Origin: Gammaproteobacteria bacterium
GTDB lineage: Bacteria > Pseudomonadota > Gammaproteobacteria > PS1 > Pseudothioglobaceae
NCBI GenBank assembly: GCA_015659815.1
Contig: DQME01000175.1
Span: 1 to 48,426 of the forward strand
DNA length: 48,426 nucleotides
Direction of reading: 5' to 3'
The notes below the pieces were generated by a model. The model was given only the letters and a program-made list of their open reading frames with translations, ran no database searches and had not been told where the DNA came from. The first letter of the stretch is position 1; each line of letters opens with the position of its first letter. Below are positions 1 to 48,426 of the stretch, piece after piece. A program made the position numbers and the translations under genes.

Positions 1-95
1 CTTCTTCTGTTTTGGCTTCAACCTCTTCAGTTGCTGCTTCTACTTCTTCTGTTTTGGCTTCAACCTCTTCAGTTGCTGCTTCTACTTCTTCTGTT
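1..95. repeat. 42-bp in-frame tandem repeat in the S16 tail
   Basis: Positions 1-42 and 43-84 are identical 42-bp units, and 85-95 begins a third before it diverges. On the minus strand each unit encodes 14 residues made of two 7-residue half-repeats, TEEVEAA and TEEVEAK. The array lies inside rpsP and continues past the left edge, so the copy number is unknown. It is contiguous and in frame, so it is a coding repeat and not a CRISPR or intergenic repeat. Confidence 0.9.
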
Positions 96-502
96 GCATT
101 AGCCTCTGCTTCGGCTTTAGCTGCAGCTTCTGCTGCTGCCTTAGCTTCCGCTTCCGCTTTTGCCTCTTCGTCCGCCTTTGCTTTTGCTTCCGCTGCTAAT
201 TTAGCTGCTACAGCTGACGCTCTAGCATCTTGGGCTGCAACACGCTTTTCACGAATTGAGGGGTCTTTAAACTCTTTGACAAGTTGCTTAACGCGATCAG
301 ATATTTGTGCACCTTTTGATGACCAATAGTCTAGTCTGTCTTCTTCGATGGTAAGCCTAACTTCTTGTCCACGAGCTACCGGATTAAAATATCCAATACG
401 CTCAATGTAACCACTATCTCTACGTTTTCTAGAGTCTGTTGCTACAATTGAATAAAAAGGTTTTTTCTTGGCTCCACCTCGGGCTAATCTAATTTTAACC
501 AT
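1..502 (-). CDS. rpsP: 30S ribosomal protein S16 with long Ala/Glu-rich C-terminal extension (3' end outside window)
   Basis: This gene encodes small-subunit ribosomal protein S16, an assembly protein of the 30S body. The start ATG (500-502) follows a GGAG at about 8 bases. Residues 1-82 are a standard S16 domain, beginning [17 protein letters not shown] and containing YFNPVARG and [14 protein letters not shown]. Bacterial S16 usually ends near residue 80-90. Here the frame continues for at least 85 more residues as an alternating Ala/Glu/Lys stretch (about 90-136), then TEEVEA[AK] heptads to the edge at codon 167. No stop is seen. In gammaproteobacteria rpsP normally heads rpsP-rimM-trmD-rplS, which would lie to the left. 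The tail is probably an exposed charged helix. Alanine/charge-rich extensions of S16 occur in some proteobacteria, but the function of this one is unknown. Confidence 0.95.
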
Positions 503-533
503 GGGTTTTTTGCTCCTTTTTTATTTTTAAATA

Positions 534-554
534 CTTATGCCGAAAAGACATAAG
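534..554 (-). terminator. Weak hairpin between purB and rpsP
   Basis: CTTATG (534-539) pairs with CATAAG (549-554) around a 9-base loop, just after the purB stop and before the rpsP ribosome-binding site. On the minus strand it is followed by a mixed A/T stretch rather than a clean T-run. It may be a weak terminator or a processing site. It is the only structure I see between the two genes. Confidence 0.3.
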
Positions 555-562
555 ACGCGAAA

Positions 563-1948
<1,386 letters not shown>

Positions 1949-2016
1949 TTATATATTTTCCAAAACTCCAGTATTTTTCACCATGTGACGCATTAAGTAG
2001 CAAAGCAAAAAAATAA

Positions 2017-2034
2017 TTATCAATAAAATGATAA
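2017..2034. promoter_or_regulatory. Short inverted repeat in the purB/acnB divergent spacer
   Basis: TTATCA (2017-2022) and TGATAA (2029-2034) form a perfect 6-bp inverted repeat with a 6-bp spacer, about 35 bp before the acnB start, in very AT-rich DNA. It could be an operator for acnB. The AT bias makes chance occurrence plausible. acnB itself shows no clear Shine-Dalgarno before its ATG. Confidence 0.25.
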
Positions 2035-2067
2035 AATTATACGCTTTATTCATTATATCAAATCACA

Positions 2068-4623
2068 ATGAAATCAGCATACCTAAAACATATTGATGAG
2101 CGTAATAAGGAAGATTTACCGCCACTAGCACTGAATGCACAACAGGTCCAAAAGGTAGTAGAAAAACTAATTTCTGATGTCGACACTGATTTCTATGTTG
2201 ATTTATTGGTCAATAGAGTGCCTCCTGGTGTTGATGAGGCGGCTTATGTTAAGGCAGGGTTTCTAGCCAGCGTGGCTAAAGGTGAGCAGATATGTGAATC
2301 AATTGATCCAGAACGTGCAACATTCCTTTTGGGTACCATGATGGGAGGGTACAACATTGACCCTTTGATTGATTTATTAGATATAACTGAAACCCAACAG
2401 GCGGCATGTGATGCGCTGTCAAGTACGTTACTTATTTATGAAGCCTACCAGACAGTTCTAGACAAGTCACACAACAATCCTTATGCAAAAAAGATAATTG
2501 ATGCTTGGTCTAATGCAGAATGGTTCACCTCTAAGAAAGAATTGCCACAAGAAATAAAGCTAACTGTATTTAGGGTTGAAGGCGAAATCAATACTGACGA
2601 CTTATCGCCTGCTACTGTGGCATGGTCACGTCCAGACATCCCTTTGCATGCAAAATCAATGCTAACTAAAAAAATAAATGACCCAATATCAGTTATTGCA
2701 AATCTTAAAGATAATGGCTTACCTTTAGCGTTTGTTGGCGACGTTGTAGGTACTGGGTCTTCACGTAAGTCGGCCATTAACTCTGTACTATGGCATATGG
2801 GAAATGATATAGATTATGTCCCTAATAAGCGCACCGGTGGGTTTGTTCTTGGTGGAAAAATTGCACCAATATTTTTTAACACTGCTGAAGATTCTGGGGC
2901 ACTGCCGATAGAGTGTGATGTATCCAAGATGAAGATGGGAGATGTCATTACGGTTCATCCATACGATGGAAAGGTAACCAACAGTGATGGTGAGGTTATA
3001 TCTTCATTTGAGTTAGCCCCTACAACTATGCCTGATGAGGTGCGTGCAGGTGGCAGGATCCCACTCATTATTGGTAGAAGCCTAACAGACAAAACGCGCC
3101 AAGACTTAAACCTACCCGTAACTGATATTTTCTTGAGGCCTCAAGACCCAAGTGCAAACAGCTCTGGCTTCACTTTGGCACAAAAAATTGTAGGCAAGGC
3201 GTGCGGCGTTAATGGTATCAGGCCTGGTACCTACTGTGAACCTAGGATGACGACTGTTGGTTCTCAAGACACAACTGGAGCTATGACTCGTGATGAGTTA
3301 AAGGAGCTGGCATGTTTAGGGTTCTCTGCAGAGCTTGTTATGCAAAGTTTCTGTCACACTGCGGCCTATCCAAAGCCGGTTGATCTTGAACTGCAACACT
3401 CGTTACCGGACTTTATGCAATCTCGTGGTGGTGTATCGTTGAGGCCAGGTGACGGCATTATCCATTCATGGCTAAACCGAATGCTCCTTCCTGACACTGT
3501 AGGAACCGGCGGAGATTCTCATACACGTTTCCCAATAGGAATAAGTTTCCCTGCAGGTTCAGGACTGGTTGCTTTTGGTGCCTCTATCGGAGTAATGCCT
3601 CTGGACATGCCTGAGTCAGTATTAGTAAGGTTTACTGGTTCAATGCAGAAAGGAATAACACTGAGAGATTTAGTTAACGCTATACCCTACGTAGCAATCC
3701 AGAAAGGTCTTTTGACTGTAGAAAAGTCAGGCAAAAAGAATATCTTTTCTGGCAGAATTCTGGAGATTGAAGGACTTGGAGACCTTAAAGTTGAGCAAGC
3801 CTTTGAGTTGGCAGACGCTTCAGCAGAAAGGTCAGCAAATGGATGTACAATTAAGCTTAACAAGGAGCCTGTAGAGGAATATTTACAATCAAACATTACA
3901 TTATTATCGTCAATGATTAATGCCGGATATGAGGACAAGAAGACCATACTAAAGCGCATACATGGTATGCAGAAGTGGCTTGACTCGCCTGAATTGTTAA
4001 CCGCTGATAGTGACTGTGAGTATGCTGAAATTATTGAAATCAACCTTGATGAAATAAAAGAACCGATACTGGCATGCCCTAATGACCCGGACGACGTCAA
4101 GTTGTTGTCAGATGTCGCCAGCACCAAGATAGATGAAGTGTTCATAGGTTCTTGTATGACTAACATAGGCCACTTCAGGGCCGCGGCACAGCTACTAAAA
4201 GATAAGTCAGAGCTATCTACAGAACTATGGATTGCTCCACCAACAAGGATGGATGAGGATCAACTAAAAAAGGAAGGGGTATACGACACCTTTAGCGCTA
4301 TCACGGACCATACCGAGCTTCCTGGTTGCTCCTTATGTATGGGCAATCAGGCAAGAGTAAAGTCTGAAACAACAGTAGTCTCAACATCAACAAGAAACTT
4401 TCCGAACAGACTAGGAGACGGTGCTGATGTTTACTTATCTTCAGCTGAAATCGCCGCCATTTCCGCAAAACTAGGTCATATCCCTACTCTTGAGGAATAT
4501 CAAAAAGAGATGGAAGGTATTGAGCCAATGTCTGCGGACATATATCAGTACCTAAACTTTGATAAGTTGGATGAATACAAGGACGAAGTAAAAAACGTAC
4601 CACTTGAAAATATACAAAACTAA
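2068..4623 (+). CDS. acnB: Aconitate hydratase B (bifunctional aconitase / 2-methylisocitrate dehydratase)
   Basis: This [4Fe-4S] enzyme isomerises citrate to isocitrate through cis-aconitate in the TCA cycle; AcnB proteins also hydrate 2-methyl-cis-aconitate. Its 851 residues are close to E. coli AcnB (865). The domain order is that of AcnB: N-terminal HEAT-like domain (1-160), swivel domain 4 (about 160-370, with [11 protein letters not shown] and [13 protein letters not shown]), then catalytic domains 1-3. The cluster cysteines appear in [11 protein letters not shown] (about residue 698) and in [12 protein letters not shown] (about residue 758). The substrate-site segment [19 protein letters not shown] is intact. 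The gene stands alone, ends in a strong shared terminator and is convergent with rpmG. prpE in the same window makes the methylcitrate side activity relevant, but no prpB or prpC is visible. Confidence 0.98.
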
Positions 4624-4641
4624 AAGTACAAATCTTCCATT

Positions 4642-4669
4642 AAAAAAAGCCGCGAATGCGGCTTTTTTT
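4642..4669. terminator. Bidirectional intrinsic terminator between acnB and rpmG
   Basis: AAAAAAAGCCGC (4642-4653) pairs perfectly with GCGGCTTTTTTT (4658-4669) around the loop GAAT. The GC core flanked by A-tract and T-tract works in both directions, ending acnB on the plus strand and rpmB-rpmG on the minus strand. Confidence 0.93.
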
Positions 4670-4688
4670 ATTCTAATTAATTTAAGGC

Positions 4689-4844
4689 TTATTTAATCTT
4701 TGATTCCTTATACATCACATGCTTCCTAACAACAGGATCAAACTTTTTAACCTCAACCTTTTCAGGGTGTAGTCTCTTGTTTTTAGTAGTAGTGTAATAG
4801 TGCCCAGTCTTAGCTGATGATACTAATTTAATTTTTTCTCTCAT
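4689..4844 (-). CDS. rpmG: 50S ribosomal protein L33
   Basis: This is a 51-residue large-subunit ribosomal protein beginning [20 protein letters not shown] and ending MYKESKIK. The length and the motif [11 protein letters not shown] identify L33. It contains no cysteines, so it is the zinc-independent (C-minus) form. Start ATG is at 4842-4844 and stop TAA at 4689-4691. It lies 9 bp downstream of rpmB in the usual rpmB-rpmG operon and shares the terminator at 4642-4669. Confidence 0.96.
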
Positions 4845-4853
4845 AACTTACTC

Positions 4854-5090
4854 CTAAACCTTTTCACCACGTGAACGTATCTCGGCAAGAACTACATCTA
4901 TACCTTTTTTATCGATAACTCTTAGGCCTTTTGCAGTTAACTTCAACTTCACAAAACGGTTTTCCTTCTCTACCCAAAAACGATGTGTGTGTAGATTAGG
5001 ATAAAAACGACGACGCGTTTTATTGTGCGCATGCGATACATTATTGCCACTAATTGGGCGTTTACCTGTTACTTGACATACCTTAGCCAT
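4854..5090 (-). CDS. rpmB: 50S ribosomal protein L28
   Basis: This 78-residue ribosomal protein starts [20 protein letters not shown] and contains the L28 hallmark ARKT-like segment [13 protein letters not shown] chose the ATG at 5088-5090 rather than an upstream in-frame TTG at 5105. AAAGGTGA sits 6-7 bases before this ATG, and L28 proteins conventionally begin MA(K/R)VC. It is the first gene of rpmB-rpmG. Leftward transcription starts in the spacer shared with the rightward tRNA-Ser gene. Confidence 0.96.
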
Positions 5091-5163
5091 GTCGTCACCT
5101 TTCAAAAAACTTAAAGGGTGGAATTATACTCAATAATCAGATCTTCTTTTAATAAATTTACTA

Positions 5164-5192
5164 TTTACTATTGATACAACAGACTGTATTAT
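5164..5192 (+). promoter_or_regulatory. Candidate promoter of tRNA-Ser
   Basis: TTTACT (5164-5169) and TATTAT (5187-5192) are separated by 17 bp, a plausible -35/-10 pair with 4/6 and 5/6 matches to sigma-70 consensus. Transcription would begin about 5199, a few bases before the mature tRNA 5' end at 5203. Confidence 0.4.
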
Positions 5193-5202
5193 ATCCAACC
5201 TT

Positions 5203-5292
5203 GGAGGGATGGCAGAGCGGCTGAATGCACCGGTCTTGAAAACCGGCAAGGGTTAATACCCTTCTAGGGTTCAAATCCCTATCCCTCCACCA
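5203..5292 (+). tRNA. tRNA-Ser (anticodon TGA)
   Basis: A 90-nt class II tRNA decoding UCN serine codons. The acceptor GGAGGGA (5203-5209) pairs with TCCCTCC (5282-5288). The anticodon loop CTTGAAA lies between CCGGT and ACCGG, giving anticodon TGA. The long variable arm AAGGGT/ACCCTT is the serine hallmark. The T arm is TAGGG-TTCAAAT-CCCTA. The CCA end is encoded (5290-5292). The discriminator base at 5289 is A, whereas bacterial serine tRNAs normally carry G73. Confidence 0.96.
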
Positions 5293-5315
5293 TATAAGCC
5301 CCTCTAGAAGTATTT

Positions 5316-5768
5316 TTACTTTGCTTTATTTTGTAAGACAGGAAACCTTACTAATAATTCAATAACGTGACTATATCCATCTGTCCCTAATCCAGCAACT
5401 ATAGTGTCAACTGCTGAAGAAATATAAGAAATATGGCGAAATGTTTCACGCAAATGTGGATTTGAAATGTGTAACTCAACTTTATATCCCGAGTAGGATT
5501 TCAATGCATCATGAATAGCGATTGATGTATGAGTATAGGCAGCCGCATTAATGACGATTGCATCCACCTTCTTAGTAATTGCATTTTGTATCCAATCTAC
5601 AATTTCACCCTCATAATTAGACTGCATAAATGTAACATCATGGCCGTCTTTTGAGGCTATCTCTATGCATTTCTTTGAAATACTTTCTAACGTCTCCTTG
5701 CCGTAAATTTCTGGCTCACGTGTACCAAGAAGATTTATGTTAGGGCCGTTTATGACGTAAATATTCAT
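5316..5768 (-). CDS. aroQ: 3-dehydroquinate dehydratase, type II
   Basis: This is the third enzyme of the shikimate pathway, removing water from 3-dehydroquinate to give 3-dehydroshikimate; type II enzymes are dodecamers. At 150 residues it has the family length. The active-site features are intact: NGPNINLLGTREPEIYG (flexible lid with the catalytic Arg and Tyr, residues 7-23), NAAAYTHTSIAIHDAL (about 74-89), and ELHISNPHLRETFRHIS (catalytic His near residue 98). The start ATG abuts the stop of the preceding gene (TAGATG), so the two are translationally coupled. This copy is the canonical enzyme of the pair. Confidence 0.95.
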   Translation of the reverse strand: MNIYVINGPNINLLGTREPEIYGKETLESISKKCIEIASKDGHDVTFMQSNYEGEIVDWIQNAITKKVDAIVINAAAYTHTSIAIHDALKSYSGYKVELHISNPHLRETFRHISYISSAVDTIVAGLGTDGYSHVIELLVRFPVLQNKAK

Positions 5769-6239
5769 CTAATTATTGTTTAGTTGTTTATTAACTGCAT
5801 TAATAGCTAATACATAACTATACATACCAAGTCCACTCACAAATCCAACTGAGCTTCCTAGCGCTTGCAATGGCTTGTGATTTTTTTTGCCTTGCCGAAA
5901 AATATTTTCAATATGAACTTCAATAACTGGCTTGTTTTGTCCACTAATTTTATTGATTGCTGAACTATACATATCTTGATTAATAGATGATGAATGAGAA
6001 TGTCCAACAGGGTTAATTATAAAAGCATCAAAACTATCAATATCATCAATTAAAACACGCAACAACTCAGCCTCATCATCTTTTTGGCGGAAATCCATTT
6101 CAAGGCCAAGAATCTTACAAGTCTCTGAGCATTTTTCTTGAACTATATCTAACGTTAAATTGTCATGACCAATCTCATTACAATTGCTTAAATCTGCTAG
6201 TCCAGGTCCATTTAATATTAATATTTTGTTACTATTCAT
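5769..6239 (-). CDS. Divergent type II dehydroquinase-like protein, catalytic residues replaced
   Basis: This 156-residue protein is a paralog of the AroQ that follows it. It keeps the fold markers LILNGPGLADL (N terminus), FIINPVGHSHSSSINQDM (about 75-92), VIEVHIENIFRQ and GLGMYSYVLAINAV in the right order and spacing. The lid is changed: aligning LGTREPEIYG of AroQ with this copy puts CNEIGH where the catalytic Arg and Tyr belong. The following HISNPHLRETFRH segment becomes HIENIFRQGKKNH. It is therefore unlikely to be an efficient dehydroquinase. It could be a regulatory partner subunit mixing into the AroQ dodecamer, or an enzyme for another small carboxylate. The gene is intact and directly coupled to aroQ, so it is not a decaying copy. 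Confidence 0.75.
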   Translation of the reverse strand: MNSNKILILNGPGLADLSNCNEIGHDNLTLDIVQEKCSETCKILGLEMDFRQKDDEAELLRVLIDDIDSFDAFIINPVGHSHSSSINQDMYSSAINKISGQNKPVIEVHIENIFRQGKKNHKPLQALGSSVGFVSGLGMYSYVLAINAVNKQLNNN

Positions 6240-6312
6240 TTATTTATTAAGTCCACTATTGAAAAAAATGCTTAATATTCTCTGCGCTATATACTAAATA
6301 ATACTCTGGCAT

Positions 6313-6341
6313 ATTATATATACCTCGAGGTTTGTTGTATA
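6313..6341 (-). promoter_or_regulatory. Candidate promoter with internal palindrome ahead of the dehydroquinase pair
   Basis: Read leftward, TATACA (6341-6336) and a perfect TATAAT (6318-6313) are 17 bp apart. The 10-bp palindrome ACCTCGAGGT (6322-6331) sits within the spacer, where a bound repressor would block polymerase. This gives the dehydroquinase pair its own promoter, separate from the oxygenase operon to the right. Confidence 0.5.
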
Positions 6342-6352
6342 CGGGATTAATC

Positions 6353-7651
6353 TTACACTTTAAGTGATCCCTGGTCCAAGACGGTACTAACGATAATCTC
6401 AATTACTTCCATACTGCTGTTAGCACTAACATCCTCAAAATAAATCGTTCCCGGCCAAGGTGGCGTCCTTAAACTGTAATTGTTGTTTTGAATAGTGTGT
6501 GCTACAGTTTTTATAGATTCCACATATTCCTTAGAAAGGGTTTTAATTCTATCTTTGGTGGTACTCATATCACCTATAGAATTACGATCAATTTGTGTGG
6601 CTCCAATTCCAATGAAGATAGGAACATTAAGATCAATTGCCTGCTCTTGATATAGGTTAAGTGGCATCCTGTCGTCATGAAGACGCATAACATAATCAGT
6701 ACAAACTTCTTGCTTTACTGCGAATAATTCAGAAAAACTGAACTCCTTAGTGTGAGCATTTTGAGTTGTTACTCTTCTCCTTGATGAGCGAACTATTTTT
6801 TTTGCTTGAGTAACGTAGTCACCCCTATAGTTGGCATCATAAACTCTATACCCCCAAGGATTTTTATTTTTTAATCGAAGTATTGAACGAATCGCCATGT
6901 TTTTACAATTTTCAGGGCCAATAAAAAAAGGAGATCCGGAGGCATCGGACAGCTCTAGCCAGCCATTTGGAAATTTTTCAAAAAAATGATCTCCCCAAGG
7001 GGTTAGTACTTTATCAACCAGATGATTAAGAAGATTATTTACATGCTCAGGCTCATCACTTATGGCTGTTGCCAATTCTGACTGTCCGTAAATGTCGGCC
7101 GCCAAGCTGTAGGGTGCTGTTAGGTGTAATACAGGCTCAAGGCCTGTCAAGTCTTGATAAAAATCGAGCATATCATCGAATAATTTAGGTATTTCGCTAT
7201 CCATTTCTGGTCCCTTTAGACCCCGCCAATTATTTTTATTTATTAATGGTATGCCGGGATCAGTCCCGGGCGGAGCTCCAACAGGGTACATCATTACAGC
7301 TCCTAGAGATTCAGCAGTAAATGCATAAACTGGCCACTCTAAATAGAGCTTAGGTAAACCAAGTAATTTACGAATCATTAAAGATACACGAACGTAACGC
7401 TTTGCATCGCCCTTATAGGCTTCAGCAGAATCTATACCGTAAAGGCTGGTCAATATAGCTAATACGAATAGGTTTATTGAGGCAGAGGCTTGCACAGAGT
7501 GTTGAGAAGGTTTTTGGGCAAACACTTCATCATAATCACCGGCGATGGTTTTATCAAATATCTCCTTCAATCGGTTTAAGGCTTGCTGGTCACCCTCCTG
7601 CCAACGGTGAAAAAGTCGACAACCTCCAGGAAAAATTAATTCTTCAATCAT
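6353..7651 (-). CDS. Uroporphyrinogen decarboxylase-superfamily-like protein of unknown substrate
   Basis: This 432-residue protein resembles the URO-D/cobalamin-methyltransferase superfamily rather than HemE itself. Visible family-like segments are LTAPYSLAADIYGQSEL (about 177-193), a following ISDEPEHVNNLLNHLVDK helix, and NGWLELSDASGSPFFIGPENC (about 229-249). The zinc motif HxCG of MtaA/CmuA-type methyltransferases is not visible, and the length exceeds HemE (about 355). There is no signal peptide and no clear membrane segment. It starts with ATG at 7651, 28 bp after the HD-oxygenase stop, and is the last gene of that operon. A role downstream of the two oxygenases, for example in handling a methylated or carboxylated product, is inference from position only. 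I am unsure of the family at the level of function. Confidence 0.55.
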   Translation of the reverse strand: MIEELIFPGGCRLFHRWQEGDQQALNRLKEIFDKTIAGDYDEVFAQKPSQHSVQASASINLFVLAILTSLYGIDSAEAYKGDAKRYVRVSLMIRKLLGLPKLYLEWPVYAFTAESLGAVMMYPVGAPPGTDPGIPLINKNNWRGLKGPEMDSEIPKLFDDMLDFYQDLTGLEPVLHLTAPYSLAADIYGQSELATAISDEPEHVNNLLNHLVDKVLTPWGDHFFEKFPNGWLELSDASGSPFFIGPENCKNMAIRSILRLKNKNPWGYRVYDANYRGDYVTQAKKIVRSSRRRVTTQNAHTKEFSFSELFAVKQEVCTDYVMRLHDDRMPLNLYQEQAIDLNVPIFIGIGATQIDRNSIGDMSTTKDRIKTLSKEYVESIKTVAHTIQNNNYSLRTPPWPGTIYFEDVSANSSMEVIEIIVSTVLDQGSLKV

Positions 7652-7679
7652 ATAACAATATTTTAATAGGTTGTTGCAA

Positions 7680-8243
7680 TTAGCGTTTTACTAGAGACTC
7701 AACCAGCGGTCTATAATAAGAAAATGGTGGGTGCTTCCTTTCTGGGTCTTTCCCTTCTTCATCCCAATAGCGCACTTGGATACAACGCTCAAAGTAATCA
7801 TTTTTTTCAAACTCTTTAACCTCTTCTGCATTCATTGGCCCACCCTGCAAATTAAGGGTTTGTACTGATGCCGCTGAAAGTCTATCAAAATAATCTGACT
7901 TAACCGCACACAAATAACGCTTTGCATCGACGTGCTGACGAATAGGCTCTACAACAGATATTGGAAAGTAATCTTCCAAAAAATTAGCACCCGCCTCCTC
8001 ATGATAGTTGTCAATGCCTTTGGCTAAAGATGTTTCAGGAATCTCGTTTTTGTAGTGCCCAATATCGTGCAGCAAGGCTGCAACAATTTGACTATCATCA
8101 GCCCCCGCTTTCTCAGCACATTGCGCTGTTTGCAGCATATGTTGCGCCATTGTGACTTGTTCACCTAAATATGATTCTGCTCCACGACGTCTAAAAACGT
8201 CTTCTATATGATCTACAATATTATCAGAACTAATCTTATCCAT
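7680..8243 (-). CDS. PhnZ/TmpB-type HD-domain mixed-valent di-iron oxygenase
   Basis: This 187-residue protein belongs to the HD-domain oxygenases that use an Fe(II)/Fe(III) pair and O2 to cleave the C-P bond of 1-hydroxyphosphonates, releasing phosphate. With the start at 8243 the residues fall almost exactly on PhnZ numbering. Tyr25/Glu28 (YLGE) match the substrate-gating Tyr24/Glu27, and the ligands are His35, His59-Asp60 (LLHDIGH), His81 (NYHEE), His104 (QHVDAK) and Asp161 (RYWDEE). Lys108 and Ser126, near the phosphonate site in PhnZ, are also present. An earlier in-frame ATG (8288) would add 15 residues inside the upstream gene; I reject it. The start overlaps the upstream oxygenase gene by 8 bp. 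It likely acts on the product of that neighbour. The exact phosphonate cannot be read from sequence. Confidence 0.88.
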   Translation of the reverse strand: MDKISSDNIVDHIEDVFRRRGAESYLGEQVTMAQHMLQTAQCAEKAGADDSQIVAALLHDIGHYKNEIPETSLAKGIDNYHEEAGANFLEDYFPISVVEPIRQHVDAKRYLCAVKSDYFDRLSAASVQTLNLQGGPMNAEEVKEFEKNDYFERCIQVRYWDEEGKDPERKHPPFSYYRPLVESLVKR

Positions 8244-9387
8244 TTTGTTGTCTAGCCTCCAAAACATTGAGTAGGCTATAAAGCCCATCTAGGTCTGTAT
8301 AGGCCCCCTGTAAATGGCGCTTACCTTCTTTAGAAAAGGCTGTTCTTGCATGCATTATTCTGGTGTTATCAATTAGCATTAAATCGCCCTCTGAAAGTTT
8401 AAATATAATTTTTAAACTATCCCTTTCAATAATTTCACTCCAATGTCGATAGGCCTTATAAAAAGACCTAACTTTATTATCAGGCAAATGTATAGTGTCT
8501 ATTGACCGATTGTTGTACCTCACCTTAACAATTTCATTGTTGTCATTTAGTTCAATCATAGGCACCCTAGAACGAAGATCAGTAGATGGATCAGTAAACC
8601 TATAATTAACCCAGCTTCTTGTCAAGGTATCAAAATCTTCTTCGCTCTCTTGACGTAAAACGGTGGCAGCCTTAAATCCATCCACAAGAACTGAGTCTCC
8701 GCCCTCAGTCGAGCTTTCTAGGCAATGCAAAAGCTGTACAGTCGGTACAGGGTCTCTATAAGGGTTATCTGTATGAGAGCCTAGACCCATATTTGTATAA
8801 GCAAGGTTGTTAGGGTTAATTTCAGTTCTTACTTCAAATAGGGTGCCATAATTAGTCTCCCTAGTGTAACCCAGCTCACTAATAACATTTAAGACTTGAC
8901 CCTCAATAATTGGAACATTTTCAAGTATAAAAAAACCAACATCTCTAACCATACGAAGAGCATCTAACTTAATGTTATCGTCTTTACATATATCTTCATA
9001 ATTAACAAACGGCAAGCCATCTTCAAAACTGTATTTTTGCCATAAATGTTTTTGTTTCTCGCTTCTATCGTCGAACTGAAGATTTTGGTCGTAACAATTC
9101 TTCCTTAGCCATTCCTGTGAAAAAACTGATAAGTGATTTTCTGGCTGAAAAACAACACACACATTACATTTTTCATCCTTATACACTTGATCTATGTAGG
9201 TTTCTTCAGGTATATCGACTACACTAAATAAGCGCTGCCCATTATTTGCATTTACAGATGTTGGCATTTGGCAATGATCTCGCAACCAATGGCTAAATAT
9301 TCGACTCTTCTTGCCATCATCCCACTCAATGACTAACTCATCACCGATAGTAGAGAGTTTTGTTATGAATTCTTTATGCTTTGACAT
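8236..9387 (-). CDS. Gamma-butyrobetaine hydroxylase / TmpA-like Fe(II)/2-oxoglutarate oxygenase
   Basis: This 383-residue protein has two domains: an N-terminal DUF971-type domain (about 10-100, with FSHWLRDHCQMP) and a TauD-like jelly-roll (about 125-375). The metal triad is His205-x-Asp207 in GSHTDNPYRDP and His346 in RIMHARTAF. The HTDNPYR signature is typical of gamma-butyrobetaine hydroxylases and of TmpA, which hydroxylates 2-trimethylaminoethylphosphonate. Of the N-terminal zinc cysteines of butyrobetaine hydroxylase only Cys39 is evident. I chose ATG at 9387; an in-frame TTG lies at 9417. It is the first gene of a three-gene operon with the HD oxygenase, and that pairing favours TmpA over carnitine synthesis. 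TauD-like or true butyrobetaine hydroxylase activity remains possible. Confidence 0.82.
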   Translation of the reverse strand: MSKHKEFITKLSTIGDELVIEWDDGKKSRIFSHWLRDHCQMPTSVNANNGQRLFSVVDIPEETYIDQVYKDEKCNVCVVFQPENHLSVFSQEWLRKNCYDQNLQFDDRSEKQKHLWQKYSFEDGLPFVNYEDICKDDNIKLDALRMVRDVGFFILENVPIIEGQVLNVISELGYTRETNYGTLFEVRTEINPNNLAYTNMGLGSHTDNPYRDPVPTVQLLHCLESSTEGGDSVLVDGFKAATVLRQESEEDFDTLTRSWVNYRFTDPSTDLRSRVPMIELNDNNEIVKVRYNNRSIDTIHLPDNKVRSFYKAYRHWSEIIERDSLKIIFKLSEGDLMLIDNTRIMHARTAFSKEGKRHLQGAYTDLDGLYSLLNVLEARQQNG

Positions 9388-9440
9388 GCCAACATAATAA
9401 AGTAAAAAGATAGTCAAATATTAGTGATTACAACAGAAGT

Positions 9441-9468
9441 ACTATACCCCTTATGAATACTCTAACAA
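9441..9468 (-). promoter_or_regulatory. Candidate promoter of the oxygenase operon
   Basis: Read leftward, TTGTTA (9468-9463) and TATAGT (9446-9441) are separated by 16 bp and lie in the 88-bp spacer after pirin. Transcription would start near 9434, leaving a leader of about 45 bases. The operon is therefore probably expressed independently of pyrE-pirin. Confidence 0.45.
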
Positions 9469-9475
9469 CTCAACA

Positions 9476-10207
9476 CTAGTCAACATAGGGGCCATACTGC
9501 ACTATAGGCTCAAAGTGGGGCCTGCCAGAGGCATACATTAGTTGACATTCTGAGTGCGCCTTAAGTGTGATCGATTTATTGTTGATATCGAACAGTATTG
9601 ATTGGGCTTTAGTTAAGTGTTCACCTTCAATTTCAAGGCTCCCACTTATTAAGTAGATTAGGCCACTTTCACCTTCAATGTCTTGAATCTCATAAGTCTT
9701 TCCTTGGTTAATAGTCATGTATTCATATTTAATATTGTTTTGCATTCTTACTGGAGACCCTTCGCCCACAATAATAGTCCTTGCAACGCCATCTAAAGAT
9801 ATTATTGGTAGCTCTGCAGCCTCAACAAGTTGGTAAGTTGGTTCCACAGTTTTCAGTTTTTTTTCTAAACTTATCCAAAACTGTATGCCATTATTGTCGC
9901 CCTCTCCCTCTGGCATCTCAGAATGACTAATACCCTTCCCGGCGCAAAATATTTGCGCCCCTCCTGCACTAACTACTGAATCATTCCCTAGATTGTCTTT
10001 ATGCCTCATTGCTCCACTAAACAGAAAAGTTATAGCCTCGAAACCTCTGTGTGGGTGGGTGTCAAAACCTTGCCCTTGTTCAACAACAAAATGGTCAAAC
10101 AATACAAACGGGTCATGATTCATGCGCCTACTACTTACAGGGAACAGCCTGTTTACTGTAACGCCTTGCCCTTCCATAGTGCTTGTTGAGTCTAGTATTT
10201 CAATCAC
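9476..10207 (-). CDS. Pirin family bicupin protein
   Basis: This is a 243-residue pirin-like protein with two cupin domains. The N-terminal metal motif is visible: FDTHPHRGFEAITFLFSG (about 47-64) with further ligands in GKGISHSEMPEG (about 91-102). Bacterial pirins are iron-binding cytoplasmic proteins, some with quercetinase activity and some regulating central metabolism; the role here is not defined. The start is GTG at 10207, two bases after the pyrE stop; this gives the usual MIEI N terminus. Coupling to pyrE suggests co-transcription, not shared function. The C-terminal cupin is the expected less conserved half. Confidence 0.88.
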   Translation of the reverse strand: MIEILDSTSTMEGQGVTVNRLFPVSSRRMNHDPFVLFDHFVVEQGQGFDTHPHRGFEAITFLFSGAMRHKDNLGNDSVVSAGGAQIFCAGKGISHSEMPEGEGDNNGIQFWISLEKKLKTVEPTYQLVEAAELPIISLDGVARTIIVGEGSPVRMQNNIKYEYMTINQGKTYEIQDIEGESGLIYLISGSLEIEGEHLTKAQSILFDINNKSITLKAHSECQLMYASGRPHFEPIVQYGPYVD

Positions 10208-10209
10208 TA

Positions 10210-10851
10210 TTAGCTTATACCGTATAGTGTGCGGTAATCCTCAATACTGCTGATTAATTTTTTATCATTATGAGATTTCAAGTAATCAAGAATACAGCCC
10301 AAATTAATAATACTTATCACTTCGATTCCAAAATTTTGTTCGACCTCCTGGATGGCTGAAAGGTCCCCTTTACCTTTCTCTTGGCGGTCCAGTGCAACAA
10401 CTACGGCTGTAGTTTTTGCGCCACTGCTAGTTATAATATCTTGCGCCTCTCTGATTGCAGTGCCTGCAGTTATTACGTCATCTATTATTAGAATGTCGCC
10501 CTCCAATGAGTGACCCACTATGTTGCCGCCCTCGCCATGGTCTTTTGTCTCCTTACGATTAAAGCTATAAGGTACAGAAATGTTGAAGTTATCATTTAAT
10601 GCAATAGCAGTTGCTGTGGCCAAAGGTATGCCTTTGTATGCTGGCCCAAACAGTACATCAAACTTTATACCGCTAGCATCAATTGCTTGTGCATAGAACT
10701 GTCCAAGCTTGGACAGATGCTCACCATGATTGAATAAACCTGCATTGAAAAAATAAGGGCTAACGCGACCAGACTTAAGGGTGAATTCGCCAAACTTTAG
10801 CGCACCTGTGTCTAACATAAAATCTACAAACTCTTTTTGATACTGTTCCAT
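10210..10851 (-). CDS. pyrE: Orotate phosphoribosyltransferase
   Basis: This enzyme joins orotate to PRPP to give orotidine 5'-monophosphate, the fifth step of de novo pyrimidine synthesis, and acts as a dimer. Its 213 residues match E. coli PyrE. The PRPP-binding motif [13 protein letters not shown] is at about 121-133. The flexible-loop segment [11 protein letters not shown] (about 99-109) and the N-terminal [16 protein letters not shown] are characteristic. It is the first gene of a leftward pair with pirin and diverges from the xth gene across 82 bp, the common gammaproteobacterial arrangement of pyrE near a nuclease gene. Confidence 0.97.
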
Positions 10852-10933
10852 ATTAATTTCTTTGTGTTATGACTAATGCTTAATTGTACTAAATCAGAAA
10901 ATTAAAACACGGGTCTAGATTAAAATAATTGCT

Positions 10934-11698
10934 ATGAGAATTATAACAATTAATGTAAACGGAATTCGTGCAGCTGAAAGAAAAGGTATCTTTAGTTGGC
11001 TGCAACAACAAAACCCTGACGTTGTCTGTCTTCAAGAGATTAAGGCCCAGGAAGATCAGCTGGATGATAAGTTTTACCCAAAAGGAATGCATACATATTA
11101 CAAGCCTGCAGAGCGTAAAGGGTATAGCGGCACTGGGATATATTGCAAACAGATCCCTGACAGGGTTACCTATAGCCCTTGGGACGATTTTAATTTCGAG
11201 GGTCGCTTCATTCAGGCCGACTTTGGTGATCTTAGTGTGATATCGATATATATCCCGTCCGGCTCATCCAAGCAGGAAAGGCAAGACTTTAAAATGGAGT
11301 TCATTACTGAACGATTTATGCCTTATCTTAAAGAACTTAATAGTGATGGCCGAAAATACATTATCTGTGGTGACATTAATATTGTCCACAAAGAGATCGA
11401 TATAAAAAACTTCAACTCCAATAAGAACAGATCAGGCTGCTTGCCAGAAGAGAGGCGCTGGATGGATGATCTGTTTGATAGTGCTGGTTTTGTTGATGCA
11501 TTCAGAGAGATAAACAAGGAGCCACACCAATACACATGGTGGTCCAACAGGGGTCAGGCTTGGGACAACAATACTGGTTGGAGGATTGACTATCAAATAA
11601 TTAGTGACAACTTGGCCTCAACGCCTGAACGTGTAGAAATTTATAGGGACGAAAGATTCTCTGATCATTCGCCACTTATAATTGACTATAGACTATGA
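10934..11698 (+). CDS. xth: Exodeoxyribonuclease III (AP endonuclease)
   Basis: This Mg-dependent exonuclease/endonuclease/phosphatase-fold enzyme cuts abasic sites and trims 3' blocking groups in base-excision repair. At 254 residues it has family length. Motifs in order: NVNGIRAAERKG (N terminus), CLQEIKAQ (metal Glu near 35), CGDINIVHKEIDIKN (catalytic Asp/Asn, about 145-159), NTGWRIDYQII and SDHSPLIIDY (C-terminal Asp-His). The stop overlaps the trmB start as ATGA. It heads the rightward run xth-trmB-fxsA-folC. ExoA and XthA subgroups cannot be separated with confidence by eye. Confidence 0.95.
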   Translation: MRIITINVNGIRAAERKGIFSWLQQQNPDVVCLQEIKAQEDQLDDKFYPKGMHTYYKPAERKGYSGTGIYCKQIPDRVTYSPWDDFNFEGRFIQADFGDLSVISIYIPSGSSKQERQDFKMEFITERFMPYLKELNSDGRKYIICGDINIVHKEIDIKNFNSNKNRSGCLPEERRWMDDLFDSAGFVDAFREINKEPHQYTWWSNRGQAWDNNTGWRIDYQIISDNLASTPERVEIYRDERFSDHSPLIIDYRL

Positions 11699-12396
11699 TA
11701 AAAGACACTAAAAGGCCAAGAAAAACAATACAAAGCTTTGTTCGCCGTTCAAGCAAGCTTACCCCAGGACAAAGGAACGGGATTAATAGGTTATGGCCAC
11801 TTTATGGTGTCGAAGTTCCTGACAGGTTCATTGATTTGGACAAACTTTTTATTAAGAATCAACCGAACGTGATAGAGGTAGGATTTGGGAGTGGTGACAG
11901 CTTGTTGGATATGGCTATTAACAACCCAAACAAGAACTTTATAGGTGTCGAGGTTTACGAAGCAGGTATCGGTAGGCTAATTAATGAGGCCCACAAATTA
12001 CAAATCACTAACCTCAAGGTTGTAAGGTTTGATGCTGTAGAGTTATTAAAATACCACATTACAGATAATAGCTTCGAGACCTTTCAATTGTTCTTTCCAG
12101 ACCCTTGGCACAAGAAAAAGCACCACAAAAGAAGGATTGTGGACTCTGCCTTTTTAAATTTAATATCCAAAAAGGTAAAAAACAATGGAACCATACATAT
12201 AGCTACGGACTGGGAGGACTATGCACAAAATATAATGGAGTCTATGGAGTGTCACTCAAACTTTAAAAATGCGTTAGGAGCCCATATATATTCTCCAAGG
12301 CCTAAAATGAGACCTATGACTAAGTTTGAGAGAAGGGGGCAAAGCCTAGGTCACGGAGTTTGGGATTTAGTTTTTATTAATAAAAAGCAGGATTAA
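11695..12396 (+). CDS. trmB: tRNA (guanine-N7-)-methyltransferase
   Basis: This S-adenosylmethionine-dependent enzyme makes m7G at position 46 in the tRNA variable loop. Its 233 residues contain the SAM motif EVGFGSGDSLLDMA (about 62-75) and the TrmB signature LFFPDPWHKKKHHKRRIV (about 138-155), followed by a C-terminal TKFERRGQSLGHGVWDL segment. It overlaps xth by 4 bp and is followed one base later by fxsA, so the three are co-translated. Cytoplasmic; no unusual features. Confidence 0.96.
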   Translation: MIKDTKRPRKTIQSFVRRSSKLTPGQRNGINRLWPLYGVEVPDRFIDLDKLFIKNQPNVIEVGFGSGDSLLDMAINNPNKNFIGVEVYEAGIGRLINEAHKLQITNLKVVRFDAVELLKYHITDNSFETFQLFFPDPWHKKKHHKRRIVDSAFLNLISKKVKNNGTIHIATDWEDYAQNIMESMECHSNFKNALGAHIYSPRPKMRPMTKFERRGQSLGHGVWDLVFINKKQD

Positions 12397-12397
12397 A

Positions 12398-12853
12398 ATG
12401 ATATTTCCTTTATTTGTTGTAATGACACTACTAGAGATTTACGTGTTAGTTTCAGTTGGCGAGGCAATTGGCGGGTTGTCTACTGTCATTCTTGTTGTGA
12501 TAACGGCACTGATAGGTTCTACACTATTAAAGCAGCAGGGCTGGTCAATTATGGCCAAAGCACAGCAATCCATTGCCAATGGACAAACGCCCGCATTCGA
12601 GATGCTTGAGGGTGTGGTAATATTGGTTTCTGGGGTTTTGTTGCTAACTCCAGGATTTATAACTGATACTGTAGGCTTGTTAGGTCTAATTCCATGGTCA
12701 AGGATGTACTTTATTAATCAATTTTTTTCTAAAAACGCTGAAAAAATCTTTACCTCCAAGAATACAACTTTTATCCATAAAAATAAACAGCAGACTAACT
12801 CCAACAAGGGCAAAAAAAAGGACACCATCGAAGGCGAATTTTGGGAGGACTGA
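12398..12853 (+). CDS. fxsA: FxsA family membrane protein
   Basis: This is a 151-residue inner-membrane protein of the FxsA (YtzA) family; in E. coli FxsA suppresses exclusion of phage T7 by the F plasmid protein PifA. Hydrophobic segments lie at about 3-20, 24-45 and 72-105, with the family pattern LLEIYVLVSVGEAIGG and PGFITDTVGLLGLIP. The last 45 residues are hydrophilic and lysine-rich, probably cytoplasmic. Its biochemical role is unknown. The 3' end overlaps the folC start by 13 bp. Confidence 0.85.
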   Translation: MIFPLFVVMTLLEIYVLVSVGEAIGGLSTVILVVITALIGSTLLKQQGWSIMAKAQQSIANGQTPAFEMLEGVVILVSGVLLLTPGFITDTVGLLGLIPWSRMYFINQFFSKNAEKIFTSKNTTFIHKNKQQTNSNKGKKKDTIEGEFWED

Positions 12854-14049
12854 AGCCATCCAAGGATTGGTCTCTAGATAAATGGCTTAAATGGCAGGAT
12901 TCTCTGCACTCTCAGGTCATTGATCTAGGTCTAGAGCGCGTATCAATAGTCTTTAAAGAGATATTCCCTAATGGAGTTCCGTTCAAGGTTATAACTGTAG
13001 CAGGCACAAACGGTAAGGGCTCAACTATAGCTTTCATTGATAGTATTTACCAACAATCTGATCTAAGTGTTGGTAAATTTACTTCCCCACACATAACAAA
13101 ATATAACGAACGCTTCGCTATAGACGGTGACCTCGTAAGTGACCAGGTGATTTGTAATGCATTTATGGAAATTGAATCTATAAGGGGCAACATTTCGCTA
13201 ACTTATTTTGAATTCTCTACCCTAGCTGCACTAGTAATTTTTTCTAACAATAATATCGACATTGCTACAATGGAAGTGGGCCTAGGCGGAAGACTTGACT
13301 CAGTTAACGTGGTTGACCCGGATGTAAGTGTAATTACCAATATTGCAATAGACCATGTTGAATACCTTGGCGACACGCTTGAACTTATCGGTACCGAAAA
13401 GGCTGGCATTATGCGCCCAAATGTACCATGTATTTGTGGTGACAGTAATCCACCAAAATCAATATCAAAAGAAGCAGAAAATATAGGCGCAGAGATTACA
13501 TTTGTGACTGAGATCTATTCAGGAGAGGTCAACCTTAAGGGCGACCACCAGCGCATCAATGCGGCACTTGCAGTTAAAGTAGTGGAGACACTTAAAGCTG
13601 AAATACCGATCACCGAAAAGCAAATAGATGACGGAGTGAGTAGAACCTATATAGATGGAAGATTCCAAATAATTCAAAAAAATAACAAAAACATAATACT
13701 TGATGTAGCTCACAATGAGGCAGCTATAAAGGTTTTAGCAAACGAATTAACAAAAAATAATGAGCCAACTGTTGCAATATTTTCAGCACTAAAGGATAAA
13801 AGCATTGCTGCCATGATTGACGCTATGCGCCCAATAATTGGTCTCTGGCTTGTTGTACCACTAAACGTTGATAGGGCTATACCTACTAAAGATTTACGTA
13901 GTGCGTTTAGTCAAACCGACAATGTAACTGCACTCGAAAGTATGGATACAGCAATAAGTCATGCTATGAACTCAAATTTATACAGCCGTATTGTAATTTT
14001 TGGTTCCTTCCATACTGTTTCTGATGCACTGGAAGTTCTAAATACATGA
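12841..14049 (+). CDS. folC: Dihydrofolate synthase / folylpolyglutamate synthase
   Basis: This ATP-dependent Mur-ligase-family enzyme adds glutamate to dihydropteroate and then extends the folate polyglutamate tail. It has 402 residues. The P-loop VAGTNGKGST is at about 48-57, followed by KFTSPHITKYNERF and the central EVGLGGRLDSVN segment; the second domain carries ILDVAHNEAA. The best start is TTG at 12841, with AAGGCG six bases upstream inside the fxsA end; no ATG fits before the conserved DWSLDKWLKWQ N terminus. Usually folC is followed by a SPOR-domain dedD and then cvpA; here dedD is absent and a 100-bp spacer leads to cvpA. Confidence 0.93.
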   Translation: MGGLKPSKDWSLDKWLKWQDSLHSQVIDLGLERVSIVFKEIFPNGVPFKVITVAGTNGKGSTIAFIDSIYQQSDLSVGKFTSPHITKYNERFAIDGDLVSDQVICNAFMEIESIRGNISLTYFEFSTLAALVIFSNNNIDIATMEVGLGGRLDSVNVVDPDVSVITNIAIDHVEYLGDTLELIGTEKAGIMRPNVPCICGDSNPPKSISKEAENIGAEITFVTEIYSGEVNLKGDHQRINAALAVKVVETLKAEIPITEKQIDDGVSRTYIDGRFQIIQKNNKNIILDVAHNEAAIKVLANELTKNNEPTVAIFSALKDKSIAAMIDAMRPIIGLWLVVPLNVDRAIPTKDLRSAFSQTDNVTALESMDTAISHAMNSNLYSRIVIFGSFHTVSDALEVLNT

Positions 14050-14149
14050 ACCTCCCTATACCCAACAATGTATTAACTCAGCTATAACAATTCCATTGCT
14101 AAAATCTTGTAAAATTAGTACTTATTGATAACACTTCTTTGAAAAACTT

Positions 14150-15001
14150 ATGGTTGATTTTTTTGCTAGTATAGGAAGTCTTATTGGTTTAATTAGTTGG
14201 TCTGACTGGATAATAATTGCCATAATGATTGGTTTCCTCATACTAGGCTATAAGCGAGGTCTGGCAAGGGAGCTGATTAACTTTGGTTTCTTCATTGCCA
14301 CAATCTTAGTTTCATGGATTTTTTATCAAGCCCTAGCAGATAGCACAGTAATAACTTGGCTCTTGCTATCTCAGCAGTCTCACTTGACGATAGCATTCAG
14401 TATCATATTTGTTGGCGTGTTATTAGTAAAAAAGGCAATATACAGAATAATCGACGCCTCTACTTCTATCGACACTCCTTGCTCTCTAAATATTATATTT
14501 ACACGCATCGTAATCATTTCTGTGGCCCTTTTGCTTAGCTGGCAATACCTCAACACTGTATCTCAGATTGATTTTATTAAGTACGTTATAACTAATGACT
14601 CGTTGAGGGTTAACCTCTCATTTGTTGTTATTTTCGGATTAATTATCGGAACCTTTTTCGCGCTATCGAAAATACTTAACATATCAATAGATTCAGACAA
14701 GCCGTGCCTACTTGCTCCTATCTTTGAGAAGATATTAAATGCATTGCATGCTGCAGACAATTTACTGAATGCGCGCAACATAAATAGCTCACAAAACAAT
14801 ATATTTGGTAGCATTGTTGGGCTCATTAAGGGTTTTGTGTTTATGATCATGCTGGTTCTGATTTTACAAAGTGTGGGATGGGCTTCTCAGCAATACTTCT
14901 GGATCGAAACTGATGGCGCTTTAAGGCTTCTTCAGGACATTGCAACGTCAATAAAGCCGACCCTATCTAATTACTTTTTATTTATAGAAGTAGAAATTTA
15001 A
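14150..15001 (+). CDS. cvpA: CvpA family membrane protein, enlarged
   Basis: CvpA is an inner-membrane protein first linked to colicin V production, with roles in envelope homeostasis. Its position just before purF is the classical one. The usual length is about 160-180 residues; this protein has 283. The N-terminal family half is seen at about 17-70 (WSDWIIIAIM then GYKRGLARELINFG) and the C-terminal family half at about 215-283 (GSIVGLIKGFVFMIML, then a WIETDGALRLLQ tail). Between them lie about 140 extra residues with roughly three further hydrophobic segments (about 77-95, 118-138, 155-175). The start ATG at 14150 has only a weak ribosome-binding site. Family assignment is good from both ends plus context. 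Confidence 0.8.
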   Translation: MVDFFASIGSLIGLISWSDWIIIAIMIGFLILGYKRGLARELINFGFFIATILVSWIFYQALADSTVITWLLLSQQSHLTIAFSIIFVGVLLVKKAIYRIIDASTSIDTPCSLNIIFTRIVIISVALLLSWQYLNTVSQIDFIKYVITNDSLRVNLSFVVIFGLIIGTFFALSKILNISIDSDKPCLLAPIFEKILNALHAADNLLNARNINSSQNNIFGSIVGLIKGFVFMIMLVLILQSVGWASQQYFWIETDGALRLLQDIATSIKPTLSNYFLFIEVEI

Positions 15002-15016
15002 TCAAGGAATAAGTCT

Positions 15017-16534
15017 ATGTGCGGAATTGTTGGAATACTGTCTAATACAAAAAAAAATACTGCTCTATATATTTATGATGCCCTAACAATACTACAGCAC
15101 CGTGGCCAAGATGCAGCCGGAATTGTTACCTCTCATAAGGGCCGCTTCTATATGCGTAAATCGAATGGACTGGTAACAAACGCATTCAGAACAAAGCACA
15201 TGTCAAAACTTATTGGAGACATGGGTATCGGTCACGTCAGGTACCCTACTGCTGGGAGCTCTTCAGGTGCTGAAGCACAACCATTCTACGTCAACTCTCC
15301 ATACGGTATGGCTTTTGCTCATAACGGCAACCTCACAAATACTAAGCAACTTGGAAAAGAGTTGTTTGACCAAGACCTTCGCCATATTAACACTAACTCA
15401 GACTCAGAAATACTACTCAACGTATTTGCCAGTGAGCTAGCAAAACTACAAAAACAAAGAATTAATGAATCCGATATATTTAATGCCGTATCAAAGGTTC
15501 ATAAGCGTGTGAGTGGTGCATATGCCACTATTGGAATGATACCCGGTTACGGTATTTTCGGTTTTCGTGACCCGCACGGGATTAGGCCACTAATACTAGG
15601 CAAAAGGACTACTAACGGTGGTACTAAGTTTATGTTGGCGTCTGAGAGCGTTGCGCTTACAGCCCTAGGATATAAAATAATTAAAGATATAGCGCCAGGC
15701 GAGGCAGTTGTAATTGACAGGAAGGGAAATGTAAACTACAAGCAGTGTGCAGAAAATGTTAACCATACCCCGTGTATTTTTGAGTTCGTATACTTTGCTA
15801 GGCCAGACTCAATAATTGATAGTATTTCTGTTTACAAGTCTCGCCTAAGGATGGGTGAGAAGTTGGCATCAAAAATCAAAAAGAAGTTGGTTGGTGAAAA
15901 AATTGATGTCGTAATTCCGATACCTGACACATCTAGAACTAGCGCCCTTCAAGTCGCATTTAAGCTTAAGATTAAGTATCGTGAAGGGTTTATAAAAAAT
16001 AGATATATTGCGCGCACATTTATTATGCCCGGTCAAAAGCAACGTAAAAAATCTGTACGCCAAAAACTGAGCGCTATTGAGTTAGAATTTAAAGGCAAAA
16101 ATGTGCTCCTGGTTGACGACTCTATTGTTCGTGGGACTACTAGTCAACAGATAGTTCAAATGGCCAGAGATGCTGGGGCCAGTAAAGTATTTTTTGCATC
16201 TGCCGCTCCCCCTGTACGCTATCCCAATGTGTACGGTATAGATATGGCCAGCAAGAAGGAGTTCATTGCTAACAATAAAAATACCGACCAGATATGTAAA
16301 TCAATTGGTGCTGACAAACTAATATACCAAGACTTAGATGACTTGATTTGGTCAGTTCAGCAGGGCAACCCAAAAATTAAATCTTTCGACTGTTCATGTT
16401 TTGATGGCAAATACATTACCAAAGATGTTGACAAAGACTACCTTGACCATCTAGAAATTCTAAGATCAGACTCAACCAAAGAAAAAAACAACATCAACGA
16501 AAGTTCTGAATTAATTTGTAATGATGTAGAATAG
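15017..16534 (+). CDS. purF: Amidophosphoribosyltransferase
   Basis: This is the first committed enzyme of purine synthesis: it transfers glutamine amide nitrogen to PRPP to make phosphoribosylamine. The 505-residue protein starts MCGIVGILS, so Cys2 becomes the N-terminal nucleophile after Met removal and no propeptide is present. Glutaminase residues continue in LQHRGQDAAGI and GHVRYPTAG. The phosphoribosyl domain holds the PRPP motif VLLVDDSIVRGTTSQQ (about 365-380). A good AAGGA precedes the ATG by 7 bases, 15 bp after cvpA. The last 30 residues are hydrophilic and poorly conserved. Confidence 0.97.
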   Translation: MCGIVGILSNTKKNTALYIYDALTILQHRGQDAAGIVTSHKGRFYMRKSNGLVTNAFRTKHMSKLIGDMGIGHVRYPTAGSSSGAEAQPFYVNSPYGMAFAHNGNLTNTKQLGKELFDQDLRHINTNSDSEILLNVFASELAKLQKQRINESDIFNAVSKVHKRVSGAYATIGMIPGYGIFGFRDPHGIRPLILGKRTTNGGTKFMLASESVALTALGYKIIKDIAPGEAVVIDRKGNVNYKQCAENVNHTPCIFEFVYFARPDSIIDSISVYKSRLRMGEKLASKIKKKLVGEKIDVVIPIPDTSRTSALQVAFKLKIKYREGFIKNRYIARTFIMPGQKQRKKSVRQKLSAIELEFKGKNVLLVDDSIVRGTTSQQIVQMARDAGASKVFFASAAPPVRYPNVYGIDMASKKEFIANNKNTDQICKSIGADKLIYQDLDDLIWSVQQGNPKIKSFDCSCFDGKYITKDVDKDYLDHLEILRSDSTKEKNNINESSELICNDVE

Positions 16535-16566
16535 TAGCTATTTTTATTAACGACAATACTATAAAG

Positions 16567-17736
16567 ATGGACGAAAACCAGTTCGAAACTAAAGCGATAC
16601 GTGACGGTTATCGAAGTACACAAGAACAGGAACACTCTGAGGCTATTTTCTTAACCTCTAGCTTTGTATTTGATTCAGCAGAACAGGCAGAGAAAAGATT
16701 CTCAAAAGAGGACCCTGGCAATATCTATTCTCGATTCACTAACCCTACAGTAGAGGCTTTCGAGAAAAAACTTGCCTCACTAGAAGGTAGCCAGGCTTGC
16801 GTTGCTACCTCTAGCGGTATGGCTGCAATATTTGCAACCTTAATGTCATTACTCAAGTCTGGGGATCATATCGTCGCATCTAGGAGCATGTTTGGTACAA
16901 CCATCGTCCTTTTGGATTCAATTGTTTCTAAGTTCAATATAGAAATAAGCTACGTAAACCTTGGAAATATTAAAGATTGGCAAGGGTCCATAAAAAAGAA
17001 CACCAAAATGTTTCTGTTGGAGACCCCTTCCAACCCTTTGGGTGAGGTTGTTGATATTGAAAAGTTAAGCAAAGTCGCTAAATCTAGTAACATTTTATTT
17101 GCTGTAGACAATGCAGTTCTTACTCCTGCACTACAGAACCCTATCTCTTTGGGTGCAGATATAGTTATACATTCTGCAACAAAGTATATAGACGGGCAGG
17201 GAAGGTGCCTAGCTGGGGCCGTTCTTGGTAGCGAAGAAGTTATAGATCAGGTGCACTCTTTCGTTAGGACCTCTGGCCCTAGCCTTAGTGCATTTAATGC
17301 ATGGGTAGTCCTAAAGGGTCTGGAAACTTTAAGACTGAGAATGAATGAGCACTGCAACAATGCTTTAAAGTTGGCAGTATGGTTAGAGCACCACAGTGAA
17401 GTTGAAAAGGTTCACTATTTAGGTCTAGAGTCACACCAGAGCCATGAACTTGCAAAAAAACAGCAGTCAGGCTTTGGTGGAATTGTATCTTTTGAGGTTA
17501 AGGGCGGAAAGGAGAAGGCATTCAAAGTAATTAATAGTACCGAAATGGTTTCTATAACCGCTAACCTGGGCGACACAAAAACTACAATAACGCACCCAGC
17601 CTCTACTACTCATAGTCGTTTGAGTGACAACGAGAAGCAGAAAGTAGGAATAAACGACAGCCTTATAAGGGTATCAGTTGGACTAGAGAGTGTTGATGAT
17701 GTTATAGCTGATATAAATAAAGGTCTTTCTGTATAA
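16567..17736 (+). CDS. metZ: O-succinylhomoserine sulfhydrylase
   Basis: This PLP enzyme of the Cys/Met metabolism family makes homocysteine directly from O-succinylhomoserine and sulfide. It has 389 residues. The PLP lysine is in HSATKYIDGQGRCLAGA (about 198-214), and NPTVEAFEKKLASLEG and SSGMAAIFA are family landmarks. The purF-metZ order is shared with Pseudomonas, where MetZ is the direct-sulfhydrylation enzyme, which supports this choice over MetB or MetC. A separate MetC-like enzyme occurs at 25-26 kb. It starts with ATG at 16567 with little Shine-Dalgarno; the 35-bp gap to fabA suggests read-through. Confidence 0.9.
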   Translation: MDENQFETKAIRDGYRSTQEQEHSEAIFLTSSFVFDSAEQAEKRFSKEDPGNIYSRFTNPTVEAFEKKLASLEGSQACVATSSGMAAIFATLMSLLKSGDHIVASRSMFGTTIVLLDSIVSKFNIEISYVNLGNIKDWQGSIKKNTKMFLLETPSNPLGEVVDIEKLSKVAKSSNILFAVDNAVLTPALQNPISLGADIVIHSATKYIDGQGRCLAGAVLGSEEVIDQVHSFVRTSGPSLSAFNAWVVLKGLETLRLRMNEHCNNALKLAVWLEHHSEVEKVHYLGLESHQSHELAKKQQSGFGGIVSFEVKGGKEKAFKVINSTEMVSITANLGDTKTTITHPASTTHSRLSDNEKQKVGINDSLIRVSVGLESVDDVIADINKGLSV

Positions 17737-17771
17737 TTTTTTATTATTATTGAAACAACAGGAAAACACAG

Positions 17772-18281
17772 ATGAAGAGCTCGTTTTCATTTGATGAACT
17801 TATAGAGTGCGGTAACGGTAGCATGTTTGGCCCTGGCAATGCACAGCTGCCTAAGCCCCCAATGCTAATGTTTGACCGTATAACGCATATTTCTGTTGAT
17901 GGCGGAGAGTATGGTAAGGGTGAAATCATTGCTGAACTTGATATTAATCCAGGGCTGTGGTTTTTTGACTGCCACTTTAATAACGATCCGGTAATGCCTG
18001 GTTGCCTTGGAGTGGATGCAATGTGGCAGCTAATAGGATTCTACCTTGGCTGGCTTGGCGGACCAGGTAGGGGTAGGGCACTTGGCGCAGGAAACATTAA
18101 ATTTACCGGCCAAGTACTGCCAGACTCAAAAAAGGTAACATACAGAATCAATCTGTCCAGAGTTATAGCTCGTAAACTGTACATGGGTATCGGCGACGCC
18201 ACGATGGAGGTTGATGGCAAGATAATATATGAGGCCACCAACCTAAAGGTTGGTTTATTTACTGACACGAGTAGCTTCTAA
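17772..18281 (+). CDS. fabA: 3-hydroxydecanoyl-ACP dehydratase / isomerase
   Basis: FabA dehydrates 3-hydroxydecanoyl-ACP and isomerises the trans-2 to the cis-3 double bond, the branch point of anaerobic unsaturated fatty acid synthesis. It is 169 residues long, as in E. coli (172). The hot-dog active site is intact: catalytic His in [20 protein letters not shown] (about 66-85) with the helix Asp after it. AGGAAAA lies before the ATG. The stop TAA overlaps the fabB ATG by one base, so both enzymes of the pathway are coupled. Confidence 0.97.
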
Positions 18282-19498
18282 TGCAAAGAGTAGTTGTGAC
18301 TGGTATGGGGATTGTTTGTAGCCTAGGAAGCAACAAAGAGGAAGTCCTTGAGTCTCTAAAGTTAGCAAAGTCTGGCATAAAGTTTGATGAAAGTTACGCA
18401 AACTTAGGGCTACGATCTCATGTATCTGGAGCTATTGCGGATATAGACTCAAGTGAAATAATAGACCGCAAAATGAAGCGCTTTATGGCTGATGCGGCAA
18501 TATACAATGCCGTAGCACTCGACGAGGCCATTAAACAGTCTGGACTAGATGGGGAACAAATATCTAACCAGAGAACCGGACTAATAATGGGTTCCGGAGG
18601 AGCAAGCAACCAGAATGTAGTTGAGTCTGCTGACATCCTAAGAGAGAAGGGTATAAAGCGTGTAGGGCCATATAGAGTTCCTAGAACCATGGGGTCAACC
18701 ACATCGGCTTGCCTATCTACTATGTTCAAAATTAAAGGGATCAACTACTCTATAAGCTCAGCATGCTCTACTAGTGCCCATTGCATAGGTAACGCGATGG
18801 AACAAATTCAGATGGGCAAGCAGGATGTAGTATTTGCTGGAGGTGGCGAGGAGCTTGACTGGTCATTAACTATGCTTTTTGATGCTATGGGCGCACTGTC
18901 TTCCAAATACAATGACACGCCTGAAAAAGCTTCACGCGCATTTGACGTAGACCGTGACGGTTTCGTTATATCCGGAGGCGGTGGGGCTCTGGTTCTTGAG
19001 TCACTTGAACATGCACAATCAAGGGGAGCCACTGTTATTGCAGAATTAACCGGGTATGGAGCCACATCAGATGGATACGACATGGTCGCTCCTAGCGGTG
19101 AGGGTGCAAGAAACTGTATGCTGCTTGCAACTGCAAATATAGATGGCCCAATCGACTATATCAATGCCCATGGGACCTCAACACCTGTTGGTGATGTTAA
19201 GGAGCTTGAGGCAATAAAGTCAGTCTTTGGTGACAATATTCCGCATGTAGGTTCAACTAAATCTCTATCTGGCCACGCTCTAGGTGCTGCAGGAGTGAAC
19301 GAATCAATTTATTCTTTATTGATGCTGCAAAATGGTTTTTTAGCGGAATCAGTTAACATAGAAAACCTTGACCCTGAAGCTGAAGGGGTCCCTATTGTGC
19401 AAGAAACTACAGTCCAAACAGTTGACAGGGTTATGTCAAACAGTTTTGGTTTTGGTGGGACAAACGCCTGCCTAGTGTTTGAGAAGTTCATAAAGTAA
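18281..19498 (+). CDS. fabB: 3-oxoacyl-ACP synthase I
   Basis: FabB is the condensing enzyme that elongates the cis-3-decenoyl-ACP made by FabA. The 405-residue thiolase-fold protein has the Cys-His-His triad: [11 protein letters not shown] (Cys near 161), [11 protein letters not shown] (His near 295) and [14 protein letters not shown] (His near 331). The C-terminal [14 protein letters not shown] is typical. The direct coupling to fabA identifies it as FabB rather than FabF. It is convergent with secF; the 35 bp between the stops hold no clear hairpin. Confidence 0.96.
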
Positions 19499-19533
19499 CA
19501 AAAAACAATAAAGATAACAATGCCTTTGCCTCT

Positions 19534-20454
19534 TTACGGGCGAGAATCAATCTCCTTCTTCTCTTTCTCTGATGGGATCATGTCCTCTTTCGTAATCCCC
19601 AAAGCAAGTATCATAGAGCTAGCAACATAGATAGAAGAATAAGTTCCAATTAATACACCCACTATTAAGGCAAGTGCAAAGCTGTTAATTATTTTTCCTC
19701 CAAGAAAATATAAGGCTAACAACACAAGCAAAGTAGTCAATGAAGTCATAATCGTTCTTGAAAGGGTCTGGTTGAGAGCCCCATTTATAATAGTGTTAGG
19801 GTCTGTATGCCTTGTCGCTAGAAAGTTCTCTCGTATCCTATCGAACACCACAATTGTATCGTTGAGAGAATAACCGATAACAGCCAGTATAGCTGCAAGT
19901 ACTGTCAAGTCGAACTCAAACTGAAATAATGAAAATATTCCAAGTGTAATCAATACGTCATGAATTAGTGCAGATATTGAACCCAAAGCGAACCTATACT
20001 CAAAACGAAATGCTACATATATCAAAATCCCTATAAGTGCATATAGCATAGCCAATCCGCCATCATTGGTAAGCTCTTCACCTACCTTGGGGCCAACAAA
20101 TTCCACCCTCCTAACATCGACATCATCCCCCAACAAGCGGATTATCTTACTACTAACCTTTGCTGATGAGGCATTCTGAGGTTCTAGTCGAATTAAAATC
20201 TCACTTGTAGAACCAAAGTATTGAACGTTGGCTCCATTGAATTGTTCCTTGTTTAGCCTAGAGCGTACATCGTCTAGATTAACTGAGTCCTGGTAACCTA
20301 CCTCAATTAAGGTACCACCTGTAAAGTCAATGCCAAACTTAAGGCCCTGTATAGAGAGAGAAAATATAGACACAAAAAGCAATATGAGTGAAAAAATAAT
20401 CGCATAATTCCTCTTACCTATGAAATCAATTTCAGGAATATTTAGTAACTTCAT
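19534..20454 (-). CDS. secF: Protein translocase subunit SecF
   Basis: SecF works with SecD and YajC to pull secreted proteins across the inner membrane using the proton gradient. It has 306 residues and six expected membrane spans: one N-terminal (about 16-34) and five C-terminal (about 130-290). The periplasmic head carries GIDFTGGTLIEV, and the span region has GYSLNDTIVVFDRIREN, the SecF hallmark. ATG at 20454 overlaps the secD stop (ATGA). Both lie in the leftward serS-yajC-secD-secF run. Confidence 0.97.
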   Translation of the reverse strand: MKLLNIPEIDFIGKRNYAIIFSLILLFVSIFSLSIQGLKFGIDFTGGTLIEVGYQDSVNLDDVRSRLNKEQFNGANVQYFGSTSEILIRLEPQNASSAKVSSKIIRLLGDDVDVRRVEFVGPKVGEELTNDGGLAMLYALIGILIYVAFRFEYRFALGSISALIHDVLITLGIFSLFQFEFDLTVLAAILAVIGYSLNDTIVVFDRIRENFLATRHTDPNTIINGALNQTLSRTIMTSLTTLLVLLALYFLGGKIINSFALALIVGVLIGTYSSIYVASSMILALGITKEDMIPSEKEKKEIDSRP

Positions 20455-22304
20455 ATCGACAACTCCTTAATTTTTCTGTCGCCATATATTATATTAATAA
20501 TGCCTCTAGAAACTACTATAGCGGTAAACATTGATGTAACTATGCCTATAGACAATGTTATGGCAAAACCTTTGATTGGACCAGTACCAAAGCTAAACAG
20601 AACCAGTGAAGCTATCAGTGTAGTTATGTTTGCATCTGCAATTGTAAGTAGCGCTTTATCGTAACCTGCCGAGATAGCTTTCTGAATATTTGTGTTTAAT
20701 CCTAACTCTTCTTTCACTCGCTCGAAAATCAGTACATTTGCATCCACCGCCATTCCGACAGTCAATACAATTCCTGCTATCCCTGGAAGTGTTAGTGTTG
20801 CCTGAATTATTGACAGCACAGATACAATCATTACAAGGTTAAGGGTTAACGCTACATTAGCGACCATACCAAAAACACGGTAACGAACAACCATAAATAT
20901 AAGCACCAAAATGAAACCTGCTATGACCGATAATATTCCTTTCTCTATGTTGTCTGCCCCAAGGCTCGGGCCTATAGTCCGCTCTTCAATAATCTCTATC
21001 GGTGCCGACAATGAACCGGCACGTAACAGTAGTGCCAAATTACGTGCCTCACGGCTACTGTCTATACCGGTAATCTGAAAACGGTTAGAGAATGTTCCTT
21101 GTATAGTGGCTGCATTTATTATGTCTTTGGTGGTGCTTCTCTTTTTAATCTTGACACCATCAACAGAAACAGTTTCAACTTTGTTTTCAATAAACACTAC
21201 CGCCATGCGGTGATGTAAGTACTTCTTAGTAGTCTCTAGCATTGCCCTGCCGCCAGGACTGTCAAGGGTAATATTGACCATAGGAATGTTGTTTTCCTGA
21301 TCAATACCAGAGGAAGCTCCGGTAATATTCTCTCCTGTAGTGATTACTCTATTTTTTAACAGTAGAGGCCTACCGTCCTTAAAGTAATATAACTTAGAAC
21401 CTAGTGGAGTCTTGCCTGACTGTATGGCTGTTTGGGGATCATTTTTTTCATCGACCAGTCTGAACTCTAGAGTAGCTACAGCCCCTAAGATCTCTTTAGC
21501 TCGGGCCGTATCTTGTACGCCGGGCAATTCAACTACTATGCGATTAGAGCCCTGTTGCTGGATAATTGGTTCTGCCACTCCAAGTTCATTGACTCTATTC
21601 CTTAGTGTAGTTATGTTCTGTTTTAAGGCGCCCTGAGTGACCTCTTTTTGTGCACTATTACTAATATTAAGGGTGACACTTAACCCATCCGTCCCTATGC
21701 CTTCAACAACAACCAAGTCACTGACTTCTGACTTGATGAGTTTTAAGGCCTTTTCTTTTAGTTCGCTTTGTTTAAAGTTAATAACTATACTTTCGCCATC
21801 CTTCTTGATGCTTTTGTATAGGCGGTCAGCACGCAACAAGGTTCTCAGCTCACCTTCGTACTTATCAATCGATCTATACAATACTGATTGCATATCGACC
21901 TCTAACAAAAAGTGCACACCTCCCCTAAGATCAAGGCCAAGTGACATTGCCTTTCCGCCTAAATCTGCTAACCAAACCGGAACTGATGGCGCTAGATTGA
22001 GTGCTACAACGTAATTACGGCCGAGGTCATTCTTTAAAGACTCTTTCCCTGATAATTGAGAACCATTGCTATCAAAACGAATCAAAATACTACGATTTGA
22101 TAGTGACGCAGATTTGTAATCAACACTATCTTTGTCTAGAATCTTCTCAATATTTTCTAGGTCAGACTGACTAATAGCATTATCGCCGGCACTAGAGACC
22201 TGAACTGCTAGGTCTGATCCAAAAATATTGGGCAGTGCGTAGAGCGATGAAATTAAAATGAAAAATACAATTAATGCATTCTTCCATCCAGGGTATTGGT
22301 TCAT
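20451..22304 (-). CDS. secD: Protein translocase subunit SecD
   Basis: SecD is the larger partner of SecF in the Sec holotranslocon. Its 617 residues match E. coli (615). It has an N-terminal span (about 8-25), a large periplasmic P1 region with LGLDLRGGVHFLLEVDM (about 122-138) and a C-terminal block of spans with GIAGIVLTVGMAVDANVLIFERVKEEL (shown here in part: TVGMAVDANVLIFERVKEE). GGAG lies about 14 bases before the ATG. It is 24 bp downstream of yajC. Confidence 0.97.
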   Translation of the reverse strand: MNQYPGWKNALIVFFILISSLYALPNIFGSDLAVQVSSAGDNAISQSDLENIEKILDKDSVDYKSASLSNRSILIRFDSNGSQLSGKESLKNDLGRNYVVALNLAPSVPVWLADLGGKAMSLGLDLRGGVHFLLEVDMQSVLYRSIDKYEGELRTLLRADRLYKSIKKDGESIVINFKQSELKEKALKLIKSEVSDLVVVEGIGTDGLSVTLNISNSAQKEVTQGALKQNITTLRNRVNELGVAEPIIQQQGSNRIVVELPGVQDTARAKEILGAVATLEFRLVDEKNDPQTAIQSGKTPLGSKLYYFKDGRPLLLKNRVITTGENITGASSGIDQENNIPMVNITLDSPGGRAMLETTKKYLHHRMAVVFIENKVETVSVDGVKIKKRSTTKDIINAATIQGTFSNRFQITGIDSSREARNLALLLRAGSLSAPIEIIEERTIGPSLGADNIEKGILSVIAGFILVLIFMVVRYRVFGMVANVALTLNLVMIVSVLSIIQATLTLPGIAGIVLTVGMAVDANVLIFERVKEELGLNTNIQKAISAGYDKALLTIADANITTLIASLVLFSFGTGPIKGFAITLSIGIVTSMFTAIVVSRGIINIIYGDRKIKELSI

Positions 22305-22328
22305 CTATTTAGGGACTCCGAGAATAAA

Positions 22329-22658
22329 TTATATTTTATAACTGCCCTTAGGCATCCTTTGATTAATGCCTTGCTTTTGAACTTTCACATTGACGCCACT
22401 GGATATCTCTAGTACCGCAAATGAATCGTCTACAGAAATAATCTTGCCGACCACCCCTCCGTTCGTGACAATCTCATCACCCTTCTTGAGCTCTACCAGA
22501 AGTGCTTTATGCTCTTTAGCTCTTTTTTGTTGTGGCCTTATGAGTAAAAAATACATAAGCACAAACATGATAAGTAAAAACGGCAACCCACCCAGTGCTC
22601 CGGCTCCTGCATCTTCCGCCGCATATGCGGGCTTAATAAATAAGTCTATAAAATTCAT
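22329..22658 (-). CDS. yajC: Preprotein translocase accessory subunit YajC
   Basis: YajC is a small single-span inner-membrane protein in the SecDF-YajC complex. At 109 residues it has an N-terminal AEDAGAGALGG stretch, one span at about 25-42 (LPFLLIMFVLMYFLLIRPQQ), and the cytoplasmic KKGDEIVTNGGVVGKI domain typical of the family. AAGGAG sits 8 bases before the ATG. It lies between serS and secD, the usual place immediately before secD. Confidence 0.96.
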   Translation of the reverse strand: MNFIDLFIKPAYAAEDAGAGALGGLPFLLIMFVLMYFLLIRPQQKRAKEHKALLVELKKGDEIVTNGGVVGKIISVDDSFAVLEISSGVNVKVQKQGINQRMPKGSYKI

Positions 22659-22678
22659 TCTGATAACTCCTTATACAA

Positions 22679-24016
<1,338 letters not shown>

Positions 24017-24048
24017 TCACTCAAAAAAATAATACAGGAGATTATACT

Positions 24049-24336
24049 ATGTTCAATTCGATTACAGGAAATGATGCTTGCAAACTGTTAGCTGATGGGG
24101 CTCAGCTTGTTGATGTCAGGTCAAGTGCAGAATTTTCACAAGGTTCTTTGCCAAATGCAATTAATTTGCCTTTACAGTCAATAATGGCGGCAGACAACTT
24201 TCTTGATCGATCAAAGGCGATTATTCTGTACTGCATGTCCGGTGCAAGAGCCTCAACAGGGAAAAACTACTTGATCCAATTAGGCTTTAAAAATGTTCAC
24301 GATCTAGGTTCATTCCAAAACTACAGCTGTCAGTGA
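24049..24336 (+). CDS. Single-domain rhodanese-like sulfurtransferase
   Basis: This 95-residue single-domain rhodanese carries sulfur as a persulfide on Cys62 in the loop YCMSGARAS. The fold markers AQLVDVRSSAEFSQGSLPNAINLP (in part: LVDVRSSAEFSQGSLPNA) and GFKNVHDLGS are present. CAGGAG lies 10 bases before the ATG. There is no signal peptide, so it acts in the cytoplasm. Small rhodaneses of this kind feed thiosulfate or cyanide detoxification, or sulfur trafficking; the specific role is not readable. A gene for an unknown protein follows 34 bp later on the same strand. Confidence 0.88.
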   Translation: MFNSITGNDACKLLADGAQLVDVRSSAEFSQGSLPNAINLPLQSIMAADNFLDRSKAIILYCMSGARASTGKNYLIQLGFKNVHDLGSFQNYSCQ

Positions 24337-24370
24337 GGCGTTAACGGAATTTGTAATGTAAACTATATGC

Positions 24371-25021
24371 ATGAGGGTTAAAAGTAGTTGGCATAAAACA
24401 GCTGTTAAGACTATTGAAGATATAGGTAGTGCTATGGCATTCAATTCATGGCGTATTACTAAAAATCAACTTGAAGATTTGATAAATGAGGGCTTTGTAG
24501 TTGAAAAGGAGCAGGTATTCGATGTAATATCTGAATACCTATGCTTCCTCATACAGTGCATTGATCGTTTGGTTTTCGAGTCGCTAGATAGCTCACAAAG
24601 GGTGGAACTATTAAACAAGCTTGCTAAACAGTCTGCCTTCTATTACCAAGAAAATAAAGAGGACCGTATTGGGAACGGAAATCACTGGAAATCTTTCATC
24701 GATACCTACAACGAGCGCTCAAAAGATTATTCCGAATTCGAATTTATTGATGGTAAGCCTGACTATAGGTTTTATAGATATTTCGCTGAAAAAATACAAA
24801 AAGCGATGACCGATGTTGACAGTAAATGGATTGTGCAACAGATGATTGAGATTCAGGCCCCGAAAGCCTTTGATGAAACCAATAAGAGTGTTAACAATTT
24901 AATTTCAGTGACAAAGATTATTACTAAAGATGAACAAGAAAAGCAAAAATCAGACAAGGTTACTAGGTCAAGGCGCCCATCTACGAGACCAGATTTAGCA
25001 AAACTTAAGTCAAATAACTGA
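24371..25021 (+). CDS. Conserved-looking hypothetical protein, 216 residues
   Basis: I do not recognise this protein. It has no signal peptide or membrane segment and is predicted cytoplasmic. The N-terminal part has a WHKTAVKTIEDIGSAMAFNSW segment rich in helix formers (in part: TIEDIGSAMAFNSWRIT), then EQVFDVISEYLCFLIQCIDRL, suggesting an all-helical bundle. The last 35 residues are strongly basic and disordered (KQKSDKVTRSRRPSTRPDLAK), which would suit nucleic-acid or membrane-surface binding. It follows the rhodanese gene by 34 bp, probably in one transcript. Its 3' end overlaps the convergent metC gene by 17 bp. Base composition and codon use look like the neighbours, so it is a real gene. 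Function unknown. Confidence 0.75.
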   Translation: MRVKSSWHKTAVKTIEDIGSAMAFNSWRITKNQLEDLINEGFVVEKEQVFDVISEYLCFLIQCIDRLVFESLDSSQRVELLNKLAKQSAFYYQENKEDRIGNGNHWKSFIDTYNERSKDYSEFEFIDGKPDYRFYRYFAEKIQKAMTDVDSKWIVQQMIEIQAPKAFDETNKSVNNLISVTKIITKDEQEKQKSDKVTRSRRPSTRPDLAKLKSNN

Positions 25022-26171
25022 ACCCACTCTTTAGATCCTCGATCAAATCTTGAACACCTTCTAGCCCTACATTTAGACGAACCAAGTGCCTGCCATCATA
25101 CTTAATTTTTCCTTCCCTTTTGTATTTACCTACTGTTATTAAGCTTTTAAATCCTCCCCAGCTATATCCAATCCCAAACTTTTTCAGGTTGTTAACAAAT
25201 AGGGCTATCTCTTCTTCGGTATAGCTACTCTTGAATACAAATCCAAACAGTCCGCCTGACCCGGTATAGTCCCTTTTCCATAAGTCATGTTGAGGGTGTG
25301 AATCAAGTCCAGGATGAACAACAAAATCTACCAAATGGTGGTCCTGTAGCCATGACGCTATGTCCAATGCAGATTTCTCATGCTCCCTTAACCGGACCTT
25401 CAGAGACCTCAAACCCCTTAGAGCAAAATAACAGTCCTGAGGGTTAGCATATTTCTCTAAAGAGTGATAAAAAGCATTGTACTGAGTGTAATGCTTTACA
25501 TTAACTGTTACGCACCCCAGAAGAATGTCCGAATATCCACAAATATATTTAGTTGCGGAATGAATGCATACATCTACCCCCAAATCTAAGGGTCTCATAT
25601 ATAGTGGTGTGGCCCAGGTGTTATCAATAATGGTAACAATATTATTTTTCTTTGCAGCGCTAACAATGGCAGGGATATCTTGCATCTCGAATGTGTTAGA
25701 TCCTGGAGATTCCATAAAAATTACTGTTGTTTTGTTGGTGATGTATTTATCGATATCACTACCAACGCTTGATGGAATATGAGTAATCATCACGCCATAT
25801 TTTTCCAAAACATTGTGGCAGAATATGCTAGTAGGGCTGTAAACATTATCACAAAGCAAAACCTCATCTCCACTCTTAGTGAAGGTCATGAGAGAGTTAA
25901 CAATAGCGCTCATTCCGGATGAGAAAGTAAAAGATGCATGACCATTCTCTAGCTTACATATAGCGTCTTCAAAGTCTTTCTGCGTGGAAAGCCCTCCAGT
26001 GCCGTAAGTAACTCCAGGGTATCTACCCTCTTGTGCGAGTTTTAGGTCTTCGTAATTTTCAAATAGTACTGTTGATCCGCTCTGAATAGTTGGGTTAATA
26101 GTTTTGATTTTTTTACCACCATAACTATCATTGTAACTATTCTCAGATACTATCTCGCTGTGTATTGCCAT
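25005..26171 (-). CDS. metC: Cystathionine beta-lyase
   Basis: This PLP enzyme of the Cys/Met metabolism family cleaves cystathionine to homocysteine, pyruvate and ammonia. It has 388 residues. The PLP lysine is in IHSATKYICGYSDILLGCV; the GYSD pattern resembles the GHSD of MetC rather than the GQGR of MetZ. TYGTGGLSTQKDFEDAICKLE near residue 55 and YSWGGFKSL near the C terminus (E. coli SWGGYESL) also favour cystathionine beta-lyase. Its sole-gene setting gives no further help. A gamma-lyase or another C-S lyase is possible. With metZ present, this organism may use both routes to homocysteine. Confidence 0.82.
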   Translation of the reverse strand: MAIHSEIVSENSYNDSYGGKKIKTINPTIQSGSTVLFENYEDLKLAQEGRYPGVTYGTGGLSTQKDFEDAICKLENGHASFTFSSGMSAIVNSLMTFTKSGDEVLLCDNVYSPTSIFCHNVLEKYGVMITHIPSSVGSDIDKYITNKTTVIFMESPGSNTFEMQDIPAIVSAAKKNNIVTIIDNTWATPLYMRPLDLGVDVCIHSATKYICGYSDILLGCVTVNVKHYTQYNAFYHSLEKYANPQDCYFALRGLRSLKVRLREHEKSALDIASWLQDHHLVDFVVHPGLDSHPQHDLWKRDYTGSGGLFGFVFKSSYTEEEIALFVNNLKKFGIGYSWGGFKSLITVGKYKREGKIKYDGRHLVRLNVGLEGVQDLIEDLKSGFSYLT

Positions 26172-26318
26172 TGTGTCCTAATATAACCTTCTAAATAGAA
26201 ACACTTATGATAGCCGAATCAAGTAATATTTATACACAAATATTTAAAAAATAAATGTTGGTAATAATTATCTATCTATAGGGAACGGCAAGAAACTATT
26301 TAGCTGATTAATTAGATA

Positions 26319-27077
26319 TTAAATTGCTAAATATTGGTTCCTTAGTTTCTCATCATCAAGAAGATCTTGGGCTGTACCATCAAAAACTATCTCACCAGTA
26401 TCAAGAACCAATGCCCTGTCAGCAAGTCTGAGTGCGGCTACAGCGTTTTGTTCAACAATAATTGTTGTTATTCCTAGCTTCTTAATGTCCACAAGTATTC
26501 TTTCAATTTCCTGCACAATGACTGGAGCAAGGCCTTCATATGGCTCATCAAGAAGAAGTAACTTCACATCGCGAGCGAGCGCACGTGCAACCGCCAGCAT
26601 TTGTTGCTCTCCTCCAGAAAGTGTTGATCCGTCTTGATGCTTTCTCTCTCCTAGTCTAGGGAAGTGATCATATATACGTTCAAGTGTCCAACCAATAGGC
26701 TCTTCTATTTGTGCCAATTTAAGATTCTCTTCTACAGTCAAACCAGCAATAACACTACGATCTTCAGGAACCAGAGCGACACCTAGTTGCGCAACCTGGT
26801 AGTCCTTCATTGTGTGTAGCGGCTTATGGTCAAGCCATACCTCTCCACTCCTCAATTCAGGCTGAGTTGCTCTAGCTATGGAACGCAGTGTACTTGTTTT
26901 GCCTGCACCATTCCTACCAAGTAGGGCAACAATTTCTCCCTCTCTAATATCAAAGCTTACACCCTGGACAATGAAGCTTTCTCCGTAATATGAATGCATA
27001 TCCCAGCAAGAAAAAAATGCTGGATCTGAACCCGTTGATGTGGTAGTAGGAGTAACAGGTGCAATATTTTCGCTCAT
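26319..27077 (-). CDS. HAAT-type ABC transporter ATPase, LivF/UrtE-like
   Basis: This is the second of two ATPases of a high-affinity branched-chain-amino-acid/urea/amide-type importer. Its 252 residues hold Walker A LLGRNGAGKTSTL (about 51-63), signature LSGGEQQMLAVARAL and Walker B LLLLDEPYEGLAP. About 20 extra, Thr/Ser-rich N-terminal residues precede the usual LivF start, but the ATG at 27077 overlaps the preceding gene as ATGA, which supports it. It is the last gene of the five-gene operon that reads leftward from 31425. The cargo is set by the binding protein, not by this subunit. Confidence 0.93.
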   Translation of the reverse strand: MSENIAPVTPTTTSTGSDPAFFSCWDMHSYYGESFIVQGVSFDIREGEIVALLGRNGAGKTSTLRSIARATQPELRSGEVWLDHKPLHTMKDYQVAQLGVALVPEDRSVIAGLTVEENLKLAQIEEPIGWTLERIYDHFPRLGERKHQDGSTLSGGEQQMLAVARALARDVKLLLLDEPYEGLAPVIVQEIERILVDIKKLGITTIIVEQNAVAALRLADRALVLDTGEIVFDGTAQDLLDDEKLRNQYLAI

Positions 27078-27838
27078 AGCTCTGCCCCTCCCAAATAAGC
27101 CTCTATAACTAATGGGTCGGCACGAATCTCTTCAGGTGTTCCTGTTGCAATTATCTTACCACGAGCTAGCACAGAAATCTTATCTGCGACACTAAAGACA
27201 ACGTGCATGTCATGCTCAATAATAATTTTTGTCATCCCGCCTTCCTTGATCTGTTTTAGAAGCTTAATAGTTTGGTTTGTGTCATGCCTAGCCATTCCAG
27301 CTGTTGGCTCATCTAGTAACAACAATTCAGGTTTTTGTACTAAGCACATGGCCAATTCCAGCCTACGCTTGTCTCCACGTGACAAGCTGCCAGCTATTAC
27401 ATCTTGCCTGTCATCCATGCTAATAGTTTTAAGCGATTCGATTGCTTCATTTTTAATATCAGTTTCTTTAGACAACATTTTAAAAATTGAAAGCTTGTAG
27501 GAACCATCACGCTTTGATAAGGCTGGCAACATAACATTTTCCAGAAGTGTGAGGTCAGGGAAAATCTCTGGGGTTTGGAATACCCTGGTCAATCCTATCT
27601 GGTTTATTTCGTGTGGCTTCTTGCCGATAATTTTTTCGCCACCATTGAATGTAACCTCCCCAGTGTCTGGCTTGAGTAGACCTATACAAACATTTAGTAG
27701 GGTAGATTTACCTGCCCCATTGGGACCTATTATTGCATGCACTGTGCCTCTCTCGATGTCTAGATTAATGTTGTTAAGTGCGAGCAGCCCTCCAAACGAT
27801 TTGTTAACATTCTCTATCTTTAATACAGTGTTAGACAT
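27074..27838 (-). CDS. HAAT-type ABC transporter ATPase, LivG/UrtD-like
   Basis: This is the first ATPase of the importer, 254 residues. Walker A is [13 protein letters not shown] (about 37-49), the signature is [13 protein letters not shown], Walker B is [15 protein letters not shown], and the switch histidine is in [10 protein letters not shown]. The LSxGDxRRLE signature and the long insert before it are typical of LivG/UrtD. It overlaps the upstream permease by 8 bp and the downstream ATPase by 4 bp, so the three are translationally coupled. Confidence 0.93.
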
Positions 27839-28985
27839 TGCTTGACTCCTCCGAGGAATTGTTACTTTTATCTGGCTTGTTCCTGTTCTGAAAATATAGC
27901 TTAATCTTTTGGAAGCCTTCCATCACCCCGCCTGGAAGAAATATAACTGTAAGCATAAATAATAGCCCTAATGTCAGATGCCATCCCTCTCCTACAAACG
28001 GTGCCGTAATCGTGACTAGCAAGTTTTCGCCCCACTGAGGCAAGAACGAGTAGAAGCTGTGTAATACAGAATCGTTTACTGCAGAAAAAATATTCTCCAA
28101 ATATTTAATGATGCCAACACCAAGAAGTGGCCCAAATAGTGTCCCTACTCCTCCAAGAATTGTCATCAAAATTACCTCGCCAGATGCTGTCCATTGCATC
28201 CTCTCTGCTCCAGCAAGTGGGTCGGTGACTGCCATTAATGACCCAGCAAGACCAGCAAACATGCCAGAAATAACAAATGCGGCAATCAGGTATGGCCTAG
28301 TATCGCTACCGATATACTTCATCCTCTTCTGGTTTGACTTGATACCCTTAAGCTTCATTCCAAACGGTGAGCTAAATATCTTTAGATAAATATAGAAAGC
28401 AATTATTAACATTACTGCACAAAAATAAAACCCAGAGTACCCATTCATTGAGATACCGAAGAAATCAGTAGAGGGTAAACCGGTTTCAACAGTCCTAGAA
28501 AGGGCATTATCGATAATCCTTGGATCGTGCATTGTTAATTGTAGACCTGTCTCTCCGTTAGTTATGGGTGTCAATACCGAGTATGCTAAGTTATAGAACA
28601 TTTGAGCAAAAGCTAATGTAAGAATAGAGAAATAAATGCCGGATCTGCGTAGACTCACGTAGCCAATTGCTGCGGCAATTAGCCCCGCCATAATTATAGA
28701 AAATATAATTGCAGGTATGACGTTCATTGTTAGCAGCTTGAAAGACCATACCGCGGAATAAGAGCCAACACCAAGAAAAACTGCGTGGCCGAAAGATAGA
28801 TAGCCTGTCAACCCAAAAAGTATATTGTAGCCAATAGCGAATATTCCAAAAATTGCAAATTTTTGAAGAAGGTCGGGGTAATTCGCACCTACAGGGTCAA
28901 GCCAGATAGGCATAGTCAATACGCCTATAGCAAAAAACAACATTAAACGAGGTGCACTTTTTTTACTAAATATATTCATCATCAT
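27831..28985 (-). CDS. HAAT-type ABC transporter permease, LivM/UrtC-like
   Basis: This inner-membrane permease has 384 residues and about ten hydrophobic segments spread from residue 12 to 360. [26 protein letters not shown] (in part: [19 protein letters not shown]) near 55 is the LivM hallmark, and [16 protein letters not shown] near 285 is the ATPase-contact region. It starts at one of three consecutive ATG codons (28985-28977), the first overlapping the livH-like stop. The C-terminal 20 residues are Ser/Asn-rich and cytoplasmic. It forms a heterodimer with the next gene's product. Confidence 0.93.
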
Positions 28986-29998
28986 TCATCCATAACACCT
29001 TTACGCCCCATTAGCCCTCTAGGTCGGGTTAACAGAACAATTACAGCAACCAAATAAATTACAATCTGAGATATCCCTGGAAGAAGAGCATTTACCGCTG
29101 TCATAGCGGCTAAAGATTGTAGAACTCCAAGCAAAAAACCAGCCGCAACTGCGCCTCTAAGCGAGCCCATCCCGCCAACAACAACGATAACGAACGAGAT
29201 AACTAAGAAATCCATTCCTAGGTGATAGTCTGGTGGAAGAATTGGGGCATACATTACCCCGGCTACACCTGCAACTACCGCGGCCAATGCAAAAATAATT
29301 GTAAACTTTCTTTCTATATTGATGCCCAAAAAGCCTACCATCTGACGATTCGCCATACCGGCCCGTACCACCATACCGAAAGTGGTCATGTTAAGAAATG
29401 CAAAGACTGAAGAAATAATTACTATGGAAGAAGAAAGGTATATCAGTCTCCACCATGGATAAACGAAACTTTCGCCAAGCCCTATCCATAAACCTATTGG
29501 TGCACTGCCTGAAACGATATCAGGTGCAGGCGTTGGGATTGGGTTAGCACCAAAGAAGTGGCGTATAATTTCTTGCAGAACGATTGCCAAACCAAAGGTA
29601 ACCAGTATCTGTTCCGCATGAGTTCTTTTGTAAAAAAATTGTATAAGACCTCGCTCCATAGCAAGACCTACCAATAACATAACTGGAACTGCTAAAAATA
29701 AAGACAACGGGACGGCATAATCTATAACCGCTAAGCCCGTCTCTCCGAACCATATTTCAAGATATGGTTGCTCTATATATGCATCAAAATATGTAATATT
29801 TGGGTCTAAAACCTTCTTCGAAATTGTGACTATCTTTTGAAACGTGACTGCACAGAATGCGCCTATCAAAAATAGAGCACCGTGGGCAAAATTAACGACA
29901 CCAAGTGTGCCAAATACAAGGGTCAATCCAAGAGCAATAAGCGCATAAGCGGCGCCCTTGTCTAGACCATTTAATAACTGAATTAATACAGCGTCCAT
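28982..29998 (-). CDS. HAAT-type ABC transporter permease, LivH/UrtB-like
   Basis: This inner-membrane permease has 338 residues and about eight to nine hydrophobic segments. [22 protein letters not shown] (in part: [19 protein letters not shown]) near residue 20 and [20 protein letters not shown] near 275 are LivH landmarks. A 35-residue loop at about 58-90 is longer than in E. coli LivH. It is separated from the binding-protein gene by 83 bp containing a hairpin terminator, which should lower its expression relative to the binding protein. Confidence 0.93.
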
Positions 29999-30030
29999 AT
30001 TACTTATTCAAACCTGAGATAAAAAATGAC

Positions 30031-30067
30031 AAAAAAAGTGCTGGCTACGATCTCTCGAAACCAGCAC
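30031..30067 (-). terminator. Attenuating terminator between binding protein and permease genes
   Basis: Read leftward, GTGCTGG (30067-30061) pairs with CCAGCAC (30044-30038) and is followed by seven T residues (30037-30031). It lies directly after the binding-protein stop and before the permease start. A partial stop here would give more binding protein than permease, the usual stoichiometry of ABC importers. Confidence 0.8.
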
Positions 30068-30081
30068 CAGTATATATCATA

Positions 30082-31425
30082 CTATACTATGTACGGACCT
30101 AATTCACCGCCAAAGATAGATGCGTCGTACTCAACATCAGCACGAGGCACTTCTTTAACAATGTCAAGCAAGTCGTATGAACTTGTTGGGTTTTGATTAC
30201 CACGCACAACCAGAACATTTTTGAAGCACTGGTGGTCTTCAGCACGATACTCAGTCGGACCGTTACCCATACCGTCAAACTCAAATCCTTCTAGCTGTTT
30301 GATAACTTCAGGCGGATAGAAAGTGCCGGCATTTTCACAAGCGTTCGCGTATAAAAGTGCTTGTACGTAACAAGTTTGCGCCGCCATTGAAGGTGGGAAC
30401 CCGTACTCTTTACCGAAAGATCTAACGAAAGCCTTAGTGCCCTCATCCTGTAACTGCCAGTCCCAGTTAGCAGTACCAAGAATGCCTTTCAGGTTATCAC
30501 CAGCACCCTGAGCCATCAAACGAGAATATAGTGGCACAATGATCTCAAAGTTTTTACCGCCCACATTCTTATCACGCAAGCCAAACTGAACAGCTTGGGT
30601 TAGTGAGTTAATCATATCCTTACCGTAGTGGTTAAGAATAAGTACGTCTGCGCCTGAGTTCAATACTGGCGTAATGAATTGTGAGAAGTCTCCAGCACCA
30701 ACAGGGGTTCTTACTTTAGCTGTTGTTTCCCAGCCAAGTCCCTCTGTAGTTTCCTGGATAGATTGTTCCTGAGTCCAGCCCCATGTATAGTCAGCTGTCA
30801 AATGGTAAGCCTTACGATCAGTACCCATTTCATCTTTCAGTACAGGTCCTAAAGCAGAACCAGACATCTTAGCGTTAAAGAAGTGACGGAATCCATAACG
30901 ACGCTTGTCTTTACCAGTAGTGTCATTAGAGTGGGTCAGTCCTGCCATAAACACAACGCCAAGCTCCTGTGCTAATCCCTGAACGGCAATAGCAACACCA
31001 GAGGAAGAACCTCCTGAGAACATGATTACTCCATCTTTCTCAATCATGCGTTTCGCTGATGCGCGTGCTGCATCAGATTTGGTCTGTGTATCTCCAGTTA
31101 CATACTTAACTTTTTTACCTAGAATACCGTTACCCTTCAAGTTCATTGGCTTCATAGTATTCATTAAACCGCCATCGCCCTCACCGTTAAGGTGCTTTAC
31201 CGCTAATTTATAGGCTCTTAGTTCGTCCATACCCTCATCGGCATATGCGCCTGTCTGTGGAACGTTAAATCCCAGAGTAACCGTCGATTTATAGCCTGGA
31301 TTATTAGTGTAATTGTTTGCAGCCCAGACACCCTTAGAGAACATCAAAGGTGCAACAGAAACTGCAGCACCAGTTTTAAGTGCTTGTCTCCTAGTTACTT
31401 TGAATTGATTTGAATCATGTTTCAT
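30082..31425 (-). CDS. Tat-exported periplasmic binding protein of a HAAT ABC importer
   Basis: This 447-residue type I periplasmic binding protein belongs to the LivJ/UrtA/AmiC-like group. Residues 1-35 are a twin-arginine signal: TRRQALKTGAAVSVAPLMF with Arg12-Arg13, cut probably after SKGVWA. The mature part begins TVTLGFNVPQTGAYADEG, typical of the family. GGSSSGVAIAVQGLAQELG (about 134-152) forms the ligand-site region. UrtA also uses Tat, and the five-gene layout equals urtABCDE, but I cannot confirm urea; short amides, amino acids or another small osmolyte are alternatives. A strong AAGGAGAG precedes the ATG. It is the first gene of the operon and is followed by the hairpin at 30031-30067. 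Confidence 0.88.
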   Translation of the reverse strand: MKHDSNQFKVTRRQALKTGAAVSVAPLMFSKGVWAANNYTNNPGYKSTVTLGFNVPQTGAYADEGMDELRAYKLAVKHLNGEGDGGLMNTMKPMNLKGNGILGKKVKYVTGDTQTKSDAARASAKRMIEKDGVIMFSGGSSSGVAIAVQGLAQELGVVFMAGLTHSNDTTGKDKRRYGFRHFFNAKMSGSALGPVLKDEMGTDRKAYHLTADYTWGWTQEQSIQETTEGLGWETTAKVRTPVGAGDFSQFITPVLNSGADVLILNHYGKDMINSLTQAVQFGLRDKNVGGKNFEIIVPLYSRLMAQGAGDNLKGILGTANWDWQLQDEGTKAFVRSFGKEYGFPPSMAAQTCYVQALLYANACENAGTFYPPEVIKQLEGFEFDGMGNGPTEYRAEDHQCFKNVLVVRGNQNPTSSYDLLDIVKEVPRADVEYDASIFGGELGPYIV

Positions 31426-31878
31426 TATATTTCTCTCCTTATTATGAAAAAGTTTTACATATCAAAACGAAAAAAACACTTATTCTTAGGAAAAGAACTT
31501 TAAGATAATACTTTGGTATTTATTTCGTTGAACCGATAATACAGTAATTGATTATCCAATTGTTTCATAATGTGAAGAAAAATATGATGTGTTTAATTGA
31601 GATATATCCTCTACAACCATAGGTATTGTAGGCCTACTAGTAAGAAGGCATGGCTAATAGGTGTATAGGAATGGTTGCCCTATAAAGATTACTATTTGAT
31701 ATTACTAGGGTATAAAAACATATATATATGAGTATGCTAGATTCAATAGAGCCAGTTTATGTTTTGAATAGAACCAGTATATAAATTACTATAAAAATAA
31801 ATAAATTTTACTTGTTAGTAAATATATGTTCTTTCAGTATACAAAATTGACTAAATAGTATTAAAAAAACCAATATGA
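31426..31878. promoter_or_regulatory. 453-bp gene-free region with tandem 16-bp direct repeats
   Basis: This is the longest gene-free stretch in the window, very AT-rich and without a convincing open frame. It holds the promoter region of the leftward ABC operon, though I could not pick a clean -35/-10 pair. At 31745-31760 and 31767-31782 are two direct repeats, AATAGAGCCAGTTTAT and AATAGAACCAGTATAT, matching at 14 of 16 positions. They are 22 bp apart start to start, about two helical turns, as for tandem regulator sites. They lie about 320 bp from the binding-protein start. Confidence 0.45.
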
Positions 31879-32442
31879 TTATAGTACTTCTGACAGTATC
31901 TCTTTTAGTCCGTCCTTGTTCGAAAATATTTCTTCCTTTGTAAGGCCCTCCATTTCATGAGGAAAAATCAACCAGTCATCTGTTTCATGTAGATAGTAAT
32001 CAGGGACTATTTTGGTTTTATTTTTGTTAGGTTTAAACCAAGGAACTGCTACACGTATATCTTTTGGTGTATTTTTTCTTGATTTGGCTTTCAGGTTACT
32101 AATAATCGCCTGAACACTTTTACCTGAATCAAGCACATCGTCTACTAGTAGTAACTTGTCCTCTGCATTAATATTACGAATAAGATAACTTAACCCATGT
32201 ATTCTTACCGACTTTTTTTGCTTATTAAGGCCTTGATAAGAAGATGTTCTAATAGCAATATGATCTGTCTCGTTGCCGAGGTATGACAATATTTCTTGTA
32301 TTGCTATACCTACCGGTGTTCCTCCCCGCCACACACCAACTATGAAGTCTGGCTTAAACCCACTGTTATAAATATTCACTCCTAGCTTGAAAGAGTCTGA
32401 TAGAAGTTCATCTGCACTGATGTAGATTTTTTTCATAGTCAT
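31879..32442 (-). CDS. Purine-type phosphoribosyltransferase (Gpt/Hpt-like)
   Basis: This 187-residue type I phosphoribosyltransferase has the PRPP motif LLLVDDVLDSGKS at about 96-108 and an N-terminal VGVWRGGTPVGIAI segment near 36-49. The GVWRGG and C-terminal DDWLIFPHEME pattern resemble xanthine/hypoxanthine-guanine phosphoribosyltransferases, which salvage purine bases with PRPP. The base specificity is not readable. ATG at 32442 or the third-codon ATG at 32436 could be the start; neither has a strong ribosome-binding site. It diverges from the TRAP operon across 286 bp and ends before the gene-free region. Confidence 0.8.
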   Translation of the reverse strand: MTMKKIYISADELLSDSFKLGVNIYNSGFKPDFIVGVWRGGTPVGIAIQEILSYLGNETDHIAIRTSSYQGLNKQKKSVRIHGLSYLIRNINAEDKLLLVDDVLDSGKSVQAIISNLKAKSRKNTPKDIRVAVPWFKPNKNKTKIVPDYYLHETDDWLIFPHEMEGLTKEEIFSNKDGLKEILSEVL

Positions 32443-32578
32443 TTCAATAATAAAAATTGATAATAAATAGTTATTATACTAACTAACTAGTTAATGCAAA
32501 TAAAAAGATACTTGCTGTAACTAACAGATAGGCCCAGCAACGCTTACTGTTTATATATATTTAAATAAAAAAATTATA

Positions 32579-32607
32579 TTGACGTTTGCCGTATAGGGGT
32601 GTATCTT
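32579..32607 (+). promoter_or_regulatory. Sigma-70-like promoter of the TRAP operon
   Basis: TTGACG (32579-32584) and TATCTT (32602-32607) lie 17 bp apart, with 5/6 and 4/6 matches to consensus. Transcription would start near 32614, leaving a leader of about 115 bases before the binding-protein ATG at 32729. A GTTTGC half-site at 32584-32589 overlaps the end of the -35. Confidence 0.6.
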
Positions 32608-32616
32608 ATGGACATT

Positions 32617-32649
32617 GTTTGCAATGAATAATTGCAAATGGTAGCAAAC
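32617..32649. promoter_or_regulatory. Palindromic operator candidate at the TRAP promoter
   Basis: TTTGCAAT (32618-32625) and ATTGCAAA (32631-32638) form a perfect 8-bp inverted repeat with a 5-bp spacer, just after the predicted transcription start. A further GCAAAC (32644-32649) is the inverse of the GTTTGC at 32617-32622 and of the one at 32584-32589 near the -35. Such placement fits a repressor released by the transported substrate. The cognate regulator is not in this window. Confidence 0.6.
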
Positions 32650-32728
32650 AAAATAATTAATTAAAGGCATATATTAAATTATGCGTTTAGATTATTATTT
32701 ATTTTTTCAACTAATGGAGGAGAATCCA

Positions 32729-33820
32729 ATGGATAGAAGAAAATTTATAAAAGGTGCAGCAGCTGCAAGTGGTGCTGTCGCTGCATCAACTATTTCAGCC
32801 CCAGCTATTGCTAACAACCATATGGAAATAAACATGGTAAGTACTTGGCCAAGGGACTTTCCGGGTCTTGGAACTGGTGCTCAACGCTTCGCAGCCAACT
32901 TAGAAAAGATGAGTGGTGGCCGCATGAAGGTCAACTACTTCGCTGCTAATGAGCGTGTCAAAGCTTTCGACTCGTTCGATGAGGTCGCCTCTGGCAATGC
33001 ACAGATTTATCATGCTGCTGACTATTACTGGAAAGGTAAGCACCCAGCTTGGGCTTACTTTACGGCTGTACCTTTTGGCCTTACATATACTGAAATGAAT
33101 GCCTGGATACACTGGGGCGGAGGTCAAGAGCTTTGGGATGAGACTGCTGCAGGATTTGGTTTGAAGTGCCTGCCTTGTGGAAACACAGGTGTACAGATGG
33201 GTGGTTGGTTCCGTAAAGAGATCAACTCTGTTGACGACCTTAAGGGGTTAAAGATGAGGATGCCTGGTCTAGGCGGAGACGTTTTGGCAAAACTTGGAGC
33301 ATCTCCGGTTTCTTTGCCTGGTGGTCAAATCTATGAAAACTTAATCTCTGGCGCTATTGATGCTACTGAGTGGGTAGGTCCATACAATGATAGCTACATG
33401 AAGTTCTATGAAGCTGCAAAATACTACTACTTCCCAGGATATCATGAGCCTGGTTCTACACTAGCTTGTGGCATGAACAAGTCATGGTGGGAAGGCCTTT
33501 CAGATACAGACCAAGCAATCATAAAGGCAGCTGCAGCTCATGAAAATGAGATGATGATGGCTGAGTATAACGCTCGTAACGGTGCCGCATTGACTAAACT
33601 TGTAAACGAGCAGGGCGTAAAACTTCGTTCATTCAATGACGATATTTACGACAGCTTTGGTGAAGCTTCAGACGAGGTATTTGATGAGGTTCGCCAACAC
33701 AGTGACCTTGCTGATAGAGTTCACAGAAGTTTTGCTGCAGCAAGAGAGTCTGTTGGTGGGTGGGCTAAGATATCTGACCAAGCATATGTTGCTCAACGTA
33801 ACCGTGTATTAGGACTATAA
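32729..33820 (+). CDS. dctP: TRAP transporter periplasmic binding protein, TakP-like
   Basis: This 363-residue DctP-family binding protein captures an organic acid for the sodium-driven TRAP importer encoded next to it. Residues 1-28 are a twin-arginine signal (MDRRKFIKGAAAASG, Arg3-Arg4) ending SAPAIA. The mature protein begins MEINMVSTWPRDFPGLGTGA. The segment GGQIYENLISGAIDATEWVG (about 209-228) is the carboxylate-site region and resembles the 2-oxoacid-binding TakP group; lactate, pyruvate or taurine-like acids are alternatives. I chose ATG at 32729 because GGAGGAG lies 7-8 bases before it; an in-frame ATG at 32681 would bury the signal peptide. A terminator hairpin follows, so it is expected to exceed the membrane subunits. 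Confidence 0.93.
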   Translation: MDRRKFIKGAAAASGAVAASTISAPAIANNHMEINMVSTWPRDFPGLGTGAQRFAANLEKMSGGRMKVNYFAANERVKAFDSFDEVASGNAQIYHAADYYWKGKHPAWAYFTAVPFGLTYTEMNAWIHWGGGQELWDETAAGFGLKCLPCGNTGVQMGGWFRKEINSVDDLKGLKMRMPGLGGDVLAKLGASPVSLPGGQIYENLISGAIDATEWVGPYNDSYMKFYEAAKYYYFPGYHEPGSTLACGMNKSWWEGLSDTDQAIIKAAAAHENEMMMAEYNARNGAALTKLVNEQGVKLRSFNDDIYDSFGEASDEVFDEVRQHSDLADRVHRSFAAARESVGGWAKISDQAYVAQRNRVLGL

Positions 33821-33840
33821 ACTTTAGTCACAATAACTAA

Positions 33841-33872
33841 AAAGAGCTGCGCCTTCGGGCTCGGCTCTTTTT
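33841..33872 (+). terminator. Terminator between TRAP binding protein and membrane subunits
   Basis: AAAGAGC (33841-33847) pairs with GCTCTTT (33864-33870), enclosing a second stem GCC-TTCG-GGC (33851-33860), and is followed by T residues to 33872. It lies 20 bp after the dctP stop. Partial read-through would set the ratio of binding protein to permease. Confidence 0.85.
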
Positions 33873-33929
33873 ATTAACAAGCTTGAATAATTTTATTACT
33901 AATTTCAACATAACTCTGTAGACAATACT

Positions 33930-35009
33930 ATGTCAAAAGGAATTTCCATCAACGATAGGAATTACATGTCTACTGTCATTTATCGTTCAATAGCTGCCGC
34001 TATGGTAGCTTATTTCATATTTTTCTTAATAAACAATTACCTTATATTTATTCAGGGTTGGCCTGGGCCTATAAACTTTATTAAACACCAGCAATGGTTT
34101 GGATTCTTACCATTAAGAAAGCCACTGACTGAGGACATTGTTAACCTTGGATGGATTCAATTCATAGGGCTATTAGCCATTCCTTTGTTGTCATTTATAT
34201 GGTCGTACAGTACGCCTCAAAGGAAACTAAGGGATGACGCTAAGCTATGGTCGGGTTTCTCTACATACATAATTAGAACTGCATTCTGGGCAGTATTTTT
34301 AATTGGTATAGTAGACGCCACTATATCTTTTTTGAGGGTTGAGGACTTGCTAGTTCTTACCGTAGGAGATGAGTTGGCAGTACAGTTAGGTAGATCGGTA
34401 TTCCGTGGAACCTATGTACTCTACCCTATGTTCATAGTAGGAGCTATCATTGCTTATCGTTCAAAGAACATTGACTTCATTTGGTTAGCATTATTAGTTG
34501 TAGTGGCCGAATTTACAATTGTAATTACAAGATTTATATTTTCATATGAGCAAGCTTTCCAGGGTGATTTAGTAAGGTTTTGGTATGCCGCACTGTTTCT
34601 TTTCGCTAGTTCATATGCTCTAGTAACTGAAGGTCATGTGCGTGTTGACGTTTTGTACGCTTCATTTTCAAAAAAAGCAAAGTCTATAACCAATATGGTG
34701 GGTTGCATAGTGCTAGGGATGCCATTGTGCTGGACAATACTTTTGACAGGTATGTGGACTCGTGGCAGTAGCCTTAACGGGCCAATAATAAGTTTTGAAA
34801 CCTACCAACAAGGTTACGGCATGTACGTTAAATACATAATGGTTGGGTTTATGATTATTTTTGCCTTAAGTATGATGGTTCAATTTGTTGGTTACGCTTT
34901 AGACAATTTAGCAAACCTGCTTAGCGAGGAAGGGGAGACATACGAAACTAAAAGCGCAGTAGAGTTGCACTCGAGTGAAAAAGAGTTAGACGCATCGATA
35001 ATACAATAA
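33930..35009 (+). CDS. dctQ: TRAP transporter small permease subunit, enlarged
   Basis: This is the DctQ-type membrane subunit that pairs with the large DctM subunit. The usual size is 160-220 residues with four spans; this one has 359. Hydrophobic segments are seen at about 19-40, 73-92, 112-130, 158-172, 182-202, 216-234, 252-275 and 300-325. The C-terminal half, with ALVTEGHVRVDVLY (about 229-242), matches the conserved DctQ helix-loop, so the extra part is N-terminal. The last 30 residues are acidic and soluble. It starts at 33930 with weak ribosome-binding sequence. Enlarged small subunits accompany some TakQ-type systems. Confidence 0.82.
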   Translation: MSKGISINDRNYMSTVIYRSIAAAMVAYFIFFLINNYLIFIQGWPGPINFIKHQQWFGFLPLRKPLTEDIVNLGWIQFIGLLAIPLLSFIWSYSTPQRKLRDDAKLWSGFSTYIIRTAFWAVFLIGIVDATISFLRVEDLLVLTVGDELAVQLGRSVFRGTYVLYPMFIVGAIIAYRSKNIDFIWLALLVVVAEFTIVITRFIFSYEQAFQGDLVRFWYAALFLFASSYALVTEGHVRVDVLYASFSKKAKSITNMVGCIVLGMPLCWTILLTGMWTRGSSLNGPIISFETYQQGYGMYVKYIMVGFMIIFALSMMVQFVGYALDNLANLLSEEGETYETKSAVELHSSEKELDASIIQ

Positions 35010-35060
35010 TACTGGCCAGAACCTTATGAATATTTCATCAAATAAAAATTTACCTTAGCT

Positions 35061-37730
35061 ATGGAGAGCTATTTCTTAATACTGCTTGTAGTTCTAATGA
35101 TGGGCGCCCTGATATCTGGGTTCCCTGTAGCCTTTGCACTTCCTGGTTCTGCTATATTATCTGTAGGCTTAGCGTCTCTTGCAGGATACATATCGGTTGG
35201 AGATATTAGCGCCTATTTTGTACAGGGCGGTCCGGTAGAATGGCTCACTGCTGGAGTTACTAACCTTAGAAGCCTTTATTGGGATGTTGAACGTGACACT
35301 CTTATTGCGGTTCCCTTGTTTATTTTTATGGGAATTATGCTTCAGCGCTCAAAGATTGCCGAGGACCTGTTAGTTGCTATGGCCCAGTTGTTTGGCCCAG
35401 TACCCGGTGGATTGGGTATTTCAGTTGTCTTTGTTGGTGCTCTTTTAGCTGCAACTACAGGGATAGTTGGGGCTACTGTTATTGCTATGGGTTTAATCTC
35501 GCTCCCAGCTATGCTCAGGAATAACTATTCAAAATCATTATCTAGCGGCATTATTTGTGCTTCGGGTACGCTTGGCCAAATTATTCCGCCTTCAATTGTA
35601 CTTATACTTCTTGCAGACCAGTTATCGAATGCTTCAGATATCGCAAGTAATGCTAGGGCTGCTCAATATAAAGAAGCGACAGGAGAATTTATTCTTCCGT
35701 CTGTGCTGGATGTGACCTCGACAAGTGCTGGGGATATGTTTATGGGTGCTTTCTTACCTGGCTTAGTTTTGGTAGGCCTGTATATGCTTTATATATTAAT
35801 TTATGCCTTAATAAAACCTGATGTTGCTCCAGCTGTACCCATTAAGGGTAAGTACAATTTTAAATTTTTTGTTAGAATTTCTCTTGCACTTGTGCCCCCT
35901 CTGTTCCTTATATTTGCAGTTCTAGGTTCAATAATTTTGGGCATTGCTACAGTGAATCAGGCAGGCTCAATTGGTGCAATTGGTGCAATAATTATGGGTG
36001 GGTACAGGTTATATCCAAATCATAAAACAACCTACCTGCCTGCAATACTCGCTATTGGTGCAACCATCTCTATAGGTGTTATTCTTAACTATTTTGACCC
36101 TAACGTTAAGAATATAAAAACCACGTCAGATGCTATAGGTGTTGCCCTTGCAACTATATCTGTAGTAGTACTCCTTACAGCATCCTTATGGAGTGCTTGG
36201 CGTATCTATAAAATTGATGACACTCTGAGAGGTGTCATGACTGAAACCGCCAAAACAACTTCGATGGTCTTCATTATTCTTCTCGGTGCAGCTATGCTTA
36301 CAACTGCATTCAGGGGTTTTGGAGGAGAGGAATTAGTGAAAGATTTCTTAACCAGTCTTGATGGGGGCTTTTGGGCTCAATTTATTGTAGTAATGGCTGT
36401 TATTTTCTTTCTTGGTTTCTTTCTAGACTTTATTGAAATAGCTGTAGTTGTTGTTCCGATAGTTGCCCCCATACTTCTTGCTGAGCCTTCAGCAAATATT
36501 ACCGCAGTATGGCTTGGTGTAATGATTGGAATGAATATGCAAACCTCTTTCCTTACTCCGCCATTTGGTTTTTCATTGTTCTATCTTCGAAGTGTTGCTC
36601 CTCCTAGTGTTAGAACTCAGAACATATATAAAGGAGTAGTTGCTTTCATAATATTACAACTTGCAGGTTTAACTATTGCTGGATATTACCCTGCACTAGT
36701 GAACTATCTTCCAAAACTAATATACCTTACATCAGAAGCAGCACCTCCACCAGTAAATCCAAAGCTTCAGGTATGTCTAGAAGAGTACCTATTCGATGTT
36801 TATGATAATAACAAATTACAAATACGTAGCAGCGTTGACAAGGTAAAGTCTTTGAATGTGAATTATTTGCCTCAAAAATACCAAGACAGCTTAGAAATGA
36901 CGCATAGTAACGTGATGAATACTTTTTCTATGATAGAAGCTATACGTTCAGCAGAACAGGAGGTTGCTAATTTCGTTCCTGAATATAGGCCAATACATGA
37001 AGATGTCAGAAAACTAGAAAAGAAGATAAAGTCTATTGCCAAGGAGATAAAATCTATTAATAGAAAAATTGATATTATTTATCTTAGTAACAAACTAACT
37101 GCAGGTGACTCAATAAAAATATCAGAATTGAACTCCGACATTCTGAAAATGCAAAACAATAAAAATGAACTCGCTAGCAGAATACCTTCCAACTGGAAAC
37201 AGTACAGAGACAAATACTTAAAACTTACGAAAACTGAAAACAAAGCTCGTATGTCGTATCGTAGAAATGTAGACGAGGCTTACGATGCATTATTAGAGTT
37301 ACGATATATCATCCAAAGTAAAGATAAACTTGCTGCACTTGAAAACGGCATTATCTCTTTAGAAGGAGTAATCGCATCTGAAACCTCTGAACAAGCAATG
37401 ACAAAGATTAAGCTTGTAGAAAGGCAGCTAGGCAATATACCTGGTGCTAGCAAAATTAAATCTAAAATATCTAAATCTAGGCGCGCCCTTAAGCGCAACC
37501 CTAATATAGAAAAAGCTATCAAGATGCTGAAGCAGGGGTTGGTAATATTTTATGATGAAGTTGCTTGGCGTGATATGGCATCAGCAGGTCTAAGCGATTC
37601 TCTTAAGGAGTATGATATCGCCTTGAGGAGTACAGTCGGTGTTAGGTTGCAGGAGCGACTAAATGATGACCAGGCAGAATACGTTGCTAGTTGTTTAGCT
37701 AACCACAAAGACATATCTCTAGCTTTCTAG
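35061..37730 (+). CDS. dctM: TRAP transporter large permease subunit with C-terminal helical extension
   Basis: This is the DctM-type membrane subunit that moves substrate with sodium. The normal size is about 430 residues with 12 spans; this protein has 889. Residues 1-555 are the transporter domain, with FPVAFALPGSAILSVGLA (about 20), VPLFIFMGIMLQRSKIAEDL (about 83), SGTLGQIIPPSIVLILLAD (about 168) and MNMQTSFLTPPFGFSLFYLR (about 492). Two inserts lengthen it: a polar loop near 195-225 and an extra hydrophobic block near 310-385. Residues about 560-889 are a soluble, lysine/glutamate-rich region. At about 645-680 it shows a coiled-coil-like KKIKSIAKEIKSINRKIDII. The extension's job is unknown. 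The gene is convergent with the nitroreductase gene. Confidence 0.85.
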   Translation: MESYFLILLVVLMMGALISGFPVAFALPGSAILSVGLASLAGYISVGDISAYFVQGGPVEWLTAGVTNLRSLYWDVERDTLIAVPLFIFMGIMLQRSKIAEDLLVAMAQLFGPVPGGLGISVVFVGALLAATTGIVGATVIAMGLISLPAMLRNNYSKSLSSGIICASGTLGQIIPPSIVLILLADQLSNASDIASNARAAQYKEATGEFILPSVLDVTSTSAGDMFMGAFLPGLVLVGLYMLYILIYALIKPDVAPAVPIKGKYNFKFFVRISLALVPPLFLIFAVLGSIILGIATVNQAGSIGAIGAIIMGGYRLYPNHKTTYLPAILAIGATISIGVILNYFDPNVKNIKTTSDAIGVALATISVVVLLTASLWSAWRIYKIDDTLRGVMTETAKTTSMVFIILLGAAMLTTAFRGFGGEELVKDFLTSLDGGFWAQFIVVMAVIFFLGFFLDFIEIAVVVVPIVAPILLAEPSANITAVWLGVMIGMNMQTSFLTPPFGFSLFYLRSVAPPSVRTQNIYKGVVAFIILQLAGLTIAGYYPALVNYLPKLIYLTSEAAPPPVNPKLQVCLEEYLFDVYDNNKLQIRSSVDKVKSLNVNYLPQKYQDSLEMTHSNVMNTFSMIEAIRSAEQEVANFVPEYRPIHEDVRKLEKKIKSIAKEIKSINRKIDIIYLSNKLTAGDSIKISELNSDILKMQNNKNELASRIPSNWKQYRDKYLKLTKTENKARMSYRRNVDEAYDALLELRYIIQSKDKLAALENGIISLEGVIASETSEQAMTKIKLVERQLGNIPGASKIKSKISKSRRALKRNPNIEKAIKMLKQGLVIFYDEVAWRDMASAGLSDSLKEYDIALRSTVGVRLQERLNDDQAEYVASCLANHKDISLAF

Positions 37731-37760
37731 GTCACTAACAAAGTCCCAGATATGGCGCCC

Positions 37761-38426
37761 CTATGGGAAGTACTTAACGATCTCGTCTAGAGACTCCCTT
37801 GAAGTTCTGTAGCTATTTATTATGTTCGATTCATCCTCATAGCCGAGGGCCATACCGCACACTAATGCGACATCATCTGAATAACCTAACTCGTCCCTAA
37901 CTATATCAGGATATTCTCCCAAAGCGGCCTGTGGACATGTGGCCAAACCTTCTGCAACTGCAGCCAACATTATTGATTGCAGGAACATTCCATAATCAAT
38001 ATATGACCCCTTTTCCAAAACACTATCAATAAAGAACAATAACATTACAGGGGCATCGAATGCCCGATAATTGGCTGCCCATTGGTCGAGCTGTCTCTGT
38101 TTGTCCTCTCTCTTTATGTCTAGTGTTGAATACATTAGAAGGCCGCAGGCTTTCCTTCTTTCCTTGTACCTTCCATCCCACTGAGTGGGGTAGTATTCAT
38201 AATCCATGGACCCTTTATTGCCAGACCTAAAAGTATCTTCCATTTTCTTCTGAATGCTTCGCTTACTTTTTCCTGTAACTACTGCGACTTGCCATGGCTG
38301 AGTATTAACACCTGACGGGGCAGTCTTTGCCTGGTTCAATATAGAATTAATGGTTTCTATGGGAACATCTTTATCTAAAAAGGATCTGGTTGATTTGCGA
38401 TTTAAGAGTGCAGTCTCTACATTCAT
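37761..38426 (-). CDS. Nitroreductase family flavoprotein
   Basis: This 221-residue FMN-dependent oxidoreductase of the nitroreductase family begins with the family pattern LNRKSTRSFLDKDVPIETI and has the FMN-site PSGVNTQPWQVAVV at about 37-50. The central GMFLQSIMLAAVAEGLATCPQ (in part: SIMLAAVAEGLATCPQAAL) and the C-terminal VCGMALGYED are typical. It uses NAD(P)H to reduce quinones, nitro compounds or enones; the natural substrate is unknown. Its ATG overlaps the prpE stop by one base (TAATG), so it is translationally coupled to propionyl-CoA synthetase. No functional link is established. Confidence 0.88.
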   Translation of the reverse strand: MNVETALLNRKSTRSFLDKDVPIETINSILNQAKTAPSGVNTQPWQVAVVTGKSKRSIQKKMEDTFRSGNKGSMDYEYYPTQWDGRYKERRKACGLLMYSTLDIKREDKQRQLDQWAANYRAFDAPVMLLFFIDSVLEKGSYIDYGMFLQSIMLAAVAEGLATCPQAALGEYPDIVRDELGYSDDVALVCGMALGYEDESNIINSYRTSRESLDEIVKYFP

Positions 38427-40303
38427 TATCTTTTCCCTAATAGTTCCTTTATTTCATCCAAAATTGCAGGATCATCAATTGTTGAAGGCACAACATATTC
38501 CTCTCCGTCCACAATTTGTCGCATTGTTTTTCTTAAAATTTTACCCGACCGTGTTTTTGGTAGTCTCTCTACAATTACGGTCTCCTTGTAACACGCTACA
38601 GGCCCAATCTTCTCTCTCATTAATTGCACTAGGCTTTGTTTTATTTCATTATCAGAAATTGTTACGCCTGATTTTAGTATAGCGAAACCTAGTGGAACTT
38701 GCCCTTTAAGGTTATCAGATATCCCAACAACAGCACACTCAGCAATGGCGTCGTGTGTAGCTATAATCTCTTCCATCTCGCCTGTCGATAGACGGTGCCC
38801 AGAAACGTTAATTACATCATCTGTACGCCCCATAATAAACAAATAACCATCTTCATCAAAATACCCGCCATCTCCGCTCAAATAGTAACCTGGAAAAGTT
38901 TCTAGGTATCCTGACTTGAACCTTTCTACATCTCCCCAAATTGTTGTTAAACAGCTTGGAGGGAGCGGTAACTTAATAGCAATGTTGCCCTGCTCGTTGT
39001 GATTTAATTCGTTCCCATTATCGTCCATTATGCTCACTTCAAACCCAGGTGCAGGAACCGTTGCAGATCCTGGCTTTACTGGCATTTTTTCAATCCCAGT
39101 CATGTTTGAAGCGATGGCCCATCCTGTTTCTGTTTGCCACCAGTGGTCTATAACTGGAACGTCAAACTTATCTACTAGCCATTCATAAGTTGGCGGGTCC
39201 AGTCGTTCCCCTGCTGCGAATATTGTTTCAAGTGAACTAAGATCATAATTCTTTATCATCTCACCTTCGGGGTCCTCCTTCTTTATTGCACGATATGCTG
39301 TAGGGGCGGTGAACAATGCTTTAACTTTGTATTCTGAAACAACACGCCAGAATGCTCCAGCATCAGGAGTCATTATGGGTTTACCTTCGAATAATATGGT
39401 TGTGCAGCCGTGTAATAGTGGAGCATAGACTATATAAGAGTGTCCGACCACCCATCCAACATCGGACGCCGCCCAATACACATCACCTGGATCTGTACTG
39501 TAAATGGAATCCATACTGTACTTCATTGCTACAGCATGTCCGCCATTCTCTCTCACCACACCTTTAGGCTTTCCGGTGGTACCTGAAGTGTACAATATAT
39601 ATAGCGGATCGTCGCCTCTGACTGGAACGCAATCAACAGGACTTGCCGATTCACAGGCTGTAGACCAGTCAACGTCTCTTCCCTTTATCATAGTTGCTAG
39701 TGACTGCTCTCTTTGAAAAATAATACACTTATCTACCTTATGTTTAGCGAGGTCAACTGCATTGTCAAGTAAAGGCTTATAGTCTATAACCCTGTTTATT
39801 TCAATTCCACAAGATGCGCTCATAATTATTTTGGGTCTTGCGTCATCAATCCTGACGGCCAACTCAGGGGATGCAAATCCACCGAACACAACAGAATGGA
39901 TGGCGCCCAGACGAGCGCAGGCTAACATAGCAATTACAGACTCTGGGATCATAGGCATATAAATAATTACCCTGTCGCCCTTAGTTACTCCGTTATCTCC
40001 TATCATGCCTGCACACTTTGCAACCTCATCACGAAGATCGGAGTAACTGTATTGTTTCTTGGTTCCTGTTACCGGTGAGTCATATATTAACGCAATCTGA
40101 TCCCCTCTACCGTTATTCACATGATAATCAAGCGCCATATGGCAGGTATTCATTTTGCCGTCTGCAAACCAATGATGTATACCCTCAGAGTCCTTAGATA
40201 ATATCTCACCCGGAAACTCAAACCATTCAAGGTCTCTTGCTTTGTCTTCCCAGAAGGAGGAGGAATTGTCTATGGACTCTCTGTATTCATTTTTATAGGA
40301 CAT
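38426..40303 (-). CDS. prpE: Propionyl-CoA synthetase (acyl-CoA synthetase family)
   Basis: This enzyme activates propionate (and related short acids) to acyl-CoA through an acyl-AMP. It has 625 residues from the ATG at 40303; an in-frame TTG at 40315 is less likely. The AMP-binding P-loop is YTSGTTGKPKGVVRENGG (about 238-255). The adenylate motif is WWQTETGW, the hinge GRTDDVINVSGHRLSTGE and the acetylatable lysine PKTRSGKILRKTMR are all intact. The VRENGGHAV wording is typical of PrpE rather than Acs. The methylcitrate genes are not in the window, although AcnB could serve that cycle. It is followed by a coupled nitroreductase gene. Confidence 0.9.
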   Translation of the reverse strand: MSYKNEYRESIDNSSSFWEDKARDLEWFEFPGEILSKDSEGIHHWFADGKMNTCHMALDYHVNNGRGDQIALIYDSPVTGTKKQYSYSDLRDEVAKCAGMIGDNGVTKGDRVIIYMPMIPESVIAMLACARLGAIHSVVFGGFASPELAVRIDDARPKIIMSASCGIEINRVIDYKPLLDNAVDLAKHKVDKCIIFQREQSLATMIKGRDVDWSTACESASPVDCVPVRGDDPLYILYTSGTTGKPKGVVRENGGHAVAMKYSMDSIYSTDPGDVYWAASDVGWVVGHSYIVYAPLLHGCTTILFEGKPIMTPDAGAFWRVVSEYKVKALFTAPTAYRAIKKEDPEGEMIKNYDLSSLETIFAAGERLDPPTYEWLVDKFDVPVIDHWWQTETGWAIASNMTGIEKMPVKPGSATVPAPGFEVSIMDDNGNELNHNEQGNIAIKLPLPPSCLTTIWGDVERFKSGYLETFPGYYLSGDGGYFDEDGYLFIMGRTDDVINVSGHRLSTGEMEEIIATHDAIAECAVVGISDNLKGQVPLGFAILKSGVTISDNEIKQSLVQLMREKIGPVACYKETVIVERLPKTRSGKILRKTMRQIVDGEEYVVPSTIDDPAILDEIKELLGKR

Positions 40304-40406
40304 ATTTATACTCAAATTTAAGTTACATTAAATTCTACCACAAGTTTATTTAGCTCTTTTCAATACGGTCGAAAACTTCACAATATAAAATTACCAATAA
40401 TAGTTA

Positions 40407-41672
40407 CTAGTACTGGTAATCTATCTCTAGCGCTAACCTACTATACCCGTCTAAAAGAGTAAAAGCTCTATCTGGGCTAGCTACAATACTGGTACCTCTT
40501 AATGATGAATGCCAATTATCATTGATATCCCAATCAACTCCAGCTGAAAGTAGCTTCATGTCGCCATTATGCGTTGAAGAAGCTGAAACATTCCATTTAT
40601 AGTCCTTATCGTCAAATGAATCATTCACATTTATCGAATAACTCAAGTTGTGTTGCCTTGTGCTAACATTTTGAGTCAGTGATGGTGTCAATAAATCAGA
40701 ATAATAATCAATCAGATATTGCGAGTTCAGAGATAAAAACAACTGCCTATCGTCTTTCTGCATATCTAGTGCTACTCCCCAATCAAGTCTATCTACTTCT
40801 ACAAGCTTACTTCGGTTGTGTTCTAGGTTACTTTTATATGCAACGTCATACTTTATTAAATTACCTCCAACCGATTGATTGCCACTAAAACCTATTAAAT
40901 GATAAGGATTTGCATAACTAACTCCATTAGCAATGTCTTTTATTGCTCCATTAGGAACGAGTCTAGCAAAATAAAATGCCGTATCTCTGCCCTCGCTATT
41001 TAAACCAAAACGTAAACCAAATTCAGAATTTGAATCACCATTCAAAGCAACATTTGCAATCTTTGTTATTGCAGGGTTTTGGTTATAAAAGAAGCTTAAG
41101 TTTGAATTTTCCCAATAATTTGTAGTACTTATAAGCCATTGAGACTCCGGGTAAGGGTCAGTTAAGCTTCCTGCCGGGTTAACTACATCCAGGGCTCCGC
41201 CCTCAATCTCGCCCCAACCGATAGTGTACTTTCCTAACTTAGTACTCAAGTCCTCTGAACTAAATTGTGCAAAGGCACGTTCGATCTCTGTATCGCTGGT
41301 GGTAATACTGTAATTACTATCATTAGGCCAGTATCGTTTAGTTTTTATTTCCAACTCTCCATATCCGAATGACGGCAACATGCCCTTGGCATCTAGCGTT
41401 AATTCAGTTTTTTGTGTTGTAGTTTCAAAATTATCTGAAGGGTTAGTAGACCATTTATGGGACAACTTAAAACCTAACCCAGGGTAGGCTTTAGTGACAC
41501 TTTCGCCACCTTCAAAAATGTCAGAACTATCATTAAAGTCACCGAACTCTTGTCCAACAACATCAAAAGACATACCATCCTCAAACAAAGAATCGCCTGC
41601 CAAAGATGTTTGAGTAACTGGTATACAACTCAAAATAACAAAGATGGATCTAGTGCTCACCAAAAAAGTCAT
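40407..41672 (-). CDS. Outer-membrane beta-barrel protein (DUF1302-like)
   Basis: This 421-residue protein has a signal peptide (residues 1-25, ending TSLAG) and a mature part with dense alternating polar/hydrophobic strands, few helices and a C-terminal aromatic end EIDYQY, as in outer-membrane barrels. LGKYTIGWGEIEGGALDVVNP (about 141-161; in part shown) resembles the DUF1302-type plug-less barrels. Its ATG overlaps the stop of the preceding dehydratase gene (ATGA). It is the last gene of an operon whose first members are an MMPL/RND pump and a LolA-like periplasmic protein, so it is likely the outer-membrane part of one export or lipid-transport route. No substrate can be read. Confidence 0.75.
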   Translation of the reverse strand: MTFLVSTRSIFVILSCIPVTQTSLAGDSLFEDGMSFDVVGQEFGDFNDSSDIFEGGESVTKAYPGLGFKLSHKWSTNPSDNFETTTQKTELTLDAKGMLPSFGYGELEIKTKRYWPNDSNYSITTSDTEIERAFAQFSSEDLSTKLGKYTIGWGEIEGGALDVVNPAGSLTDPYPESQWLISTTNYWENSNLSFFYNQNPAITKIANVALNGDSNSEFGLRFGLNSEGRDTAFYFARLVPNGAIKDIANGVSYANPYHLIGFSGNQSVGGNLIKYDVAYKSNLEHNRSKLVEVDRLDWGVALDMQKDDRQLFLSLNSQYLIDYYSDLLTPSLTQNVSTRQHNLSYSINVNDSFDDKDYKWNVSASSTHNGDMKLLSAGVDWDINDNWHSSLRGTSIVASPDRAFTLLDGYSRLALEIDYQY

Positions 41673-42010
41673 GAGTTAAACAGCTTATCAGTCTGCAAGG
41701 CACAAATAAAGTCATTAGAGTGTAGCCCCTTTATAGTATGTGTCCACCAAGTAACTGTGACCTTACCCCATTCTGTCAATATTGCAGGGTGATGGTTTTG
41801 CTGTTCTGCCATAACGGCAATAGCATTAGTGAACTCAATGGAATCATTAAAGTTATTAAATATATAAGCACGATGAAGTTGCAAAACGCCGTCAGAATTC
41901 GATACAGTCCAGCCAGGAACTTGACTATTAAGTCTTTCAATTTCTGTATTAGTTAGTTTAGGGGTTTTACCAGTACACATTACACAAGTTTGATTTATAA
42001 GTTCGTTCAT
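41669..42010 (-). CDS. phhB: 4a-hydroxytetrahydrobiopterin dehydratase (pterin carbinolamine dehydratase)
   Basis: This 113-residue enzyme dehydrates pterin-4a-carbinolamine, regenerating pterin cofactor after aromatic amino acid hydroxylases. The family core is intact: NHHPAILTEWGKVTVTWWTH (about 71-90) followed by GLHSNDF. No phenylalanine hydroxylase gene (phhA) is visible here. In other bacteria such proteins occur without phhA and have been linked to molybdopterin metabolism. It is 28 bp after the LolA-like gene and overlaps the barrel gene, an odd place for a cytoplasmic pterin enzyme inside an envelope operon. Confidence 0.93.
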   Translation of the reverse strand: MNELINQTCVMCTGKTPKLTNTEIERLNSQVPGWTVSNSDGVLQLHRAYIFNNFNDSIEFTNAIAVMAEQQNHHPAILTEWGKVTVTWWTHTIKGLHSNDFICALQTDKLFNS

Positions 42011-42038
42011 ATCTTAAGCGCTATAAATCACAGCACAT

Positions 42039-42959
42039 TCATTTTGCCTGTTCACGCAAATCTAATAAGTACTTTTCACGAAACGCTTGATCGTTTAAGG
42101 CTCTTTGAGTCAAAAATGAGGGGTCAATTTTAATATTAAAGTTAATTGCTTCAATATTCATATTGGTTAGTCTTTGGGTAACTAGGTTCATGAAAGTTAA
42201 ACTACGCGACATCCAAATATCATTTATTTTTTCAACTTTGCCGGCATCTAGCTGCTTTATTGGCTTTTTGTTTTTATCAAACATCTGCATCTTTAGAGTA
42301 ATAAATCTCTCTAGATCAATCCACGATCTAGTTTTGCCGTAACGACTCTTTTTTAATCTATGAGGCTTAGGTATTGATTCAATAATTGCTACCTCGCGAC
42401 CCCTAAACTTGCCCTCACCTAAAATTTCGTATATGTAATCATCTAGTTTTCCAGTTTCTTGGTCTTCTATCGTAATTTCAGTACCAAACAGGCTCGCTGA
42501 TTCTGTGTCTTCATCATCATTGCTGCTCGTACTCATACGTTTAACTTTACCGAGAGCAGAAAGATAGATCCAGGTCTCGTTATCTCTATCACTATCGTCA
42601 TAACTGAATGAAAGCATCCCAATACCTCTCTCATTGGCAGGCTCTAAAATAATCGCTATTGTTTTAACGTCCTTGTTGTTGTTTCCTGTATTTACTTGGG
42701 CACTCTCAACAACCTTTATTCTGGCTTTTTTTGCACATTTTAATTTGCCTTTGCTTATTCCATATTTACAGGTAGTCAGACTCATCCTTGTAAAAGCTGA
42801 GTCGGTAGTTTGGCGGCGCGAGTCATCAACAAGTTCAACTATTTCACGAGCACTTAAATCTGTTTTAGCGTTGACATATGTACTAGTACTAACTAACAAA
42901 CATCCAAAAAAAATCATTGCTATGAAACAGTATATATTTTTACTTGATAAAGAGTTCAT
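42039..42959 (-). CDS. LolA-like outer-membrane lipoprotein-sorting protein
   Basis: This 306-residue exported protein has an N-terminal signal (about 8-32, ending VNAKTD) and a LolA/LppX-type half-barrel pattern. AREIVELVDDSRRQTTDSA near 38, ETWIYLSALGKVKRMS near 128-143 and SLFGTEITIEDQE near 155 are typical of this family, which usually accompanies MMPL pumps. The preferred start is ATG at 42959, overlapping the pump stop by one base (TGATG); a GTG one codon earlier is possible. It probably carries a lipid or hydrophobic molecule across the periplasm between the pump and the barrel. Confidence 0.85.
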   Translation of the reverse strand: MNSLSSKNIYCFIAMIFFGCLLVSTSTYVNAKTDLSAREIVELVDDSRRQTTDSAFTRMSLTTCKYGISKGKLKCAKKARIKVVESAQVNTGNNNKDVKTIAIILEPANERGIGMLSFSYDDSDRDNETWIYLSALGKVKRMSTSSNDDEDTESASLFGTEITIEDQETGKLDDYIYEILGEGKFRGREVAIIESIPKPHRLKKSRYGKTRSWIDLERFITLKMQMFDKNKKPIKQLDAGKVEKINDIWMSRSLTFMNLVTQRLTNMNIEAINFNIKIDPSFLTQRALNDQAFREKYLLDLREQAK

Positions 42960-45628
42960 CACTTAACCTCAATAAAATTTAAATTGTCGTCTACATTTTG
43001 CTGCCCAAACTTAGGCTTAAATATCATAATCAATGCTGGGAAGAATAATAAGTCACACAGCAACGCTACAAAAATAGCCAGAGAGCCGAAGTTTCCAATC
43101 TTCGCTAACCCCAAATGATCACTAAAACTTAACATATAAAATCCGCACCCCAAAATAAGTGTAGTAAAGGTAACGGCCTGGCCGACCTCTTTAATAGTAT
43201 TAATCAGAGCTACCCTCATATTACTATTTACCGCCAATGACATTCTGTAGTGAGTTATGAAGTGTATTGTATCGTCAACAGCTATACCTATGATTAGTGG
43301 TGCAATTAATAATGTATCTGTGTCGAGTGGTATATTCAAAAGACCCATCAATCCAAATGCTAAAGTGGCCGGTATAAGATTTGGTATTATTGATAATAAT
43401 CCAGCCTGGGCCGACCCTAAGGTTAAAACTAACAGCAAACTTATCACCACAACAGCGACAGCTAAACTCTTGAATTGGTTACGACTAAGATTGTCTGCAA
43501 GTTTCATCATTAAAGCAAACGTACCGGTAATTTGCACCTGCATATCGGGGTATCGTTCTTTTAGAGTCGAGAAACCATTATTAATATCTTTTTGAATTCC
43601 TTCGAAAAAGTCTGAATATTCATTTGAACCGGCATTCTTTAATGTAACACTTATATGAGTTTTAGAGTAATCGTCACTCACAAGAGCTCTACGGTCCTCA
43701 GGATTTGCACTGTTAAAAAGATATAGTAATTGTGACACTGCAATCTGTGAATCTGGAATGATGCGATACTGTTCACTACCTCTCATAATTCGATGTGTAT
43801 CTTTAACTAAATTTGCTAATGAGTTTGTACGAATAATATAATCATAACTTAGTTGTATTTTGTTCTGAAGCTCACTAATCGCTTGTAACACTTTTGGGTC
43901 CATAATAGCATCTGACTCACCCATATCAATCATAATAATCATGCCACCAGTCCCCATCATATGTTCATCTACAATGTCATATGCTGCTCTTATCGGTACG
44001 TCCTCAGAGAACAATTCGACAAGATTGGAGTCTATTTTTACCTGCGTAGCGCCATACAAACATATTCCAAATATTCCTACAAAGATCGCCACTATGCTAT
44101 ACCTTCTCTTAAATACTAATGCTGGAATTTTATCTAGTAGTGGCTGCAACCATGCAGCGCTAAAAAGCCATGTAAGGCCGGATAAGTTGGATATGTACTT
44201 TATCGGTTTAAGTACAACGCCAATAAAATGCGCAACTAAATTTTTGTATTTACTTAAACTACCAGATTGATTAGTGGGTTCGGGAATAGGATGCCAATAG
44301 TCCAACAGGACTGGCAACAAATAGATAGTATATATAAATGCTAGTCCCACTCCAGCTGCAGAAGATATACCAAAAACAACAAACTGCTCCATCCCAGTAA
44401 CAGACATAGATGCCATACCGGCCATTGTAGTAATTGTTGTTAGTAGTATAGGGACTCCAGTTTTTCTATAAGCATGGCTTAGTGCTTGCTCGTGATCCTC
44501 TCCGTCTCTGCGAAAGAAGATATAGCTACTCATTACATGTACACAGTCTGCTACACCAACCGCTACGATAAGCATTATGGTTAGAGTTACGAGTGAGGAT
44601 GAATCTATATCTAGCCAACTAAGAGTTCCCAAAACAAACACTACGCTCATTCCTATTGCTAGCTGCGGCAAAACTACCGCACTAGCTGAACGAAATAGTG
44701 TCCAAAGCAGTAAATTTATGATAATAACCATGCCAATAAGTAAGTACCCTGCATGAATCATAGTATCCCACGCAAGTTCAACCATAGATGCCCCGCCTAT
44801 AGGATAAAAATCAAAATTTTCAAGTAAGTGTGGCTGATTATATATTGCAGATATTGCCGGCATAAATGTGAGATAAAGGCCAGGATCCATCTCCTCAAAC
44901 TCGACCTTAATTACAGTTGCAAAATCATCAACTGTAGACTCGAAACTGTCATTAAAACTACCCCACTCATCATCCAAGAACAGGTCGTCACTCCCTTCAA
45001 CTGCTGAAATTATTGGAATAGTTCCGAAGTCCGTTGTAATGGATATAGCTCCAAACCTATAGTCCTTAGAAAACATAAACAATGGCAAGTTAGTTTGGGA
45101 ACTTGCTAATGACTTAATCTTGTCTAGTGCTTCTTTGTCTCTTGGTATCTCTTTTGGGACTAATAATGGTGAACTCAATACATCGTCATTATTTTGCTGT
45201 ATACGTATATTAGCCAGTGATTGGACACGCTTAATATGTTTAAGTTCTTTGTACTCTTCAGGCTTTAGTCCGAACTTTTCAGCCCATACATTTTCATCAA
45301 TATCATCTACGTTGTTTAAGGTGTCAGTAATCTCTGAAATTAGTGACAATGAGTTATATGAAAATACATCACCATCTTTTGCTTCATAGACTATAAACAA
45401 ACCATCGTCACTACCAAACTGTTGGCGAAACTCATCAAGAGACTCTAAGGCCGGATCGCCCTTTTCAAACCATGATTCTATAGAAAAATTAAAGCTAAAT
45501 TTACTAAGGCCAAACCCCATAAAGATTGACGATAGTAAGGCAATAACAAGTACAGTCTTGCGGTATGAGCGTAACTTATTTGGAACATTACTGAAATATT
45601 GATTAAGGCCAAGTAATACGCTTTTCAT
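42959..45628 (-). CDS. MMPL/RND superfamily exporter
   Basis: This 889-residue inner-membrane pump has the RND repeat plan: one span near 25-42, a periplasmic loop (about 45-280), five spans with a sterol-sensing-like block (about 285-425), a cytoplasmic stretch, then a second repeat with a span near 510-530 and a final block near 720-870. Proton-relay-type motifs are VAVGVADCVHVMSS (first half) and GIAVDDTIHFITHYR (second half). Such pumps paired with LolA-like proteins move lipids or hopanoid/sterol-like molecules to the outer membrane. It is first in a four-gene leftward operon. Substrate unknown. Confidence 0.9.
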   Translation of the reverse strand: MKSVLLGLNQYFSNVPNKLRSYRKTVLVIALLSSIFMGFGLSKFSFNFSIESWFEKGDPALESLDEFRQQFGSDDGLFIVYEAKDGDVFSYNSLSLISEITDTLNNVDDIDENVWAEKFGLKPEEYKELKHIKRVQSLANIRIQQNNDDVLSSPLLVPKEIPRDKEALDKIKSLASSQTNLPLFMFSKDYRFGAISITTDFGTIPIISAVEGSDDLFLDDEWGSFNDSFESTVDDFATVIKVEFEEMDPGLYLTFMPAISAIYNQPHLLENFDFYPIGGASMVELAWDTMIHAGYLLIGMVIIINLLLWTLFRSASAVVLPQLAIGMSVVFVLGTLSWLDIDSSSLVTLTIMLIVAVGVADCVHVMSSYIFFRRDGEDHEQALSHAYRKTGVPILLTTITTMAGMASMSVTGMEQFVVFGISSAAGVGLAFIYTIYLLPVLLDYWHPIPEPTNQSGSLSKYKNLVAHFIGVVLKPIKYISNLSGLTWLFSAAWLQPLLDKIPALVFKRRYSIVAIFVGIFGICLYGATQVKIDSNLVELFSEDVPIRAAYDIVDEHMMGTGGMIIMIDMGESDAIMDPKVLQAISELQNKIQLSYDYIIRTNSLANLVKDTHRIMRGSEQYRIIPDSQIAVSQLLYLFNSANPEDRRALVSDDYSKTHISVTLKNAGSNEYSDFFEGIQKDINNGFSTLKERYPDMQVQITGTFALMMKLADNLSRNQFKSLAVAVVVISLLLVLTLGSAQAGLLSIIPNLIPATLAFGLMGLLNIPLDTDTLLIAPLIIGIAVDDTIHFITHYRMSLAVNSNMRVALINTIKEVGQAVTFTTLILGCGFYMLSFSDHLGLAKIGNFGSLAIFVALLCDLLFFPALIMIFKPKFGQQNVDDNLNFIEVK

Positions 45629-45660
45629 TGGTATTTTATTTAAAGTTGTTTTGTAACTAC

Positions 45661-45689
45661 ATTATACAAACTATTAGTTAGGATTTCTA
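45661..45689 (-). promoter_or_regulatory. Candidate promoter of the MMPL operon
   Basis: Read leftward, TAGAAA (45689-45684) and a perfect TATAAT (45666-45661) are 17 bp apart. Transcription would start near 45654, giving a leader of about 25 bases before the ATG at 45628. Confidence 0.45.
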
Positions 45690-45833
45690 TATACAAGATG
45701 CAAAACTCTGTTTTAATAAATGAAATGAATAAGCTCATCATTGGCCTAAATAAATTGAGAAATCAAATAAGGCAATTTTTGCTTAGATTATAAATATAAT
45801 AAAGATAACTTTATAAGATAAATATATATTTAT

Positions 45834-46928
45834 ATGATAATTACTAAAAGGGAAAGGGAATTACTGAGATTAATAAGCTCTAACCCTATGATAAGTCAAG
45901 AACAGCTTGCCAAAAAGCTAGGAATTACACGCTCATCTGTTGGTGTCCATGTTTCTAATATGGTGAAAAAGAAGCTCATTAAAGGTAGAGGGTATATAAC
46001 TCAGTCTGAGTCGTATGTTTCTGTAATAGGAGGCTCAAATATTGATCTTCAAGGGTCTACAGATAGTCCTCTGATTTTGCATGATTCAAATCCTGGTGAG
46101 ATTTCTATGTCGACAGGTGGAGTTGGCAGGAATATTGCTGAGAATCTATCTCGAATTTCAATCCCTGCAAAAATATTCTCTTATGTAGGTACAGATGCTT
46201 TGGGAGAGTTTTTAATTGAAGAAACCCAAAAAGCTAACGTTGACACTACTTATATTAAAAAACATAGCACACTCCCAACAAGTCAATATTTATCCGTACT
46301 GGATGACAATAATGATATGTTGATATCAATATCTGATATGAGAATCATTGATGAGATGAGTATCGACGATATAAAGAGCTACAGCAACATTATCAACCAA
46401 AGCTCTGTAATTGTAATTGACACAAATATTCCCACAAAGGTAATCCAATATATTGCAAATGAATACAGCCATGTGCCATTATTTTTAGATCCTGTGTCTA
46501 TTTCTAAGACTTCAAAAATAATTAATATTGTTGGTAAATTTCACACAGTCAAGCCGAATAGACTAGAGGCTGAACTTATTACTGGAATCAAAATTACGGA
46601 CCAACAAAGCATGCTCAGGGCTGCACAAAATATATTTGACAGGGGTTGTAAGCAAATATTTATTAGCCTAGGTGAGGAGGGAGTGTTTTATTACGACGGC
46701 ATCGAGTATGGCCAGTATTCTCAAAGACATATTGAAGTGACTAGTGCGAACGGAGCAGGTGATGCATTTATGGCTGGAATAGTATATGGCTTTTTAAAAT
46801 TAGATAGCATTAAGAAAACAGCAAGATATGCTTCGGCCGCTGCCACGATAGCATTAAAAAGTAAAAACACTATCAATAATGATCTATCACACTCAAATAT
46901 TGAACTTATATTAAAGGAATACACATGA
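45834..46928 (+). CDS. psuK: Pseudouridine kinase with N-terminal winged HTH (PfkB family)
   Basis: This enzyme phosphorylates pseudouridine to pseudouridine 5'-phosphate, the first step of its breakdown. Its 364 residues have a winged-helix DNA-binding domain at 1-55 (EQLAKKLGITRSSVGVHVSN) and a PfkB kinase domain at 60-364: SVIGGSNIDLQG (N-terminal signature), TGGVGRNIAENL, and the catalytic NGAGDAFMAG (about 304-313). The HTH could let it autoregulate its operon. The identity rests on the coupled psuG, since PfkB kinases alone are hard to assign. An AT-rich leader with TATAAT at 45795-45800 precedes it. Its stop overlaps psuG by 4 bp. Confidence 0.88.
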   Translation: MIITKRERELLRLISSNPMISQEQLAKKLGITRSSVGVHVSNMVKKKLIKGRGYITQSESYVSVIGGSNIDLQGSTDSPLILHDSNPGEISMSTGGVGRNIAENLSRISIPAKIFSYVGTDALGEFLIEETQKANVDTTYIKKHSTLPTSQYLSVLDDNNDMLISISDMRIIDEMSIDDIKSYSNIINQSSVIVIDTNIPTKVIQYIANEYSHVPLFLDPVSISKTSKIINIVGKFHTVKPNRLEAELITGIKITDQQSMLRAAQNIFDRGCKQIFISLGEEGVFYYDGIEYGQYSQRHIEVTSANGAGDAFMAGIVYGFLKLDSIKKTARYASAAATIALKSKNTINNDLSHSNIELILKEYT

Positions 46929-47848
46929 AACTAAATAACTACCTAGACATCCACCCAGAAGTTGAAAGTGCTATAAACGACAAACTACCAATTGTTGCTC
47001 TTGAGTCTACTATCATATCGCACGGAATGCCTTACCCCAAAAACATTGAAACTGCTAAAAATGTTGAAGAAACTGTTCGTACTAACAACGCGGTTCCTGC
47101 AACTATAGCAATAATAAAAGGGCGATTAAAAGTTGGCCTTACAAGCAAAGAGATTGAATTTTTAGCTACAAACAATAAAGTCAAAAAGGTTTCAAGGAGA
47201 GACCTTGCTGTTACAGTTTCGCAACAGTTATCAGGCTCTACAACTGTTGCATCGACAATGATAATTGCAAATTTAGCAAAAATACCTGTATTCGCAACAG
47301 GTGGTATTGGCGGTGTACATAGGGGCGCAGAAAATACGTTTGATATTTCTGCAGACCTTGAAGAATTATCTAGAACTAATGTGTGTGTCGTTTGTGCTGG
47401 AGCAAAAGCAATACTTGATCTTGGATTAACCCTAGAGTATCTCGAAACCAAAGGAGTTCCAGTTTTAGGCTACAAGACTTCAGAGTTACCAGCCTTTTAT
47501 TCATCTAAGTCAGGGTTTAATGTTGACTATAGAATTGAATCACCTTTAGATATTGCTGAAATATTAAAAACAAAGTGGGGTCTTTCGATTAATGGTGGTG
47601 TACTAGTTACGAATCCAGTGCCGAAGTCATTTGAACTAGATTCAATTGTTATGAATGATGCAATTAATAAGGCAATAAATGATTCCAACAAAGAGAAAAT
47701 TACAGGTAAAGAAATTACTCCATATTTGCTGTCTAAAATAAATGAAATAACCAAAGGAAAAAGTCTAGATGCGAACATAAGGTTAATTGAAAATAATGCG
47801 GCTTTAGCAGCAAAAATTGCAATACATTTTTCTAAAATAACTCAGTAA
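46925..47848 (+). CDS. psuG: Pseudouridine-5'-phosphate glycosidase
   Basis: This enzyme breaks the C-C glycosidic bond of pseudouridine 5'-phosphate to uracil and ribose 5-phosphate. Its 307 residues match E. coli PsuG (312). Landmarks are VALESTIISHGMPYPKN (about 23-39), VSRRDLAVTVS, TVASTMIIANLAKIPVFATG and GGIGGVHRGAENTFDIS with the active-site region around residue 125-140. AAGGAA precedes the ATG, inside the psuK end. The pair recovers uracil and ribose from RNA turnover. It faces the rRNA operon and is separated from it by a strong terminator. Confidence 0.95.
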   Translation: MKLNNYLDIHPEVESAINDKLPIVALESTIISHGMPYPKNIETAKNVEETVRTNNAVPATIAIIKGRLKVGLTSKEIEFLATNNKVKKVSRRDLAVTVSQQLSGSTTVASTMIIANLAKIPVFATGGIGGVHRGAENTFDISADLEELSRTNVCVVCAGAKAILDLGLTLEYLETKGVPVLGYKTSELPAFYSSKSGFNVDYRIESPLDIAEILKTKWGLSINGGVLVTNPVPKSFELDSIVMNDAINKAINDSNKEKITGKEITPYLLSKINEITKGKSLDANIRLIENNAALAAKIAIHFSKITQ

Positions 47849-47872
47849 TTGGAGTACTGTTAATTAAAATCA

Positions 47873-47912
47873 GATAAAAAAATACCCCAACAAAAAATTG
47901 ATGGGGTATTTT
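47873..47912. terminator. Terminator shared by psuG and the rRNA operon
   Basis: AAAATACCCCA (47879-47889) pairs perfectly with TGGGGTATTTT (47902-47912). On the minus strand it is followed by a run of T (seven from 47882 leftward), the proper end of the rRNA operon. On the plus strand the T-run is short, so it works mainly leftward but can also close psuG. Confidence 0.9.
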
Positions 47913-47921
47913 GAATTAAAA

Positions 47922-48039
47922 GCCTAGCAATGTCCTACTCTCACATGGGGAGACCCCACACTACCATCGGCGCTAAGTGGTTTCACTTCTGAGTTCGGGA
48001 TGGAATCAGGTGGGTCACACTTGCTATTGTCGCTAAGCA
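47922..48039 (-). rRNA. rrf: 5S ribosomal RNA
   Basis: The reverse strand gives a canonical 5S: 5' GCTTAGC (48038-48032) pairs with 3' GCTAGGC (47928-47922) to close helix I. The internal stretch complementary to GGGGAGACCCCACACTACCA (47947 onward) and TTCACTTCTGAGTTCGGGAT is conserved among gammaproteobacteria. It is about 118 nt long; the ends are approximate. It is the last gene of the rRNA operon. Confidence 0.94.
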
Positions 48040-48218
48040 AACAGGTCGCATAGCTATGATTAATCACAGCTATAGCTAATTAAAAAGCTTTTATACCCTA
48101 GTTACTAGTAACTAGAAGATAAAACAATAAATACATTAGTATAGTTTGTACACTTACTCAGTGTATTGCATGACACACCAACACAAAAATTATGAATATC
48201 AAATAATTTGGGTGTTAT

Positions 48219-48426
<208 letters not shown>

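Follow-up and report, generated by a model that had tools for sequence, protein, structure and literature searches.

A predicted trimethylaminoethylphosphonate operon with a recurrent third gene of predicted UroD fold in a Thioglobaceae-type genome

The operon described here very probably converts 2-trimethylaminoethylphosphonate (TMAEP), which resembles choline, to glycine betaine and phosphate, as judged from the homology, active-site residues and phylogeny of its first two genes, which can be identified from their sequences as tmpA and tmpB. To our knowledge, TMAEP breakdown has one known route, made up of two steps. The third gene of the operon encodes a member of an uncharacterised family with a predicted UroD/MtaA fold, which is probably a real accessory of phosphonate and betaine catabolism. 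The window (the whole stretch of 48,426 nucleotides that was analysed, contig DQME01000175.1) belongs to a gammaproteobacterial genome of 1.6 Mb, related to marine sulfur oxidisers, and the relatives that carry the locus are of the Thioglobaceae/SUP05 type (Candidatus Thioglobus, SCGC AAA007-O20). The relevant features of the window are:

9476..10207, minus strand: pirin gene upstream of tmpA (Pfam Pirin; start codon uncertain)
8236..9387, minus strand: tmpA, 383 aa, Fe(II)/2OG dioxygenase, predicted 2-trimethylaminoethylphosphonate hydroxylase (NF049936, PDB 6npb, phosphonate triad, clade)
8236..8243, minus strand: overlap of the tmpA stop and the tmpB start, 8 bp
7680..8243, minus strand: tmpB, 187 aa from the ATG at 8243, HD-domain mixed-valent di-iron oxygenase, predicted (R)-1-hydroxy-2-trimethylaminoethylphosphonate oxygenase (NF049941, PDB 6npa, residues)
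7652..7679, minus strand: gap between tmpB and the third gene, 28 bp
6353..7651, minus strand: third gene, 432 aa, UroD-superfamily protein of an uncharacterised family (AlphaFold, Foldseek, family alignment)
5316..6239, minus strand: two tandem type II dehydroquinase genes, downstream (Pfam DHquinase_II)

The three genes, their overlap and their gap are all present as a previous sequence-only reading had described them, and the overlap may reflect translational coupling of tmpA and tmpB. The operon lies in a conserved chromosomal stretch, common to many relatives, with pyrE, xthA, trmB, fxsA and folC on one side and two copies of aroQ on the other. According to the neighbourhood comparison, these dehydroquinase genes stay beside tmpB whether or not a relative has the third gene, and they are probably unrelated to the function of the operon. 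In the same comparison, the position held by the pirin gene is occupied in most relatives by the gene of a PhyH-family dioxygenase. This gene was considered as a possible PhnY and left unassigned, since its protein reaches 33 bits against a cut-off of 500 with the methylphosphonate-hydroxylase model, below its own score as an ectoine hydroxylase.

Enzymes of the TmpA and TmpB families convert trimethylaminoethylphosphonate to glycine betaine and phosphate. The product of the first gene finds its best PDB match in 6npb (E = 1.7e-92) and passes the TmpA equivalog model NF049936 (428 bits, cut-off 400). It also passes the gamma-butyrobetaine hydroxylase (GBBH) model TIGR02409, with a higher score (509 bits, cut-off 415); since the two models pass their cut-offs, they do not by themselves settle the choice between TmpA and GBBH. 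In addition to the Fe ligands H205/D207/H346, the protein has a triad, N194/N293/R294, that matches the phosphonate ligands N187/N287/R288 of the solved TmpA (PMC9296572). The position of R294 is an Ala in human GBBH, and homologues without a TmpB neighbour show Trp, Phe or His there, or else an Arg accompanied by Asp or Ser in place of the Asn residues. A tree built from 53 homologues has a branch with all the TmpB-linked genes on the same side, the 6npb TmpA and the window's gene among them (SH-aLRT = 96 for the set containing these two), and the TmpB-linkage label requires a single change. The phylogenetic check proposed in the sequence-only reading thus groups the gene with the solved TmpA and the TmpB-linked homologues, and not with the homologues that have neither a TmpB neighbour nor the TmpA arginine. 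When 349 genomes were drawn from the phylum, the 14 best-scoring TmpA homologues all adjoined tmpB and the lower-scoring ones had no adjacent tmpB, distant HD-type matches excepted. It is very improbable that the first gene is a true GBBH and that the operon makes carnitine: the higher TIGR02409 score would suit this explanation, but R294, the position in the tree and the overlap with the gene of an HD oxygenase bearing a YxxE loop all contradict it.

The best PDB match of the second protein is the solved TmpB (6npa, E = 2.2e-57). Its score with the TmpB equivalog model NF049941 (265 bits) is under the cut-off of 300, yet this is still the best of all models. The motif H...HD...H...H...D is complete (metal ligands H35, H59-D60, H81, H104 and D161), as is the YxxE loop (Y25/E28) described in PMC8177086; these residues, like the Fe ligands of TmpA, stand at the positions given in the sequence-only reading. 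Since the closest structure is a solved TmpB and both partner and motif agree, we call the second gene tmpB despite the model score: it is TmpB-like by model and TmpB by partner and motif. A PhnY/PhnZ identity of the pair was rejected, as the hydroxylase partner is TauD/GBBH-like and not of the PhyH family. The earlier proposal of a TMAEP-type pair scavenging phosphate is upheld by the models, the PDB matches, the triad and the tree, from which conversion of TMAEP to glycine betaine and phosphate is to be expected. The TmpAB pathway is already known, and this genome adds a host to it.

In three relatives (G030, G054 and G058), a short linker joins tmpA and tmpB in one in-frame ORF of 569-587 aa, and the third gene follows directly downstream. 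An assembly slip was rejected as an explanation, since the three genomes have the same short in-frame linker. This natural fusion argues for a hand-over of the hydroxylated intermediate between both enzymes.

Contrary to TmpA and TmpB, the third protein of the window has no Pfam, NCBIfam or PDB sequence match (for Pfam, not even at E = 10), and a profile search against PDB sequences returned only septin-like chance matches and a weak match to UroD (E = 0.9). With a threshold of E ≤ 1, the URO-D profile PF01208 detects 29 of the 49 relatives that were aligned, the best of them at 1.1e-7. The AlphaFold model (pLDDT 90, pTM 0.89) retrieves MtaA as its best Foldseek match (E = 6e-9), followed by UroD (7e-7) and then MetE, so that the protein is predicted to have a UroD/MtaA fold; the URO-D-like label given from the sequence alone is borne out at the family level as well as by this prediction. 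An hhalign alignment to MtaA plus one homologue gave a probability of 94% (the single MtaA sequence alone gave a meaningless alignment). By a residue pairing that rests on this remote alignment and on secondary structure, the place of the MtaA His-x-Cys is taken by D272-x-N274 and that of the second Cys by E406/D407, all strongly conserved. No conserved HxC was found in the 80 aligned family members, and the zinc ligands of MtaA are replaced throughout. The protein was rejected as HemE (the true UROD): PF01208 misses it in its own genome and finds HemE there as a distinct protein, on contig C13 (462 bits).

The distribution of the third gene in Thioglobaceae was surveyed in 82 genomes plus that of the window, the family size being taken from the order of the genome list. 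The gene is present in seven of the 24 genomes with tmpAB and in none of the 59 without tmpA (Fisher p = 8e-5, kinship ignored). In all seven carriers it directly follows tmpB on the same strand. This gene order occurs at two genomic sites that are unrelated to each other. The fused tmpAB is at the second; at the first, two close relatives (L075 and L076) lack the third gene and show a clean gap. For the sequence-only reading, clusters devoid of the URO-D-like gene in every relative would have refuted the proposal; the gene instead recurs with tmpAB. The three-step route then proposed stands only in part: the recurrence is there, but since 17 of the 24 tmpAB Thioglobaceae lack the gene, and tmpAB and a relative of the gene are less than 10 kb apart in only one of the 17 distant genomes with both, the gene is an accessory rather than a required step.

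Relatives of the third protein were sought in 84,980 species, which yielded 88, of which 80 loci were kept (79 in the neighbourhood counts). The tree of 80 proteins, the window's included, is split into subfamily A (n = 15), with the window's protein and the Tmp- and MttB-linked members, and subfamily B (n = 65), most of whose members have a MocR regulator in the vicinity. Subfamily B lies mostly away from tmpAB, many of its genes being divergent from the MocR-type regulator; over the whole family, such regulators are near 44 of 79 loci, mostly in divergent orientation. In general, MocR-type regulators use their PLP domain to sense primary amines. Several subfamily B members (L160, L107, L118 and L127) are in or next to rows of genes for an ABC transporter, a class III aminotransferase and an alcohol dehydrogenase; some of these rows also have a xylose-isomerase-like protein. 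In 15 loci, genes for a PHO4-type transporter and a PhoU_div protein precede the family gene; since the best NCBIfam match of the PHO4 protein is a sulfate permease model, far under its cut-off, phosphate is uncertain as the cargo of this transporter. PhnW/PhnA/PhnY-aldehyde dehydrogenase genes are found within 10 kb of the family gene in three Rhodobacterales lineages (L123/124/165/167, L158/L160 and L149). Two subfamily A genes lie beside MttB and DMGDH-like genes (L096 and L099), with PhnW too at the latter. PehA-like esterases are close to some members of the family. Of the 49 genomes outside Thioglobaceae in which the family was found, 17 also encode tmpAB; in the phylum draw, tmpAB was seen in 14 of 349 genomes (both sets are lineage-biased). 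The family gene and tmpAB lie within 10 kb of each other in only one of the 17, an actinobacterial MAG (L097, 6.4 kb). Leisingera aquimarina and Roseovarius albus, two culturable roseobacters, have tmpAB as well as the family gene. No relative of TmpB or of the third protein was found in viral contigs, and no paper linking UroD-like proteins with phosphonate catabolism was found in a literature search that covered few subscription journals. Taken together, these neighbourhoods make it likely that the family has a functional link with the catabolism of phosphonates and methylated amines.

The genome of the window also holds a plausible outlet for the betaine made by TmpAB, since an MtgBCD-type locus is present on another contig (C145), with an MttB-family gene (PF06253), a free-standing corrinoid protein (PF02310) and a DMGDH-like gene. 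By reading of the sequences, this contig also appears to carry genes for a pterin-binding methyltransferase, a corrinoid activator, MetF, Fhs and formate dehydrogenase. It is thus plausible that glycine betaine from TmpAB is usable as a one-carbon and carbon source, besides being an osmolyte.

Several scenarios may explain the role of the third protein. In the one that we prefer, TmpA would hydroxylate C1 of TMAEP, TmpB would then cleave the C-P bond to give phosphate and glycine betaine, and the latter would be demethylated by the MtgB/C/D-type corrinoid system and DMGDH-like enzymes, whose genes are seen and whose flux is inferred; the third protein would demethylate an intermediate, either a phosphonate or a betaine with N- or O-methylation, and hand the methyl group on to the free-standing MtgC. 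As a whole, this explanation is tentative, and we give it a little less than even weight. Zinc-free UroD-fold methyltransferases that transfer a methyl group from a substrate to a corrinoid protein (methyltransferase I) have been described as CdmB and MtvB (PMC13222342). By analogy with their mode, it is possible that the third protein works without zinc as a substrate:corrinoid methyltransferase and supplies MtgC, a function favored over other UroD-fold chemistry or a passenger gene because such enzymes are known and the corrinoid apparatus is present in the genome. Nevertheless, no corrinoid protein gene was recognised beside the third gene in the neighbourhoods examined, which counts against methyl transfer; a second demethylase would be redundant for glycine betaine, already covered by the MtgB-type proteins, and demethylation of TMAEP ahead of TmpA should not be expected. 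The proposal is further weakened because most tmpAB genomes lack the third gene, most family members lie away from tmpAB and the conserved acidic pocket residues would suit other chemistry too. As for the substrate, mono- or dimethylated aminoethylphosphonate (AEP) is attractive since N-methyl-AEP is not accepted by PhnW (PMC10590968), and phosphonate methyl esters are attractive given the PehA-like esterases mentioned above. That the whole family consists of B12-dependent, zinc-free demethylases specific for N-methylated aminoethylphosphonates or phosphonate methyl esters is distinctly doubtful; if true, phosphorus scavenging would be coupled to one-carbon metabolism via MtgC in abundant marine bacteria.

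Alternatively, the third protein could serve the phosphonate pathway with another UroD-fold activity (lyase, decarboxylase or hydrolase), its substrate being a phosphonate or an amine or aldehyde derived from one. The missing zinc ligands, the aminotransferase and dehydrogenase rows of subfamily B, the MocR-type regulators and the PHO4/PhoU_div genes are all congruent with such a chemistry, but the closest fold neighbour is a methyltransferase and subfamily A has MttB and DMGDH-like neighbours, and we regard this alternative as somewhat unlikely. It is less likely still that the third gene is a passenger in a phosphonate/betaine neighbourhood or regulon, with no part in TMAEP breakdown. Its patchy presence among tmpAB Thioglobaceae, clean gap included, and its distance from tmpAB in other lineages would fit a passenger; yet the same-strand adjacency in all carriers, at two genomic sites, and the lack of the gene in every tmpAB-negative Thioglobaceae genome contradict it.

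Several known systems resemble parts of this locus. The methylcobalamin:CoM methyltransferases MtaA and MtbA (4ay7) share the predicted fold of the third protein, with E-x-LG, A-P-Y-S and D-A-S-G-S regions that align, but the third protein lacks their His-x-Cys...Cys zinc site and is about 85 residues longer. CdmB and MtvB share the UroD fold, the absence of zinc and a similar length (429 aa for the CdmB chain); nevertheless, they have no detectable sequence match with the third protein, which has no adjacent corrinoid partner. The MtgBCD system of glycine betaine demethylation has been reported in SUP05, SAR324 and roseobacters (PMC12478193), groups in which members of the third-gene family are also present. 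Its complete-looking locus in the window's genome is separate from the operon and uses an MttB-family protein, with no UroD fold. PhoF, a fungal PhnY-PhnZ fusion (review PMC10574752), likewise unites a hydroxylase and an HD oxygenase in one chain, whereas the Thioglobaceae fusion is a bacterial TmpA-TmpB with another hydroxylase family. The closest system is the TmpA/TmpB of Leisingera caerulea (6npb, 6npa), which has the same gene pair, order and adjacency, the same Fe and phosphonate ligands and the YxxE loop; the window's proteins are about 42% (TmpA) and 52% (TmpB) identical to those of Leisingera relatives. The window differs from it in the sub-cut-off TmpB score (265 vs 300), the fusion seen in three relatives and the added third gene. 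The novelty is this third gene next to the known tmpAB pathway; recurrent, and common to PhnWAY clusters and methylamine loci, it suggests that marine phosphonate or methyl-group metabolism includes a step still to be assigned.

A natural fusion of TmpA and TmpB, encoded in a single frame (569-587 aa), was found in three Thioglobaceae MAGs, where the UroD-like gene lies immediately 3' of the fused tmpA-tmpB. The same loci carry, about 5 kb from the fusion, a paralogue of TmpA:

L071:11928-13691, in-frame TmpA-TmpB fusion ORF; 5499-6632, TmpA paralogue
L072:11464-13173, in-frame fusion ORF; 5342-6499, paralogue
L073:10625-12376, in-frame fusion ORF; 4937-6043, paralogue

The three paralogues are ~34% identical to TmpA and have Asp/Ser/Pro/Arg at the pocket positions, versus Asn/Asn/Asn/Arg in TmpA; their substrate is probably a trimethylammonium compound other than that of TmpA.

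The 5' side of tmpA is occupied in most Thioglobaceae relatives by a PhyH-family dioxygenase gene, whose place is taken in the window by a pirin gene. This dioxygenase is no clear PhnY, and it may be a second hydroxylase that feeds TmpB. The tandem dehydroquinase genes of the window are kept in relatives; their upstream copy, which is much diverged (71 vs 179 bits), may serve a different function.

L069:7066-7950, PhyH-family dioxygenase gene immediately 5' of tmpA (also in other Thioglobaceae loci)
Window 5316-6239, two type II dehydroquinase genes in tandem

UroD-like genes also occur in other contexts:

L070 (G020:C20) 227-10538, second UroD-like copy and neighbours
L160:4368-11314 (also L107, L118, L127), UroD-like gene in or beside a transporter-aminotransferase row

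The second copy (47% identical) shares its strand with genes for an ABC transporter of the oligopeptide type and for a phosphate/sulfate ester hydrolase that resembles PehA but scores below the cut-off (588 bits, cut-off 900). The row, found in several lineages, comprises a sugar-type ABC transporter, a GABA-type aminotransferase, an alcohol dehydrogenase and, in some cases, a xylose-isomerase-like protein.

Finally, a GBBH-like dioxygenase gene adjoins an HD protein gene in two loci:

L197:863-2679, gene pair
L238:893-2565, gene pair

These HD proteins (185-192 aa) are just 26-30% identical to TmpB and have YxxD instead of its YxxE; each couple is possibly an undescribed TmpA/TmpB-like pair acting on another substrate.
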